Source: Bryobacteraceae bacterium
GTDB lineage: Bacteria > Acidobacteriota > Terriglobia > Bryobacterales > Bryobacteraceae
DNA length: 64,000 nucleotides
NCBI GenBank assembly: GCA_025056455.1
Contig: JANWVY010000005.1
Coordinates: 248,001-312,000, forward strand
Direction: 5' to 3'
The notes under the pieces were generated by a model that searched no databases, was not told where the DNA came from, and saw only the letters and a list, made by a program, of their open reading frames with translations. This document shows, piece after piece, positions 1 to 64,000 of the stretch. Each line of letters starts with the position of its first letter. The first letter of the stretch is position 1. The translations under genes were made by a program, and so were the position numbers.

Positions 1-513
1 GACTACGCCGATGGCCCCCTGAATCTGGCGCGGGCGCTGATCCAGGAGGGGGAAACTGAGGCTGCCAGGCCCTTTGTCGCGAGGGCACTCGAGTTAGCCC
101 CGGGACTAGCTCGCGCACACTTCTTTCAGGCCATGATCGATAAGGCGGCCGGCGACTATGACGGCGCCCTCAGTCACCTGGCTAAGGTCGCCTCCCAATA
201 CCCGGAAGATCGAGTGGTGCTCAACCAAATCGGGCGGATTCTGTTTCTAAAGCGCGATTTTGCCAAGGCCGTCGCGGCGCTCGAGCGAGTTTTGCGCGTC
301 GATCCGGAGGATCTACAGGCTCACTACACCTTAATGCTCGCTTTTCGGGGCTTGGGCGATCTGCCGAAGGCCGAGTATCATGCGAAGCTGTTCCAGCGTT
401 TTAAGGCCGACGAATCGGCCCAAACCATCACCGCCAAGCCCCGCTTGTTGAGTCCAGAAGACAACAATGAGCGACAGCCAATCCACGACCACGAAAGCGC
501 ACCCTTGCCATGA
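1..513 (+). CDS. TPR-repeat protein, 3' part
   Basis: The reading frame is open from the first base, so the gene starts outside the window and only the last 170 residues are seen. They form tandem tetratricopeptide helices with typical spaced small and hydrophobic residues (for example the ARALELAPGLARAHF and RVLRVDPEDLQAHY segments), followed by a polar tail. TPR proteins are protein-interaction scaffolds and no catalytic domain is visible here. The stop overlaps the start of the next gene in an ATGA arrangement, so the two are translationally coupled. TPR and CRTAC1/UnbV genes commonly sit side by side in Acidobacteria, where they are thought to act in the envelope. The specific role is unknown. 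Confidence 0.85.
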   Translation, partial: DYADGPLNLARALIQEGETEAARPFVARALELAPGLARAHFFQAMIDKAAGDYDGALSHLAKVASQYPEDRVVLNQIGRILFLKRDFAKAVAALERVLRVDPEDLQAHYTLMLAFRGLGDLPKAEYHAKLFQRFKADESAQTITAKPRLLSPEDNNERQPIHDHESAPLP

Positions 514-2138
514 GAGCGCGGCTGTTCCTTTTGCTGGCGGTTTCCACGGTTCTCCTGGCTCAAGTCCGGTTCACCGATGTGACACAAACCGCCGGAATCC
601 GCTTCCGGCATCATAACGGCGGGTCTGGCAAGAAATGGCTCCCCGAAACCCTGGGCTCGGGGTGCGCGTTTTTCGATGCCGATGGCGACGGGTGGCTGGA
701 TCTGCTGTTGATTAACAGCAGGCCTTGGAAGCCACGCGGGGCGAAGGTCACCCAGAAGCTCTATCGCAACCAGCGCAACGGAACTTTCGCCGACATCACG
801 GCCGGCTCAGGCCTGGACGTTCAGTTATACGGCATGGGTGTGGCCATCGGCGACTACGACCATGACGGACGCGATGATGTGTACATCACGGCCCTCGAAG
901 GGGACCGGCTTTTCCATAACGAAGGGGGTGGTAAGTTTCGCGACGTCACGGCGAGTTCCGGGATCCGCAATGCCGACTTCGGAACTTCCGCTGCGTGGTT
1001 AGACTACGATCGCGACGGCCAGCTCGATTTGTTCGTCGCCAACTACGTGAAATGGAGTCCCCAAACGGACTTGTTCTGTTCACTGGACGGGGCCGTGAAA
1101 TCGTATTGCACTCCAGAATCCTATCCCGGCGTGGCGTCGAAGTTGTTCCGCAACTTAGGAGGCGGCAAGTTTGTGGATGTCAGCCAGCAAGCCGGAATCG
1201 CTGACTCCAGCTCGAAATCCCTTGGCGTTGCCTTGCTTGATTTTGACAATGATGGTTGGGTGGACATTTTTGTCGCCAACGACACCCAGCCAAACAAGCT
1301 CTATCGCAACAACCACAATGGTTCCTTCCGCGAGGTCGGTCTGACCGCTGGAGTAGCTTTTAGCGAGGATGGCGTTGCGCGCGGCGCCATGGGAACGGAT
1401 GCCGCAGACTACGATGGCTCTGGGCGCGCTCATCTTCTGGTGGGTAACTTTTCTAACCAGATGTTGGCCCTCTATCACAACGAGGGTAACGGGCTGTTTG
1501 TGGATGAGGCGCCCCGGTCCACCGTTGGGCGTGCAAGCCTGCTCAGTTTGACCTTTGGAGCCTTCTTCTTCGACTACGATCTGGACGGGCGGCTGGACAT
1601 CTTCTGTGCCAACGGGCATCTGGATGAAGAAATTGAACGCGTGCAGCCGAAGGTACGGTTTCGGCAGCCGCCTCTGCTATTCCGGAATCTGGGAAAGGGA
1701 AAATTCGAGGACGCCACTCAAGCCGTGGGCCCAGATTTTGCCCGGCCCCAGTTAGCTCGGGGGGCGGCCTACGGCGACTTTGACCAAGACGGGGACCTCG
1801 ACATCTTGCTAACCAACAACAATGGCCCTGCCGTACTACTGCGCAATGATGGCGGCAACCGCAACCACTGGCTGCGAGTTCGGCTCAAGGGCGTGCGCTC
1901 CAACCAAAACGGGATTGGCGCTGTTGTCCGCGTGATAACCCCGTCCGGCACGCTGTGGCGCATGGTTCATAGCGGGTCGAGTTACTGTTCGGCCAGTGAG
2001 CTTGCGCTCACGTTTGGTCTTGGTCAGGATCCGAGAGTGAATGCGGTTGAAGTGGTGTGGCCGAGCGGAGTAACGCAGAGAATCCTCAATCCCCGCGCGC
2101 GCCAAACCCTTGTCATCACCGAAGCGCCAAATCAATGA
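510..2138 (+). CDS. Secreted CRTAC1-family FG-GAP/UnbV beta-propeller protein
   Basis: 542 residues. A Sec signal peptide (MRARLFLLLAVSTVLLAQ) is followed by seven calcium-binding FG-GAP/VCBS blades. Their loops read D-x-D-x-D-G: FFDADGDGWLD, GDYDHDGRDD, LDYDRDGQLD, LDFDNDGWVD, ADYDGSGRAH, FDYDLDGRLD and GDFDQDGDLD. The fifth is degenerate. The C-terminal ~100 residues match the ASPIC/UnbV domain (NHWLRVRLKG, then VEVVWPSG). Such proteins are extracellular or periplasmic propellers that bind calcium and probably protein or glycan partners; no enzyme activity is established. It is coupled to the TPR gene by a 4 nt overlap. Its 3' end overlaps the convergent VWA gene by 7 nt. Confidence 0.9.
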   Translation: MRARLFLLLAVSTVLLAQVRFTDVTQTAGIRFRHHNGGSGKKWLPETLGSGCAFFDADGDGWLDLLLINSRPWKPRGAKVTQKLYRNQRNGTFADITAGSGLDVQLYGMGVAIGDYDHDGRDDVYITALEGDRLFHNEGGGKFRDVTASSGIRNADFGTSAAWLDYDRDGQLDLFVANYVKWSPQTDLFCSLDGAVKSYCTPESYPGVASKLFRNLGGGKFVDVSQQAGIADSSSKSLGVALLDFDNDGWVDIFVANDTQPNKLYRNNHNGSFREVGLTAGVAFSEDGVARGAMGTDAADYDGSGRAHLLVGNFSNQMLALYHNEGNGLFVDEAPRSTVGRASLLSLTFGAFFFDYDLDGRLDIFCANGHLDEEIERVQPKVRFRQPPLLFRNLGKGKFEDATQAVGPDFARPQLARGAAYGDFDQDGDLDILLTNNNGPAVLLRNDGGNRNHWLRVRLKGVRSNQNGIGAVVRVITPSGTLWRMVHSGSSYCSASELALTFGLGQDPRVNAVEVVWPSGVTQRILNPRARQTLVITEAPNQ

Positions 2139-3121
2139 GCGGACTGGGGAAGTGCGTAGTAGCCTTTGCGCGCTTGAACCTTCAAATCTTTATTCTTGGT
2201 CCGGATTTCCAACCGGCGAAACCCTCCATCTTTGGCCGGGTTGGTGGGCGAATAGGCTAATGCGTACTGGCTTCGCAATTCGGTCTGAATTTCATCCAGG
2301 ATTCTCTCTAGGGTGTATTTGCGATCCACGCGGTAAAGCCGCCCGCCGGTTTCTTCCGACATCCTTCGCAAGTCGCCATCTCCCGGATTTCCAAAACCGC
2401 CATAGACGCTCCAGTCGATGTACTGAATGCTGTAAATGATGGCGTCCGCTTTGTGCGCCATTTCGATGGCGTCGCGCAATCTGACCCGGCTGCCCACGTC
2501 CACTCCGTCGGTGATTAGGACCATGGCTTTTCGCCCCACTTCTTTCTTTAACTTTTCATCCGCAGCCAAGTAGACAGCGTCGAAGAGGATGGTGCCGCGC
2601 GGCTGGCCAATCGTCGGCACCGGACTCGGATGCAGGCCGCCCACGGCGGAATTTACGCGGAGCTGGCCCAAAGCTTCCGAGAGCATTTTTGCCGAATTCG
2701 TGTAATCCTGCAACAGCTCCGCCTCGCTGCCGAAGGCAATGAGGAAGGCCATATCCTTAGGCCGGAGGACTTGACGGAAAAACTGCATGGCAGCCCGCCT
2801 TTCGATTTCGATCAAATTTTCCTGCGACCGGCTAACGTCGACCAGAAGACCAATGGTTAAGGGGAGGTCGGATTCCCGTGTCAGCACCCGAATCTGTTGC
2901 TCTTTTCCGTCTTCAAAAACCTGAAAGTCGTCTTTGGTGAGATTCGCGACGTAAGCTCCTTTTTTATCCCGCACGGAGAATAAAACGTTCACCAAGTCAA
3001 CGTCTACGCGGATGGTCGGCAAATCCTCGGGTGGGGCTTGGTCTTTTTTTGGGGTTTGGGCGGCAGAAAGCAGGCTTATGACAAAGCCAACTGCGAGAAT
3101 TACCCGAACTGTCGACCTCAT
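2132..3121 (-). CDS. Secreted VWA-domain protein, acidobacterial VWFA-related family
   Basis: 329 residues with a signal peptide (MRSTVRVILAVGFVISLLSAAQ). An Ig-like N-terminal part is followed by a von Willebrand factor A domain with an intact metal site: D-x-S-x-S in LLVDVSRSQ near residue 95 and the later ITDGVD. The C-terminus (QYALAYSPTNPAKDGGFRRL, ending in KGYYALPQ) is the signature of the VWFA-related family expanded in Acidobacteria (TIGR03436 type). It is probably a periplasmic or surface adhesion or assembly module; the ligand is unknown. It is convergent with the CRTAC1 gene. A second member of the family lies at 62950-63975. Confidence 0.9.
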   Translation of the reverse strand: MRSTVRVILAVGFVISLLSAAQTPKKDQAPPEDLPTIRVDVDLVNVLFSVRDKKGAYVANLTKDDFQVFEDGKEQQIRVLTRESDLPLTIGLLVDVSRSQENLIEIERRAAMQFFRQVLRPKDMAFLIAFGSEAELLQDYTNSAKMLSEALGQLRVNSAVGGLHPSPVPTIGQPRGTILFDAVYLAADEKLKKEVGRKAMVLITDGVDVGSRVRLRDAIEMAHKADAIIYSIQYIDWSVYGGFGNPGDGDLRRMSEETGGRLYRVDRKYTLERILDEIQTELRSQYALAYSPTNPAKDGGFRRLEIRTKNKDLKVQARKGYYALPQSAH

Positions 3122-3335
3122 GCCGATATGATAGATGCGGCGGCGACGGAACGCGTTATCTAGTTTTGTCCAGTCGGCCGGCTGGCCCTGGAGGGTGTCC
3201 GTGTTGGTCGCTGCAGGCGAAAGCCTTGACGAACGGGCCCGCGGCGCGGGGCTCGCAGGCGCGGCAACCAGCCCCTCGCCAGTCCCGCGTCTTTCCGAGC
3301 ACGGGAAACCTTTAGCCGTGTCAGCCCCTCAACCC

Positions 3336-3344
3336 TGTTAAAAT
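3336..3344 (+). promoter_or_regulatory. Extended -10 promoter candidate for lutA
   Basis: TGT followed by TAAAAT fits an extended -10 (TGn plus hexamer) just before lutA. No convincing -35 is seen. A start about 7 nt after the hexamer would leave only about 5 nt before the lutA ATG at 3356, and no Shine-Dalgarno fits in that space, so the mRNA may be almost leaderless. Confidence 0.4.
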
Positions 3345-3355
3345 CCTGGTTTTAC

Positions 3356-4081
3356 ATGTACGGGCGAGTTTCTCTCTTTGTCACCTGCCTGGTCGATCAG
3401 CTTTTCCCGAATGTGGGTCTCGCCGTGGCCGATGTTCTCGAGCGACTCGGCTATCAGGTAGAGTTTCGCCCCCAACAGACTTGCTGCGGGCAACCTGCCT
3501 TCAATAGCGGCTACCGAGAGGAAGCGCAAGCCGTGGCGGAGCACTTCATTCGCGTGTTTCGCGATGCCGATTTCATCGTGGTCCCCTCGGGATCGTGCAC
3601 CTCGATGATCACCCACCATTTTTTCGAACTCTTCCCCGCTGGGTCAGATCTTCGGGAAGAGGTGGAATATCTGGCTCCGCGGGTATGGGAGTTTTCCAAA
3701 TTTCTCCTGGAAGTGGCTAAGGTGGAGGACGTTGGCGCCCGCTTTGAAGGCGTAGTCACCTATCACGACAGCTGCCATGCCTTGCGGGAGTTGGGAATTC
3801 GGGAAGGACCGCGGCGCCTGCTCGCCAAGGTCCGGGGGCTTACCTTGAGAGAAATGAGCATCGCCGAGGAGTGCTGTGGATTTGGTGGCACCTTCTCGAT
3901 CAAATTCCCGGAAGTCTCAGCGGGCATGGCGCGCACGAAAATCGAATCCATTCTGAAAACTGGGGCATCCACCATCGTGTCGATTGACTCCAGCTGTCTG
4001 ATGCAGTTACAAGGCGTGATTGCCCGCATGGGAGTTCCCCTAGAAACCAAGCACCTAGCTGAGATTCTGGCCAGTAGGTGA
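3356..4081 (+). CDS. lutA: L-lactate utilization protein LutA (CCG-domain Fe-S protein)
   Basis: 241 residues, full length for LutA/YkgE. It has two cysteine-rich CCG modules: TCCGQPAFNSGY near residue 41 and ECCGFGGTFSIKFPEVS near residue 170, with HDSCHALRELG between. In Bacillus the LutABC complex oxidises L-lactate to pyruvate through Fe-S centres in the cytoplasm. The start ATG at 3356 leads straight into the family N-terminus (VSLFVTCLVDQLFP). The stop is immediately followed by the lutB translation region, and lutA-lutB-lutC are consecutive with overlaps, so they form one operon. No LutR-type GntR regulator is in view. The family call is firm; the exact substrate is inferred from the intact trio. 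Confidence 0.93.
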   Translation: MYGRVSLFVTCLVDQLFPNVGLAVADVLERLGYQVEFRPQQTCCGQPAFNSGYREEAQAVAEHFIRVFRDADFIVVPSGSCTSMITHHFFELFPAGSDLREEVEYLAPRVWEFSKFLLEVAKVEDVGARFEGVVTYHDSCHALRELGIREGPRRLLAKVRGLTLREMSIAEECCGFGGTFSIKFPEVSAGMARTKIESILKTGASTIVSIDSSCLMQLQGVIARMGVPLETKHLAEILASR

Positions 4082-4092
4082 GGGACAAAGCG

Positions 4093-5508
4093 ATGATCAT
4101 TTCAGCCGAGCGAAAGCAGAGCATCGAGCGCGCGGTAGCCGATCCCAAACTCCAGCTGGCGGTCTACTCGGCCACGGCGCGCCTCAAGCAGAAGCGTGTT
4201 GAGGCCGTGAGCCCCGCGGAATTGCCCGATTATCAGCAGCTCCGCGAGTGCGCCCACCAGCTCAAAAAACACGCCCTGGAAAACCTGGACTACTATCTCG
4301 AGCAGTTCGAAGCCAACGTGCTCGCCCATGGCGGGAAGGTGATCTTCGCGCAAACTGGCAAGCAAGTAGGGGAATTCATTGCCACGCTGGCCAAACAGCG
4401 CGGTGTTTCTCTGCTAGTGAAATCCAAGTCGATGACGACGGAGGAGATTCACCTGAATGAAGCGCTCGAGAGGGAAAAGCTCGAGGCGGTGGAAACTGAT
4501 CTAGGTGAATACATCCTCCAGCTGGCTCATGAGCGCCCCTTTCACATCGTCGCTCCGGCCGTTCACAAAACACGGCATGACGTGGCAGACATCCTAAGCC
4601 AGAAGCTCGGTGTGCAGCGCGAGGAGGTTCCCGAGCATCAGGCGATGATCGCCCGGCGTACGCTGCGCGAGAAATTCTTAGCCGCTGGGATCGGGATTTC
4701 GGGAGCGAACTTCCTGGTTGCGGACTCCGGCGCTGTTGTTCTTGTCGAAAACGAGGGCAATGCTCGGCTCTGCGTTTCGGCCCCGCCCATTCACGTGGCC
4801 GTAGCGGGTATCGAAAAGATCATTCCTCGCGCTCAGGACCTGCCAGTTTTCCTCAAGTTGCTTGCCCGTAGTGGCACTGGACAAAGGCTCACCGTCTACA
4901 CGTCTTTCCTTTCCGGCCCCCGGCGGGCGGCCGAAGTAGACGGCCCGTCAGAGTTTTACGTCGTGTTGATGAACAACGGGCGGACCAAACTGCTGGCCGA
5001 TTCTAGCAAGCGGGAATCGTTGTTTTGTATCCGCTGTGGCGCCTGTTTGAATGCTTGTCCCGTTTACCGGAAAATCGGCGGGCATAACTACCCCTGGGCC
5101 TACTCTGGTCCCATTGGCGCGATTATCACCCCCCAGTATCAGGGTTTAAGCCAGGATCCCTGGCTACCTTATGCGTCGAGCCTTTGCGGAGCTTGTGCGG
5201 AAGTCTGTCCCGTGAAGATCGACATCCCGAGGATTCTCCTCGAACTGCGGCATGAGGTCACTCGGGAAGAACGGCGGCAGGGGAAAAATGGGCTGGAGCG
5301 TTTTGCCTTCCGAGCCTATTCCTGGGTGATGCGGAAACCCAAACTATACGCGGCTGCAGGACGCGCAGCCGCCCTAGGGGCACGGCTGCCGGGTATGCTT
5401 TCCTTGGGTCCTGCCAGGCTGTGGGCGAGCCAGCGCGAGACGCCGAAGCCAGCCGCCGCGAGCTTCCGGCAACTCTGGCGACAGCGGCAGGCAGGGAGAT
5501 TGCCATGA
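4093..5508 (+). CDS. lutB: L-lactate utilization protein LutB (4Fe-4S protein)
   Basis: About 471 residues. The N-terminal two thirds is the LUD domain. Then come two ferredoxin-type cysteine clusters, CIRCGACLNACP near residue 313 and CGACAEVCP near residue 365, and a C-terminal helical tail. It is thought to carry electrons within the LutABC lactate oxidase. Two starts are possible: a GTG at 4078 that overlaps the lutA stop, and the ATG at 4093. I prefer 4093 because AGGTGAGG lies 8-9 nt upstream. The stop overlaps lutC (ATGA). N-terminal motifs such as KSMTTEEIHLN and GISGANFLVADSGAVVLVENEGN are typical of the family. Confidence 0.93.
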   Translation: MIISAERKQSIERAVADPKLQLAVYSATARLKQKRVEAVSPAELPDYQQLRECAHQLKKHALENLDYYLEQFEANVLAHGGKVIFAQTGKQVGEFIATLAKQRGVSLLVKSKSMTTEEIHLNEALEREKLEAVETDLGEYILQLAHERPFHIVAPAVHKTRHDVADILSQKLGVQREEVPEHQAMIARRTLREKFLAAGIGISGANFLVADSGAVVLVENEGNARLCVSAPPIHVAVAGIEKIIPRAQDLPVFLKLLARSGTGQRLTVYTSFLSGPRRAAEVDGPSEFYVVLMNNGRTKLLADSSKRESLFCIRCGACLNACPVYRKIGGHNYPWAYSGPIGAIITPQYQGLSQDPWLPYASSLCGACAEVCPVKIDIPRILLELRHEVTREERRQGKNGLERFAFRAYSWVMRKPKLYAAAGRAAALGARLPGMLSLGPARLWASQRETPKPAAASFRQLWRQRQAGRLP

Positions 5509-6152
5509 ACGGGCGCGACGCCTTGCTAGCGGAGGTGCGCCAGGCGCTCGGGCGGCAAAAGGGCCAAGCACCGCCTCCTCCGCCGCCGCCGCGGATCGTG
5601 ATTCCCGAGCTTTCCCTCCCGCAGCGGCTCGCTTTGTTTCGGAGTCGTCTGGAGGAATTAGGGGGAAAGGTTCTGGAGGTTCCAACCCTCGCCGCCGCCC
5701 GTCAGGCTGTCGCAGAGTTGCTGGATGGTCCTGCGGTCGCCTCGAATTCTCTGGTGCTAGCTAAAGCCGGAATTCCGAGTCTGCCGCGGGTAGTTTCTGG
5801 GTTGCGGGACGCGGCTGCCTTACGCGAGGCCTGTCGCAACGCGGCCTATGGAATTACTTCCGCTGACTTCGCTCTGGCGGAGACGGGTACGCTGGTGTTA
5901 ATGGCCTCTGCTCAGGAAGACCGGCTGGTGAGCCTGCTACCCCCAGTCCACATCGCCGTCGTTCCCGTAAGCCGTTTATTAAGCGGCCTTGATGAGTTAT
6001 ACAACAGAAAAGCGAAACCGGCTGAGGAAACCAGCGCCATGATCCTAATTACTGGACCCAGCCGCAGCGCGGATATCGAAATGATCTTAGTGCGTGGCGT
6101 TCACGGCCCACGCCTCGTGCAGGTAATTTTCGTAGATGAGGATGTGGAATAG
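5505..6152 (+). CDS. lutC: L-lactate utilization protein LutC (LUD domain)
   Basis: 215 residues from the ATG at 5505, which overlaps the lutB stop as ATGA and has a GGGAGA ribosome site just upstream. The frame stays open upstream inside lutB, but that part has no family similarity. The protein is one LUD domain: GITSADFALAETGTLVL, LPPVHIAVVPVSRL and the family-defining end ITGPSRSADIEM with GVHGPR. It is the third subunit of the lactate oxidation complex. A proline run (about residues 22-28) separates a short N-terminal helix from the domain. It is co-transcribed with lutA and lutB. Confidence 0.93.
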   Translation: MNGRDALLAEVRQALGRQKGQAPPPPPPPRIVIPELSLPQRLALFRSRLEELGGKVLEVPTLAAARQAVAELLDGPAVASNSLVLAKAGIPSLPRVVSGLRDAAALREACRNAAYGITSADFALAETGTLVLMASAQEDRLVSLLPPVHIAVVPVSRLLSGLDELYNRKAKPAEETSAMILITGPSRSADIEMILVRGVHGPRLVQVIFVDEDVE

Positions 6153-6732
6153 TTCCATGCTGCTGCTTCCCCTTTTGGCTTTCCTACCCCTGGCCATCCT
6201 CTCTGGCCAAACAGCCGAGTTCTCGATCCACGGCGGCGTCTCCCGACTCAGCAATAGCAATATTGGTGACCTTGGCCCAGAAAATTACAGCCTGCAAGAC
6301 GGATGGCGAATCGGCTTCCGCACCACCTTGAATACCTACCGCTTCTTTGGCCATGAATTCGGCTACGCTTATAATCGAACGCAACTGCGGAATGAAACCC
6401 GCAGAGCGGAATTTGGCATGGCCATCCACCAAGGCTTTTACAACTTTCTGGCGTACGCGACCCGGGACGGGGCAACCGTAAGGCCATTCGCTACCGGTGG
6501 GGTTCATTTCAATAACTACACACCCCCTGGCACCAGTGTCACTTCCGGTGGGGGATCCACCAAATTAGGCTTTAACTACGGCGGCGGTCTCAAAGTGCGG
6601 ATTACGCCCATCCTCGCGATTCGCTTCGATGGGCGGTACTACCAAAACGGCAAGCCGTTTGACTTTCTTCAGAACCGTCGCGGGCTGATTCGCCAGCTTG
6701 AGGTCTCCATCGGCTTTGGCTTTGTGATCTAA
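6136..6732 (+). CDS. Outer-membrane beta-barrel protein
   Basis: Up to 198 residues. A signal peptide (LLLPLLAFLPLAILSGQ) is followed by alternating amphipathic strands rich in Gly, Tyr and Phe (NTYRFFGHEFGYAYNRTQL, KLGFNYGGGLKVRI, RQLEVSIGFGFVI), the pattern of a small eight-stranded OmpA/OmpW-like barrel. The gene overlaps the lutC end, so it probably rides on the lut operon. Starts at 6136, 6142 or 6157 all keep a signal peptide; 6136 supplies a basic residue in the n-region but none has a clear ribosome site. No specific family is recognised, and a role in lactate uptake would be a guess from position. Confidence 0.75.
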   Translation: MRMWNSSMLLLPLLAFLPLAILSGQTAEFSIHGGVSRLSNSNIGDLGPENYSLQDGWRIGFRTTLNTYRFFGHEFGYAYNRTQLRNETRRAEFGMAIHQGFYNFLAYATRDGATVRPFATGGVHFNNYTPPGTSVTSGGGSTKLGFNYGGGLKVRITPILAIRFDGRYYQNGKPFDFLQNRRGLIRQLEVSIGFGFVI

Positions 6733-6834
6733 TTCGCCGCGGCCGTCCAAAACATTCGAGTATATTTACGTTTTTTTCGATTTTTTACACAATTCTGATA
6801 TGCCAGAAACGCCGTTCTTCGACTCTGGATATCG

Positions 6835-7977
6835 ATGAACGGCGGATCCCGACTTCGTTTTTATTGGAAAGATGCAGATCCGTGCCGAGGATTTGCTGCG
6901 GGCGTGTCCTTGCACAGCCACACGTCCTCGTCCCAAGAACTACTTGACTTTATTCCGCGCCTGCTATCGCGTGTGCCCCTGTTGAGCCAATTTGAACGCG
7001 CCGCGCTACGGAAGTACAAGCAGGTGCACGGAACGGAGCTTGACTACCGCCACATTTGGTGGACTCCTCCCCTCACGGCCGTCGAGGCCTTTGCGCTTGA
7101 GCGACAGCAAATCGAGAAGCTCGGTTTGCGGCCTATGGTCTCCCTGAGCGACCATGACACGATCGAAGGCGTCTGGAAGTTACAGAGCATGGAATCGACT
7201 CGGGAGGCTGTGGTGAGCGTTGAGTGGAGCGTCCCAACACCCCAGCAGTCGGTTCTCCATTTAGGAGTGCATAATATTCCCCCGGCCCAGGCGCACTCCA
7301 TCATGGCCATGCTGGCCGGCTTTACGGCTCAACCGGAACCCCACCGCCTAGCCGACATCCTGGCGGAACTCAACAGCTGGCCCGAGACCCTCGTTGTCTT
7401 GAACCACCCCTACTGGGACGAAAAATGGATTGGCGCCGAGAAGCATGCGGCGATGGTGGAGTCTTTTGCCCGCCAGTACCGTCCATTTCTTCACGCCTTG
7501 GAATTGAACGGATTGAGGCCCTGGAGGGAGAATCTGCAGACTGTTCGCCTGGGACTCGAATTGGGACTCCCGCTGATTTCTGGCGGCGACCGCCATGGCC
7601 TAGAACCGAACGCCAACATCAATCTCACCAATGCCCGGAATTTCGCCGAATTCGCCCAGGAGATTCGGGTCGGACGCTCCAGCGACATCCTCTTTCTACC
7701 GCAGTACCGCACCTCGCTGACCTTGCGCGTAATTGAAACGGTGTGCGACGTCTTGCGCACCAATCCGGACCACCCATTCGGTTGGGCCCACTGGACCGAC
7801 CGTGTGTTCCGTCGAACCCCGGATGGAGTCCGGTCCCTTTCCGAGGAATGGATTCATGGGGTACGACCCCCTGTAATCGTCCGCCTCTTTCTCGCGTCTA
7901 TTCGCATGGCGGATTGTCATGCGGTAAGATCTGCCATGCGGGTAGCTTTGGGCGCGAAAGAGGAGATGGTCTGGTGA
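6835..7977 (+). CDS. PHP-domain phosphoesterase-like protein
   Basis: 380 residues. The metal-binding motifs of the PHP superfamily appear in order: SLHSHTSS near residue 26 (H-x-H), SLSDHDTIEG near residue 103, VLNHPYWDE near residue 187 and SGGDRHG near residue 249. PHP enzymes hydrolyse phosphate esters with two or three metal ions; this one is longer than the minimal domain and its substrate cannot be told. The spacer upstream (6733-6834) is AT-rich. The stop overlaps the start of the glycosyltransferase gene (GTGA), so the two form one operon, a pairing that suggests a sugar-phosphate or glycolipid function. Confidence 0.82.
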   Translation: MNGGSRLRFYWKDADPCRGFAAGVSLHSHTSSSQELLDFIPRLLSRVPLLSQFERAALRKYKQVHGTELDYRHIWWTPPLTAVEAFALERQQIEKLGLRPMVSLSDHDTIEGVWKLQSMESTREAVVSVEWSVPTPQQSVLHLGVHNIPPAQAHSIMAMLAGFTAQPEPHRLADILAELNSWPETLVVLNHPYWDEKWIGAEKHAAMVESFARQYRPFLHALELNGLRPWRENLQTVRLGLELGLPLISGGDRHGLEPNANINLTNARNFAEFAQEIRVGRSSDILFLPQYRTSLTLRVIETVCDVLRTNPDHPFGWAHWTDRVFRRTPDGVRSLSEEWIHGVRPPVIVRLFLASIRMADCHAVRSAMRVALGAKEEMVW

Positions 7978-9134
7978 ACTCGGCTTCGGCCCCGCGGGTC
8001 GCTTTCTTTAGCGACAGCTTCTACGAAGTGAATGGAGTGGCGCACACCTCGCGCCAGTTCCAGAACTTCGCCGAGCGGCGGCAGCTTCCTTTTTTTTCCC
8101 TTCACGTGGGGCCGAAAGACAGCCTGGTTCAACGAGGGCCGCTCACCATCGCCGAGCTTTCTATCAGTCGGGTTTCATTTCCTTTGGAAACCGACATGCG
8201 CTTCGACTTGCTAGCGCTGCAGCACCGCAAAGAGATTCGCGAACAATTAAAGACGTTTCAGCCGGATTTCATTCATATTACAGGGCCTGGCCACATTGGA
8301 ATCTTGGGCGCCATCCTTGCCCATGATTTGAAGATCCCTTTGGTGGCCAGCTGGCACACAAACCTCCACGAGTTCGGTGCCAGGCGCCTTGAGCGCTTGC
8401 TTTCTTTTGTGCCCGGATCCGTCCGCCGTGTCATCTCCCGCTGTGCTGAGTCGAGTGCGCTCGCCTGCTGCGTTCGCTTCTACCGGATTGCCCGAAAACT
8501 GCTGGCGCCGAATCCAGACCTGGTACGCCTGCTCCACGAACGCACCGGCAAGCCAACCTACCCCATGGGCCGTGGCGTGGACATTGAGCTTTTCCATCCC
8601 AAGCGCCGCACGCGCACCGACGACGCTTTCGTGCTTGGTTATGTCGGCCGCTTAACTCCGGAAAAAAACGTCCGCTTGCTGGCTCGGATTGAGGAAGCAA
8701 TTCAGAGCGCTGGACTCGGCCCCTATCGATTTCTGATTGTTGGGCAGGGAAGCGAGCAAGACTGGCTGCGCCGGAATCTCCACAACGCCGAATTTACCGG
8801 TGTTTTGCGAGGGGAGGCCCTCGCAGAGGCCTATGCCAACATGGACCTCTTCGTATTTCCCTCCACAACGGACACCTACGGCAATGTGATCCAAGAGTCC
8901 TTGGCCTCAGGTGTGCCTGCGATCGTGACTCCCGAAGGAGGGCCCAAGTATCTGGTTCGCAGTGGCGAGACGGGCTTGGTGGCGGCCAGCGAAACGGCAT
9001 TCATCCGCTGTGTGCTCGATCTGATGCGCGACCGGCAAACTCATGCCGCCATGCGCGCCAAGGCCCGTCAGTATAGCTGCGGCAACACTTGGGACCGCGT
9101 CTTCGAACGGGTGTACGAAGTCTACGCAGCCTAG
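7974..9134 (+). CDS. GT4-family glycosyltransferase
   Basis: 386 residues from the GTG at 7974, which overlaps the PHP stop and has AGGAGA 7 nt upstream. The frame stays open far upstream inside the PHP gene, but the fold begins at PRVAFFSDSFYEVNGVA. It is a GT-B enzyme: N-terminal Rossmann half with SWHTNLHEFG, C-terminal half with GYVGRLTPEKN, then FVFPSTTDTYGNVIQESLASG, where the usual first Glu of the E-x7-E motif is Asp, as in MgtA-like mannosyl and glucosyl transferases. It probably transfers a sugar from a nucleotide donor to a lipid or glycan. The acceptor is unknown. Confidence 0.9.
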   Translation: MNSASAPRVAFFSDSFYEVNGVAHTSRQFQNFAERRQLPFFSLHVGPKDSLVQRGPLTIAELSISRVSFPLETDMRFDLLALQHRKEIREQLKTFQPDFIHITGPGHIGILGAILAHDLKIPLVASWHTNLHEFGARRLERLLSFVPGSVRRVISRCAESSALACCVRFYRIARKLLAPNPDLVRLLHERTGKPTYPMGRGVDIELFHPKRRTRTDDAFVLGYVGRLTPEKNVRLLARIEEAIQSAGLGPYRFLIVGQGSEQDWLRRNLHNAEFTGVLRGEALAEAYANMDLFVFPSTTDTYGNVIQESLASGVPAIVTPEGGPKYLVRSGETGLVAASETAFIRCVLDLMRDRQTHAAMRAKARQYSCGNTWDRVFERVYEVYAA

Positions 9135-9219
9135 TTTTAGCTAGAACCCCACTCGCCTTGGCCAGCGGAGCCCTCCCCTGGTAGCGCTGTCCTACAATGA
9201 AAGCGGAGGCAACCCCCAC

Positions 9220-10494
9220 ATGATGGTCGATGCCACGTCGTCACTCGAACAAGAACTGAATCCCTGGCTTGCTGCCGAAGCTCGTTTTGATTTGGCGGCG
9301 GAGAAATTGGGACTGGACGATGGCATGCGAAAGGTTCTTCGCTCGCCGGCCCGCGAAATCACCGTATCCATCCCCGTCATGCTGGACGACGGCCGTTTGG
9401 AGGTGTTCACGGGCTACCGTGTTCAGCATTCCATTGCGCGGGGCCCTGCCAAGGGCGGAATCCGCTATGCGCCCGACGTTACGCTGGATGAAGTGCGGGC
9501 TCTAGCTTCCTGGATGACTTGGAAATGCGCGGTGGTAAACATTCCGTTCGGGGGCGGCAAAGGGGGCGTCGTTTGCGATCCAACTGTGCTTTCGCAGGCC
9601 GAGCTGGAGCGCATCACCCGCCGGTATACGGCGGAGATCATCGAATTCATTGGACCGGAAATCGATGTCCCTGCTCCTGACATGAACACCAACGAGCAGA
9701 CCATGGCTTGGATCATGGATACCTACTCCATGCACCACCGCCAGACCGTCACTGCCGTGGTGACCGGTAAACCGATCAACCTCGGTGGTTCCCACGGCCG
9801 TACGGAAGCCACTGGCAGAGGATGCCTCATTACCGCCTTGCAGGCTCTGCAACACTTTAACATTGACCCGGCTTCAGCCCGCGTCGTTGTGCAAGGGTTT
9901 GGAAATGTCGGCGGCATGGCGGCCAAGTTGATGCAGCGCCTGGGAATGAAAATTATTACCGTCATCGAATATGATGGCGCGGTACACAACCCCAAAGGCC
10001 TTGACGTGCTCGGGTTGATGAAGCATCGCCAGGAGACAGGCTCGATTCTCGACTTCCCCGAAGCTGAGAACGTGGACCGCGAAGAAGCCTTGTTCACAGA
10101 GTGCGAGATCCTTTTGCCGGCAGCCAAGGAAGGGGTGATCACTTCCCAAAACGCTCATAAGCTGCGCGCCAAAATCCTGTGCGAAGGCGCTAACGGCCCG
10201 ACGACCGCTGCCGCTGATGAAATTCTCGCGGCGCAGAACGTTTTTGTGATTCCCGATATCTTGGCCAATGCGGGCGGTGTGACAGTGTCCTATTTCGAGT
10301 GGGTACAGGACCGGCAGGGATTCTTTTGGAACGAGCAGCTGGTCAATGGCCGGCTGGAAGAAATCATGGTGAATAGTTTCCGTGACGTGACAGGCTATGC
10401 CCAAAAGTATCGGGTTGACAACCGCACTGCCGCCTATATGCTGGCCCTCGACCGGGTGAGTTTTGCCATCAAACTCCGAGGGATTTACGCCTAG
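9220..10494 (+). CDS. gdhA: Glutamate dehydrogenase
   Basis: 424 residues, normal for the hexameric NAD(P)-linked enzyme. It interconverts glutamate and 2-oxoglutarate plus ammonia in the cytoplasm. Visible motifs are [13 protein letters not shown] with the substrate lysine, [12 protein letters not shown], the catalytic Asp segment [20 protein letters not shown], and the nucleotide-binding [17 protein letters not shown] at 9205-9209 lies 10 nt before the first ATG and 13 nt before a second one at 9223. mutS follows after 6 nt. The cofactor preference cannot be settled by eye. Confidence 0.95.
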
Positions 10495-10500
10495 GCGTTC

Positions 10501-13083
10501 ATGAACGAGCCGTCAACGCCGCTCATGCGGCAATACCACGCACTCAAACAGCAAGTCCCTGATGCCTTGCTGATGTTCCGGCTCGGCGACTTCTACGAAC
10601 TCTTCTACGAGGACGCTGTCATCGCAGCTCGCGAACTCGAAATCACTCTCACTTCGCGCAATAAAGAAAAAGGTCAAGCCATTCCCATGTGCGGCGTACC
10701 CTACCATGCCGCCGAGTCCTACCTCAGCAAGCTCATTCAGAAGGGATACCGGGTTGCCATTTGCGAGCAAACCGAAGATCCGAAATTTGCCAAGAAACTT
10801 GTCAAACGCGAGATCATGCGCGTGGTCACGCCCGGCACGGCGACCGAGGCCGGCGTTCTCAGTGCGAAAGAAAACAGTTATTTAGCAGCAGTTTCGCCCG
10901 ATGGAAACCGCGTGGGGCTGGCATATGTGGATGTCACAACGGGCGAGTTCCGCGCCACGGAAATGTTTTTAAGCGAAATGTCTCCCGCGCTGGAAGCCTT
11001 GAATCCGAGGGAGATTCTCTATGCTGGCGCGTCAAGTCCTCCCGCTGTGAACCGAAAAACTTGCTTTACGGCCGTTGAGGACTGGGTTTTCGATCCTGCC
11101 TATGCCGAACGGGCACTCTGTGAACATTTCCGTTTGCTTGCTTTGGAAGGTTGTGGATTGGGTGGAAAAAAACTCGCTGTCGGGGCTGCTGGCGCCATCC
11201 TGCACTATCTCCGAGAGACGCAAAAGTCAGCCCTGGAACACCTCGACCGCCCCAGCTGGTATGACCGCGGCGACGCGCTGATTCTGGATCCAGCCACGGT
11301 GCGCAACTTGGAATTGATTGAGCCGCTGTTTGCGGATGGCCCGAAAGAGGGCACGCTAGTACACGTGCTGGATCAAACGATGACCGCCATGGGTGCCCGC
11401 CTGCTGCGGAAAAGGATTTTGCGGCCTGCGCTGGACCGGGCGGAAATTGAGAGCCGGCTCGATGCTGTTGAAACCCTCCTTCAGAAAACCATCGAGCGGT
11501 CGGAAATGCGGCGTATTCTGGGCGGAATTCTCGATCTCGAACGCTTGCTGAGCCGCGTTGCTTTGGGAACAGCGAATCCTCGAGAGATGCTGGCGCTTGG
11601 CCGATCCCTCGCGCAGGTTCCTCTGCTCAAACAAGCCTGTTTGTCTCTTCCCGGCCGGCTCGGCCAGCTGGCCCAGCAGCTCGATGAGGTTGCCGAAGTC
11701 CGGGAACAAATTCTCAACGCGCTGGCAGATCATCCACCAGTGAACTTGGCCGATGGTGGCCTAATTCGCGATGGCTTCCATGCTGAGCTGGACGAACTGC
11801 GTGATCTTTCGCGCAACAGCAAACAGTACATCGCTCTCATTGAGCAAAGGGAGCGTACGAGGACCGGCATCGCTTCCCTCAAGGTCCGTTTTAACCATGT
11901 TTTTGGCTACTATATCGAGATTTCGAAAGCCAACCTGCACCTGGCCCCCGCCGACTATGAGCGCAAGCAGACGCTGGTGAATGCAGAACGATTTACGACC
12001 CCAGAACTCAAAGAACTAGAGCGCAAAATTCTCGAAGCTGAAGACCGCATCCGCGCCATCGAAAAGGAAGTTTTCTCCGAGCTCCGCGCCGCCGCGGCAG
12101 CGCAAGCCTCACGCATTCGCGCAACGGCGGCAGCCATCGCCGAGCTCGATCTCACCGCCGCACTGGCCCAGGTCGCCGCAGAGAACCGTTTTAGCCGGCC
12201 CCGTTTCTCTGATTCGGGACGCATGGATGTTCGCGGGGCACGTCATCCGGTGATTGAAAAACTCGCTGAAGCCGAAGGCGCACGCTTTATTCCCAACGAC
12301 GTCTATCTCGATCCGGCGAGTAAATTCATCGCGGTCATCACGGGCCCTAATATGGGTGGCAAGTCGACTTATTTGCGACAGTGTGCCTTGCTGATCATCC
12401 TGGCGCAACTTGGTTCGTTTGTACCTGCCGATCGTGCGGAGCTGCCGTTGACCGACCGAGTCTTTACACGAGTGGGGGCGTCGGATAATCTCGCGCGCGG
12501 ACGCTCCACCTTCATGGTGGAAATGACCGAAACGGCGGCGATTCTCAACACGGCGACCTCGTCGAGCTTTATTGTGCTCGATGAAGTCGGCCGCGGTACA
12601 GCCACCTACGACGGGATGGCACTGGCCTGGGCGGTCATTGAACACATTCACAATCACATCCGGGCCAAGACTTTGTTTGCCACCCATTACCATGAACTTA
12701 CGGATCTTGCCGAACACCTTTCCGGCGTAGCCAATCTCCAAGTGGCCGTGAAAGAATCGGGCGACCAGATCCTTTTTTTGCGAAAAGTCCTGCCGGGAAG
12801 CGCCGACAAAAGCTATGGCATCGAGGTAGCGCGGCTTGCAGCCTTGCCTCTTTCGGTAATCGAACGCGCTCGCCAGATTCTGAAGCTCCACGAAAAAACT
12901 GAGCACGCGCTGAGCGATGAAATCTCGCCTAAGCTCAAGCCGGGGCCGGTACAAATCTCGATGTTCGAGCCTGTCGGCTACCAGCTTGCCGAACGGATCC
13001 GGTCTATTAATTTGGATCAAATGCGGCCCATTGAAGCTTTGCAGTTGCTAGAAGAGTTGCAGAAGGAGTTGAAACGCAATTGA
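10501..13083 (+). CDS. mutS: DNA mismatch repair protein MutS
   Basis: 860 residues, the usual MutS length. Domain I has the mismatch-contacting F-x-E in FRLGDFYELFYEDA near residue 30. The clamp and lever helices occupy the middle. The ATPase domain has Walker A GPNMGGKSTYLRQ, the Walker B region IVLDEVGRGTATYDG, and FATHYHELTDL. The C-terminus keeps the helical dimerisation tail. It recognises base mismatches and small loops and recruits MutL, which is not in this window. It lies between gdhA (6 nt) and anmK (overlap), so mutS is probably transcribed as part of a metabolic operon. Confidence 0.98.
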   Translation: MNEPSTPLMRQYHALKQQVPDALLMFRLGDFYELFYEDAVIAARELEITLTSRNKEKGQAIPMCGVPYHAAESYLSKLIQKGYRVAICEQTEDPKFAKKLVKREIMRVVTPGTATEAGVLSAKENSYLAAVSPDGNRVGLAYVDVTTGEFRATEMFLSEMSPALEALNPREILYAGASSPPAVNRKTCFTAVEDWVFDPAYAERALCEHFRLLALEGCGLGGKKLAVGAAGAILHYLRETQKSALEHLDRPSWYDRGDALILDPATVRNLELIEPLFADGPKEGTLVHVLDQTMTAMGARLLRKRILRPALDRAEIESRLDAVETLLQKTIERSEMRRILGGILDLERLLSRVALGTANPREMLALGRSLAQVPLLKQACLSLPGRLGQLAQQLDEVAEVREQILNALADHPPVNLADGGLIRDGFHAELDELRDLSRNSKQYIALIEQRERTRTGIASLKVRFNHVFGYYIEISKANLHLAPADYERKQTLVNAERFTTPELKELERKILEAEDRIRAIEKEVFSELRAAAAAQASRIRATAAAIAELDLTAALAQVAAENRFSRPRFSDSGRMDVRGARHPVIEKLAEAEGARFIPNDVYLDPASKFIAVITGPNMGGKSTYLRQCALLIILAQLGSFVPADRAELPLTDRVFTRVGASDNLARGRSTFMVEMTETAAILNTATSSSFIVLDEVGRGTATYDGMALAWAVIEHIHNHIRAKTLFATHYHELTDLAEHLSGVANLQVAVKESGDQILFLRKVLPGSADKSYGIEVARLAALPLSVIERARQILKLHEKTEHALSDEISPKLKPGPVQISMFEPVGYQLAERIRSINLDQMRPIEALQLLEELQKELKRN

Positions 13084-14255
13084 TCGTGGCCGGAATCATG
13101 AGCGGGACCTCGCTTGATGGGGTCGACGTGGCTCTTGTGGACATTCGCGGGGAGGGATGGAAGAAGCGGGTCCAGACACTGGCTCATGGGACCAGGCCCT
13201 ATCCCCGCCCAGTCCGCGAGGCTCTTCTGGCTGTATCCAACGCGGAAACTCACACCGCGCAGATTGCTCACCTGCACTTTTTACTGTCTGAGCTTTATGC
13301 AAAAGCGGTCATCGATGTGTGCGCGGGGGCCAGACTGCGGCTCAAGAGTCTCGAACTCGTGGGCTGCCATGGCCAGACCATTTTTCACTCCGGCACTCCA
13401 AGGCGATTTTTGGGCTACCGCGTGGCTTCGACTCTGCAGATTGGCGACGGAAGCGTGCTCGCGGAGCGGCTTGGAGTTCCCGTCGTCTCCGACTTTCGCC
13501 CTCGCGATATTGCTGCTGGAGGGCAAGGCGCGCCGCTCGTGCCCTACGTGGACTACCTGCTTCTTCGACACGCGCGGCTTGGCCGCGTGGCGCTCAACAT
13601 CGGAGGCATTGCGAACGTTACGGCGATTCCGGCCGGCGCGGGACCGGAAAAGGTCATCGCCTTTGACACCGGGCCGGGCAACATGGTGATCGACAGTTTG
13701 GTGTCGCATTTTACAAACGGGGCTCGTTGTTATGACAAAGACGGCCAGCTTGCTGCGCGCGGCCGTGTGCACGAGTCGCTGTTGGGCCTGCTTCTCAGAC
13801 ACCGTTTCTTTCGGAAACAGCCCCCAAAATCAGCCGGGCGAGAAGAATACGGCCGCGAATTCGTGGCCCATTTGCTCGAAACAGGGTTGCCGGCAGCGGA
13901 CCTTGTGGCGACTGCAACCGCTTTGACAGCCGCCAGCATCGGACTAGCAATCCGCAAGATCGTTTCCAACCGCATGAAAGTCGATGAAGTGGTGGTCTCT
14001 GGAGGAGGGGCCCATAATTCCACCTTGCTGGGAATGATTCAGCGCGAGCTACCCGAGATCCGAATTCGTCTGGCCTCTGACTTCGGGATCGACATCGACG
14101 CAAAGGAGGCCCTGGCCTTCGCTGTGCTTGCTCATGAGAGCTGGAAGGGGCGGCCTGCAAACCTGCCCGCAGCGACTGGGGCGCGGGGGCCAGTGATTCT
14201 AGGTAAGATCAGTCCGGGCCCCCCACCCCCACCTTCAAACCGCCGGCGATGGTAG
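13080..14255 (+). CDS. anmK: Anhydro-N-acetylmuramic acid kinase
   Basis: 391 residues. AnmK opens and phosphorylates 1,6-anhydroMurNAc to MurNAc-6-phosphate in peptidoglycan recycling. Family motifs: AGIMSGTSLDGVDVALVD at the N-terminus, GCHGQTIFH, FRPRDIAAGGQGAPLVPYVD, NIGGIANVT, FDTGPGNMVID and the C-terminal VSGGGAHNSTLL. The start is a TTG overlapping the mutS stop (TTGA) or the GTG two codons later; GGAG lies upstream. The last ~15 residues are Pro-rich and probably disordered. No MurQ etherase is nearby. Confidence 0.95.
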   Translation: MIVAGIMSGTSLDGVDVALVDIRGEGWKKRVQTLAHGTRPYPRPVREALLAVSNAETHTAQIAHLHFLLSELYAKAVIDVCAGARLRLKSLELVGCHGQTIFHSGTPRRFLGYRVASTLQIGDGSVLAERLGVPVVSDFRPRDIAAGGQGAPLVPYVDYLLLRHARLGRVALNIGGIANVTAIPAGAGPEKVIAFDTGPGNMVIDSLVSHFTNGARCYDKDGQLAARGRVHESLLGLLLRHRFFRKQPPKSAGREEYGREFVAHLLETGLPAADLVATATALTAASIGLAIRKIVSNRMKVDEVVVSGGGAHNSTLLGMIQRELPEIRIRLASDFGIDIDAKEALAFAVLAHESWKGRPANLPAATGARGPVILGKISPGPPPPPSNRRRW

Positions 14256-14319
14256 CCCCCAAAGCAAAATGAAATTCCCTCTCGGCTCCGCTGGCGCCGA
14301 AACTTTAGTCTGCCGCAGG

Positions 14320-14395
14320 CCACTGGCAGCAGTGGGCTGTCGCCTATTGTTGGGGCTTCCCTGTCGCCAGGAAAGGCCGGTGTGTCCCACCGGCC
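14320..14395. terminator. Two hairpins between convergent anmK and lacD-like genes
   Basis: Two perfect inverted repeats lie in the 157 bp between the convergent genes: CCACTG-GCAG-CAGTGG (14320-14335) and GGCCGGTG-TGTCC-CACCGGCC (14375-14395). Neither has a T-run, so they are weak candidates for bidirectional or Rho-assisted 3' ends. Confidence 0.4.
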
Positions 14396-14412
14396 GAGAG
14401 TTGGCAAGATCG

Positions 14413-15429
14413 CTAAACGCTTGTCAAGCCGAGCTTGGCATACCAGGGCTTGGCCGGTTTCAGTGCTTCGTTTACCGCGGTGATGTTTTTAACGCCTTCC
14501 ACTGCAAGCCAGTCTTCGAGCGCCTTCACGCCGTGCTTCGCATAGACCGGGATGCCATCTTTCCAGGTGGCGCGACCGCACAGTACGCCCGAAAAATCGG
14601 TTCCCGCCTCGGCCGCCATTCGCAGCGATTCGGTAAACTGCGCATTGCTCACCCCAGCGCTGAGGTAAATAAATGGTTTTTTTGCGACATCAGCACAGGC
14701 GCGAAAATGGTCCAAGGCTTCCTGCATGGACTGTGCTTTCTGCCCCTGATAAACCATGCTGCCTTCGACGTAGTTGGCATTAATCGGGACTTCTACCTTC
14801 AGCACGTCCACCTGGTAGTGCGGCTTAGAGAATTCCTCCATGCTTCTTCTGACAATTTCCGGCTTGATCTTGGCGAACTCAAAACCTTTTTCATCGCCTC
14901 CAGCCGGATCGTAGCCGACAAATTCCAAAAAGAAGGGAATTTGATGAGCTTCGCATTCTGCGCCAATGCGTTCAATAAAGGCGTGCTTGATATCGTTAAT
15001 TTCCGCGTCTTCAAAGGGGGTGTAGTAAATAAGGATTTTCACTGCGTTGGCGCCCCAGTTCACAATTCGCTGAACCGAAACGTGTGGCAGCAGATCGGGT
15101 AGGCGACCCTTTTTTGTGTTGTCGTAACCACTGTGCTCGTACGCAAGCAGCAGTCCAGCGTTCGGGCTTCGCACCTTGGCGGCAGGAAGCCCCCATTCTG
15201 GATCGAGCAAGATGGCGGTGGCATGAGGCGTCAGCACCTTGGTGACGGCCACTTTGAACTCCGTCATCATCTCGTCCGTGATGTCGTGGACGCCAACCCC
15301 CTTCGCTGCTGCGATGGATTTGCGAAGGCTGCCTCGTTGATCCATCGCCGCCGCGGCAATGACTCCGCGCCCATCGGCGAGCGCTTTCATGTGTTTGAGT
15401 TTTCCTTCCGAAAGACCCATGGGTTTCAT
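14413..15429 (-). CDS. LacD-type class I aldolase (tagatose-bisphosphate aldolase-like)
   Basis: 338 residues. The N-terminus (KALADGRGVIAAAAMDQRGSLRK) and the strands ILLDPEWGLPAAK, VKILIYYTPFED, FLEFVGYDP and VDVLKVEVPIN match the LacD class I aldolase family, where the lysine in the LKVEVP strand region forms the Schiff base. LacD splits tagatose-1,6-bisphosphate to two triose phosphates; relatives act on other ketose phosphates. The gene is last in the minus-strand operon after ribF (50 nt gap). AAAGGA touches the first ATG, so the Met at 15420 (9 nt spacing) may be the true start. No tagatose kinase is nearby, so the substrate is open. Confidence 0.85.
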   Translation of the reverse strand: MKPMGLSEGKLKHMKALADGRGVIAAAAMDQRGSLRKSIAAAKGVGVHDITDEMMTEFKVAVTKVLTPHATAILLDPEWGLPAAKVRSPNAGLLLAYEHSGYDNTKKGRLPDLLPHVSVQRIVNWGANAVKILIYYTPFEDAEINDIKHAFIERIGAECEAHQIPFFLEFVGYDPAGGDEKGFEFAKIKPEIVRRSMEEFSKPHYQVDVLKVEVPINANYVEGSMVYQGQKAQSMQEALDHFRACADVAKKPFIYLSAGVSNAQFTESLRMAAEAGTDFSGVLCGRATWKDGIPVYAKHGVKALEDWLAVEGVKNITAVNEALKPAKPWYAKLGLTSV

Positions 15430-15479
15430 TCCTTTACGAGAACGTTGCTAGTTTACGGCCATGCGCGTGGACTCCTGAT

Positions 15480-16457
15480 TTATAAGCGTTGAGCCAGTTG
15501 CGCCCGCCGCCAAAGCTCAAAGCGCCGGTGCCAGGTCCGTGCGCGAGCGGCATCGCGCAGGATCTGCGATTTCAAGGCCTCGGCGTCTGCATAGCGCCGT
15601 TCCTCTCGCAGCCGGTGGGTGAATTCCACCCGAATGCGATGAGGCGTCGCTCCGTGAAGTGTTTCGAGCAAATGCGTCTCGATGGAAATCGAGGCGCCGT
15701 CGAAGGTCGGACGGTGGCCAATGTTGGTCACCGAAGGCCACTGCCGGTTGGTATCCAAGTCGTAGATACGAGAAACGTAGACCCCCTCCAGCGGGATGAC
15801 TTCCGTCTGCGTCTCCAAGTTGAGCGTGGGAACTGTCAGTCGCTTTCCGATACCCTGCCCGCTCACAATCTTTCCTTCAAGGCAAAAGAAGCGCCCCAGC
15901 ATGCGTGCAGCTTGAGTCATCCTGCCTGCGCGCACGAGTTTTCGGATTGTAGTGCTCGAAACGACCTCACCCCGGCACCTGACCGCATGTAGCGCCCGGG
16001 CAAGAAATCCAAATTGCTCTCCAAGCTCGGCGAGCACCTGGGGGGTTCCGCTCTGGTTGCGCCCAAAGCGAAAATTGTCACCCACCAGGACCGCGCGCGC
16101 CTGCAAACCTTCCACCAGAACCTGCCGCACGAATTCCTCTGGTGTGAGAGCAGCAGTCTCTTTCCGAAAAGGCAGAATCATGATTTGACGGATGCCTGCC
16201 TCGGCAATCCAGCGGCAGCGTTGTTCGAGCGTACTTAGCAGGGGAGGAGCGTTGGCTGGAGCAACAACCTTGGCCGGATGAGGATCGAACGTCAACACCG
16301 AGGGCTTCCATCCATATTGTCCCGCAAGCTGTACAACCTCGCGGAAAATCGCTTGATGGCCGCAGTGCACGCCGTCGAAATTTCCAATCGTCAGCGCAGA
16401 AGGACCAAACTCGGCGCGCGCCTCCTCGAGGCTCCGGAATACTTTTAGGTCGGTCAT
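15480..16457 (-). CDS. ribF: Bifunctional riboflavin kinase / FAD synthetase RibF
   Basis: 325 residues, normal for RibF. It phosphorylates riboflavin to FMN and adenylylates FMN to FAD. The N-terminal nucleotidyltransferase half has TIGNFDGVHCGHQAIF (H-x-G-H) and VGDNFRFGRNQSG. The C-terminal kinase half has GKRLTVPTLNLE, PLEGVYVSRI and NIGHRPTFDG. The ATG follows the stop of the upstream hydrolase gene with no gap, so translation is probably coupled. Placement with a DUF1844 gene and unrelated enzymes looks like a housekeeping operon. Confidence 0.97.
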   Translation of the reverse strand: MTDLKVFRSLEEARAEFGPSALTIGNFDGVHCGHQAIFREVVQLAGQYGWKPSVLTFDPHPAKVVAPANAPPLLSTLEQRCRWIAEAGIRQIMILPFRKETAALTPEEFVRQVLVEGLQARAVLVGDNFRFGRNQSGTPQVLAELGEQFGFLARALHAVRCRGEVVSSTTIRKLVRAGRMTQAARMLGRFFCLEGKIVSGQGIGKRLTVPTLNLETQTEVIPLEGVYVSRIYDLDTNRQWPSVTNIGHRPTFDGASISIETHLLETLHGATPHRIRVEFTHRLREERRYADAEALKSQILRDAARARTWHRRFELWRRAQLAQRL

Positions 16458-17255
16458 TCAGACGTTTCCTCGCGCCGTAACTTGCAGCCCGTCGTAGGCC
16501 AGGCGGACATGGGAAGGCAGCTCGGATTCCGTCGCCTCATGCGGCAAGTCGTGCGAAATGTGGGTGAAGTAGGTGAGGCGTGCCGCAATCCGGTTGGCGT
16601 AGGCAAGCGATTGCGCCACGGTCGAATGCGTAGGATGCGGCTTGTGCCGCAACGCATCTAAAAACACCACGTCCACCCCCTTTAACTTCTCCAGAGACTC
16701 CTCGGGAATCTCACTGTGATCGGTGAGATAAGCAAGCGGGCCAAACCGGAAACCATAAACCGTACCCTTACCGTGTTTCAGGCGAATGGGCGTCACCTGA
16801 TAACCAAACAGATCGAGCGTTTCGTCCGGAGCAAAAGCATGTACCTTCAACTGTGGTACCCAGCTTTCGCTTGGCTCATCGGAAAAGATGTAGGCAAAGA
16901 CGCGCTGGATGACGGCGAGCGTCTCTTCGGAACCATAAACGGGAATTTGTCCCCGTTGCCGGAAGTTGAATGGCCGTACATCATCCAAGCCCATGATGTG
17001 ATCGGCGTGGGCGTGCGTAAACAGAACCGCATCGATTCGCTCTACCCGTTCACGCAGGATCTGGGCGCGAAAGTCGGGTGATGTATCCACAATCACCGAA
17101 TAACCCTGGAACTGGACGAGCACCGAGGGCCGAAGCCGCGAATCCCGGGGATCCGGCGAGGTGCATACGGGGCAATGACAACCAATGGTGGGAACGCCGG
17201 CGCTTGTGCCCGAACCGAGCACGGTCAGCCTCACCTCGCCGATTTCGTTCGCCAT
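16458..17255 (-). CDS. PhnP-like metallo-beta-lactamase-fold phosphodiesterase
   Basis: 265 residues. The metal site H-x-H-x-D-H is in LFTHAHADHIMGLDD. The N-terminus GSGTSAGVPTIGCHCPVC carries the cysteine cluster typical of PhnP, and further ligands are in LTDHSE and THISHDLPHEA. PhnP cleaves phosphoribosyl 1,2-cyclic phosphate; with no phn genes around, another cyclic phosphodiester is equally possible. It starts 3 nt after the DUF1844 stop and ends exactly at the ribF start. It is a cytoplasmic enzyme with no signal peptide. Confidence 0.88.
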   Translation of the reverse strand: MANEIGEVRLTVLGSGTSAGVPTIGCHCPVCTSPDPRDSRLRPSVLVQFQGYSVIVDTSPDFRAQILRERVERIDAVLFTHAHADHIMGLDDVRPFNFRQRGQIPVYGSEETLAVIQRVFAYIFSDEPSESWVPQLKVHAFAPDETLDLFGYQVTPIRLKHGKGTVYGFRFGPLAYLTDHSEIPEESLEKLKGVDVVFLDALRHKPHPTHSTVAQSLAYANRIAARLTYFTHISHDLPHEATESELPSHVRLAYDGLQVTARGNV

Positions 17256-17258
17256 GGA

Positions 17259-17582
17259 TTACTTCGGCTTATCAAACTGCTGGACGTAACGAAAGCGAAG
17301 TTCAGTCAGAGAATTATCAAGCAGGCGCTGTTCCTCTAAAGTCAGATTGCCCTTAGTCTTCTGCTGGAGCATGGCCAGCATATCAATGGTGTGTCGAGCC
17401 AGGCGGGCGTTGGGCTTGGGCCGGTCTTTTTCATCTCCAAAGTGAAGCAAGCCCATATGCATTTCAGCTTGCGTTTTGAAAGATAGCGTCAGAAACTCAA
17501 AAGACGGTGGAGGGAGGGGCAGTTCATCGCCCGACTCTTCCGCAGTCGATTCTTGCACTTTGGTTTCGTCGCTCATCACCAT
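17259..17582 (-). CDS. DUF1844 protein
   Basis: 107 residues from the ATG at 17582, which shares one base with the upstream stop (TAATG); a Met two codons later (17576) is an alternative. The frame is open further upstream, but that part lies inside the hydantoinase gene. The first ~25 residues are acidic and Pro-rich. The rest is the DUF1844 helical domain: FEFLTLSFKTQAEMHMGLLH, HTIDMLAMLQQKTKGNLT and LLDNSLTELRFRYVQ. Its function is unknown; the family is common in Acidobacteria and deltaproteobacteria. Confidence 0.88.
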   Translation of the reverse strand: MVMSDETKVQESTAEESGDELPLPPPSFEFLTLSFKTQAEMHMGLLHFGDEKDRPKPNARLARHTIDMLAMLQQKTKGNLTLEEQRLLDNSLTELRFRYVQQFDKPK

Positions 17583-19138
17583 TATTTTACTTCGCCCCAA
17601 CCGCCGCCTCCGGGAGTGAGAATGAGGAGCCGGCTGCCTGGCGCTACTCGGAACGTGGTTTTGCCTTCTAGCGGCGCGCCATCCAACAAGTTCCGGCCCG
17701 GTGCACCAGCAGACCCTCCGCAAAGCCCGTAAGGTCCCCGCTGGCGGCGATCGGAAAGAATCGTTACGTCGGCTGCCGCTAAGAACTCCAGCTCGCGCTC
17801 AATGCCGTTGCCGCCGCAGTGCAAACCCTTACCTCCCGAACCGCGACGGATTTGATACCGGCGCACACGCACCGGGTAAAGGTGTTCAAGAGCCTCGATC
17901 GGCGTGTTCCAGCTGTTGGTCATATGGGTGTGCGTGGCACTCCACCCATCGGCCCTAGCACTGGCCCCCATCCCGCCAGCGATGGTCTCGTAGTAAGCAA
18001 AGGCGCGGTTGCGGCGGGGGTCCCATCCCCCAAAACTCAAGTTGTTCATGGTTCCCGAGCTGGCTGCGGGAATCTCGTCCGGAGCTGCTTGAGCCAGCGC
18101 CCCAAGCAAAACATCCGTGATCCGCTGCGAGGTTTCTACGTTTCCTGCCGCCATAGCCGCGGGAGCTTTTGCATTCACCACGGTTCCTTCGGGCGCTATC
18201 ACCTGGATTGGGCGCATCAGACCCTGCGTGAAGGGCACATCCTCGCGGATCAGGCAGCGAAATACGTACATCGTGGCGGCCACAGCAATCGCATAGTTGG
18301 CGTTCACTGGGCCTTCCGCCTGAGGATCGCTGCCGCTAAAATCTACCTTGGCGCCCGAGCCTTGGAGCGTAATGCTGACTGCGATTTTCACCGGCTTCGG
18401 ACAGATTCCATCCGAATCCAGAAAATCCTCAAAGCGATAGACTCCCTCGGGCAGCCGGCCGATGGCGGCGCGCATCATGCGCTCGCTGTAATCGAGCAAA
18501 TGCTCGAGATTTCGGTGGACGCGGCGCAGTCCGTATTTGGCCACGATGGCTTGCAATCGCTCTTGCCCCCGTTTAAGCGACATCCACTGCGCGAGAATGT
18601 CACCTTCCCGTTCATAGGGTGTGCGCACATTGGCGAGCACGAGATCAAGCAGCTGCCGGTCCACCTTGCCGCGGCGAACGAGGAGCACCGGCGGGATTCG
18701 AATCCCCTCCTGATAAATCTCGCGCGCCATCGGCATCGAACCCGGGCTCATTCCCCCCACGTCTGCATGATGGGCGCGGTTTGCGACAAAGAAGGCTGGC
18801 TTGGCGGAGCCTTTGACAAATACAGCGGTGACTGCCGTAATGTCGGGAAGGTGGGTGCCGCCGCGGAAGGGATCGTTAACGATGGCCACGTCACCAGCGC
18901 GCAAATCAAATGCCTCTTGGACCTGCTGGACCGAAAGCGGCATCGCGCCCAAGTGAACCGGCATGTGATCGCCCATGGCCACGGTGCGGCCCATGGGGTC
19001 ATAGACAGCGCAGGAGTAGTCCCGCCGCTCTTTGATGTTGGCTGAAAACGAAGTTTTCCGGAGCACGGTGCCCATTTCTTCAGCCACAGAAATCAGCAAG
19101 TGGCGGAACAATTCAAGCTCAATGGGATCTGGTTTCAT
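17582..19138 (-). CDS. Hydantoinase B / oxoprolinase family protein
   Basis: 518 residues, close to the usual HyuB length. The N-terminus (ELFRHLLISVAEEMG, VLRKTSFSANIKERRDYSCA) and the motifs GDHMPVHLGAMP, NDPFRGGTHLPDIT and RNRAFAYYETIAGGMGA are typical. HyuB pairs with HyuA to open hydantoin or 5-oxoproline rings using ATP. No HyuA gene is present, so this is an orphan or its partner lies elsewhere. The start ATG lies 6 nt after the stop of the upstream BNR gene, with TGAGG as ribosome site. Confidence 0.9.
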   Translation of the reverse strand: MKPDPIELELFRHLLISVAEEMGTVLRKTSFSANIKERRDYSCAVYDPMGRTVAMGDHMPVHLGAMPLSVQQVQEAFDLRAGDVAIVNDPFRGGTHLPDITAVTAVFVKGSAKPAFFVANRAHHADVGGMSPGSMPMAREIYQEGIRIPPVLLVRRGKVDRQLLDLVLANVRTPYEREGDILAQWMSLKRGQERLQAIVAKYGLRRVHRNLEHLLDYSERMMRAAIGRLPEGVYRFEDFLDSDGICPKPVKIAVSITLQGSGAKVDFSGSDPQAEGPVNANYAIAVAATMYVFRCLIREDVPFTQGLMRPIQVIAPEGTVVNAKAPAAMAAGNVETSQRITDVLLGALAQAAPDEIPAASSGTMNNLSFGGWDPRRNRAFAYYETIAGGMGASARADGWSATHTHMTNSWNTPIEALEHLYPVRVRRYQIRRGSGGKGLHCGGNGIERELEFLAAADVTILSDRRQRGPYGLCGGSAGAPGRNLLDGAPLEGKTTFRVAPGSRLLILTPGGGGWGEVK

Positions 19139-19144
19139 CCGGCC

Positions 19145-20107
19145 TCAGCGCTTCTTCTTTTTGAGGGTTGGAGGCTGACGCGAACCTTTCGACTGGGGAA
19201 CCACCAGCACACCAGTAGCCTCTTCGCTCGGGGTTGGCGGTTCCTCAAGCTTCGATTCCGCGGGCTTGCATTCGCCAGTTTCGATCAAGAAGCTCGTGAT
19301 GAGCTGCCAGCGGGGGCCGGCCTGTTTTTCCAGGTTAAAGGTTTTGGTGCGTCCGTCCGCCCGTAGCCTCCATCCCGCGATGGGAACGCGGGGCCGTCTG
19401 AGCTTGAGGGGTTTGGCGCTGATCTCCCGTAAGCTCCAGGTATCGCCCCCGGTATTGGTCTCATAAAGTTCATGCCGCGCGCCAGAATCTCCAGTCTGCG
19501 TGCGGTCCACGATGAGTTGACCTTCCGTCCGGGTCTCAAAATGAAAGGTTTCTACGGCTCCTACCCGGGGCTCGGACGATAGCGGGCGTTTGCGCCAGCT
19601 TTTGCCGCCATCGGTCGTTCGCAAAATAAAGGGATCACGGGGGAGCGAAAGCAGCTGTTGGCCGCTAATCCAACCGTACTCCAGGTCAAGGAACTGAATC
19701 TGCTCAAGCCCGGTCGACTTCATTCGCTCCAGCGGCTCGGTCCAAGATTTTCCCCCGTCGGGGCTCGTAAGCAGGACGCTCCACATGGTGACGGTTTCCG
19801 AGTGGAGGTTGCCGGTGAGAAAAATTCGGTCGCCCGGCAACACCTCGACTCCAGATAACTCGAGGAAAACCGGGCAGGGGTCTTCGGGCGAGCAGGTGAG
19901 TCCGAACGCGGCGATATCATCGTCGCTACAAGCCACGTCAAGCTTTAAAGGCTTGCCAGTGTACACCAGCGGGGCCTTAGCTGGTTCCTGGGGAGGAGGG
20001 CCATCGGGCGTTGTTCGAGAGAACAGATCGGGCGGCGGCTGCGGCGGCGGCTGTTGTGCAAAGGTCATCCCGATGAGCAACAGGAAGAAAACCCAACGGC
20101 GCCGCAT
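19145..20107 (-). CDS. Secreted BNR/Asp-box repeat protein
   Basis: 320 residues. A signal peptide (RRRWVFFLLLIGMTFAQ) is followed by a proline-rich linker and a partial beta-propeller with Asp-box repeats: SPDGGKSWTE, TTDGGKSWRK and TNTGGDTWSL. Such repeats occur in sialidases, Ycf48-like assembly factors and sortilin-like propellers; no sialidase catalytic residues are evident. The C-terminus is very basic (LKKKKR). It is the first gene of the minus-strand operon that runs to the LacD-type aldolase, an odd leader for cytoplasmic enzymes. Function unknown. Confidence 0.75.
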   Translation of the reverse strand: MRRRWVFFLLLIGMTFAQQPPPQPPPDLFSRTTPDGPPPQEPAKAPLVYTGKPLKLDVACSDDDIAAFGLTCSPEDPCPVFLELSGVEVLPGDRIFLTGNLHSETVTMWSVLLTSPDGGKSWTEPLERMKSTGLEQIQFLDLEYGWISGQQLLSLPRDPFILRTTDGGKSWRKRPLSSEPRVGAVETFHFETRTEGQLIVDRTQTGDSGARHELYETNTGGDTWSLREISAKPLKLRRPRVPIAGWRLRADGRTKTFNLEKQAGPRWQLITSFLIETGECKPAESKLEEPPTPSEEATGVLVVPQSKGSRQPPTLKKKKR

Positions 20108-20249
20108 CCCATTTGCATTCTAGCGAACTTAGCCGGAAGCGAATCTGCACAGCCCCGCTTCTTGCCAGTGGTCGGCGGGAAGCGCGGCGGAACACGGTGA
20201 CGTTTTCGAAGGGTTTCGGGCCGTGCTAGAGTGTCGGCGGGGGAGCGAG

Positions 20250-20735
20250 ATGCCTTTTTGCATCAATTGTGGCGCCACGGTCGAGGGGAGATTTTGCGCC
20301 CGCTGTGGAACTGCCGTCGCCGGCGCGCCGGGGTTGGCTGGATCGAACCCGCCCCAAGCCGCAGCCATGGATTTGCCTGAGGAAGCTGCGGCGGCCTTGT
20401 GTTACTTGCTTGGCGTCATCACGGGCGTGCTTTTCCTCACGCTAGAACCTTACAAGTACAACCGGAACATCCGCTTTCATGCCTGGCAATCGATTTTCCT
20501 ATTCGGAGGCTTGACGGCTCTCTATGTGGCAGAAATCTTTCTGGCCTACTTTCTTCCGGGCGTTTTATTGATCCTCGTGTGGGCGGTTTCCGTTTTATTG
20601 AGCTTCGGTTTGGTTATCGTTTGGTTGTATTTGATGTGGAAGACCTACAACAAACAGCGTGTTGTGCTGCCCCTGATCGGTGACCTTGCACTGCGGCAAG
20701 CCTCGTCCTTTCCTTCGTATCCTGCGTCCAGCTAA
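20250..20735 (+). CDS. Zinc-ribbon membrane protein (DUF4870/Tic20-like)
   Basis: 161 residues from the ATG at 20250, which has a purine-rich GGGGGAGC site upstream; the longer open frame from 20223 lacks support. The N-terminus is a four-cysteine zinc ribbon (CINCGATVEGRFCARCG). After a linker come three or four hydrophobic segments (AAALCYLLGVITGVLFL, AWQSIFLFGGLTALYVAEIF, VLLILVWAVSVLLSFGLVIVWLYL), with NRNIRFHAWQSIF between the first two, which is diagnostic of DUF4870/Tic20-like proteins. The role is unknown. The next gene starts 17 nt downstream on the same strand. Confidence 0.85.
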   Translation: MPFCINCGATVEGRFCARCGTAVAGAPGLAGSNPPQAAAMDLPEEAAAALCYLLGVITGVLFLTLEPYKYNRNIRFHAWQSIFLFGGLTALYVAEIFLAYFLPGVLLILVWAVSVLLSFGLVIVWLYLMWKTYNKQRVVLPLIGDLALRQASSFPSYPASS

Positions 20736-20752
20736 GCGCGTCCGTATTAGCG

Positions 20753-21766
20753 ATGGGAAAATCGGTTTTTCTTTTCCTTCTGGGAGCAGCGATCACTTGG
20801 GCGCAGCCACCGAGGGTGGGTGCCGTGCAAGTGTTTGGAGCTCAGCGAATCGCGCCAGAGAAGATCCGTCGGGCGCTAGGCGTAAAAGAGGGCGACCCAA
20901 TTCCCCCCTCTAAGGCGAGTCTCGAAGAGCGAGTCGAGCAGCTAGACGGCATCCTTCGGGCAAGCATCGAGGCCGTTTGTTGCGAGGAAAGCCGGGCGAT
21001 TCTCTATGTCGGGGTGGAGGAGCGGGGCGGCGAACGCTTTGAATACCGCGAACCACCCAACGGCGAAATCCGGCTTCCCGAAGGCGTAGTTGCAGAGTGG
21101 GCGAGGTTTCTGGATGCACTTGCCGAAGCGGCCCGGCAGGGAGAGGTCGCTGAAGATATTTCTCGCGGGCACGCTTTTTCTCAGAATCTCCAGGTACGAC
21201 AAAGCCAGCTTCAGTTTGTCGAATTTGCGGCCCAACATTTTGAGCTGCTGCGTGAAGTGCTGCATCATTCCAGTGACGAACAGCAACGTGCGATTGCTGC
21301 CTACATCCTCGGCTATTCCGACAAGAAGAAGGATGTCGTTAATGATCTCCAAGCAGCGATGCGCGATCCGGACGTCACCGTTCGCAACCACGCCATGCGC
21401 GCCCTCACCGCCCTTGCTGTTTTCGCCCAGCAGCATCCGGAATCGGAGATTCGAGTTCCGGTTACTTGGTTTGTGGAAATGCTGCACTCCATTCACTTCA
21501 CGGATCGCAACAAAGCGACCCTGGCGCTGCTGACCCTAACCGAAACGCGTGAGGCTCGCATTCTGGATCACATCCGGGAACGTGCGCTTGCCCCGCTTCT
21601 TGAAATGGCTCAGTGGCGAGTGCTCGAACACGCCTTCCCCGCCTTCCTTCTCCTTGGCCGAGTAGCCGGATTACCCGAAGAAGAAATCCATGACTTGTGG
21701 AAAAAGGGAGCGCGAGGTGAACTTGTCGCACGCTTGTCCAAAGACTCAGGCAAGCGGAAAAAATGA
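20753..21766 (+). CDS. Secreted POTRA-HEAT repeat fusion protein
   Basis: 337 residues. A signal peptide (MGKSVFLFLLGAAITWAQ) leads into a segment that reads like a POTRA domain: VGAVQVFGAQRIAPEKIRRA, GVKEGDPI, then a paired helix and the strand AILYVGVEERG (about residues 20-95). From about residue 110 on it is alpha-helical with HEAT-like repeats (AAYILGYSDKKKDVVNDLQA, VRNHAMRALTALAVFA, ATLALLTLTETREARI). POTRA domains normally belong to BamA or two-partner secretion barrels, but no barrel follows. A periplasmic scaffold or chaperone role is likely. It is co-transcribed with the zinc-ribbon gene and ends 4 nt from the convergent deacetylase gene. Confidence 0.75.
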   Translation: MGKSVFLFLLGAAITWAQPPRVGAVQVFGAQRIAPEKIRRALGVKEGDPIPPSKASLEERVEQLDGILRASIEAVCCEESRAILYVGVEERGGERFEYREPPNGEIRLPEGVVAEWARFLDALAEAARQGEVAEDISRGHAFSQNLQVRQSQLQFVEFAAQHFELLREVLHHSSDEQQRAIAAYILGYSDKKKDVVNDLQAAMRDPDVTVRNHAMRALTALAVFAQQHPESEIRVPVTWFVEMLHSIHFTDRNKATLALLTLTETREARILDHIRERALAPLLEMAQWRVLEHAFPAFLLLGRVAGLPEEEIHDLWKKGARGELVARLSKDSGKRKK

Positions 21767-21770
21767 CTCC

Positions 21771-22697
21771 TCAGCGCGGATCCCAGTTTGACCGCCGCAG
21801 CACATCTTCAGCGACCCAGGCCGTGTTGCTGTGGATCCGGACCGTATCCTCCAGTTTCAAAGCGTAACCTCCGGCCAGGGTCACCGCGACCGGAACCCCG
21901 CTGTCAATCGCCGTTTGGATCACCAGCCGATCTCTCTGTTTTAGCCCTTCTAGGGTGAGGTTGAGTCCCCCTAACTGGTCCTCTAAATACGGATCCGCGC
22001 CGGCGATGTAGAACAAAAGATTCGGCTGGAACTGGTGAAGCGCCGGGATCAAGGCTTGGCCGAGGCGGGCCAGATATTCTTCATCACCCACGCCGTCGGG
22101 CAAGTGAACATCGAGGGTGGAAGGCGGCTTGACATCGGGATAGTTGTTGAACTGGTGGATCGAAAACGTAAATACCTGCGGGTCGCCCTGAAAAATCGCT
22201 GCTGTTCCGTTGCCATGGTGAACATCGCAGTCAACGATCATCACGCGTTCCACTGTTTTTTCTTGGATCATTTTGCGGGCCGCGACAGCGACGTCGTTGA
22301 TCGCGCAAAATCCTTCGCCGTGCTCGCGAAAGGCATGGTGAAACCCACCGCCAATGTTAAAGCCCACACCCTGTTTCAGGGCTAGTCTCGCCGCTAGAAT
22401 AGACCCGCCTGCAGCCAGCCAGAAGGCATGGACGATTCTTCGCGAGTAGGGAATTTCGAGCTTGAGAATCTCACCGTAATTCAAGGTCCCCTGTTTGAGC
22501 TTCTTGATCCAGTCTTCGCTGTGCACGAGCATTAAGTCTTCATCAGAAACAGGCTCTGGGGTGTAAAAGGAGTCCGGCGTGGCTAAGCCTTCCTCAACCA
22601 GGGTTTCCCGGATGAGACGGTATTTTACCGATGGAAAAATATGATCCCCGAACTGGAGATCATATCCATCGTGATAGACAAGTGCGATCTTGGGCAT
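21771..22697 (-). CDS. AcuC/histone-deacetylase-family amidohydrolase
   Basis: 308 residues of the class I/II HDAC fold. The His-His pair is in NIGGGFHHAFREHGEGFC, the zinc ligands in IVDCDVHHGNGT and AGADPYLEDQLGG, and the C-terminal glycine loop in VTLAGGYA. Bacterial relatives remove acetyl groups from proteins (AcuC on acetyl-CoA synthetase) or from polyamines. The gene starts 2 nt after the phosphotransacetylase stop, so the enzyme is made with the one that makes or consumes acetyl phosphate. That favours a protein-deacetylation role, but the substrate is not shown. Confidence 0.9.
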   Translation of the reverse strand: MPKIALVYHDGYDLQFGDHIFPSVKYRLIRETLVEEGLATPDSFYTPEPVSDEDLMLVHSEDWIKKLKQGTLNYGEILKLEIPYSRRIVHAFWLAAGGSILAARLALKQGVGFNIGGGFHHAFREHGEGFCAINDVAVAARKMIQEKTVERVMIVDCDVHHGNGTAAIFQGDPQVFTFSIHQFNNYPDVKPPSTLDVHLPDGVGDEEYLARLGQALIPALHQFQPNLLFYIAGADPYLEDQLGGLNLTLEGLKQRDRLVIQTAIDSGVPVAVTLAGGYALKLEDTVRIHSNTAWVAEDVLRRSNWDPR

Positions 22698-22699
22698 CG

Positions 22700-23695
22700 T
22701 CAGATCTGAGACTGAAGCGCGGTGATGATGGCTACATGATAGATATCTTCTTCCGAACAGCCACGGGAAAGATCGTTTGCTGGTTTCGCCAGACCTTGTA
22801 AAAATGGCCCGATCGCGGCAGCCCCGGCCAGGCGCTCCACCAGCTTGTAGCTGATGTTACCCGCTGCGAGATTCGGAAAAATCAGCGTATTGGCTTTTCC
22901 AGCCACGGTCGAGCCAGGCGCTTTCGATCTCCCAACTGCCTCCACCAGCGCGGCATCGGCTTGAAATTCTCCGTCAATGTGCAGGTTGGGAGCCCGCTCC
23001 CGCACAATCCGCAAAGCCTCGACCACGGTGTCTACCAGCGGTCCAGTGCCACTGCCCTTGGTGGAATAACTCAGGAGAGCAACAACCGGGTCAACGCCAA
23101 GCAGCGTTTTGGTGCTGCCAGCTGTGGCAATCGCGATTTCAGCGAGTTGGGTTGCGGTGGGCTCAATCACAACGGCGCAATCGGCGAAAGCCAGCATGCC
23201 CTGATGCCCGATAGAGGGATTGGGGATCGCCATGAGAAATACGCTCGAGACGGTCTGTACGCCGGGAGCGCTTCCAAGGCAGTGGAGGGCGGCGCGAACC
23301 GTTTCGGCCGTGGTGTTTGCGGCTCCCCCCACAAAACCATCGGCATCGTTTGCCGCCACCATGAGCGCCGCGAAATACAGCGGCCGCGTCGCGATCTCTT
23401 GCGCCTCAATCTCCGTAACCCCTTTCGCCTTGCGGCGCTCGTGATAAATCCGGGCGTAGGCTTTGAGCTTCGGCGATTGTGCAGGATCGAGGAAGATGAC
23501 TTCGCGGTCGAGTCCACCTACCGGCGGCCCAATTAAAATCGGTTGAACCAAACCCTCCTGAGCCAGCCGAGCAGCTGCTGAGAGTACCCTGGGATCCTGG
23601 CCTTCGGGAAACACAATTCGCTTCTTTTGGGGAAAACTTCGGGCGCGCTGCTTGAGCCTCGCCATAAAATCCAGAGCGGTTTGCGGAGCCGGCAT
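22700..23695 (-). CDS. pta: Phosphate acetyl/butyryltransferase
   Basis: 331 residues, the length of the catalytic Pta domain alone. It interconverts acetyl-CoA and acetyl phosphate. Motifs: KRIVFPEGQDPRVLSAAARL at the N-terminus, GFVGGAANTTAETVRAALH in the middle, and near the end GKANTLIFPNLAAGNISYKL. This favours Pta over butyryltransferase, although substrate choice cannot be proven by eye. No acetate kinase gene is adjacent. It heads a two-gene operon with the deacetylase and is divergent from malate dehydrogenase, sharing a 161 bp control region with inverted repeats. Confidence 0.9.
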   Translation of the reverse strand: MPAPQTALDFMARLKQRARSFPQKKRIVFPEGQDPRVLSAAARLAQEGLVQPILIGPPVGGLDREVIFLDPAQSPKLKAYARIYHERRKAKGVTEIEAQEIATRPLYFAALMVAANDADGFVGGAANTTAETVRAALHCLGSAPGVQTVSSVFLMAIPNPSIGHQGMLAFADCAVVIEPTATQLAEIAIATAGSTKTLLGVDPVVALLSYSTKGSGTGPLVDTVVEALRIVRERAPNLHIDGEFQADAALVEAVGRSKAPGSTVAGKANTLIFPNLAAGNISYKLVERLAGAAAIGPFLQGLAKPANDLSRGCSEEDIYHVAIITALQSQI

Positions 23696-23729
23696 TCAGC
23701 TTCATTGTAGGGGATTCGGCTATTCAAGA

Positions 23730-23754
23730 ACCCGAACCATCCGCTAGTTCGGGT
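23730..23754. repeat. Inverted repeat between pta and mdh
   Basis: ACCCGAAC and GTTCGGGT form a perfect 8 bp inverted repeat around a 9 nt loop. It lies between the divergent pta and mdh starts, with a second repeat 17 bp downstream. It could be a regulator site or an RNA hairpin. Confidence 0.55.
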
Positions 23755-23770
23755 GCAAATCCTCTGCCCT

Positions 23771-24795
<1,025 letters not shown>

Positions 24796-24843
24796 CGGCA
24801 AGGTTTCAGGACTGAATACGAGTCTCGGAGATAGCGATTCACT

Positions 24844-24960
24844 ATGGATCAACAAACCGTTCAGATTGTTGCTGGAATCCTTTCGGTGCTGTGCGTGGTG
24901 GCCATTATCGTGAGGCGGAAGAACAAGAAGAAGGCTCAGCAATCGCAAGACGACTTCTAA
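24844..24960 (+). CDS. 38-residue single-pass membrane peptide
   Basis: ATG to TAA encodes 38 residues: a short polar start, one hydrophobic helix (VQIVAGILSVLCVVAIIV), then a strongly basic stretch (RRKNKKK) and a polar acidic end (QSQDDF). The positive-inside rule puts the C-terminus in the cytoplasm. GGAG lies about 13 nt upstream. It is 48 nt downstream of mdh on the same strand. Its hydrophobic-basic order is unlikely by chance, so I think it is real, but the family is not recognised and no function is proposed. Confidence 0.55.
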   Translation: MDQQTVQIVAGILSVLCVVAIIVRRKNKKKAQQSQDDF

Positions 24961-25046
24961 TGCAGAAGTCTGCCGTTGCGGTGTAAGTCGAATCTGATCT
25001 GACGCCCAAGACCGGTACCCCGGCTCGAACGCCTGCATTGTATCCG

Positions 25047-25580
25047 ATGTCGAAATCAGTCGCCAACCGGGGGAAGAAGAGCTCCCCGCTCGCGAAACCG
25101 GATGCCAGCCCCTGCCGGATGTCAAACGAAGCTTTCCTAGAATCCACCAACCACCCGCGAATTGTAGAAAAATACGCCTGTTTTAAACTCGAGGTGAAGC
25201 CCTCGAAAATCCACCGCTGGGGCATCTACGCCGCAGAGCACATCCCGGCCCGCCGCAAGGTGATTGAGTACACGGGAGAGAAGATCAGCCGCCGGGAAAC
25301 CAAACGGCGGGACTCACGCCCGCTGCATTACTTGTTCACGCTGGATAAATACTGGACGATTGACGGCGCCGTAGGGGGCAGCGGGGCCGAATACATCAAT
25401 CACAGTTGCGAGCCCAACCTGCGCGCCGTTATTTTGAAGGGGCACATCCTCTATATGTCTCTGCGCGACATCCAGCCCGGCGAAGAGCTCACTATCGACT
25501 ATCACTTTCCGAAAGATGTAGAACGTGTTCCTTGTAACTGCGGCGCAAAAAATTGCCGCGGCACGATCAATGTCAAGTGA
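25047..25580 (+). CDS. SET-domain protein (lysine methyltransferase-like)
   Basis: 177 residues from the ATG at 25047; a TTG at 25038 would add three. The first ~45 residues are basic and unstructured. The SET domain has HRWGIYAAEHIPARRKVIEYTGE (its start), YINHSCEPNLRA with the pseudoknot NHSC, GEELTIDYHF, and post-SET cysteines CNCGAKNCRG. SET enzymes methylate protein lysines with AdoMet. Stand-alone bacterial SET proteins are known but few have a proven target. There is nothing eukaryotic in the surrounding genes, so this is a resident bacterial gene. It is downstream of mdh and not clearly in an operon. Confidence 0.88.
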   Translation: MSKSVANRGKKSSPLAKPDASPCRMSNEAFLESTNHPRIVEKYACFKLEVKPSKIHRWGIYAAEHIPARRKVIEYTGEKISRRETKRRDSRPLHYLFTLDKYWTIDGAVGGSGAEYINHSCEPNLRAVILKGHILYMSLRDIQPGEELTIDYHFPKDVERVPCNCGAKNCRGTINVK

Positions 25581-25588
25581 GATGCCGT

Positions 25589-25605
25589 GGCTGAGATTTT
25601 CAGCC
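25589..25605 (+). terminator. Weak hairpin after SET gene
   Basis: GGCTGA and TCAGCC pair around a 5 nt loop, 9 nt after the SET stop. There is no T-run afterwards, so termination is uncertain. Confidence 0.3.
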
Positions 25606-25630
25606 GGTCAGCTGGTGAGGCGCTCGCGCC

Positions 25631-26695
25631 CTAAAGGGTGCGGGTTACTTTGGATAGCGTTCGGGGTTGATCTGGATTTAAACCTTTTTCCTCGGCTAAG
25701 CTGGCGGCGAAAAGTTGCGCTGGGATGATGTAGGGAATGGGGGTGAAAAGGTCCGCCGGCAGGGGTGCGCGCGCGGCAAGCTTCGCCGGCACCTCAATCA
25801 CCTGCCGCCGGTCAGCAGCCAGCGCCTCAGGGTTGGACTGGTCCGTAATCATCAACGTATCGGCTCTCAGTTGAAGCAGCTTCTCACGGATTTCTTTCGT
25901 GGAAGGCCAGGTCACGCCGGGTGGCGCAAACAAAAAGACCGGGAAAGCTGTTTCCACCATGGCGATCGGACCGTGCAGAAAGTCAGCCGAGGAGAAGCGC
26001 TCGGCTACTACATAGCAAGTTTCCATGAGTTTCAGCGCGAATTCATAAACGTTGGCGTAATTGAGGCCGCGCCCGACCACCACGCCATGGCGCATGAAGC
26101 AGTAACGGCCCGCGCGCTCCCGAATCTCGGGCTCAAGTTTCAAGGCCCGCTCGGCCCACTCCGGCACCCGTCGAAGTTGCTCAATCTGGATCTTGGCTCC
26201 TAAAGCGTAGGCCAGCAAGTAGAGCATCATCAACTGCCCGGTATAGGTCTTCGTCGCCGCTACGCTCTGTTCGCGTCCCGCGCGCACCAAAAAGCAGTGC
26301 TCGGCCAGCTGGGCCAGTGTCGATTGAGGTTCATTGGTAATGCCTACCGTCCGTGCCCCAGCTTCCCGCGCGCGTTGCAAAACCAGATTGGTGTCGGTGG
26401 ATTCGCCGGACTGTGAAATGGCCACCACTAGGGTTTGTTTGAACGAGAACTTCGCCCCATACAAAGTGAAAATGGACGGTGCAGCGAGCGAAACCGGAAT
26501 GCCCGTGGTGATTTCCAAAAGATACCGGCCAAAGGTCGCGGCGTTATCGGAGGTGCCTCGCGCGGCAAGCAGGATCAACTGAGGGGGATTCGCCTGCAAG
26601 ATCTTCTTTAACTTCTCAATGCGGCGCAGCTCGAGCCGCAGTGTCTTGTCGAGCGCCACCGGTTGTTGGAGGATTTCCTCCCGCATTTTGGACAT
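25631..26695 (-). CDS. SIS-domain sugar isomerase (GlmS-like, no glutaminase domain)
   Basis: 354 residues containing two SIS domains and no N-terminal glutaminase. It starts with MREEILQQP, and the first SIS domain has LLAARGTSDNAATFGR, AISQSGESTDTNLVLQ and SVAATKTYTGQ. The C-terminus GLNPDQPRTLSKVTRTL matches the GlmS isomerase half. Such proteins act as glucosamine-6-phosphate deaminase/isomerases (NagB-II type) or as AgaS-like enzymes. With AnmK encoded in the same window, a role in amino-sugar salvage is reasonable. The stop is 51 nt from the convergent SET gene stop. Confidence 0.87.
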   Translation of the reverse strand: MSKMREEILQQPVALDKTLRLELRRIEKLKKILQANPPQLILLAARGTSDNAATFGRYLLEITTGIPVSLAAPSIFTLYGAKFSFKQTLVVAISQSGESTDTNLVLQRAREAGARTVGITNEPQSTLAQLAEHCFLVRAGREQSVAATKTYTGQLMMLYLLAYALGAKIQIEQLRRVPEWAERALKLEPEIRERAGRYCFMRHGVVVGRGLNYANVYEFALKLMETCYVVAERFSSADFLHGPIAMVETAFPVFLFAPPGVTWPSTKEIREKLLQLRADTLMITDQSNPEALAADRRQVIEVPAKLAARAPLPADLFTPIPYIIPAQLFAASLAEEKGLNPDQPRTLSKVTRTL

Positions 26696-26764
26696 AACTT
26701 TTGAGAATAGCGTGGAGGACTGGATCGCCGTTGCCAGGTGGGCTCAAGGTGTTGGCGTGTGCAC

Positions 26765-28453
26765 TCAAGGTAGTGTGTTCCAGCGGCTTTCCGTCCCGGT
26801 GTAAATGGTCCGGAGGGCAACTTCTGTGCTGGGGGAATCGACAATGTGCGGCTTGATAACCAGCAAGGTTTCACCGGAGTTCTGCGACCGGCTCTGATTA
26901 CTGAGCAGCTGACTCAACAAAGGAATCTGACCAAGTCCGGCCAGCCCGGTGAGTGAACGCGCCTCGGAGGCGCTCAGCAATCCCGAGACAACAGCCCATT
27001 CGCCATCCCTTAGACGCACAGTGGAGGCGAACCTGCGGTTGGCGATCACGGGGATTCCGTTGAAATTGCCATTGCCCAACACCTTAAATTCGGCTTCCAG
27101 CTGAAGCGAGATCTCAGCCGCATCGTGAATTCGCGGCGTAAGTTTCAAAGAGATCCCTAAGTCTTCAAAATTAAATGTCGGAGGCACGGCCAGGGCGGGC
27201 GTATCAGTCGGGACTCCGATAAACTGCTGGGTCATGATGGGATATTTGTCGCCGATGTGAAGCGTGGCGGGTTGTCCATCGAGCGAGCGAAGTGTCGCCC
27301 GGTAGAGGCTTTGCGAGTCAGACCGGCGAAAACTGGCAAAAGCGCTGGCGTCGCTGACGGCCACCGCTACCGTGCTCCAGCCTCCTCCGGTCACGACGAA
27401 TTTGGTAAATCCGCGAACAACCTCCGGGATGACGCGAAATCCCGCTAGTTTCCTCGCTGCAGGGGCCTGCCTGCCAAGGAGCGTCAGGGCGCTTTGCGTC
27501 GGCAGGGTCATTCCGTAGTTTAGTTCGCGTTGCCCTTGAAGATCGAGTAACTCAACTTCAAGAACCACCTGCGAGCGGTGGGTAAGCAGCTGTTGGTAGA
27601 GCTGCTGCGCGGCCCGAACTTTGGACACTTTGTCCTTCATGAGCACCAGCCTGCGGCCGCTATCAAGGGCGAAGCGCTGGATTTCCAACGCCTGCTGAAC
27701 GGCGCGGGCTAGCTCCTGGGCTTCCTGAACCGAAACGGGTGGGGGAAGTTGCAGGGTTACAGCAACGGTGGGCTCGGCCTCGGCCCGCTTCTGCTGCGTA
27801 TCCTTGTACACCATAAACACTCGGTCACTCAAAGCCACGATGAAAGAGGAGGTTGCCGCTTGCAAGGCTCGGATGGCCGTGCGGAAGTCTACCTCATCCA
27901 GGCGAAAGCGGAACGGGTTGCCCGGCGGATAGTCAGCATCGAAAACTAAATCCAAGCCAAATTCCCGCGCTACCGTTTCAAACAATTGCTTGGCGTTTCC
28001 AAAAGAGTCAAACGACCGGACCCCTGGGGGCACGGCGAGTTCCTGGGGTGGGAGGGGACGGCGAGCTTCCTCTTCTTCTTCAGGCAAAACCCGGTCGCCG
28101 AGCCGGGGCCCGCCGCTGTCCTCTTCGACGCGAGCTTCCTCGCGGCTCAGTGGAGTGTTCAGCGTAGCCGGCAAGGGAAGCACTCTGGTTGACTCTACTG
28201 CCCGGCGGCGGAGGGCATGGCTTTTGACCCAGTACTCGGATTTTTTCGGGTTTGCCGCAGCTGCCTGAGAATAAAGCAGATAGGCCTCGGTGAGACGGCC
28301 TTCCTGCTCAGCCTTGCGGGCCCTCTTGGCTAGATCCTCAGCGCTGCCCGCGGCTAGGCACACCACAGACGCTGCCCACACTGCCCAGCGCGGTGTGGCC
28401 GCACCCAGCGAGCGCCATTTCACCACGAACAGTTGACGTTTTTCGGCGCCCAT
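26765..28453 (-). CDS. Secretin (PilQ/GspD family) with N-terminal TPR
   Basis: 562 residues. An exported N-terminus (WAVWAASVVCLAAGSAED) is followed by a TPR-like helix pair, a Pro/Glu-rich linker (about residues 95-145), an STN-like domain (LFETVAREFGLDLVF, RTAIRALQAATSSFIVALSDR) and N-domains (ALDSGRRLVLMKDKVSKVRA). The secretin barrel has GDKYPIMTQQF, GISLKLTPRIHDA, RFASTVRLRDGEWAVVSGL, IPLLSQLL and VIKPHIVDSP. It should form an outer-membrane channel for a type IV pilus or type II system, but no other pilus genes are here. It is divergent from the AAA+ gene with 42 nt between starts. A GTG near 28421 is an alternative start. Confidence 0.9.
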   Translation of the reverse strand: MGAEKRQLFVVKWRSLGAATPRWAVWAASVVCLAAGSAEDLAKRARKAEQEGRLTEAYLLYSQAAAANPKKSEYWVKSHALRRRAVESTRVLPLPATLNTPLSREEARVEEDSGGPRLGDRVLPEEEEEARRPLPPQELAVPPGVRSFDSFGNAKQLFETVAREFGLDLVFDADYPPGNPFRFRLDEVDFRTAIRALQAATSSFIVALSDRVFMVYKDTQQKRAEAEPTVAVTLQLPPPVSVQEAQELARAVQQALEIQRFALDSGRRLVLMKDKVSKVRAAQQLYQQLLTHRSQVVLEVELLDLQGQRELNYGMTLPTQSALTLLGRQAPAARKLAGFRVIPEVVRGFTKFVVTGGGWSTVAVAVSDASAFASFRRSDSQSLYRATLRSLDGQPATLHIGDKYPIMTQQFIGVPTDTPALAVPPTFNFEDLGISLKLTPRIHDAAEISLQLEAEFKVLGNGNFNGIPVIANRRFASTVRLRDGEWAVVSGLLSASEARSLTGLAGLGQIPLLSQLLSNQSRSQNSGETLLVIKPHIVDSPSTEVALRTIYTGTESRWNTLP

Positions 28454-28495
28454 CCGTGGATAAACTCCCTCGGAATTTCCGCCGATAGATCAGCC

Positions 28496-29758
28496 GTGAT
28501 CACGACCGAGCCAGATGCCCTTCGTTCGTCCTTCGTCCCTCCCGTCCCGACAACATTTGAAGATTTACGGATTTCCCAAGCGCTGGTGCAGGACCTGGTG
28601 TTGCGCCGCCTCCTCTTAGAAGGCTTTTCAAACCTTCAAACTTTGAGTCAAAAGCTAAGGCTCTCGATTCCCATCATCGATGCCACGTTCCGTTCTTTGA
28701 GAGCGCAGCAGTTGGTGGAAGTGCGGGGCATGGTGGGTAACGATTATAGCTTCCAGCTTTCCCAGGCGGGCAAGAATTTGGCGTCAGATCGCTTCCAGGT
28801 GTCCCAGTACGCAGGAGCCTGCCCAGTTAGTCTCAAGGATTACCACGCAGCGGTGAAGGCGCAAGCTGCCCGGGTTCAAATCGACCGACGGACGCTGCGC
28901 AGTGCTTTTTCCGATCTGGTGATCACGGATCGAATGCTCGACCAGCTCGGGCCCGCGCTCATCTCTCAAACCTCGATTTTTATCTACGGGCCGACGGGCA
29001 ACGGAAAAACCAGCTTAGCGGAACGGATGCTCCGCGTGTATCAGGACGCTGTTCTCATCCCGTACGCCGTGGAAGTTGACGGACAAGTGATCTCCCTCTT
29101 TGACCCAGTCGTGCACCACCGCATCGAACTTGAGGATCCAGAAATCGACCCTCGGTGGGTGTTGTGTAAGCGTCCCTGTATTGTCGTGGGCGGCGAGCTC
29201 ATTCCCAGCATGTTGGAGCTCCGCCTCGATGATTCTACTGGCATCTACGCTGCGCCCCTTCAGATGAAGGCCAATAATGGGATTTTTATCATCGACGACT
29301 TCGGCCGCCAATTGATGAGTCCCCGGGATTTGCTCAACCGCTGGATTGTCCCCCTCGACCGCCGCGTGGATTACCTTACCCTGCGCTATGGCGTCAAATT
29401 CCAGATTCCGTTTGAGCTGATGGTTGTCTTTTCGACAAACCTAGACCCGGCCGACCTGGCGGATGAGGCTTTTTTGCGCCGCATTCACAACAAAATCTTT
29501 GTGGAAGCGGTGGACGCTTCCAGCTTCGATCAGATTTTTCACCGAGTGGTGGCGGCAAGAAACATTCCCTGCGAGCCAGACAGCGCGGAGTATCTGCGCA
29601 AGCTCTGTTTGCGCGATGGCCGGACCGAACTCCGCGCCTGCTACCCCAACGACATCTGTAACATTCTGATGGCAATCGGGAAATACGAAAACCGCCCGCC
29701 CCGGATGACCAAGGCGGATCTGGAGCGGGCCGCCGCCCTTTACTTCGCCCGTAGTTGA
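28496..29758 (+). CDS. AAA+ ATPase with N-terminal winged-helix domain
   Basis: 420 residues from the GTG at 28496; the frame is open to 28433 but that part overlaps the divergent secretin start. The N-terminal ~100 residues look like a winged helix (LVLRRLLLEGFSNLQTLSQK, LRAQQLVEVRGMV). The ATPase core has Walker A IYGPTGNGKTSLAERM near residue 165, Walker B NGIFIIDDFGRQ, and an arginine region FLRRIHNKIF after STNLDP. The fold resembles MoxR/RavA-type AAA proteins. Its partner is unknown; the head-to-head secretin suggests an export or pilus link. The 3' end overlaps the convergent TPR gene by 19 nt. Confidence 0.85.
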   Translation: MITTEPDALRSSFVPPVPTTFEDLRISQALVQDLVLRRLLLEGFSNLQTLSQKLRLSIPIIDATFRSLRAQQLVEVRGMVGNDYSFQLSQAGKNLASDRFQVSQYAGACPVSLKDYHAAVKAQAARVQIDRRTLRSAFSDLVITDRMLDQLGPALISQTSIFIYGPTGNGKTSLAERMLRVYQDAVLIPYAVEVDGQVISLFDPVVHHRIELEDPEIDPRWVLCKRPCIVVGGELIPSMLELRLDDSTGIYAAPLQMKANNGIFIIDDFGRQLMSPRDLLNRWIVPLDRRVDYLTLRYGVKFQIPFELMVVFSTNLDPADLADEAFLRRIHNKIFVEAVDASSFDQIFHRVVAARNIPCEPDSAEYLRKLCLRDGRTELRACYPNDICNILMAIGKYENRPPRMTKADLERAAALYFARS

Positions 29759-30195
29759 CCCCGTTTAAGGTATTTCTCCAGTTCCGTCATTGCCTCTGCA
29801 AGGCGGCCAGTTTCCAGGTAAATCCGGCTGATTTCGAGATGGGCGTCAGGATGGTCCGCTGAGGCTTGCCGTAGATTTTCGAGGGCTTCTTCTGTGAACT
29901 TTCCTTGCGCCGTCAAGCTGAGTCCCAACAAGTATCTCGCCGTTCGATTGAGTCTTTGTAATTCGATCGCCTTTCTCGAGGCACTTTCGGCGGCTTCGAA
30001 ATGTCCTTGACGGTAGTACCGCCCAGCTTCCCCAATCCAGTCATCCACGCTTGTGGTGTCAGACCTGAGGACAGCTGGGGCCATCCGGTAGGTTGTGGAA
30101 AGGCGCTCAACTCCAGCAAGCGGCGCCTCTGTATGCGGCAGCATGAACACAAGCAGAACCGGAAAAGAAAACCGGATGGCCCCGCGACCGTTCAT
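29740..30195 (-). CDS. Exported TPR protein
   Basis: 151 residues from the ATG at 30195, where a signal-like stretch begins (GAIRFSFPVLLVFMLP); the open frame upstream lacks recognisable sequence. Two to three TPR units follow: DWIGEAGRYYRQGHFEAAES, ARYLLGLSLTAQGKFTEEAL and AHLEISRIYLETGRLAEAMTE. It is probably a periplasmic or membrane-attached scaffold. It sits downstream of hpnI (103 nt) on the same strand and may share its transcript. Confidence 0.75.
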   Translation of the reverse strand: MNGRGAIRFSFPVLLVFMLPHTEAPLAGVERLSTTYRMAPAVLRSDTTSVDDWIGEAGRYYRQGHFEAAESASRKAIELQRLNRTARYLLGLSLTAQGKFTEEALENLRQASADHPDAHLEISRIYLETGRLAEAMTELEKYLKRGQLRAK

Positions 30196-30238
30196 ACCTC
30201 TGAATGACTCGTAAATTTGCGTCCTGCCAGGCGCTGTC

Positions 30239-30258
30239 GTACCGAATTTCTTGGTACG
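30239..30258 (-). terminator. Hairpin after hpnI
   Basis: CGTACC and GGTACG pair around a 8 nt spacer in the gap between hpnI and the TPR gene. There is no T-run on the minus strand, so it may be an attenuator or have no function. Confidence 0.3.
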
Positions 30259-30298
30259 GATGTCGCACCCTTTCGATCCCAGAAGTTCTAAAACAGGG

Positions 30299-31408
30299 TT
30301 AGTCGAGCCGCGACAACTGGCCGTCGCGGCTGAGCTGGTAGCGGTTGCCGCGCCACTCAACGGTGTCGCCCATCCAGCCAGCGATCCAAATGGCGAAAGC
30401 GAAAACGTCCCACAACGGCGCCAGCGGAAAAGCCCAGGCTTGCTGACTCCGCAACAACAACCAACTGGAGAGAAAGCCCATCAGCATGCGGATGAGGAGG
30501 ACAACGACGCTCACCTGCCACATGCCAGAGCCTAGAGCGAGGAGAGCCCAAAAACCGGCATGAGTGACCGGCAGGCCGAGGTAGCCATCTGGGCGCGAGA
30601 CGCGGATTGTCCGCGCCCAACGCAGCTGATGCCGCCACATCTCGGCCCAGGAGCGGTAGGCCATGTTGGTCTCAACAACCTGCTTGGAAACGACGACGCG
30701 CTGCCCGAGCCGTCGCGTAAGCCGTTTGGCCAGTTGGTAATCATCGGCGAGATAGTTCTCAATGGCGCGAAAGCCGCCTGCGGCTTCCCAGTCGGCCGCC
30801 CGGAAGCAGAGCGTGGATCCAAGACCGAACTCTTTCACTCCCACCAGGGGCGCAACGAGCGTGCTCGGGGCGAAGTCGGTGGAGATTCCAAAGGCCTCCC
30901 AACACGCGGCAAGCCCCCGGGCGTTAACGCGATAAAGACAGGTAACCAGACACACGCCAGGATCTTCAAGAGGCGCTACGACCTGCTTGAGGTAGCCGGC
31001 AGGCACCTGAATATCCCCGTCGTTGACCACCCACACCGGCTTGGTCGCAAGTGCGGAAAGAGCGCTCAGGAGTCCTACCTTTCCGTTCGGCGAGCTCGTT
31101 TGAACCTGCTCAATCTCGATCCGGCGTTGCGGGTAGCGTCGAGCCAGATCTTGAATGAGCGCCGGGGCGGGATCCTCCGGATGGTTGACCCCGAATAGGA
31201 GCTCGAAGTCGGGATAATCAAGGCGGGCATGCGATTCGATCGCTTGCGCGAATCCAGGGTCATCGCCCCGTACCGGTTTCAGGATTGATACGCCTGGCGT
31301 TTGAGTCAGGGGGAAGGGTTTGGCGAACAGATGCCGCAACACGGCGATCACCGCCATCAGCTGGTAGGTTGCGGCAATGGCGCACGCCACGCCCAGGAGC
31401 CACGTCAC
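30299..31408 (-). CDS. hpnI: Hopanoid glycosyltransferase HpnI
   Basis: 369 residues from the GTG at 31408, which overlaps the upstream stop as GTGA; a TTG at 31456 is the longer option. It is a GT2/GT21 ceramide-glucosyltransferase-like enzyme: an N-terminal membrane helix, then PGVSILKPVRGDDPGF, WVVNDGDIQVPAGYL (D-x-D-like metal site), FGLGSTLCFRAADWEAAGG, LADDYQLAKRL and the RHQLRWARTIR (Q-x-x-R-W) motif, with hydrophobic helices at the end. HpnI adds N-acetylglucosamine to bacteriohopanetetrol. With HpnJ in the same operon the call is strong. HpnK (deacetylase), HpnG and HpnH are not in the window. Confidence 0.88.
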   Translation of the reverse strand: MTWLLGVACAIAATYQLMAVIAVLRHLFAKPFPLTQTPGVSILKPVRGDDPGFAQAIESHARLDYPDFELLFGVNHPEDPAPALIQDLARRYPQRRIEIEQVQTSSPNGKVGLLSALSALATKPVWVVNDGDIQVPAGYLKQVVAPLEDPGVCLVTCLYRVNARGLAACWEAFGISTDFAPSTLVAPLVGVKEFGLGSTLCFRAADWEAAGGFRAIENYLADDYQLAKRLTRRLGQRVVVSKQVVETNMAYRSWAEMWRHQLRWARTIRVSRPDGYLGLPVTHAGFWALLALGSGMWQVSVVVLLIRMLMGFLSSWLLLRSQQAWAFPLAPLWDVFAFAIWIAGWMGDTVEWRGNRYQLSRDGQLSRLD

Positions 31409-31767
31409 CACGCCAGCAGCCCGACTCCACCTGCCACCAAACAGGCGCCGGTCCAACGCTGCCAGCTGACGTTCTCTTTCAGAAGCACCTTGGCCAGTAG
31501 GGTCTCAACCACGTAGGTGGCCGCTGTAGCTGGCGCGGCAAAGCTCAAATCGGCAATTCGCAACAAGGCGAGAAACGCAAAAAACGAAATCGCCATGCAG
31601 GCTACAGCGAGAATTAACATCCGGCGGCGGAAGAGCCGGACAAACAGGCGCCCGAGGGCGCCAGGGCGGAAATCCTGTATCTCCCCCTGGCGCTTCATCT
31701 CCCGCGACTGTAAAAGGTCGCTGGCTACCGTTGCGGCCACGATCGTTAAGACGAGCAGCCACTTCAT
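31405..31767 (-). CDS. Small EamA/SMR-type membrane protein (ArnF-like), B
   Basis: 120 residues, four hydrophobic helices (WLLVLTIVAATVASDLL, MLILAVACMAISFFAFLAL, LSFAAPATAATYVVETLLA, WTGACLVAGGVGLLAW). The helix-3/4 pattern with PATAATYV and KVLLKENVSWQRW is that of half-size EamA/SMR transporters such as ArnE and ArnF, which flip undecaprenyl-phosphate-aminoarabinose. It overlaps the sister gene upstream by 4 nt and hpnI downstream by 4 nt, so the pair is made together, probably as a heterodimer. Confidence 0.8.
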   Translation of the reverse strand: MKWLLVLTIVAATVASDLLQSREMKRQGEIQDFRPGALGRLFVRLFRRRMLILAVACMAISFFAFLALLRIADLSFAAPATAATYVVETLLAKVLLKENVSWQRWTGACLVAGGVGLLAW

Positions 31768-32153
31768 GGATGGTGTCCCCGCCCGTCATCCCGTTGAGAT
31801 GCAGGCAAGCGGCTTGTTTGAGATGCCACCAAAACGGTGCCGGCGACGATCAAAGCCGTGCCAGCCCAGCGCAATTCGCTGATCTGTTCCTGGAGAAACC
31901 ACCGCCCCAACAGAGCCGAGAGGGGATAGCCAGCGGCAGTTACCGGGAGCACAAAGCTTAAGTCTGCCCACGAAAGCAGGGTCATGCGGCTGAGTGTCCA
32001 CAGGATCAGAAGCGCTACGCCAAGCAAGATCCACCAAAACCAAACTCCTGTCGACGACTTCATGCCCAGGCTTAAAAACAGATTGCCAGAGGCATTGCTT
32101 AGCACCACGATGAGGGTAAGCAGAGCAGTCTTCCAGGCCGGCGTGGATTTCAT
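31764..32153 (-). CDS. Small EamA/SMR-type membrane protein (ArnE-like), A
   Basis: 129 residues, four hydrophobic helices (ALLTLIVVLSNASGNLFLSL, FWWILLGVALLILWTLS, LSFVLPVTAAGYPLSALLG, WAGTALIVAGTVLVAS) and a polar tail. It has the same layout as protein B (LSF-x-x-P-x-T-A-A-x-Y core, then an E before the last helix), so the two are paralogues. It overlaps hpnJ by 4 nt (ATGA) and protein B by 4 nt. A role in flipping a hopanoid glycolipid or its sugar donor is inferred from the neighbours. Confidence 0.8.
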   Translation of the reverse strand: MKSTPAWKTALLTLIVVLSNASGNLFLSLGMKSSTGVWFWWILLGVALLILWTLSRMTLLSWADLSFVLPVTAAGYPLSALLGRWFLQEQISELRWAGTALIVAGTVLVASQTSRLPASQRDDGRGHHP

Positions 32154-33601
32154 GACCGGGCAATGGCAGTCGCTGCACGTTGCTCTCGAACGAACCGTTT
32201 ACGCTTGGCGCGGAGGGCCAGATATTCTCTCGCTTCTTTGTAGAGGCGGCGGCGCTCGGCGCTGTCAAATAGCGCTTTACGGACGACCCGCCACGCAGCT
32301 TTCGGCCGGAAATAATACTCGCCGTAGAAACGCTCAACCCAGTCTACAAGTTCCGCGCGATCGAGGTTCTCATAGCGGATGTTGGGGAGCTGATGACCTT
32401 TTTCATCGGTCATGGCGTCGATTGTGATCAAGCCGTTCTGCTTGACATAGTCGTAAAACTCCGTGCCGGGGTAGGGATGAGCAATCGACACTTGAATGGT
32501 TTCTGTATCGAGCGATTTCGCAAATTCGATCGTGCGCCGGATGGATTCGCGGGTTTCTCCGGGTAAGCCAACAATGAAGTCGCCGTGAATCACCAGTCCG
32601 AGTTTGTGGGCGTTCTCGGTGAATCGCCGCGCCATATCAAGTGTTGCGCCCTTTTTGATGTTTTTCAGAATTTGGGGATCGCCCGTTTCATAACCGACAA
32701 TCATGAGCCGGGCGCCGGCTTCCTTCATGGCCTTCAAGGTCTCATAGTCGGTGGTCACGCGTGAGGTGCAGGACCAGGTGAAATTCAGCGGACCAAGTTT
32801 CTCGCAGATTTCCAGTGTTCGCTTCTTTTGGTAGTTGAAAGTGTCGTCGTCGAAGAAAATCTCTTTGAGCCCTGGGAAATTCTCAAGCGCCCACTTCACT
32901 TCATTCGCCACGTCGTTTGCCGAGCGGGTGCGCCAGCGGTGACCGGAATGAGTCTGCGGCCACAAGCAAAAGGTGCACTGAGCGGGACAGCCTCGCGAGG
33001 TGTAGAGGGCGATAAAAGGGTGCAGCAGGAATGGCACGTTATAGCGCCGGAAATCTAGATCTCGCCGGTATACCTTCGTGACCCAGGGCAGACTGTCCAG
33101 ATCCTCGACGTAGCCGCCCTCAGGATTGTGCACGATCTTTCCATCCTTCCGGAAGCTTACGTTGGAGATCTCCTCAAGCGGAGTCCCAGTGGCGTATTTC
33201 ACGATGGGGTAGTCAAACTCGCGGCGGACAACAAAGTCAATAGCGGGGGTTGTGCGCAGAATCCGATCCGCATCGACGGTGACTGGCGGTCCCACGAAAC
33301 ATACTTTTAGTTTCGGGTTCACGTCTTTCATCATCGACGCCATTTTGACGTCGATTTCAAAGCCGGGCGTGGAAGTAAACAGCACGACCAGCTCATACTC
33401 CTTGGCCATCTGAACGGTCTGCTCGATGGAGATCTTGTGCGGCGGAGCGTCGACAACCTTGCTGTCTGGCAGCATGCCGGCTGGGTAGCAAAGCCACACT
33501 GGATACCAATAGGATTCGATTTCCCGAGTGGCTGGCCAGCGTGAGCTGGCGCCACCATCAAACCCCTCAAAAGAAGGCGGGTTGAGGAATAAAGTACGCA
33601 T
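32150..33601 (-). CDS. hpnJ: Hopanoid radical SAM protein HpnJ
   Basis: 483 residues from the ATG at 33601 (MRTLFLNPPSFEGFDGG); the frame is open a little further upstream. The N-terminal part is a B12-binding-like Rossmann domain (YELVVLFTSTPGFEIDV, KVCFVGPPV). The radical SAM cluster is CPAQCTFC near residue 203, followed by EIFFDDDTFN, LMIVGYETGDPQILKNIKKG and HGDFIVGLPGETRESI. HpnJ forms the cyclitol ether head group from glucosaminyl-bacteriohopanetetrol. It sits with HpnI in one operon, downstream of the epimerase (68 nt gap). Confidence 0.9.
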   Translation of the reverse strand: MRTLFLNPPSFEGFDGGASSRWPATREIESYWYPVWLCYPAGMLPDSKVVDAPPHKISIEQTVQMAKEYELVVLFTSTPGFEIDVKMASMMKDVNPKLKVCFVGPPVTVDADRILRTTPAIDFVVRREFDYPIVKYATGTPLEEISNVSFRKDGKIVHNPEGGYVEDLDSLPWVTKVYRRDLDFRRYNVPFLLHPFIALYTSRGCPAQCTFCLWPQTHSGHRWRTRSANDVANEVKWALENFPGLKEIFFDDDTFNYQKKRTLEICEKLGPLNFTWSCTSRVTTDYETLKAMKEAGARLMIVGYETGDPQILKNIKKGATLDMARRFTENAHKLGLVIHGDFIVGLPGETRESIRRTIEFAKSLDTETIQVSIAHPYPGTEFYDYVKQNGLITIDAMTDEKGHQLPNIRYENLDRAELVDWVERFYGEYYFRPKAAWRVVRKALFDSAERRRLYKEAREYLALRAKRKRFVREQRAATAIARS

Positions 33602-33669
33602 CCTTTTTGAGGTTACGCTACGTGGTGCGGCTGGGACAACTTGACCCCTCACACGGTCCAGCCACCAGA

Positions 33670-34620
33670 CTAGCGGCTGGGAATGGGCGACCGGACCAGT
33701 TCGCGAAAATAGCGTACCGTCTCTTCCAATCCCTCACGCAAGCTCACCTTCGGCTCCCAGTTGAGTAGCCGTTTGGCTTTCGTGATGTCGGGGCGCCGGC
33801 GCCGGGGGTCATCCTGAGGCAGCGGTTCAAAGCGGATGGGAATGTTGGGGTTCACTGCCCTGCGGACATATTCCGCAAATTCCAGGATGGTCATCTCGTT
33901 AGGATTACCGAGATTCACGGGATAGCGCTCGTCACTGAACAAAAGCTTGACCAGCCCTTCCACCAAATCCCGAACATAGCAGAAGCTGCGTGTTTGTGAA
34001 CCATCGCCGTACACGGTCAGCGGTTCACCTCGTAGGGCCTGATCGAGGAAGGCAGGCACGACCCTACCGTCATTGAGCGCCATCCGCGGCCCGTAGGTGT
34101 TGAAGATCCGCGCGATCGTGGTCCGCAATCCGTACTTTCGGTGGTAGGCCATGGTGATCGCCTCGGCGTAGCGTTTGCTTTCGTCATAGCAGGAACGCGG
34201 GCCCACCGGATTGACATTGCCCCAGTAGGTTTCTACCTGCGGATGCACTTCGGGGTCTCCGTAGCACTCAGAAGTGGAAGTGAGAAGAAAGAGCGCGTTA
34301 TTCTTCCGCGCAATCTCGAGCATGTTTCGCGTGCCGGTGGATCCTACTTCCAAGGTCTCAATGGGATGAGCGTAATAATGCCGCGGACTTGCCAGGGAAG
34401 CGACATGAAGCACCCCGTCGAAGCTGCCATCCACCCGGACCGGCTGAGTAACGTCACCTTCCAGGAGCTGGAACCGGGGATGCGCTTCTAGATGGGCAAG
34501 GTTCGTTCTGGACCCTGTAATGAAGTTGTCAATTCCGACGACCGTGTGCCCGTCGCTGAGGAGGTAGTCACAAAGATGAGATCCAATGAATCCTGCTGCC
34601 CCAGATATCAGAAAACGCAA
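33670..34620 (-). CDS. UXS-like NAD-dependent epimerase/decarboxylase
   Basis: 316 residues of the short-chain dehydrogenase/epimerase type. N-terminal [15 protein letters not shown] binds NAD. The catalytic Ser is in [10 protein letters not shown] and the Tyr-x3-Lys in [21 protein letters not shown] and [19 protein letters not shown] are typical of UDP-glucuronate decarboxylase (UXS), which makes UDP-xylose. It is the first gene of the hopanoid operon, which suggests it supplies a sugar for lipid or glycan modification. Other sugar epimerases share these motifs, so UDP-xylose is not proven. Confidence 0.85.
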
Positions 34621-34725
34621 ACGAATCCGATCCCCTGCCTAGACTTGGTTCAATCTTCTGCTGATCACTTCATGCCGCACTAACGATATTGTAGCGGATC
34701 GGCTCGTGCTACCATCTCAGCTTCT

Positions 34726-36603
34726 ATGGTTGCCCTGTCGCTACTTGAAAAGGTGCTGCTTGCAGTGGCCATGGCCGTGTCCGGATATGGGTTCTGGCGC
34801 CGGTTTGGCAAAGTGCTCAAGCTCATTCAAGGGGCAAAGAAGGATGCTAACTTCGAACTCGGCGATGTCGCCCGGCGCGCAGCCACCTTTGTCTGGGAGG
34901 TGCTCCTACAGGCCAAGGTCATTACCCAGAGGCCGCTGCCGGGTTTCGCTCATGCCTTCGTTTTTTGGGGATTTTGCGCTTTCGCGCTAGTGACGCTCAA
35001 TCACTTTGCGCTCGGATTTGGGTTTGAGTTGATCTCTCCCAGCGGTTTTTTCGGCCGGATCTATTTTGGCTTCGCAGCCGCGTTTTCGGTTGTCGTGGCA
35101 ATTTCGATCCTTGCGCTTGCTTTCCGGCGCTTCGTTCTCAGGCCACGCTGGCTCGGCAAGGTTTCCTATGAATCGGGCTTCATTGCCCTTTTGATCTTCA
35201 CTCTCATGTGGACTTATTTGGCCGACTACCTCTTGCACGGTCAAGATCCGAACTGGAGCAAGAGCGCTGCGGCGCGTGGCCTTTGGTGGCTGCATTCGGC
35301 TTGCATTCTCGTATTTCTGCCCCTGATCCCGCACACCAAGCACTTGCATCTGATCCTCAGTCCGGCAGCAGTGTTCTTTAAACGGGATGGATTCAGTAAA
35401 ATCCCGCCACTCGTCGGAGACGAAGACTTTGGGCTAGATACAGGCAAGGATTTGACCCGGCTTGTGGCGTTGCAAGCCTTCTCTTGCGTGGAGTGCGGCC
35501 GCTGCACGGAACACTGCCCGGCGAACAACACCGGCAAACTGCTAAATCCGAAAGAAATCATTTTGGGTGTCCGCTCCTATTTGGATGAGTTCGGTCCGGC
35601 TTCCGAACAACCGCTCCTGGGCAAATATCTCAGCCAGGAAGCGGTGTTTCAGTGCACCACGTGTGGCGCGTGTGAGTATCAATGTCCGGTGGGCGTTCAA
35701 CATCTGCCGATCCTGATCGGGTTGCGCCGGGGAGCCACGAACACCGGCAAATGGGAGGACGATTACGGCAATAAGCTTTTCCTTAATCTCGAGCGCTATG
35801 GCAACCCGCTCGGTTTCTCTCCCAGCGAACGGGAAAAATTTCTGCAAAAACTGGGGGTCCCCATTTTTGACGGTACGCAGGAGTATTGCTTGTGGTTAGG
35901 GTGTATGGGCGCCTATGATCCGCAAGGAAAGGAAATCATCAGCGCCCTTGTGGAAGTACTGTCTCACCTCGGCGTCAGCTATGGAGTGTTGCGGAAGGAG
36001 CGCTGTACGGGTGACGCGGCGCGACGGCTCGGAAATGATCTGACGTTTGGCCAGTTGGCGGAGGCGAATCTGGAGGTCCTGCGCTCCTCGAAGGCGGTGA
36101 AATTATTGTCCATCTGTCCCCATTGCGTGCGGACGCTTGGCGAGGACTATCAAGAGTTTGGCGCTTCCCTTCAAATTGAGCACCACAGTGAATTTCTGGC
36201 TCGGCACCGCGACAAACTGCCCAAGCACGATATGGACCGGAAAGTCGTTTTTCATGATCCCTGCTACTTGGGGCGCTATCGCGGAGTTTACGACGAGCCC
36301 CGTACGGTCGCCTCTCTCGGTGGACTCGTCGTAGACCCTCCACGCGCGCGGGAGCGCTCTTTCTGCTGCGGAGCTGGGGGTGGGCTAGCCTTTTTGGGTG
36401 AAGAAAAGGGTGCGCGGGTGAACGTGACTCGGGCAGAAGAGCTCCTGGCTACTGGCGCCCAGGTGGTGGCAGCGGCCTGTCCCTTTTGCAACACGATGTT
36501 TCGCGACGCTCTCGGTACGGTTTCAAAAGCCCCTCCGGCCTTGATGGATGTCGCGCAACTGGCCGCGGAGGGACTCAGGCAGAAGGTGGATTCGCGGACT
36601 TAG
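34726..36603 (+). CDS. Membrane Fe-S oxidoreductase (NarI-like + ferredoxin + CCG domains)
   Basis: 625 residues. N-terminal ~230 residues hold five to six helices of a NarI/HdrE-like heme b domain (SLLEKVLLAVAMAVSG, HAFVFWGFCAFALVTLNHF, AAAFSVVVAISILALAF). Then come two 4Fe-4S motifs, CVECGRCTEHCP and CTTCGACEYQCP, and two CCG modules (CLWLGCMGAYDP to CPHCVRTLG; DPCYLGRYRG to CCGAGGG to CPFCNTMF). Related proteins (DUF224 type) pass electrons from electron-transfer flavoprotein to menaquinone in beta-oxidation. No etf genes are adjacent. It is divergent from the epimerase. Confidence 0.9.
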   Translation: MVALSLLEKVLLAVAMAVSGYGFWRRFGKVLKLIQGAKKDANFELGDVARRAATFVWEVLLQAKVITQRPLPGFAHAFVFWGFCAFALVTLNHFALGFGFELISPSGFFGRIYFGFAAAFSVVVAISILALAFRRFVLRPRWLGKVSYESGFIALLIFTLMWTYLADYLLHGQDPNWSKSAAARGLWWLHSACILVFLPLIPHTKHLHLILSPAAVFFKRDGFSKIPPLVGDEDFGLDTGKDLTRLVALQAFSCVECGRCTEHCPANNTGKLLNPKEIILGVRSYLDEFGPASEQPLLGKYLSQEAVFQCTTCGACEYQCPVGVQHLPILIGLRRGATNTGKWEDDYGNKLFLNLERYGNPLGFSPSEREKFLQKLGVPIFDGTQEYCLWLGCMGAYDPQGKEIISALVEVLSHLGVSYGVLRKERCTGDAARRLGNDLTFGQLAEANLEVLRSSKAVKLLSICPHCVRTLGEDYQEFGASLQIEHHSEFLARHRDKLPKHDMDRKVVFHDPCYLGRYRGVYDEPRTVASLGGLVVDPPRARERSFCCGAGGGLAFLGEEKGARVNVTRAEELLATGAQVVAAACPFCNTMFRDALGTVSKAPPALMDVAQLAAEGLRQKVDSRT

Positions 36604-36651
36604 CAGGAGATAGTTCTCCCGCTGGTTCGCGGATGAAAGGCGTGGTAGGCG

Positions 36652-38094
36652 CTAGCCTTTGATGACGCCCATGGGCCGCAAACGGGCCACTTTGCGCGCA
36701 AGGCCTGCGCCCTCCACTACGGCGATGACCTCATCCACGTCCTTGTAAGCTTCCGGGATTTCCTCGAGAATCCCGTCTCGCGTCTCACTACGCACGATGA
36801 TTCCCCGACGTTCGAGTTTGTCGCGAACCGTACGTGCATCCTGACCGCGTTTAGCTGCGGTTCGGCTCAACAACCGCCCAGCGCCGTGACAGACGCTGCC
36901 GAAAGTATGCTCCATGGCGCCTTCCGCCCCCACTAAAATCCAGGAAGCCGTACCCATGCTACCCGGCACTAGCACGGGCTGCCCGATGTGGGCATACTCG
37001 CGGGGAATCTCCGGATGTCCGGGGGGAAAGGCGCGCGTAGCTCCTTTGCGGTGCACCAGGACATCGCGTTCTACGCCGTCGACGGTATGCTTTTCTCGCT
37101 TGGCGATGTTGTGGCAAACATCATAGAGCACGCTAAGTCGCGCCGATTTGCCAAAGATCTTGGCGAAGCTTCCCCTGAGCAGATGGAGGATGGCCTGCCG
37201 GTTCGCCCAGGCGAAGTTGGCCGCCGCGCGCATCGCCTTGAGATAGGACTGGCCTTCGGCGGACTGGATGGGGACACAGGCCAGCTGGCGGTCGGGTGTG
37301 GAAATCTGATGGCGCTTCATGGCGCTGCCCATCTGGGCGAGATAATCCGTGCAGACTTGATGTCCGAGTCCGCGCGAACCGCAGTGCAGAAGCACGACCA
37401 CGCGGCCTACCTCGAGCCCCATCGCCTGTGCGGCGGCCGGATGATGGATGCTTTCCACGTACTGAATCTCGAGGAAATGGTTCCCGCTACCAATGGTTCC
37501 CAGCTGGGGTCTTCCGCGCTCTTTAGCTCGAGCAGAGACCTCCTCAGGATCCGCCTCGGGTAAACAGCCGCGCGACTCGGCGAAGCGCAAGTCGCGCTCT
37601 TCGCCAAAACCCTTGCGCACCACAGCATCTGCCCCCCGCACCAACACCTCCTCGAGCTCCTTGGCGGTAATGTCAAACGGGCCTTGACCTCCAGCACCGC
37701 ACGGAACATCACGAAAAATCTGATCCACAAGCTCTTTCAGTCGTGGCCGCACGTCGGTTTCATACAGCGTGGTGTTCATCAACCGGACTCCACAGTTAAT
37801 ATCGAAACCGACGCCGCCTGGCGAGACAACGCCATGACGGTAGTCCATGGCTGCAACGCCGCCGATGGGGAAACCATAGCCCTGGTGGATGTCCGGCATG
37901 GTGAGGCTCGGTCCGACGATGCCGGGAAGAGTCGCTACGTTCATCGCCTGCTCGAGCGAAAGGTCTTTGCGGATTTGTTCGAGCAGAGTCTCGCTGGCGT
38001 AGGCAATCACGTCCGTTCTCATGCCGCGGCGCTCATCTTTCGGGATGCGCACGCGCCATTCGTCCAACCGCTCCAGATGCATGCTTTTTTTCAA
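36652..38094 (-). CDS. rtcB: RNA ligase RtcB
   Basis: 480 residues, normal for RtcB. It joins 2',3'-cyclic phosphate or 3'-phosphate RNA ends to 5'-OH ends using GTP and manganese. Metal ligands lie in GGVGFDINCGVRL (Asp and Cys), GSGNHFLEIQ and HCGSRGLGHQV; the guanylylated His is in SVCHGAGRLLSR. The start is a TTG overlapping the archease stop, or an ATG at 38082. It is the last gene of the MFS-archease-rtcB set. No rtcA or rtcR is present, unlike the E. coli operon. Confidence 0.96.
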   Translation of the reverse strand: MKKSMHLERLDEWRVRIPKDERRGMRTDVIAYASETLLEQIRKDLSLEQAMNVATLPGIVGPSLTMPDIHQGYGFPIGGVAAMDYRHGVVSPGGVGFDINCGVRLMNTTLYETDVRPRLKELVDQIFRDVPCGAGGQGPFDITAKELEEVLVRGADAVVRKGFGEERDLRFAESRGCLPEADPEEVSARAKERGRPQLGTIGSGNHFLEIQYVESIHHPAAAQAMGLEVGRVVVLLHCGSRGLGHQVCTDYLAQMGSAMKRHQISTPDRQLACVPIQSAEGQSYLKAMRAAANFAWANRQAILHLLRGSFAKIFGKSARLSVLYDVCHNIAKREKHTVDGVERDVLVHRKGATRAFPPGHPEIPREYAHIGQPVLVPGSMGTASWILVGAEGAMEHTFGSVCHGAGRLLSRTAAKRGQDARTVRDKLERRGIIVRSETRDGILEEIPEAYKDVDEVIAVVEGAGLARKVARLRPMGVIKG

Positions 38095-38501
38095 ACGTCG
38101 AGATAAACTTCACACACCCATTTCCCATTTTCACAAGCGATGCGCAGCTGGTGGTAGGTGACGCCCTTGACGATTAGGCGCGGCTCGTGCCGCGGCTGCC
38201 GGGGCTCGCCCCATCCCAAACCGGAGGCCTCGCTTTCGCTGAAGCGATGAACTTCAAAGCGGGCTAGCGCGACCCGCTGCCCGTCGAGGTAGTAGAGCAC
38301 CTCGCTCAACCAGTTGACGAGCAAGCTTTCGCGGTCTTCACCGGCGGCCGCAATCGGATAGGCATGGGCTGGTTCAATGGTTCCGAGGTCCATCGCAATC
38401 GACACCAAGGCTTGGCTTGCTCCCACCAGCAGTTGTTCAAAACTTGCGCCCCAGGCCCGGAAACCGATGTCAGCTGTGTGCTCGATGACTTCGAAATTCA
38501 T
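38091..38501 (-). CDS. Archease
   Basis: 136 residues, full length. The N-terminal EHTADIGFRAWG contains the conserved acidic site, NWLSEVLYYLDG the middle helix, and the C-terminus KWVCEVYLDV the second acidic site. Archease speeds RtcB guanylylation and allows multiple turnover. It overlaps both neighbours by 4 nt (MFS stop and rtcB start), so its production is coupled to both. Confidence 0.93.
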   Translation of the reverse strand: MNFEVIEHTADIGFRAWGASFEQLLVGASQALVSIAMDLGTIEPAHAYPIAAAGEDRESLLVNWLSEVLYYLDGQRVALARFEVHRFSESEASGLGWGEPRQPRHEPRLIVKGVTYHQLRIACENGKWVCEVYLDV

Positions 38502-39772
38502 GCTGCTTGTTTCAGCTCTCGCCTGCTCTCCTCACCTTCGTCAACCAGGGGAACCGTCGGGTCGATCCGGGAAAAAAGAAAAGCGCTCAACAGGAGCATG
38601 CACCCCATGGGCAACAAAGGCGCATTGTAGTTGTGGTTGGTCCAAGCCACAATGTAGCCAAAGATGACAGAAGAGAGAAAGGAACCAAACTGGCCGGCCA
38701 TATTCATCGATCCTGAAACAGCGCCCGCATAGCGGCCCCCAATGTCTAAGCAAACGGCCCAGGCCACGGGCAGCATGGTGTCCATGGCTCCGTAGCCCAG
38801 GGCAAGAAAGAGGACCGCAAGGTATTTGTTGGGGGTCTGAGAGGTGGCGAGCATAAAACATCCTGCCAGCGCCAGTCCCATCGCTCCCACCACTCGCCGG
38901 CCAAAGCGCAGGCCTTTGGAGCGGATTAAGCGATCGCTGAGAACACCCCCCATGAGGTTGCACGTGGCCCCAAGTACAAACGGGAGAGTGGCAGCCAGCG
39001 CCATTTCGTTTTCGGTGAAGCCCCGTCCCTTCTGCAAATAAGTGTGCAACCAGGACAAGTAAAAGTAGCTCCCCCAGCAATAGGTGTGGTACATCAGCAG
39101 CAGCTTCCAGTAATTCGCCGAGCGTAGCGCTCGGCCCCAAGGGAGTCCGTGATGCGCTTTGGGCGATCCGCCGCCAATTTCGTCTAGCTCGGCTTGGCTG
39201 ATCCCGGGCATGTGAGCTGGGTGATCGCGGTACCACCAATACCAGAAAGCACACCACACGGCTCCAACGGCGCCAAATACATAGAACGACATTCGCCATC
39301 CGTAGCGCTGCTGGATCCACACCACGAGCAACGGCGAGATTGCGCCCCCAATCCGGCTCGCCATCCAGACTACGCCCGTTGCTTTGGCCCGTTCCGCCGA
39401 AGGAAACCATCGCGAAACAGCCGACGTGCTACCGGGGTAAGCTCCTGCTTCCCCCGCTCCAAAGGCAAACCGCACCGCTAGCAACACGAAATAATTCGAC
39501 ACCACCCCTGTGAGCGAGGTAAAAGCCGACCACCACAGCACGATGCGCGTAAGTACGGCGCGCGCCCCGATGCGGTCCGCCATTGCACCGCTCGGTATCT
39601 CGAATAACGCATAGGAAATCGTGAAGGCGCCAACGACCCAGCCCCAGCGTTCCGGCGAGATATTCAAATCGTGTTGCATTCTCGGTCCCGCCACCGAGAT
39701 GCAGACACGGTCAATGTAGGTAATGATGGAAAGCAGGAAGAGCAGAATCAGCACCCGGCTGCGGTAACGCAT
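38498..39772 (-). CDS. MFS transporter, anion:cation symporter family
   Basis: 424 residues with 12 predicted helices in two halves. Family motifs: ITYIDRVCISVAGPRMQ in helix 1, FEIPSGAMADRIGAR (motif A), FGAGEAGAYPGSTSAVSRWF in helix 4, and GGVLSDRLIRS in the second half. It matches the ACS family that imports hexuronates, glucarate and other organic acids with protons. It overlaps archease by 4 nt and is the first gene of the set, an unusual partner for an RNA-repair pair. Confidence 0.9.
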   Translation of the reverse strand: MRYRSRVLILLFLLSIITYIDRVCISVAGPRMQHDLNISPERWGWVVGAFTISYALFEIPSGAMADRIGARAVLTRIVLWWSAFTSLTGVVSNYFVLLAVRFAFGAGEAGAYPGSTSAVSRWFPSAERAKATGVVWMASRIGGAISPLLVVWIQQRYGWRMSFYVFGAVGAVWCAFWYWWYRDHPAHMPGISQAELDEIGGGSPKAHHGLPWGRALRSANYWKLLLMYHTYCWGSYFYLSWLHTYLQKGRGFTENEMALAATLPFVLGATCNLMGGVLSDRLIRSKGLRFGRRVVGAMGLALAGCFMLATSQTPNKYLAVLFLALGYGAMDTMLPVAWAVCLDIGGRYAGAVSGSMNMAGQFGSFLSSVIFGYIVAWTNHNYNAPLLPMGCMLLLSAFLFSRIDPTVPLVDEGEESRRELKQAA

Positions 39773-39871
39773 AACCGTCTGATTCTATCCCAACCTCACT
39801 GCTTGCGGTTCGAAAAGTCGGAAGCGGTCCCGCCATGGGGAACGGCCAGTTCTCGCGGCGGATCGAAGCTT

Positions 39872-41089
39872 TTATTCGGCTCCCGATTTCGAAAGTAAAT
39901 TGCCCGCTGGCTGGGCCTCGACGGTGTAGTTAAACCAGCCAATCATCATCTCTTCCCAGGTTTGATCTCCCCAGCGGACTTCCTTCGTGGGATCCGGGTT
40001 CCACTTGTTGTTGGGCGAGTTGTCATAGTGTGCGACGCAATCAATGCGCGAGCCCTTCGGTAGAAAGAGCGGATCTTGCAGAACATAGGCGAGCTGCCAG
40101 TTAAAGTCATACCGCGGAACGAACAGCAAAACCTCCGAACGGCCATCGGGGAAGGTGACGGTGTAGCGGAAGTCCTTGCCGCGAAGATGCATATGGGGCA
40201 TCAGGCTGGTGAGCCGAATATCTTCCTTCACGGTGTAACTCGCCGTCACCTCGTGATTCGGCGCTCCAGGAGGAATGCGAAAGGTGAAATTGATGGCACG
40301 ACCAGTCAGAGCGCGGTACTTTGGAGGCTCTTTCGCGAAGCGCAAACCAATGTAGCTGCGATCGCGTACTGCCACGCCGTTCGGCGTATAGTGCATCTGG
40401 AATCGCAGCTTGGATCCAGCGCGCACCAACTTCGCAGTTCCTGGGGCGTAGTTCATCGGTGGATCTCCAGGCGCCCAACCCACCAGCAGGTTGCCACCGG
40501 TTGCCGCCAGCTGCGGTTCCTTGGGGTCGACCACAAAGACAATGATGTGGTGCACCACGCTGCGCTGATCCGGCCGGCACTCCGCGGCTTCAATCCACAT
40601 GTCTTCGGTGAAGCCTGGGTCGACAGTGAAATATTTATACGGCACCTCACCCGAGGCGGGAACCTCAAAATCTTGCCCAATGTCAATGATCCGATCGGGC
40701 TTGCCAATGTTCCAGCCTGTGACGAACTCTGGCGGCTGGGGAAGATCCTTGGGATTTCCTTCGGGCGCTCCTTGATCGACCCAAGCCACAATGGTCTCGA
40801 TTTCTTCGGGGGTCAAGCGGCGGTCGTTGGCGAATTTCCCGTGAGCTGGATCGGCCAGCCAGGGTGGCATCTTTTTCGTCAGTACGGCCGCTTTGATCGC
40901 CTTGGCCCAAGGCCGGACTTCCTTGTAAGAGGTCAAGGTCATCGGGGCGGCTTCACCGCTTCGGTGACACTCGACGCAGCGATGGTTCAAGATTCTAGCA
41001 ACGTCTTTGCTGTAGGTAACCTTGGACGCAGCCCACCCTGGTAGGCCGGCCCATAAGACAGCGCAGGCAAAGATCAACGAGGAACGCAT
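39872..41089 (-). CDS. Secreted heme c protein with copper monooxygenase-like fold
   Basis: 405 residues from the ATG at 41089, where a signal peptide begins (MRSSLIFACAVLWAGLPGWA); the open frame before it is not signal-like. An N-terminal cytochrome c-like part has heme motif CVECH with the later methionine in KKMPPWLAD. After a linker come SVVHHIIVFVV and LMPHMHLRGKDF, the His sites of the type II ascorbate-dependent copper monooxygenase (PHM) fold. Proteins with this layout are common in Acidobacteria and Planctomycetes; their substrate is unknown. It lies 113 nt after the TonB receptor gene on the same strand. Confidence 0.8.
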   Translation of the reverse strand: MRSSLIFACAVLWAGLPGWAASKVTYSKDVARILNHRCVECHRSGEAAPMTLTSYKEVRPWAKAIKAAVLTKKMPPWLADPAHGKFANDRRLTPEEIETIVAWVDQGAPEGNPKDLPQPPEFVTGWNIGKPDRIIDIGQDFEVPASGEVPYKYFTVDPGFTEDMWIEAAECRPDQRSVVHHIIVFVVDPKEPQLAATGGNLLVGWAPGDPPMNYAPGTAKLVRAGSKLRFQMHYTPNGVAVRDRSYIGLRFAKEPPKYRALTGRAINFTFRIPPGAPNHEVTASYTVKEDIRLTSLMPHMHLRGKDFRYTVTFPDGRSEVLLFVPRYDFNWQLAYVLQDPLFLPKGSRIDCVAHYDNSPNNKWNPDPTKEVRWGDQTWEEMMIGWFNYTVEAQPAGNLLSKSGAE

Positions 41090-41202
41090 GGCACGGATTC
41101 CCAATCGAAGATTTCCCAATCTGGGCACTAGGCTACACGAAGCCATGGCAGCGTGCATGCGCTTGTTCACTCGAGCTAAACAACGAACCAGAATGCTCTG
41201 CC

Positions 41203-43587
41203 TTAGAAGCGAAACCAGAGGCTAGAAAAGACATTAAAACCGGGCGCGTCCATTCCGGAGCCGTGCACACGATAATTTCGATCCAGTAGATTTTGAACTC
41301 CTCCCGACAGGCTCCAGCGTTCCCCGAGCGGAAGGCCGACGGTAAAGTCCAGTGTGATCCAACCGGCCGTCTTGAGGTAGAGCGGCGCTCGAGAATTATC
41401 GTCCACAATCCGGACCCCATTCACCATCGCGCCGAGCGGCAAAACACGGTTTTGAATCGCCAGCAGCGTCTCGCCTGTTGGGAGAAACACGCCGTTTGCA
41501 ATCCAGGGGGAAATTAAGGATCCAAGAAAGAGGTCTGCAATGTCGCGCCGGCGCCGCGAAGCGCCGATGCGCTCGTCATCCAGATCGCCGCCGCTGAGTC
41601 GGCGCTGGGCCCCATTCGCAGTAAGGCGCGCCTCCCACCACCAGCGGCGGTTGTAGCGAAGGCCTACTGTTCCGATTTGTGGCGGAAGACGCCGGACGTT
41701 GCGGTTTGGGAACAGATCCCGGCCCGTAATGTAGCTGTAGCCAAGCTCGCTTTGCCAGTGTTCGGACCAGCGTAAGCGCGCCAGCCCCTCCAGACCGTAA
41801 TAACGCGTTTGCCCGTCATTCACAAACGCCTTGACAGCGCGAGGATCGAGAGCCGTAGACACGGCTACCACGCCCTGCTGGCGCTGGGCGGGGGTAGGCG
41901 GAAGAGGGTTCACCGCGAGCCCACTCAATTGCTGTGGTGGCCGAGCGGCTGGAAACAGCAAGGTACGCCGCACAATCGGGTCAAAGAGGTTGGCATAAAA
42001 CGCTTGCGCCCGCCCGTAGAATTTCTGCATGCGGAGGGTCCAGCCGGCTTCATAGTTGACCAGGTGCTCCGGTTTTAAAGCTGACACTGGTTTGCCCACG
42101 GCAATGGCGCCCTCGCCAGCGTTGTCGCCAATTAGAGCCCCAGCTGGTACGGCATCTGCGGCCGGGATTTCATAGCCGAGATCGTTTAAGCCAAGCGCTC
42201 CCAGATCATTCAAATTCGGTGCGCGGAATCCGCGTCCTGCCAAGAGATGAACCCCGAGCCAGGGTCTCGGGTTCCAGGACAGGCTGCCTTGTCCGGTGAG
42301 ATCCCGGAAGCTTTGGGTATACGGTGAGGCCTGGTAGCCGATATGGGTCCAACGGCCTACGAGCACCGCCCGCAAGCGTTTCGCGATGAGGTCAATGCTA
42401 TCTTGGACAAACAAACCGAGGGTGCGGTAGCGCGAGCGATCTGGATAGAGCGGCCGTTGCGGTTGCGTGCTAGTGGAAACCGTCCGGCTGGAACGGATTC
42501 CTTCGTCATAAAAATCCCCTCCAAAGATCAGGGTCTGTCGAGCTTTGGAATAGGCTCCCCCCTGGAACGTGTAGCCGTAAGAACGGACCCGGCTTCGGTC
42601 GGTCGTGATCGGGTCCGTCTGCCGCAACCCTTGTCGCACCGTGCCATCTCGCTGCTGGTTGAGGGCAAAGGTCAGCGAGAGGGTGTCCAGGGGGCCGGCC
42701 TTTAATTTCTCGTATCGAACATAGCCAAAGTCTAGAGTCTGGGGCGTGAATTCAGATTGCAAGCGTCCGAGCCCGCCCCACACATCTCGATAGTTGCGAA
42801 CCTTGTCCAGTGCGCTTTGTTGGGCCCAGAAGGTGAGCAGGTGTTGATCCTTGGGTCGCCAGGCCAGTTTGGAATGGAAGCCATGCTGGGAAAAACCGCT
42901 ACCCAACATCCGCTGGCCCGTGATGCTGCGAATCTGATCCTGACTCAAATCGAACAGCCGGCGCAGAACGTGCCGGGAATCCGCTCCATCGCCCGCCCGC
43001 AAGTCGCCCAAATTACGGATCGACCCGCCCACAATCCAAACAAGCCGTGGATTGCTCACACTCATCTGACCGAGGCCGCCCGTGGAACGATCTGCCGAGG
43101 CGGCCAGCAGGCGGAATTCGCCATGAATGCTCAGACCATCCGAGTGCCGGGCCTCCGGCGTTAACACCTGAATTGAACCGCCCATGGCATCACTGCCATA
43201 GAGAGCGCCCTGCGGCCCGAGGACGGCTTCCACGCGAAAAGCCTGGCTCGGGTCGACAAACGCTAGGTATTGGTTAGGGCCGGAGCGAAACGTCGAATTG
43301 TTGAAGCGGATGCCATCCACTAGATTCAAAACGTGGTAGCCAGTAAGTCCGCGGAGAAACGGAGAAACTTGACCGTAGGTAGACTGCTGCACGAGAACGC
43401 CAGCTGTGCTGGCAAAGACGTTGCCCACGGTCGGTAAGGGAAGATTCAAAAACGAGCGCCGGTCGGCGACGTGCACGACCGAGGCGGAGGTTTCAACTTC
43501 GCCTGCCAAACCGCGCTCGGCGGTCACCGTAACGGTTTGTGCGGCCATCGTTGTAACCATTTGGAAACAAAGAAGTAGAAGGTGCAT
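41203..43587 (-). CDS. TonB-dependent outer-membrane receptor
   Basis: 794 residues from the ATG at 43587, which gives a short signal peptide (HLLLLCFQMVTTMAA); the open frame upstream is not signal-like. A TonB box-like QTVTVTAERG follows. The plug has VGNVFASTAGVLVQQ, VDGIRFNNSTF, VEAVLGPQGALYGSDAMGG and SIQVLTP. The barrel ends with the usual aromatic terminus FSSLWFRF. It imports a scarce ligand across the outer membrane; layout is like siderophore, B12 or copper receptors but the ligand cannot be told. It is divergent from the secreted protein at 43669. Confidence 0.93.
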   Translation of the reverse strand: MHLLLLCFQMVTTMAAQTVTVTAERGLAGEVETSASVVHVADRRSFLNLPLPTVGNVFASTAGVLVQQSTYGQVSPFLRGLTGYHVLNLVDGIRFNNSTFRSGPNQYLAFVDPSQAFRVEAVLGPQGALYGSDAMGGSIQVLTPEARHSDGLSIHGEFRLLAASADRSTGGLGQMSVSNPRLVWIVGGSIRNLGDLRAGDGADSRHVLRRLFDLSQDQIRSITGQRMLGSGFSQHGFHSKLAWRPKDQHLLTFWAQQSALDKVRNYRDVWGGLGRLQSEFTPQTLDFGYVRYEKLKAGPLDTLSLTFALNQQRDGTVRQGLRQTDPITTDRSRVRSYGYTFQGGAYSKARQTLIFGGDFYDEGIRSSRTVSTSTQPQRPLYPDRSRYRTLGLFVQDSIDLIAKRLRAVLVGRWTHIGYQASPYTQSFRDLTGQGSLSWNPRPWLGVHLLAGRGFRAPNLNDLGALGLNDLGYEIPAADAVPAGALIGDNAGEGAIAVGKPVSALKPEHLVNYEAGWTLRMQKFYGRAQAFYANLFDPIVRRTLLFPAARPPQQLSGLAVNPLPPTPAQRQQGVVAVSTALDPRAVKAFVNDGQTRYYGLEGLARLRWSEHWQSELGYSYITGRDLFPNRNVRRLPPQIGTVGLRYNRRWWWEARLTANGAQRRLSGGDLDDERIGASRRRRDIADLFLGSLISPWIANGVFLPTGETLLAIQNRVLPLGAMVNGVRIVDDNSRAPLYLKTAGWITLDFTVGLPLGERWSLSGGVQNLLDRNYRVHGSGMDAPGFNVFSSLWFRF

Positions 43588-43668
43588 GAAGGGGCCAAAT
43601 AGACCTTCATTGTAGTTCGTACTGGGGTGGCTATAAAGCTCGGTGGAGCTGTCGCCGATCATCTGCCC

Positions 43669-45939
43669 ATGAGCAGGTTTCTTCTGTTCTGGCTAGTCCT
43701 TGTGGGTAGTGCTAGCGAGGCGCTCGCTCAGCGGGTGGTGACCACGCGAATTCTAACGCAGCCTCTTGGAGCCCGATTTTGGGTGGATGGAGTACCCTAT
43801 CGAAGCCCACAGGCTTTTAATTGGACAGAAGGAAGCAAGCACACCATAAGCACGGATATTGAGCAGGCCATCTTTCCGGGGGAACGCCTGAAATTTACCG
43901 GGTGGTTGGATTCAGCTGGAAACCAGCTGGGCCAAGCCGAGTCGATTACGGTTTCTGCAAGCTCAGCAATCACTTTCATTCAGCTCAACTTCACAAAGGA
44001 ATACCTGCTTCGCGTGCTGTTTTATAGCTGCCGGGAAGTAGTTCCGGGCGAGTGTCGACCACCGGGAACCGTGTTCGTCGGCGGGGCAGCGTTTACATCC
44101 GACGTCGAGCAATGGCTGCCAGCGGATAGTTCGGTGCAGCTTTCCGCCCGTCCGGGTCCTGGGTTTGTGTTCGTGAACTGGGGTCACCCTTCGGGCTTTT
44201 CAACAGCCCTTACCTACACGCACCGTATGACCTCTGCGGTTACCTTCGCCAACATTTTTGCCCCAGCCAAGCGGATCACCTTGCTCAGTGAGCCAGCGGA
44301 ACTGTTATTGGCGCCGGATCGTACCCCCAGCCGCTCGCCGGTTGAAGTGGATTGGGGTACGGGAACCACGCACATTCTCGGTGCAGTAAGCCCCCAGGCC
44401 GAGAAGGACAACTCGTCGCGTTTGTGGGTCTTTTCACACTGGTCCAACGGGGCCAGAATCAACGATCCCTATGTGGTTCCTAACAACACGCGCCCAGAAA
44501 CCATCACGGGCTACTTTGTGCGCGGGGCTCAGGTGAGCTTTGTCACCAACCCGCCCGGCCTGCGTTTGCGGGTTGAAGGTCGAGAAAACTGGCCCGCCTA
44601 CAACTTTGTTTGGGGCGTGGGCATGAAGTATCAAGTTTCGGCCCCGCTTGAACAAGTGGACGCTCGCGGGAGGCGCTGGGTCTTTAAGGGCTGGTCCAAC
44701 CAAGGGCCCGCCACCCAGGAGATTCAAATCACGGCCGAGCATGTCACGACAGGATTCCGCCTCATTGCCAACTATGAGCCGCAAAGCCGCCTGAATATCA
44801 CGACCCTTCCGCCCAACCTGCCTGTTCTGATCGATGGTGTTGAATGCCGGGCGAGCTGTTCGATTGATCGCGAGGCTGGAGCCCTGGTGCAGCTGGTGGC
44901 TCCCGAGGTGATTCCGCTCTCAGAAAATAGCCGGCTCGAATTCCAAGGGTGGTCCGACGGGGGCGAAGCTCGTCGCAGCTTCACCTTCACCGACCGCCCA
45001 GAAACGAATCTGGTGGCGACCTACCGCAGCGTACATCGTCTGACAACCATGGCAGAGCCCAACGACAAGGCCGCGATCTTCCGGGTCGACCCGGCTTCGC
45101 CAGACGGCTTCTTCCCGGCTGACGTTAGTGTAACGGTGACCGCGGAAGCACGCCCGGGATACCGCTTTCGTCGCTGGGATGGCGATCTTTCTGGCACGTT
45201 CGGCGCTGGAGTGGTGCGCATGTCAGGGCCTCGCCTCGTGCGCGCAGTGTTAGAACCGGTGCCCTACGCCGATCCCGCAGGGGTTCGCAACGCCGCCGGA
45301 GAAACCCCAGAAATAGTAGTTGCGCCCGGTTCCATTGCCTCTGTCGTGGGTCTGAACCTAGCCGGCGACTCCCAGCTTGGCCCGCAGAATCCATTGGCGC
45401 AGACTTTGGGCGGCGTTACCTTGCGAATCGACAACCGTTTCCTACCGCTCGTTTCGGTCTCACCGGAACAGATCAATTTTCAGGTGCCCAGCGATTTGGC
45501 GGAAGGTAGCTACCAGGTGGCTGCGCGATGGAATAACCAGCCAGAAGTAACCGCGTGGATGCGCGTAGTGAGAAATGCTCCTGGACTCTTTCCCCGGATT
45601 CTGAACAGCGAAGGCCGCGAGGTTTCCCCCGACGCTCCCGCCCGCCGTGGGGAAATCGTCTCGATCTTTGGAACCGGATTTGGGCCTTACGATCGCGTGG
45701 TGGTCGATGGTTTCCCCCTACCCTCCTCCTTCACCTATACGTGTCTTGATCCGGTAGAAGTGTGGGTGGGCGATCGGCTGGTAGAACCGATCTGGGCGGG
45801 TGGAGTTGCCGGACAGGTCGGTATTGCCAGTGCTAGATTCCGCCTTCCTGAAGATCTCACCGTGGTGGATCAAACGGTTGCCGTGAGAGTGCGAATCAAC
45901 GGACGGAGCAGTAATCCCATCCTGTTGCGCATCGACTAA
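43669..45939 (+). CDS. Secreted multi-repeat protein with Solibacter-type C-terminal domain
   Basis: 756 residues from the ATG at 43669, chosen because it begins a signal peptide (MSRFLLFWLVLVGSASEALA); a GTG at 43627 is longer. The body has six or seven beta-sandwich repeats with F-x-x-W (KFTGWLDSAGNQ, FVFVNWGHP, WVFSHWSNG, WVFKGWSNQ, LEFQGWSDGG, YRFRRWDGDL), matching InlB-type or bacterial repeat families. From about residue 545 on comes the domain described from Solibacter usitatus (VRNAAGETPEIVVAPGSIAS, VSPEQINFQVPSDL, IVSIFGTGFGP). It is exported and probably surface-bound. Function unknown. Confidence 0.88.
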   Translation: MSRFLLFWLVLVGSASEALAQRVVTTRILTQPLGARFWVDGVPYRSPQAFNWTEGSKHTISTDIEQAIFPGERLKFTGWLDSAGNQLGQAESITVSASSAITFIQLNFTKEYLLRVLFYSCREVVPGECRPPGTVFVGGAAFTSDVEQWLPADSSVQLSARPGPGFVFVNWGHPSGFSTALTYTHRMTSAVTFANIFAPAKRITLLSEPAELLLAPDRTPSRSPVEVDWGTGTTHILGAVSPQAEKDNSSRLWVFSHWSNGARINDPYVVPNNTRPETITGYFVRGAQVSFVTNPPGLRLRVEGRENWPAYNFVWGVGMKYQVSAPLEQVDARGRRWVFKGWSNQGPATQEIQITAEHVTTGFRLIANYEPQSRLNITTLPPNLPVLIDGVECRASCSIDREAGALVQLVAPEVIPLSENSRLEFQGWSDGGEARRSFTFTDRPETNLVATYRSVHRLTTMAEPNDKAAIFRVDPASPDGFFPADVSVTVTAEARPGYRFRRWDGDLSGTFGAGVVRMSGPRLVRAVLEPVPYADPAGVRNAAGETPEIVVAPGSIASVVGLNLAGDSQLGPQNPLAQTLGGVTLRIDNRFLPLVSVSPEQINFQVPSDLAEGSYQVAARWNNQPEVTAWMRVVRNAPGLFPRILNSEGREVSPDAPARRGEIVSIFGTGFGPYDRVVVDGFPLPSSFTYTCLDPVEVWVGDRLVEPIWAGGVAGQVGIASARFRLPEDLTVVDQTVAVRVRINGRSSNPILLRID

Positions 45940-45948
45940 ATCGACTAA
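45931..45948 (+). repeat. Tandem 9-bp repeat across a stop codon
   Basis: ATCGACTAA occurs twice in direct succession, so the gene end reads Ile-Asp-stop-Ile-Asp-stop. It gives a second in-frame stop if the first is read through. Confidence 0.9.
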
Positions 45949-46090
45949 AAAGCCCCAATCCTCAAGCCCGGCATTCGCATATACCATAGTAGACAGGGGA
46001 GGGGGGCCGGGAGGTGGTGCTCGCGCCTCAACTTAGCGCAGCCGCACACCCGGCGGGAACAAATCAAGCTAGGGCTTCGAGGAGAACAAC

Positions 46091-47020
46091 ATGCTGATCC
46101 GGATTCCAAAAGGCTGGGAAATCCCCGAGCGTGAAGCCACGCCCGAGAGCGTTTATTTCAACCGGCGCCAGCTTCTTCAGGCAGCTGGTCTCATGGGCCT
46201 GATCAACCCGCTGACGGCCACGGAATCGAAATCTCCGTATCCCGCCAAACGAAATCCTGAATTCACGCTCGACCGTCCAATTACTGAGGAATGGGCCGCC
46301 ACGGGCTACAACAACTTCTACGAATTTGACCCGGAAAACAAACAGGCCGTCAAGGATAAAGTGGGTGCCTTTCAGATCAGCCCATGGAAAGTCGAAGTGA
46401 CGGGCCTAGTGAATAAGCCAGCCGTCTTCGATCTCGACGATATCTTAAGGAAGTTTCCCCTAGAGGAGCGTCTCTATCGCTTTCGGTGCGTCGAGCGCTG
46501 GGCCATGGCGGTGCCCTGGACTGGTTTTCCCCTTTCCCGCCTGATTCAAGCCGTGGATCCGAAGCCCGAGGCAAAATTTGTGCGCTTCACCACTGTCAGC
46601 CGGCCCAAAGAGATGCCCGGCATGCAGAGAGCGGCCTATTATCCTTGGCCTTACAACGAAGGTCTGCGAATGGATGAGGCGATGAACCCACTCACGCTTG
46701 TGGTGACCGGAATCTATGGAAAACCGCTGCCCAAGCAGAACGGCGCCCCAATTCGTATTGTTGTGCCGTGGAAGTATGGCTACAAAAGCGCAAAGTCGAT
46801 CGTGAGGATCGAATTCACGGCCAAAATGCCGGGCACCTTCTGGAACCAAATGCAGCCCTCGGAATATGGCTTCTATTCCAACGTCAACCCGAAGAAACCT
46901 CATCCGCGGTGGTCGCAGGCCTATGAAAATTTGATTCCGCATGGCGAGCGGCGCCCGACGTTGATGTACAACGGCTACGAACAGTATGTGGCCGCCCTGT
47001 ACAACGGGAAAGAGGATTGA
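46091..47020 (+). CDS. msrP: Periplasmic methionine-sulfoxide reductase MsrP
   Basis: 309 residues, the length of MsrP (YedY). A Tat signal is present (NRRQLLQAAG, arginines at 25-26). The molybdopterin-binding cysteine is in YRFRCVERWAMAVPWTG near residue 133, and PIRIVVPWKYGYKSAKS and the C-terminal SEYGFYSNVNP are family hallmarks. It repairs oxidised methionines of periplasmic proteins, fed by MsrQ, which is not nearby. GAGGAGAAC precedes the start. The stop is 7 nt from the convergent carboxypeptidase stop. Confidence 0.94.
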   Translation: MLIRIPKGWEIPEREATPESVYFNRRQLLQAAGLMGLINPLTATESKSPYPAKRNPEFTLDRPITEEWAATGYNNFYEFDPENKQAVKDKVGAFQISPWKVEVTGLVNKPAVFDLDDILRKFPLEERLYRFRCVERWAMAVPWTGFPLSRLIQAVDPKPEAKFVRFTTVSRPKEMPGMQRAAYYPWPYNEGLRMDEAMNPLTLVVTGIYGKPLPKQNGAPIRIVVPWKYGYKSAKSIVRIEFTAKMPGTFWNQMQPSEYGFYSNVNPKKPHPRWSQAYENLIPHGERRPTLMYNGYEQYVAALYNGKED

Positions 47021-47027
47021 TTTGGCG

Positions 47028-48053
47028 CTAAACCGTGGCTGGCTCCTCCAGGATCAGTTGTCCGCGGTCGGCGTCCAGGGTGGCCATCACGCCAAGCGGC
47101 AACGTAAGTTGATCGTCGGTGTGTCCGATGGTGAGTCCGGAAAGCACTGGAACGTTTAGGCTGCCCAAGATCCTATCTACGATTTCCCCGATCGAGAAAT
47201 TGGATTCAAAAGATGGCTTGAAGTCTCGGGGGCGGCAGTCGGTGCACTCGCCAAACACAATCCCGGCGACGCCGTCGAATTTTCCTACCAGCTTCAGGTG
47301 AGTTAACATCCGGTCGATGCTGTAGGGCTGTTCATCCACATCTTCGAGGAACAAAATCTTACCTTTGGTCTCGATTTCGTAAGGTGAGCCGAGGGTTGTG
47401 CTGATCAGCGTAAGATTCCCTCCCACCAAAGGTCCTCGCGCTTTGCCGGGTCGTACGGTTCGTAAGGTGTGGGCCGGACGCAACGGGTCGGAGTCTGGCG
47501 GATTCGTCAGGACCCCGAGTGGCCGAGCGTCAAACAACGCGCGCCGGAAATGTTCCTGCGTGTAGGGTGAGAAGCGCGAGAGCACGGTGGGTCCGTGGAA
47601 AGTCACCAGGCCCGCCTTCCGGTGAATCGCGAGGTGAAGCGCTGTGATATCGCTGTAGCCAAGAAAAATCTTGGGGTGGCGTGCAATCAGCGCGTAGTCG
47701 ATTTTATCAAGCAGGTGCGCCGCGCCGAATCCGCCGCGAATGGCAAAAACAGCTTTCACCTCAGGATCCGAAAACATGTCATGAAGATCCGCAACGCGCT
47801 CTTCCGCCGAGCCGCCCAAATATCCGTCGCGCTTTTTGACGTTCCGCCCGAATTTCGGTTTTAGACCAAAGTACCTCACGGTGCGCTCGACCAACGCGAT
47901 CCGGTCGGGGTCGGAGACATAAGCAGACGGCGTAATCAAGCCGACTGTGTCGCCCGCAGAGAGACGCTTGGGTTTTTTCCAATTCTGCGATTGCGCATCG
48001 ATGGCCACAAATCCTCCTGCTAGTAGAGCGCCAAGGCAGTTTCTTCGTGTCAT
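47028..48053 (-). CDS. LD-carboxypeptidase (S66 family)
   Basis: 341 residues. Muramoyl-tetrapeptide carboxypeptidase removes the terminal D-Ala in peptidoglycan recycling. AIRGGFGAAHLLDKID and the nucleophile motif FLGYSDITALH (Ser) are present, with the Glu in ILFLEDVDEQ and the His in GLTIGHTDDQ completing the Ser-Glu-His triad known for this family. The N-terminus (TRRNCLGALLAGGFVA) looks like a Tat signal, whereas the E. coli enzyme is cytoplasmic. With AnmK and the SIS enzyme it hints at cell-wall recycling. Confidence 0.9.
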   Translation of the reverse strand: MTRRNCLGALLAGGFVAIDAQSQNWKKPKRLSAGDTVGLITPSAYVSDPDRIALVERTVRYFGLKPKFGRNVKKRDGYLGGSAEERVADLHDMFSDPEVKAVFAIRGGFGAAHLLDKIDYALIARHPKIFLGYSDITALHLAIHRKAGLVTFHGPTVLSRFSPYTQEHFRRALFDARPLGVLTNPPDSDPLRPAHTLRTVRPGKARGPLVGGNLTLISTTLGSPYEIETKGKILFLEDVDEQPYSIDRMLTHLKLVGKFDGVAGIVFGECTDCRPRDFKPSFESNFSIGEIVDRILGSLNVPVLSGLTIGHTDDQLTLPLGVMATLDADRGQLILEEPATV

Positions 48054-48167
48054 TTCCTCATCCTAGCGAGTTGCTTGTCGAGCACGGAGGTGGCGCGCGG
48101 GGATTGTGGTTTGCGGGGAAATCACTTGTGCGCACGCTTTCGGGGAACAGAAACCTTGTTTTTAGCG

Positions 48168-48173
48168 TATACT
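48168..48173 (+). promoter_or_regulatory. -10 candidate for the polyamine operon
   Basis: TATACT lies 20 nt before the ATG at 48194, followed by TTGGG and an AGGAG ribosome site. The same 11-mer TATACTTTGGG recurs at 62916 upstream of the VWA gene. No clear -35 is seen. Confidence 0.4.
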
Positions 48174-48193
48174 TTGGGGGACGCAGGAGCCTT

Positions 48194-49249
48194 ATGGCGC
48201 TAAAAGACTTCCTGAAAAAGCAATTTATCGACGTCATTCACTGGACCGAGCCAGAGGAGGGTATCCTCGCTTGGCGTTTCCCCATGCAGGACATGGAGAT
48301 TCAGAATGGCGCAAAACTGACCGTGCGCGAGTCGCAAATGGCGGCTTTTGTCAATGAAGGGCGCATGGCGGATGTTTTTGGTCCGGGCCTCTACACGCTC
48401 AACACACAAACACTCCCCCTGCTGACAAACCTCCTAAATTGGGACAAACTTTTTCAATCTCCCTTCAAAAGCGACGTTTACTTTTTCTCTACCCGAATTC
48501 AGACCAATCAAAAATGGGGCACGGCGACTCCGGTGACCATCCGGGACAGGGATTTTGGGGCGATCCGGCTGCGCGCCTACGGCATCTACTCCTGGCATCT
48601 TTCCGATCCCCGGGCCTTCCACACCAAGGTGAGCGGCACTTTAGAGACCTATCGTGTTGCAGATCTCGAAGCGCAGCTCCGCAAGATGATTGTCGGTAGC
48701 ATGTCCGACGCCTTTGCGGAAAGCCAAATTCCATTTTTGGATATGGCGGCGAATCAGTTGGAGGTCGGCGAACGAATTGCGTCCCAGCTGAAGCCACAAT
48801 TCGCCGAACTCGGTCTCACCTTGGACAGTTTTATTGTGGAGAATCTGTCCTTGCCGGAAGAGCTGCAAAAGCGGCTTGATGAGCGCATCGCCATGAACAT
48901 GATCGGGGACATGGGGCGCTACACGCAATTCCAGGTGGCGCAATCCATGCCGATCGCTGCGGCCAATGAGGGTGGGGGCAATGCGGCCCTCGGGGCGCAG
49001 CTAGGAGCAGGAGTGGCCATGGCGCAGGCTATGATGGGCGCTCTACAACCTGGACTTCCAGGGGCAGGGATGCAACCGCCACCGGCCGGGGTGAGCGGTT
49101 CTGCCGCCGCGCCGCCTGCTCCGCCCCTGGCTCCCGCGCAAGGAGGAGCCACGGTCCCTGGCAAAGAAACCAAATTTTGCATCGAGTGCGGGACCTCTAT
49201 GCCCGCCCGAGCAAAATTCTGCCCAAGCTGTGGGGCCTCGCAGGTCTAA
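48194..49249 (+). CDS. SPFH/band-7 protein with C-terminal zinc ribbon
   Basis: 351 residues from the ATG at 48194, preceded by AGGAG; the open frame to 48047 is rejected because it overlaps a divergent gene and has no ribosome site. The SPFH-like domain runs from LAWRFPMQDMEIQNGAKLTV through RESQMAAFVNEGRMADVFGPG to PQFAELGLTLDSFIVENLSLP (about residues 25-235). A Gly/Ala/Pro-rich linker follows, and a zinc ribbon (FCIECGTSMPARAKFCPSCG) ends the protein. There is no N-terminal membrane helix, which fits the YdjI/virion-core-like subgroup. It opens the operon with SpeD and may scaffold the complex on the membrane. Confidence 0.85.
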   Translation: MALKDFLKKQFIDVIHWTEPEEGILAWRFPMQDMEIQNGAKLTVRESQMAAFVNEGRMADVFGPGLYTLNTQTLPLLTNLLNWDKLFQSPFKSDVYFFSTRIQTNQKWGTATPVTIRDRDFGAIRLRAYGIYSWHLSDPRAFHTKVSGTLETYRVADLEAQLRKMIVGSMSDAFAESQIPFLDMAANQLEVGERIASQLKPQFAELGLTLDSFIVENLSLPEELQKRLDERIAMNMIGDMGRYTQFQVAQSMPIAAANEGGGNAALGAQLGAGVAMAQAMMGALQPGLPGAGMQPPPAGVSGSAAAPPAPPLAPAQGGATVPGKETKFCIECGTSMPARAKFCPSCGASQV

Positions 49250-49303
49250 GGCGGTCTCATTCCCTGCGCAACAAATCTCGGAGGCCATTGTTTTCACACT
49301 TCC

Positions 49304-49669
49304 ATGACCGGTCGTGAGTGGATTGTCGATGCTTATGGCTGTGCCGCTGATGCGCTCAAAGACCGTGAAAAATTAGACAAACTCTTTGAGCGGGTGGTCC
49401 ACGTGCTACAACTTCACCCTGTCAGTCCGGCCCAATGGCATCTGTTTCCGGAGACGGGAGGGTTGACCGGCTACTTGATCTTGGAGGAGTCGCATTTGTG
49501 TTGCCATACCTTTCCGGAGTACGGCTCGCTATGCCTGAACCTTTTCTGCTGCAAGCCGCGCCCAGAGTTTAACTTTGTGCTTTTGTTGACTCGCGAATTT
49601 GGGGCTAGCCACGTGCGCGTACGGCGCTTGGACCGCCCCTATGGCACGCCACCTCAAGAGGCTGCCTAA
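49304..49669 (+). CDS. speD: S-adenosylmethionine decarboxylase SpeD
   Basis: 121 residues, the short bacterial/archaeal class 1B form. The protein is a proenzyme cleaved before Ser63 in EESHLCCHTFPE to create the pyruvoyl cofactor; His68 and Cys83 (LFCCKPR) also match the processing and catalytic residues, so it should be active. It makes decarboxylated AdoMet, the aminopropyl donor. It is 54 nt after the SPFH gene and 15 nt before the first DUF4178 gene. The operon's aminopropyltransferase at 52095 is the natural consumer. Confidence 0.92.
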   Translation: MTGREWIVDAYGCAADALKDREKLDKLFERVVHVLQLHPVSPAQWHLFPETGGLTGYLILEESHLCCHTFPEYGSLCLNLFCCKPRPEFNFVLLLTREFGASHVRVRRLDRPYGTPPQEAA

Positions 49670-49684
49670 GCCGGGGAAAACACC

Positions 49685-50323
49685 ATGGCGAAACCCGTTG
49701 GCCAGTGTCCGAATTGCGGTGCACCAGTCGAGTTTCATTTCTCTAGCGCGGTGCAAACCACCTGCCCGTATTGCCAGTCGATTCTTGTGCGGCACGACGT
49801 GAATCTCGAGAAAGTCGGTGTGGTGGCCGACTTGCCCCCCGAAGTCAGCCCGATTCAATTGTTGACCGAAGGTGTTTACCGCGGTCTTTCTTTTCAAGTT
49901 GTTGGCCGCATTATTTACGAATATGAGCTAGGGTCGTGGAATGAGTGGCATTGTGTGACGCACCAGGGCACAAGCTTGTGGCTTTCCGACGCCATGGCGC
50001 AATACGCCATTACGCAGGAGGCTAAGCCCCGCCCTTTGAACTTGCCTGCAGCCGAAGAGATGCGGCCGGGGCAACGGTTCCTTGTGAATGGTGTCAACTA
50101 CGAAGTCACCCACGTCACCAAAGCGCGCTACCGGGGCGTGCAAGGCGAGCTCCCGTTTGAGTATTGGGACAAAAACGAGTGTATCTTTGTAGACTTGCGC
50201 ACTCCGGATGCGCGCTTCGCTACGATTGACTACTCTGAGCAGCCTCCCCTGGTTTTCCTTGGGGAAATGGTGGACTTCGATTCGCTGCGTCTCAAACATC
50301 TGAGGGAGTTCGAAGGTTGGTAG
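49685..50323 (+). CDS. DUF4178 protein with zinc ribbon, first copy
   Basis: 212 residues. A four-cysteine ribbon lies at the N-terminus (C8, C11, C27, C30). A DUF4178 beta domain follows: GLSFQVVGRIIYEYELGSWN, WHCVTHQGTSLWLSD, and a second similar half GQRFLVNGVNYEVTHVTKARYRG. No membrane helix is seen. DUF4178 proteins accompany DUF350 and aminopropyltransferase genes in several bacteria; the biochemical role is unknown. It is separated by 1 nt from the second copy. Confidence 0.83.
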   Translation: MAKPVGQCPNCGAPVEFHFSSAVQTTCPYCQSILVRHDVNLEKVGVVADLPPEVSPIQLLTEGVYRGLSFQVVGRIIYEYELGSWNEWHCVTHQGTSLWLSDAMAQYAITQEAKPRPLNLPAAEEMRPGQRFLVNGVNYEVTHVTKARYRGVQGELPFEYWDKNECIFVDLRTPDARFATIDYSEQPPLVFLGEMVDFDSLRLKHLREFEGW

Positions 50324-50324
50324 C

Positions 50325-51653
50325 ATGAGTTCCCAACCGGCAACGCCGAAACCTTCCATCCGCTCCGTTTCTTGTCCCAATTGTGGGGGGACAGTGGAGT
50401 TGAGAGGCCTGGGCCGGAGTCTGTCCGTGGTGTGTATCCAGTGTCTAAGTGTTTTGGACGCCTCCACCCCAAGCCTTGAAATCCTCCAGAGGTTTCAGGT
50501 GAGGGAGCGAATCCGGCCGCGGATCCCTCTTGGGGTTCGTGGCAAGATGCGCGGAGATCTCTACGAAGTGATTGGCTTTCAAGTGCGGACCATGACCGTA
50601 GAGGGAATCGATTATTCCTGGTCAGAGTATGTGCTTTTCAATCCCTATAAAGGGTTCCGCTACCTCAGCGAGTACAACGGCCATTGGAATGATATCGTCG
50701 TGGTGCACTCCCAACCCCAGCAGAGCCTCGAGGCTGGCCGCCCGGTGGTAACGCTTTTAGGTGAAAAATTCAGACACTTCCAGCACTATCGTGCCCGGAC
50801 TACGTATGTCATGGGGGAGTTTCCCTGGAAAGTGCAAGTGGGGGAGGAGGTCCTCTGCGATGACTACGTCCATCCTCCGCGAATCTTGACCTGGGAACAG
50901 CAAGAGGGTGAAGCAAACTGGAGCCTGGGAGAGTATACGCCCAAAACTGTCATTGAGCAGAATTTTCAACTCAAGGAGAAGCTGCCTGAACCGATCGGCG
51001 TGTTCGCCAATCAACCTGCTCCCGATCAAGGGATGCTGGGCATGGCCTGGCGTCAGTTTGCAACGTGGGCGTTGGTGCTAGTTTGCGTCCAGATCCTATT
51101 TGTTTTCTTCCATGCCAACAAAAAAGTCTTTTCTCGGACCTACTATTTCAATCCGAATGTGGGTGGCGAACATTCCTTCGTGACCGATATTTTCGAGCTG
51201 AAGGGGCGAACCAGTAACGTCAAACTCGATCTCCGAACCGACCTCAACAATAACTGGGCTTACTTTCAAATCGCCTTAATCAATGCAGACAACGGGCAGG
51301 CATTCGCCTTCGGACGCCAAGTGAGTTACTACCATGGACGGGATAGCGATGGGGCCTGGACAGAAGGCTCACCTCAGGACTCGGTCGTGCTCAGCTCGAT
51401 CCCCGCAGGCAAGTATTATCTACGCATCGAGCCGGAGATGGAACCTCAGGCCGAGAGACTCCCAGGGGCTCGCACGACCGTGGCCCGTGTCCAAGGCGTA
51501 AACTACCAGATCACTGTGACCCGGGATGTACCGACTTGGGGCTTTTTTTGGATGGGAGTTTTACTCTTGTTAATACCGCCGGTTTACCGGACTCTTCGCG
51601 CCGGCAGCTTCGAAATGAAGCGCTGGGCAGAAAGCGACTATAGCTCGTCTTGA
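50325..51653 (+). CDS. DUF4178 membrane protein with zinc ribbon, second copy
   Basis: 442 residues. The N-terminal ribbon has C17, C20, C37 and C40. The DUF4178 domain follows (GDLYEVIGFQVRTMTVEGID, YSWSEYVLFNPYKGFRYL). A membrane helix near residue 250 (FATWALVLVCVQILFVFF) separates it from a C-terminal beta domain of ~140 residues that faces the other side, and a second helix (WGFFWMGVLLLLIPPVY) is near the end. It starts 1 nt after its paralogue. It looks like the membrane anchor of the system. Confidence 0.83.
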   Translation: MSSQPATPKPSIRSVSCPNCGGTVELRGLGRSLSVVCIQCLSVLDASTPSLEILQRFQVRERIRPRIPLGVRGKMRGDLYEVIGFQVRTMTVEGIDYSWSEYVLFNPYKGFRYLSEYNGHWNDIVVVHSQPQQSLEAGRPVVTLLGEKFRHFQHYRARTTYVMGEFPWKVQVGEEVLCDDYVHPPRILTWEQQEGEANWSLGEYTPKTVIEQNFQLKEKLPEPIGVFANQPAPDQGMLGMAWRQFATWALVLVCVQILFVFFHANKKVFSRTYYFNPNVGGEHSFVTDIFELKGRTSNVKLDLRTDLNNNWAYFQIALINADNGQAFAFGRQVSYYHGRDSDGAWTEGSPQDSVVLSSIPAGKYYLRIEPEMEPQAERLPGARTTVARVQGVNYQITVTRDVPTWGFFWMGVLLLLIPPVYRTLRAGSFEMKRWAESDYSSS

Positions 51654-51678
51654 AACATACAGGGAGGGCGGGAAAAAG

Positions 51679-51873
51679 ATGACCCGAAGGTCTTGGTTCT
51701 CCATTTATGGACTGCTGGTGAGTGGCTGGGTAGGCTATTCGCAGTGGCGCGGCTGGAGTTTCGACCGCGCCGATGAAGTAAAAAATATCCCTCGCTCTAT
51801 TCGAGACAACCCAGGAGCCTGGCGCTCACATTACCGCACAGGCGGCCTTGGCCGCTACCTTGGAGGCAAATAA
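51679..51873 (+). CDS. 64-residue protein in polyamine operon
   Basis: 64 residues with one short hydrophobic N-terminal stretch (SWFSIYGLLVSGWVGYS) and a polar, Arg/Gly-rich C-terminus (NNPGAWRSHYRTGGLGRY-like segment, ending in GGK). The start has a good AGGGAGG site about 11 nt upstream and the gene lies tightly between DUF4178 and DUF350 genes, so it is probably translated. It is probably an exported or membrane-attached peptide. The family is not recognised. Confidence 0.6.
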   Translation: MTRRSWFSIYGLLVSGWVGYSQWRGWSFDRADEVKNIPRSIRDNPGAWRSHYRTGGLGRYLGGK

Positions 51874-51875
51874 AA

Positions 51876-52091
51876 ATGATGGCGGACTTCCATCCTGGTT
51901 TTGTTCTCAACGCCTTGCTGTACGCAGTGTTGGGAATTGTAATCTTTGTCATCTCGTTTGTTGTCCTCGATAAGCTCACACCCTACGCGCTGTGGAAAGA
52001 GATTGTGGAGGAGAAGAACACGGCGCTCGCGATCCTTGTCGGGGCGATGTCGGTTGGTATCTGCATCATCATCGCTTCGGCCGTGCACTGA
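51876..52091 (+). CDS. DUF350 membrane protein
   Basis: 71 residues with two hydrophobic helices (VLNALLYAVLGIVIFVISFVV and ALAILVGAMSVGICIIIASAV) joined by a charged loop, the one-repeat form of DUF350 (longer relatives such as YjfL have two to four helices). The function is unknown; the family is repeatedly found beside aminopropyltransferases and DUF4178 proteins. It is 2 nt after the 64-residue gene and 3 nt before the SpeE-like gene. Confidence 0.85.
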   Translation: MMADFHPGFVLNALLYAVLGIVIFVISFVVLDKLTPYALWKEIVEEKNTALAILVGAMSVGICIIIASAVH

Positions 52092-52094
52092 GCC

Positions 52095-53591
52095 TTGTCT
52101 ACGCTAGTTCTCTTCTCGGTTTTCGTGATTGCCGCCTGCGGGCTGGTCTATGAGTTGCTGGCCGGCACGCTGGCGAGTTATCTGCTCGGTGATAGCGTTC
52201 TACAGTTTTCCACCGTCATTGGCAGCTATCTGTTTGCCATGGGCATAGGGAGTTATTTGTCCAAGTTCATCGGGACGGGTTTAGTCTCGAAATTCGTGCA
52301 AATTGAGTTGATGGTGGGCTTAATCGGAGGTTTTTCCTCCACCATTTTGTTTCTCGGCTTCGCCTACACCCAGGGGTTTCGCCTCTTGCTGTACGCCCTG
52401 GTTGTGGTGATTGGCGTTCTTGTGGGTCTCGAAATTCCCATCATGATGCGGATTTTGAAGGACCGTTTCGAATTTCGAGATCTGGTTGCGCAGGTGCTGA
52501 CCTTTGACTATCTCGGGGCGCTGGGGGCCTCGCTTCTGTTTCCGTTATGGCTGGTGCCGAAACTGGGTTTGGTCCGCGGGGCACTATTTTTTGGCGCTCT
52601 CAATACGCTGGTTGCGCTGTGGACCACTTATCTATTCCGCGAGCGCATCGGCGGGCTCACACGCCTGCGGGCTCTTTGTGTTGCTGGACTGGCGGCTCTT
52701 GGTGTAGGTCTGGCCTATGAACATCAGATACTAGACCTAGCCGACAGCAACCTCTACGCCGACGAAGTCATTCTGGCGCGAAATACGCGTTACCAGCGCA
52801 TTGTCGTGACGAAGTGGCGTGATGATGTGCGCTTATTCTTGAATGCTCACCTGCAATTCAGCTCCCGCGACGAACACCGCTATCATGAGGCGCTCGTGCA
52901 TCCGGGGATGTCTGCTGTGGCCGGAGCGCGGAGGGCTTTAGTGCTGGGCGGAGGAGACGGACTCGCGGTGCGGGAGCTTTTGCGATACCCCAGCGTTGAG
53001 CAGATTACGCTGGTCGACCTCGATCCTGAGATGACCTCGCTTTTCCGGTCGCATCCTCTGCTGACGTCTCTCAACCGCGGAGCACTTAGCCACTCAAAAG
53101 TGCGAGTGATTAACGCTGACGCCTTCACCTGGCTGGAGTCTAACGACGAGATGTTCGATTTCGTGGTGATGGACTTTCCTGATCCAACAAATTTTTCGCT
53201 GGGCAAGCTCTACACCACGGCGTTTTACCGGCTTTTAGGGCGGCATCTGGCGCAAGGCGGCCTGGCTGTTGCGCAGTCCACATCCCCCTTATTCGCAAGG
53301 CAATCCTTCTGGTGTGTAGCGGAAACCATGAAGCAAGCCGGTTTTCAAGTGTACCCTTATCATGCCTATGTTCCCTCGTTTGGCGAGTGGGGATTTATCC
53401 TCGCTGGAAAACGTCCTTATTCGCCGCCGCAGGATTTACCTTCCGGTCTCCGGTTTTTGACGCCTGCCATGCTTCCACAGCTCTTCGAATTCCCTGCCGA
53501 TATGGGGCCCGTACCAGCGGCGCCCAACCGTCTGAACGACCAGACCCTAGTGCGCTACTACGAACAGGAGTGGAGCCGGATTGCGCGCTGA
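52095..53591 (+). CDS. Membrane-bound polyamine aminopropyltransferase (COG4262-like)
   Basis: 498 residues from a TTG 3 nt after DUF350. The first ~205 residues hold six to seven hydrophobic helices (FSVFVIAACGLVYELLAGTL, LMVGLIGGFSSTILFLGFAY, LLLYALVVVIGVLVGLEIP). The catalytic domain has the AdoMet loop LGGGDGLAVREL near residue 283, ITLVDLDPEM, VINADAFTWL, and VVMDFPDPTNF near residue 358, the acidic motif that binds the amine. It should transfer an aminopropyl group from SpeD-made decarboxy-AdoMet to a polyamine at the membrane. It overlaps the FAD gene by 11 nt. Confidence 0.9.
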   Translation: MSTLVLFSVFVIAACGLVYELLAGTLASYLLGDSVLQFSTVIGSYLFAMGIGSYLSKFIGTGLVSKFVQIELMVGLIGGFSSTILFLGFAYTQGFRLLLYALVVVIGVLVGLEIPIMMRILKDRFEFRDLVAQVLTFDYLGALGASLLFPLWLVPKLGLVRGALFFGALNTLVALWTTYLFRERIGGLTRLRALCVAGLAALGVGLAYEHQILDLADSNLYADEVILARNTRYQRIVVTKWRDDVRLFLNAHLQFSSRDEHRYHEALVHPGMSAVAGARRALVLGGGDGLAVRELLRYPSVEQITLVDLDPEMTSLFRSHPLLTSLNRGALSHSKVRVINADAFTWLESNDEMFDFVVMDFPDPTNFSLGKLYTTAFYRLLGRHLAQGGLAVAQSTSPLFARQSFWCVAETMKQAGFQVYPYHAYVPSFGEWGFILAGKRPYSPPQDLPSGLRFLTPAMLPQLFEFPADMGPVPAAPNRLNDQTLVRYYEQEWSRIAR

Positions 53592-55125
53592 ATCAAGCCA
53601 GCAAACTGCGGACCACGCCGAGCTGCTCGATCGCCGACGGCTCCTGAGCCTCGGTCTAGTGGGATTGGGCCCGAAGACGGAGCGCCCTGTGCAAGGACGT
53701 TTTGTCGACGATTCCCACGAGCTTGCCCACCGGCTTCGCGATCGAACCATCCGGGCGTTACCGAAGGCGGAAGTGCGTATTCCTGTCGTGATCGTCGGGG
53801 CGGGCATTGCTGGCCTGTCTGCTGCTTGGTGGTTGGAGCGGCGTGGCTTCCGCGATTTCCTCCTTCTGGAACTCGAAAAGCAGCCGGGAGGCAACTCGCG
53901 GTGGGGCGAAAATGAAGTGTCTGCCTATCCTTGGGGTGCGCACTACCTTCCCTTGCCCAACCAAGAATCCACCCTGGTACGAGAACTTTGCCGGGAGTTT
54001 GGCCTGCTCGACGCTCAGGGAAGCTGGCAAGAGCGTCACCTCTGCCATTCGCCCCAAGAGCGGCTCTTCCTTCACGGCCGTTGGCAGGAAGGCTTGGAGC
54101 CCGAGCTTGGCGTGACCCGGAAGCAGCGGGATCAATTCCGCCGATTTCACGAAAAAATGCAGCAATTTCGCGAAACCCGGCAGTTTACGCTGCCCATGGA
54201 ACTCGGCGCCAAACCATCGCCGCTTGACCGCATTTCTTTTTCCGAGTGGTTACGTCAGGAAGGCTTTGATTCTCCTTATCTGCTCTGGTATGTCGACTAC
54301 GCTTGCCGGGATGATTACGGTAGCCGCGCCCGGGACACTTCGGCCTGGGCCGGAATTCACTATTTCGCGGCGCGGGAGCGAGCCGAGCGGGGGCCGCTGA
54401 CTTGGCCGGAAGGCAACGGCTGGCTCGTGCGTAAGCTCTTGATCAAGCTTGCGAAGTATGTCCGGACCCAATCGATGGTTGGCGCGATTCGTCGGCGCCA
54501 GGGGCGTCTTTCCGTCGAGGCTCGCGAGACCGCCTACTTGGCGCAGGCCGTCATCTGGGCAGCGCCGACCTTTGTGCTTCGCTACGTGTTCGAGGAGTGC
54601 CCCGATACAAGCGGATTAACCTACTCGCCCTGGCTCACCGCCAATTTAACGTTGGACCGCATGCCGGCGGAACGAGATTCCGAACGCGCCTGGGATAACG
54701 TTCTGTTTGATTCTCCTGCCCTTGGTTATGTGGTGGCGACGCACCAGAACCTAGCCTCTCGCACGGAACGTTCGGTGTGGACCTACTATTGGGCGTTGGC
54801 CGACCAGCCGCCCGCAAGAATCCGGCAGATGCTTCTCGAGAAAGACTGGCATTTCTGGAAGGAGGAGATTCTCAGGGACCTGGAACGAGCCCATCCCGAT
54901 ATCCGCCAGTGTGTGTCGCGAATCGACATCCTGCGTCTTGGGCATGCGATGGTTCGTCCTTACCCGGGTTGGATTTTCGGAGAGACACGAAGGCGCCTGC
55001 TGGCGTGGAGTTCGGACATCGTGTTGGCGAACTCGGATTTGAGTGGGCTCTCGGTTTTCGAGGAGGCGCAGTACCGTGGCGTGCGGGCTGCGGAGCGGGT
55101 TTTGCGGCGGTTAGGCCGCACTTAG
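53581..55125 (+). CDS. FAD-dependent amine oxidase-like protein
   Basis: 514 residues from a TTG at 53581, overlapping the aminopropyltransferase stop. A twin-arginine-like stretch (DRRRLLSLGLVGLG) is near the N-terminus. The FAD-binding motif is VVIVGAGIAGLSAAWWLERRG, then ELEKQPGGNSRWGENEVSAYPWGAHYLP, typical of flavin amine oxidases. The C-terminal part ends GLSVFEEAQYRGVRAAE. Polyamine oxidases and phytoene desaturases share this fold; position in the operon favours an amine. It is the last gene before the terminator. Confidence 0.82.
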   Translation: MRAESSQQTADHAELLDRRRLLSLGLVGLGPKTERPVQGRFVDDSHELAHRLRDRTIRALPKAEVRIPVVIVGAGIAGLSAAWWLERRGFRDFLLLELEKQPGGNSRWGENEVSAYPWGAHYLPLPNQESTLVRELCREFGLLDAQGSWQERHLCHSPQERLFLHGRWQEGLEPELGVTRKQRDQFRRFHEKMQQFRETRQFTLPMELGAKPSPLDRISFSEWLRQEGFDSPYLLWYVDYACRDDYGSRARDTSAWAGIHYFAARERAERGPLTWPEGNGWLVRKLLIKLAKYVRTQSMVGAIRRRQGRLSVEARETAYLAQAVIWAAPTFVLRYVFEECPDTSGLTYSPWLTANLTLDRMPAERDSERAWDNVLFDSPALGYVVATHQNLASRTERSVWTYYWALADQPPARIRQMLLEKDWHFWKEEILRDLERAHPDIRQCVSRIDILRLGHAMVRPYPGWIFGETRRRLLAWSSDIVLANSDLSGLSVFEEAQYRGVRAAERVLRRLGRT

Positions 55126-55154
55126 TCGCTGCTATAAGTCGACCAGACGCCCTC

Positions 55155-55171
55155 AACCGCCCGGGCGGTTT

Positions 55172-55173
<2 letters not shown>
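55155..55173 (+). terminator. Rho-independent terminator of the polyamine operon
   Basis: AACCGCC and GGCGGTT pair around a small CG-rich loop (16 bp palindrome 55155-55170), followed by five T. It lies 30 nt after the FAD gene stop, and its T-run overlaps the stop codon of the convergent ceramidase gene. Confidence 0.8.
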
Positions 55174-57912
<2,739 letters not shown>

Positions 57913-57997
57913 TGATCCTTCAGGAAGAGCGCATTCCGGTCCGCAAGGAGCCCGCACGCATTCCCTGGCAGGTCCGGATCCTTGATCCTACTTCTGG

Positions 57998-58672
57998 CTA
58001 CTGGGTCAGCTTTCGCTGGATGGCGAACTTGACTAAACTCGGAACATCATGGAGGTCCAGTTTCCGCATTAGGTTTGCCCGGTAGGTGTCGACGGTTTTC
58101 GGACTCAGCTCCAGCTTCGAGGCGATGTCTTTGGCGCGTATGCCTGCTACGAGCATCGTGAATACTTGGTATTCGCGACTGCTGAGGGTTCGCAACGGGT
58201 CCTCACGTTCTTCTTGTTTTGGATCCTTCAGATTCTGGAGACTGATCGACGGCGTCACATAGATTGCTCCGGCAACCACCTGCCGCAAGGCTTCCTCGAG
58301 CTGTCGCCCGTTGCCACTCTTCAACAGGAAACCCTTGGCGCCCGATCGCAGCAACTCAAAAACCGTCTTACGATCCGCCTGTTCGGCGAGGACGAAGAAC
58401 TTGGTTGCATACGCCCCGCCCCGGCAGCGCCGTAAAAGTTCCATGGTGGCTACCCCAGGAAGCCAAAGATCGACCAAGGCGACGTCTGGCTTCAGGAGTT
58501 CGACCATGCGCAACAATTCGTCCCCATTCGCGCAATGGCCGAGTACTCGGCAACCAGAAAAGCCTTGGCAAAGAGCGGCCAGCGATTCGCTCATGAGGGA
58601 TTGTTTATCGGCGACAATTGTAGAAAATTCTTCCTTTGACACAGATATGCTGCTCCTTCGCCGCCGTGGCAT
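57998..58672 (-). CDS. Orphan LuxR-type response regulator, atypical receiver
   Basis: 224 residues from the ATG at 58672 (a GTG at 58642 is possible, and the frame is open to 58738). Receiver: the phosphoryl Asp68 (ALVDLWLPG) and Lys118 (FLLKSG) are present. Only one acidic residue (D22 in VADKQ) remains of the usual pair, and the switch Thr is Ala96. The LuxR helix-turn-helix is complete (LSSREYQVFTMLVAGIRAKD, LSPKTVDTYRANLMRKL). No histidine kinase is adjacent. It binds DNA; the signal and targets are unknown. Confidence 0.9.
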   Translation of the reverse strand: MPRRRRSSISVSKEEFSTIVADKQSLMSESLAALCQGFSGCRVLGHCANGDELLRMVELLKPDVALVDLWLPGVATMELLRRCRGGAYATKFFVLAEQADRKTVFELLRSGAKGFLLKSGNGRQLEEALRQVVAGAIYVTPSISLQNLKDPKQEEREDPLRTLSSREYQVFTMLVAGIRAKDIASKLELSPKTVDTYRANLMRKLDLHDVPSLVKFAIQRKLTQ

Positions 58673-58899
58673 AGCCGGCGAAGACTGGCGGTGTCCAAAG
58701 AACGGTCCACGGCGCGCAGACGAAATTGCAACAAGCAAAAAGTGGTCTTACGGGTAAAAAATTCTCAACATTTTTTTCGGATTTTCAGGCGGTAGGCGGA
58801 CGGAGATCGCTCTCGTTGCGCAGTCGAACCCCTTGAGTCCGGACCCAAGGCCGCTTTTTACTGGCTTTTGCGCGCTCTTCAAAGTCGAGCTGCGCCGGA

Positions 58900-60174
58900 T
58901 TAAGAAACCGGCTCGAAGTCCCAGCCAAAGCCAGGTTTGTCATGCGGGCGGGTATAGATACCCTCCGGGCCCCGGCTGATCTGATACTGTTCCTCGTGAA
59001 TCTGATACACCTCTTTGGGGCCGCCTGGCGGGGGCAGGAAGAGCTCGGCCCACGGGGCATTCACATTGGCGATCGTCCAGTGGATCGCACCGTTGAGCCC
59101 CCCGGCATGCGGAATCACGGGGATATCATAAGCAGCGGCAAGGGCCCCAATCCGCCGCAGTTCCGTGAGCCCGCCACACCATTGAATATCGGGCTGCCAG
59201 ATGGATGCACCCTTGGCTTCCAGCAGATAGCGAAATCCATACCGGCCATATTCGTGCTCGCCAGTAGCAATCCGCGTAGACTTGATTTGAGCGTTTAATC
59301 GCCCAAAGCCGGCGTAGTCGTGAGGTGGTAAAACCTCTTCCATCCAATAGACGCGGTAGGGCTCTAGCATTTCCGCCATTTCAATGGTGTAGCGTTCGGT
59401 CCACGACATCCAGCAATCGAGCATGATGTCGCCGTCCGGTCCCAAGGCAGCGCGCGCGCGTTTCACGAGCTCGACATTCTTTTTCATTCCCTCCCTACCG
59501 TCGGCGGGACCGTGCGGAATGGCAAGCTTCAATCGCTTGTAACCAAACTCGACGTGCTGTTCGATGTCGTTGCCCGTGCAGTAGGCAGGGACCCGGTCTT
59601 TGACTTCGCCGCCAATCAGGCGATAAACCGGCATGTCCAGGGCCTTGCCAATAATATCCCAGAGCGCAAGATCGACGCCGCTGATGGCGTTCATCGTGAC
59701 GCCCATACGGCCGTAGTGCATGGTGGATCGCCAACAGATATCCCAGTTGCGCTCGATATCGAAAGGATCCCGCCCCATGAGGAGTTTCGAGAGATGTTCG
59801 ATGACAATTGTGCCTCCGCCTGGCCCGCCGCTGCCGTAGCCTTTAATCCCTTTATCGGTGGAGACCTCCACCGTGAAACTCGGCACCTTCCCCGGATCGG
59901 GCATGAAGAGCGAGCGCATAGCTTTGTATTCCGGGTAGATGGACATGGGATTGGCAACCTCGACGCCTTGGGTTGACCAAGAACCAGGAGCTGGCGTGTA
60001 AGCTGGCAAAGGCTTAATGGGCCGCGTGCGCACCAGGCGGATGCCTGTAATTTTCAGTTTGCTTTTTTCTCCCGCAAAGGGCGGTGGCGGCGCAGCTTGC
60101 GCTTGAGGCTCCCCGCCTGACCCCAGCCAAGCGGCGGCAAACGAAGTTCCACGAAGAAGATCGCGACGTTTCAT
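58900..60174 (-). CDS. Enolase-superfamily dehydratase, L-rhamnonate dehydratase-like, with Tat signal
   Basis: 424 residues. A Tat signal (KRRDLLRGTSFAAAWLG) is followed by the enolase-superfamily capping and barrel domains. Metal ligands lie in MLDCWMSW, YWMEEVLPPHDYAGFG and ATGEHEYGRYGF; the base His is in IPHAGGLNG; WQPDIQWCGGLTEL and DKPGFGWDF match rhamnonate dehydratases. Such enzymes remove water from sugar acids. The predicted export of a normally cytoplasmic enzyme is unusual. No other rhamnose genes are nearby, so another acid sugar is possible. Confidence 0.85.
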   Translation of the reverse strand: MKRRDLLRGTSFAAAWLGSGGEPQAQAAPPPPFAGEKSKLKITGIRLVRTRPIKPLPAYTPAPGSWSTQGVEVANPMSIYPEYKAMRSLFMPDPGKVPSFTVEVSTDKGIKGYGSGGPGGGTIVIEHLSKLLMGRDPFDIERNWDICWRSTMHYGRMGVTMNAISGVDLALWDIIGKALDMPVYRLIGGEVKDRVPAYCTGNDIEQHVEFGYKRLKLAIPHGPADGREGMKKNVELVKRARAALGPDGDIMLDCWMSWTERYTIEMAEMLEPYRVYWMEEVLPPHDYAGFGRLNAQIKSTRIATGEHEYGRYGFRYLLEAKGASIWQPDIQWCGGLTELRRIGALAAAYDIPVIPHAGGLNGAIHWTIANVNAPWAELFLPPPGGPKEVYQIHEEQYQISRGPEGIYTRPHDKPGFGWDFEPVS

Positions 60175-60346
60175 AGCTCGTATCCCACAAGGCTACGAAC
60201 GCGTTGTCAAGGGGTGAGGAAAAAAAATCCCAAACTGCGGAATTCCCTAGCTGGCTTGCACGTATATAAGTGTGAGGGTGCTGAACGGCAGTGAGCCAAC
60301 AGCGAATAAAGACAACAAGCAGGATCAGACCAACGGAGGCATGGTC

Positions 60347-60556
60347 ATGAGGAGCATCAAGGAACGGCTAGAGCAAGGCGTGCTCATTTTGGAGATTCTT
60401 GACGGCCGCCGCGACAAGACGTCGACACCGACCCTGGGTCGGGACATGGAATGGTCTCTCATTGAGAGGGAGCTGAGAGAACTGGAGGAGGATATCCTCG
60501 CCGATCCCGGCGCTCTGGAAAAATTTTTGGTTCGAAAGCGCCAAAGCGATTTTTAA
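60347..60556 (+). CDS. Small charged protein, unknown
   Basis: 69 residues from the ATG at 60347, which has GGAGG 7 nt upstream; the ATG at 60341 is too close to it. The sequence is mostly charged helices (IKERLEQGVLILEILDG, ERELRELEEDILADPGALEK, LVRKRQSDF) with no signal or membrane segment. A strong terminator follows at 60651. The family is not recognised; a small regulatory or adaptor role is only a guess. Confidence 0.6.
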   Translation: MRSIKERLEQGVLILEILDGRRDKTSTPTLGRDMEWSLIERELRELEEDILADPGALEKFLVRKRQSDF

Positions 60557-60650
60557 TGGTTTGCCTCGAACCTTGTTCCTTGTGGGCGCAAATCGCAAAA
60601 AATAACACAAAATGAACCCACAATTGACAGTCTCGTGATGCTGGTTAGCT

Positions 60651-60690
60651 TCGGGCGGTAGGACAAACTGCCGCCCGATTTCTTATTTTG
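60651..60690 (+). terminator. Rho-independent terminator of the 60347 gene
   Basis: TCGGGCGG and CCGCCCGA pair as an 8 bp stem (up to 10 with a wobble) around a short loop, followed by TTTCTTATTTT. It lies 94 nt after the small gene, just before the convergent cytochrome gene stop at 60693. Confidence 0.75.
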
Positions 60691-60692
60691 GG

Positions 60693-62306
60693 TCACAGCG
60701 ACATTAAGTAGCTGGTAATTCTCTCCATCTGCTTCGGGGTAAACCGGTAGGGTGGCATGATCGTGCCAGGAGAGTATTTTTGGGGCTCCGAGAAATGTCC
60801 TTCCACCCAGGCACGATCCCGGCGCTTCGATAAGCCGTTTAGGCTAGGCCCCATCTTCACCCCAACTCCGTTGACTTGATGGCAGGAGCCGCATTGAAAT
60901 TGCTGATAAATCATGGCGCCTTCTACGGCCACCTCGGGCGCTTCGCGCAATTCCTTGGCATTGGCTGGGTTCAATTTCAAAAGGAAAGCAGCTAGGGCAT
61001 TCAGTTGGGCATCCGGTAAATGAATCGCTGGCATCTGAGAGCCCGGCCGCATGGACTGAGGTTCTTTGAAGTGCTTGATCATCCAGGCCGCATCCCGTTT
61101 GAGGAGGGGCTTGGCGAGATCCGGACCAATCTTGGCGCCTTCTTCGCCCAGCGTATGACAACTGCTGCAATTCTCTCGGCGAAAATAGCCGATGCCCGCC
61201 AGCTCTTCTGGTGAAAGGGCTGCCCAGCTAGGCGGGCCATCCACGCGGGCTTGGGTTGAGCCGGGGGGTGTGGACCGGATGGCAGCCACTGTCAATCCGG
61301 TCCAGCCAAGGGCCGCCAGCGCCACAGCAGTAATTGCCGTTGTGCGCTGCGTCACTTTGCGCACGGCGCCTCGATCCAAGAAGGGAACGAGAAATAACAC
61401 CAGGATGGCGAGGTTCGGCAGGATCACCGCGCCGACTACCTCCAGCGGCCCCTCGAAGAACTTAAGCAACTGGAACAGAAACAGGAAATACCAGTCGGGA
61501 CGGGGGATGTATGAAGTATCGGTGGGGTCGGCCAGCCGTTCCAGTGGAACCTCGGCCACAATCGCCATGGTGAATAACCCCACGAACGCGATAAAGACCG
61601 CCACTGTGTCTTTGAAAACCTGTTCGGGATAAAACTTCTTGGGGGGAGCTACATCGCCGGCCGCCGGCGCCACGCCATGCTTGCGAACCAAGTAGATATG
61701 GAAGCCGATGAGAAATACCATCGCGAGCGGAAGCAGCAAGGTGTGCAAGGAGTAGAATCGGGCGAAAGTGACCACCCCCACTCCCCCGTCGGCGCCCATC
61801 AAGCGCACCAGATAGGGGCCAACAACGGGCGCGAGTCCAGCAATTTGGGTGGTGACGACCGTGCCCCAGTAGGCGCGGTTGTCCCATGGCAGCAAATAAC
61901 CAGTGAGTCCAAAAGCTAAGGTGATCAACAACAACGTAACGCCCACCACCCAGGTCGCTTCGCGCGGCTTTTTGTAGGCGCCCCAGATGAATACTTGCAC
62001 CATGTGCAGCACCACCACGATGATCATTAAGCTGGCGCCCCAGTGATGCAAGCCACGAATCAGCTTGCCTCCCGTTAGTTCATTCATGATGTACACCACG
62101 CTGTTATAGGCTTCGCCGGGTGTAGGCGCGTAATTGAACGCGAGTAAAACTCCCGTAAAAACCTGCACCAGAAAGCAAAACAGCGCTACGCTCCCCAAAA
62201 CCTGATGCCACCCTGCTGAGGCCGGGATGTCTTCATAGAGAAACGTTTTGATGGCAGTTTCAAGGCCGGTGCGCGACTCCAGCCAATCGATGACTCTCCG
62301 CTTCAT
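60693..62306 (-). CDS. Cytochrome b fused to two cytochrome c domains
   Basis: 537 residues from the ATG at 62306 (the frame is open a little upstream). The first ~230 residues are a cytochrome b: helices with GLHHWGASLMIIVVVLHMVQ and GFHIYLVRKHG carry the four heme-ligand His, and LTGYLLPWDNRAYWG is typical. A subunit IV-like part follows with IPRPDWYFLFLFQLLKF (quinol site). Two class I heme c motifs, CSSCH near residue 379 and CGSCH near 469, each followed by a Met (SQMPAI, TIMPPY), complete the protein. It is a quinol oxidising complex core with its electron exit fused on. The Rieske gene ends 1 nt upstream. Confidence 0.92.
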   Translation of the reverse strand: MKRRVIDWLESRTGLETAIKTFLYEDIPASAGWHQVLGSVALFCFLVQVFTGVLLAFNYAPTPGEAYNSVVYIMNELTGGKLIRGLHHWGASLMIIVVVLHMVQVFIWGAYKKPREATWVVGVTLLLITLAFGLTGYLLPWDNRAYWGTVVTTQIAGLAPVVGPYLVRLMGADGGVGVVTFARFYSLHTLLLPLAMVFLIGFHIYLVRKHGVAPAAGDVAPPKKFYPEQVFKDTVAVFIAFVGLFTMAIVAEVPLERLADPTDTSYIPRPDWYFLFLFQLLKFFEGPLEVVGAVILPNLAILVLFLVPFLDRGAVRKVTQRTTAITAVALAALGWTGLTVAAIRSTPPGSTQARVDGPPSWAALSPEELAGIGYFRRENCSSCHTLGEEGAKIGPDLAKPLLKRDAAWMIKHFKEPQSMRPGSQMPAIHLPDAQLNALAAFLLKLNPANAKELREAPEVAVEGAMIYQQFQCGSCHQVNGVGVKMGPSLNGLSKRRDRAWVEGHFSEPQKYSPGTIMPPYRFTPKQMERITSYLMSL

Positions 62307-62307
62307 C

Positions 62308-62811
62308 TCAACCCTCCGACTTGCGAATCGCTCCGAGGAACAATTTATCGCCCTCAATCCGGACTTCATAGCGGTCTAGCGGTCGCGGCGCGGGCCCATC
62401 GATCACGTTGCCCTCCAGGTCGAAATTCGAGGTGTGACACGGGCAGAGAAAGGTTTTTTTTCGCTCCTCCCAGCGGAAGGCGCACCCGAGATGAGTGCAT
62501 TGAGGCGCAAAGGCCACCACCACTCTATCGGATTTGCGAACTACCCAGGCGGAAGTTTTTTCGCTTGACACCTTCCAGCCATCGACGCGTTTCCGCCGGA
62601 ATACAAGTTCCTCCGGCACGCCGATTTGGAGCCGGCTGACGGTTCCGGCCTCCACCCACTGGTCCTGTTTTTTGGATCGTGGCGGAAACAGCAGATAGAT
62701 GGCGGCCGGGGCGGCCAACCCCAGTCCAATGATCGCGCTCAACCCGTAAATTACTGTGATCTGGAACTCTCTTCGATCCAGACGGCGATTTTCAGGGTCC
62801 GAAGTTTTCAT
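62308..62811 (-). CDS. Rieske Fe-S protein
   Basis: 167 residues from the ATG at 62811 (a longer open frame starts at 62883). A twin-arginine-like start (RRLDRREFQITVIYGLSAIIGLG) precedes the single membrane anchor. The Rieske cluster is CTHLGC near residue 103 and CPCHTSNFD near 122. It passes electrons from quinol to the fused cytochrome c domains of the next gene (1 nt gap). The pair makes a minimal bc-type complex with no separate cytochrome c1. Confidence 0.93.
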   Translation of the reverse strand: MKTSDPENRRLDRREFQITVIYGLSAIIGLGLAAPAAIYLLFPPRSKKQDQWVEAGTVSRLQIGVPEELVFRRKRVDGWKVSSEKTSAWVVRKSDRVVVAFAPQCTHLGCAFRWEERKKTFLCPCHTSNFDLEGNVIDGPAPRPLDRYEVRIEGDKLFLGAIRKSEG

Positions 62812-62912
62812 GGCATTATTGTAGATTCCTTGGCTTGCCGTGCATCCAAAAATGCGGTAATCAACACCATTCAGACTCCTCATAACGGTTGTGAGGTTTG
62901 CAAATTCACGCG

Positions 62913-62921
62913 TGCTATACT
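62913..62921 (+). promoter_or_regulatory. Extended -10 promoter for VWA gene
   Basis: TGC followed by TATACT is an extended -10, 28 nt before the ATG at 62950. GGAGG follows at 62936-62940. No clear -35 is visible. Confidence 0.5.
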
Positions 62922-62949
62922 TTGGGTAGTTTGACGGAGGGACGGTGGA

Positions 62950-63975
62950 ATGACTACGCGGAAAGTCTCCCTTCTTCTCGCTTCTGTTGTTCTGGCTGTC
63001 AGCGGCTCACTCGCGGAGGAGAAAGTCAAAAGCCCTGCCGATCAGGCCCAAACCGGACCTCAACCCAAGGTAGCGATTGAGCCTCGAACCAAAAAAGGCC
63101 AGGAAGCGCCTTCCCCCCAACAGGGCCGGGCAGCAAACATCCGAGTGGACTCGACTCTCGTCCTGATTCCCGTGACCGTGACGGACCCACTAAACCGCTT
63201 TGTCACTGGTCTCGATAAGGACTACTTCCGGATCCACGAAGACAATGTTGAGCAGACCATCACCCAGTTTTCGAGCGAAGATGCGCCTCTTTCTGTGGGA
63301 TTGGTGTTTGATGCGAGCGGAAGTATGTCCAACAAACTAGGCAAGGCGCGGCAAGCCGCGGCGCAATTCTTCAAAATCGCCAACCCAGAAGATGAGTTCT
63401 TCCTTGTGCAGTTCAATGATCGCGCCGAGCTGATGGTGCCTTTCACGCACAACACCGAAGAGATCCAAAACCGGCTCACGTTTACCCAAGCCAAGGGGCG
63501 CACGGCTTTACTGGACGCGGTTTACTTAGCGATCCACCAGATGAAGAAAGCGAAAAATCCCCGCAAGGCAATTCTCGTTCTTTCCGACGGCGGAGATAAT
63601 TCAAGCCGTTACACGGAAAGCGAGATTCGAAACTTGGTTCGAGAGGCCGACGTCCAGATTTATGCGATGGGAATTTTCGAACCGATTGCCTCTCGTGGAC
63701 GGACGGCGGAAGAGCTCTCCGGGCCCAGCCTGCTGAGCGAAATTGCGGAGCAGACCGGTGGGCGCCATTTCCCGATCGAGAACGTGAATGAATTGCCCGA
63801 TGTGGCGGCCAAGATTGGTATTGAATTGCGGAACCAGTATGTCTTAGGGTACGCTCCCACCAATCTTGCTCGTGACGGCAAGTATCGTCGCGTGCGAGTG
63901 AAAGTGAATCAGCCAAAAGGCTATCCCCAGTTAAGAGCTTTCTACCGAATGGGTTATTATGCCCCTACGCAATAA
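62950..63975 (+). CDS. Secreted VWA-domain protein, acidobacterial VWFA-related family (second copy)
   Basis: 341 residues with a signal peptide (RKVSLLLASVVLAVSGSLA), a Lys/Pro/Gln-rich linker, then a strand region (STLVLIPVTVTDPLNRFVTGL). The VWA metal site is D-x-S-x-S in VFDASGSMSNK near residue 121, with the later VLSDGGDN. The C-terminus (NQYVLGYAPTNLARDGKYR, ending FYRMGYYAPTQ) matches the acidobacterial family, as in the protein at 2132. It is divergent from the Rieske gene. Function unknown; probably surface or periplasmic. Confidence 0.9.
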   Translation: MTTRKVSLLLASVVLAVSGSLAEEKVKSPADQAQTGPQPKVAIEPRTKKGQEAPSPQQGRAANIRVDSTLVLIPVTVTDPLNRFVTGLDKDYFRIHEDNVEQTITQFSSEDAPLSVGLVFDASGSMSNKLGKARQAAAQFFKIANPEDEFFLVQFNDRAELMVPFTHNTEEIQNRLTFTQAKGRTALLDAVYLAIHQMKKAKNPRKAILVLSDGGDNSSRYTESEIRNLVREADVQIYAMGIFEPIASRGRTAEELSGPSLLSEIAEQTGGRHFPIENVNELPDVAAKIGIELRNQYVLGYAPTNLARDGKYRRVRVKVNQPKGYPQLRAFYRMGYYAPTQ

Positions 63976-64000
63976 TGGCCTCTTGCTGCTGCTTTTAACA

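Follow-up and report, generated by a model that had tools for sequence, protein, structure and literature searches.

Two small membrane proteins encoded between hpnJ and hpnI in a Bryobacteraceae genome (Acidobacteriota), here called A and B, probably pair as a heterodimer and flip the glycosylated hopanoid that HpnI makes, standing in the place of HpnL. This reading draws on sequence comparison and structure prediction, and is favoured because of the conserved linkage of the pair to the pathway genes, the fusion of B to HpnI, the pattern of replacement by HpnL, the fold type, and the opposite charge bias of the two subunits. Functional coupling of A and B to the HpnI/HpnJ pathway is well supported and hardly in doubt. 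The window that was analysed is a stretch of 64,000 nucleotides, in which the features concerned are as follows:

32150-33601, minus strand: hpnJ, ATG start; B12-binding radical SAM enzyme of the acidobacterial type (TIGR03471, 774 bits against a cut-off of 577.6)
31764-32153, minus strand: protein A, 129 aa; EamA/SMR-type half-transporter, both termini predicted cytoplasmic (ArnF-like topology)
31405-31767, minus strand: protein B, 120 aa; half-transporter of the EamA/SMR type with ArnE-like topology (both ends predicted in the periplasm)
31717-31719, minus strand: codon 17 of B, Asp in helix 1
30299-31408, minus strand: hpnI, GT21-like glycosyltransferase; begins with GTG, in a 4-nt overlap with the stop of B

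The hpnJ-A-B-hpnI unit and the hopanoid genes of its genome

The four genes constitute a single minus-strand unit with three 4-nt overlaps, at TC-ATGA (hpnJ/A), CC-ATGA (A/B) and TG-GTGA (B/hpnI), and the description in the first-pass annotation of four genes overlapping by 4 nt each is thus borne out by the sequence and its open reading frames. Two adjoining genes were considered as members and excluded: a sugar-nucleotide dehydratase/epimerase gene just upstream of hpnJ (33670-34620, minus strand), which has no counterpart 5' of hpnJ in two family relatives, and a TPR gene after hpnI (29740-30360 frame). With the E. coli arn operon used for comparison of gene context, no arnT, arnC or arnD was found among the neighbour genes read, the neighbours of A and B being hpnJ and hpnI. 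Elsewhere in the window (36652-38501, minus strand), an RtcB-like protein gene (family assigned from reading the sequence) overlaps an archease gene by 4 nt.

The hpnJ product is the sole HpnJ of this genome and lies above the curated cut-off, while the window HpnI reaches 296.9 bits against TIGR03472, just under the cut-off of 310, which pair-linked HpnI orthologues in other families exceed (375.8 and 392.4 bits). Two HpnI-like genes are present in most of these genomes, and the second homologue in this one (G000:C8:10303-11421, L039) reaches 321.8 bits, above the cut-off. The interpretation of the window hpnI as a mere paralogue, suggested by the higher score of the C8 copy, was rejected on the basis of the tree and gene order: the window gene falls among the pair-linked HpnI sequences from its own family, and the C8 copy in a separate acidobacterial clade never found adjoining the pair. 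The deep branch of this tree is short, and it is with moderate confidence that we favour the window copy as the HpnI of the hpnJ/pair group; the curated cut-off may misname both the C8 and the operon copies.

Squalene-hopene cyclase (SHC) passes its cut-off in this genome, with 652.8 bits. Of the sampled HpnJ genomes, all gave an SHC match apart from G226, an assembly of 77% completeness. The SHC frame of G267 (G267:C23:125763-127643), otherwise a full-length match (890 bits), contains one internal TGA. No HpnK over the cut-off was found in the window's genome, the best relative scoring 167 bits against 232.6, and this leaves the sugar of the substrate and the final glycolipid uncertain here. 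This agrees with a description of SD1 and SD3 acidobacteria as carrying hpnI and hpnJ but lacking hpnK (PMC5462960). HpnL (TIGR03476) is likewise below its cut-off in this genome (best match 20.4 bits, cut-off 195.65).

Distribution of the pair and of HpnL

Conservation was studied in 297 acidobacterial genomes, on which all counts for G-numbered genomes rest, by running a B profile that also catches A and comparing the coordinates with those of HpnJ hits. HpnJ was found in 47 of the 297 (45 over the cut-off, two partial), and the A+B pair in 43 of these 47, in 39 of them on the hpnJ strand and within 2 kb of hpnJ. In G130, G195, G267 and G291 the pair lies elsewhere in the genome, e.g. about 8 kb away in G130, after hpnK in G267, and between hpnK and hpnI in G291. 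A/B hits reaching 56 bits or more were obtained in 11 of the 250 genomes lacking HpnJ, and in five of these 11 an HpnI-like gene is no more than 1 kb away. The association of the pair with HpnJ gives a Fisher value of ~1e-36, which ignores phylogenetic kinship and is thus overstated. The first-pass annotation had proposed a search for the same order in other hopanoid producers, with absence of the pair counting as refutation; the acidobacterial-type HpnJ is in fact accompanied by the pair in 43 of 44 genomes, spanning seven families and including some in which B is fused to HpnI.

The order hpnJ-A-B-hpnI is found in all sampled genomes of the window's family, with variants in other acidobacterial families, and this recurrence indicates that the arrangement is not due to chance. 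B adjoins hpnI in 11 genomes from five families. The order hpnJ-hpnK-A-B-hpnI occurs in G259 and in Chloracidobacterium-like genomes, and also in G063 (with small extra genes), while in the SD1-like class hpnJ-A-B remain together and hpnI is located elsewhere. In three genomes from three genera (G291, G340 and G343) the arrangement is hpnK-A-[B::HpnI], a single unbroken frame encoding B and HpnI together, which provides strong evidence of a joint role; the two are separate in G342 and probably in G344. The predicted topology is compatible with this fusion, since the C-terminus of B is predicted to be periplasmic and the first (N-terminal) helix of HpnI is followed by positive residues.

A different arrangement is seen in families without full-length HpnJ (G037, G066 and G196, at L110, L112 and L229; G203, at L113), where one A-like EamA protein, with Gln at the helix-1 position discussed below, comes after HpnI and HpnK, and where in G066 a DegT-type aminotransferase and an epimerase come next. 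These loci possibly represent a different amino-sugar hopanoid cluster.

The HpnJ-containing acidobacteria without the pair are four: G029, G278 and G192, all three with a proteobacterial-type HpnJ, and G208 (3.3-kb contig). G029 and G278 have HpnL close to the cluster, and in G192 both hpnJ and an HpnL fragment are at contig ends (the fragment at a contig start); HpnL over the cut-off was found in none of the acidobacterial HpnJ genomes. In other bacteria, 84 HpnJ loci of the proteobacterial type include none with the A-B pair (0/84) and 33 with HpnL within the flanks. HpnL was found in all 40 HpnJ genomes sampled from other phyla (38 over the cut-off, the remaining two at 180 and 146 bits), and the pair in none of them, their best relative scoring 40.9 bits compared with at least 89 bits for the best A/B member in every pair-bearing HpnJ genome. 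No sampled genome combines the pair with an over-cut-off HpnL. The choice between pair and HpnL tracks two deep HpnJ clades, so that the independent replacement events are few and the Fisher values overstate the association.

HpnL (LPG_synthase_TM family, PF03706, some members also matching a ‘flippase-like’ model) is a predicted membrane protein and, like the pair, it clusters with hpnI, hpnJ and hpnK, e.g. in Burkholderiaceae and Methylobacterium, but it does not belong to the EamA family. Its function is stated as not established in a 2025 survey of alphaproteobacteria (PMC12583986). The presence of HpnL in proteobacteria in place of the pair had been missed in the first-pass annotation.

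Family, fold and charge of A and B

Proteins A and B share 35% identity across 91 aa (E 9e-13) and are paralogues. B is assigned to the EamA family (PF00892, 34.0 bits, cut-off 28.2), while A alone scores 18.8 bits, under the cut-off. The AlphaFold model of B (pLDDT 84) contains four membrane helices, with a short extra helix linking the first to the second, and its best PDB matches are EmrE and Gdx, with TM scores of 0.6-0.7 (Foldseek probability 1.0, E-values weak at 0.04 and up). Arg/Lys bias, counted with helix ends set by hand from this model, averages +2.1 for A (sd 1.7, n=42; window A +4) and -4.2 for B (sd 1.8, n=38; window B -6), and the E. coli proteins gave a similarly opposed +3 for ArnF and -3 for ArnE. 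Opposite charge bias is a mark of fixed antiparallel SMR pairs (PMC9574504), and A and B, as two adjacent four-helix subunits of opposite bias, fit a predicted antiparallel heterodimer of the SMR type. EmrE, the best structural match of B, and the paired SMRs EbrAB and MdtIJ share the four-helix fold, and the pairs the fixed antiparallel heterodimer logic, but these proteins export soluble cations or drugs, whereas A and B are encoded in a lipid glycosylation operon and fall on the EamA side by sequence.

The helix-1 position corresponding to codon 17 of B is Asp or Glu in 38 of 38 B sequences, and Asp, Asn or rarely Gln in A. Counting from an M-K motif had suggested equivalence to E14 of EmrE, which was rejected because three MAFFT modes align the residue with T18, one helical turn away. 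We take this acidic residue as a lead only.

The first-pass annotation had likened A and B to ArnE/ArnF (lipid subtype of the SMR family) in size and layout, a comparison supported by the paired overlapping genes, the opposite charge bias and the SMR-like fold of four helices. Both pairs are also located beside genes for amino-sugar glycolipids, and B resembles ArnE in its second half (32% identity). By contrast, B scores only 30.5 bits against an ArnE cut-off of 92 (NF011625) and 22.6 bits against an ArnF cut-off of 99 (NF002816; NCBIfam), A has no match to either model at the reporting limit, E. coli ArnE and ArnF contain Gln at the helix-1 position that is always acidic in B, and the partner genes of A and B are hpnJ, hpnK and hpnI, with no arn genes beside them. 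Membership of ArnE/ArnF was rejected, given scores far below the curated cut-offs and the lack of an arnBCADT (Ara4N pathway) context.

As the closest characterised relatives, ArnE/ArnF flip undecaprenyl-phosphate-Ara4N (PMC9574504), and this function, together with the resemblance of B to ArnE (hhalign probability 95%), would suit a pair that flips a lipid-linked sugar donor, e.g. an undecaprenyl-phosphate amino sugar, or moves a sugar precursor of the pathway, rather than the finished hopanoid glycolipid. This alternative is unlikely, as HpnI-type enzymes reportedly transfer GlcNAc straight onto bacteriohopanetetrol (PMC12583986), arn genes are missing among the neighbours read, and the fusion partner of B is HpnI and not a polyprenyl-phosphate transferase. 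The tight gene coupling, the B-HpnI fusion, and the persistence of the pair beside hpnJ even where hpnI is elsewhere could also be explained by A and B acting as structural partners of HpnI and HpnJ, in membrane anchoring or in hopanoid hand-over between the enzymes, and not as transporters. A purely structural role is quite improbable, since antiparallel transport dimers typically combine two different paralogues whose charge biases are opposite (PMC9574504), and since HpnL, the partner found instead of the pair, comes from a flippase-like family.

Four genomes that lack both HpnJ and full-length SHC (G215, G169, G201 and G074; L106-L109) carry A/B-like pairs too, likely with another substrate there, and the family thus extends beyond hopanoids. 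These pairs would be in keeping with an EamA/SMR efflux or metabolite transporter that has no hopanoid substrate and is in the operon for regulatory reasons, which is very unlikely in view of the association in seven acidobacterial families, the repeated HpnI fusion, and the near-absence of the pair without the pathway.

A candidate flipping step in hopanoid glycolipid export

The flippase for glycosylated hopanoids proposed in the first-pass annotation has thus gained from pathway linkage, the HpnI fusion and the heterodimer features, while A and B fail the ArnE/ArnF models and flipping itself is what we infer. That annotation had also regarded such a flippase as no established part of the Hpn pathway, and no such gene is named in the literature searched. 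The survey of acidobacteria (PMC5462960) mentions no transporter, and the search, which covered papers free of subscription, returned none that connects hopanoid glycosylation with EamA or SMR proteins.

In the proposed mechanism, HpnI would use its cytoplasmic catalytic domain to add an amino sugar to bacteriohopanetetrol, and HpnJ, with HpnK where present, would modify the sugar in the cytoplasm, both steps being established for the pathway elsewhere. The A-B dimer would then accept the polar head in a central cavity, with the hopane skeleton staying in the membrane, and flip it from the cytoplasmic leaflet of the inner membrane into the periplasmic one, from where a carrier, perhaps HpnN-like, would take the lipid onward to the outer membrane. 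HpnN, a large RND transporter involved in hopanoid transport to the outer membrane (PMC12583986), serves the step between the two membranes, as distinct from the flipping within the inner membrane proposed for A and B. In bacteria with the proteobacterial-type HpnJ, the flipping step would be performed by HpnL. More tentatively, this step may have been solved twice by unrelated proteins, through a heterodimer of the EamA/SMR type in most Acidobacteriota that have HpnJ, in some lineages fused to the glycosyltransferase, and through HpnL in Proteobacteria and others.

For the route of composite hopanoids from the cytoplasmic face, the presumed site of HpnI, HpnK and HpnJ, to the outer membrane, HpnN has so far been the only component accounted for, and with the pair there is now a specific candidate for flipping. 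If the proposal is true, the group of SMR/EamA lipid flippases would widen to include a triterpenoid glycolipid as substrate, and HpnL would gain a predicted function.
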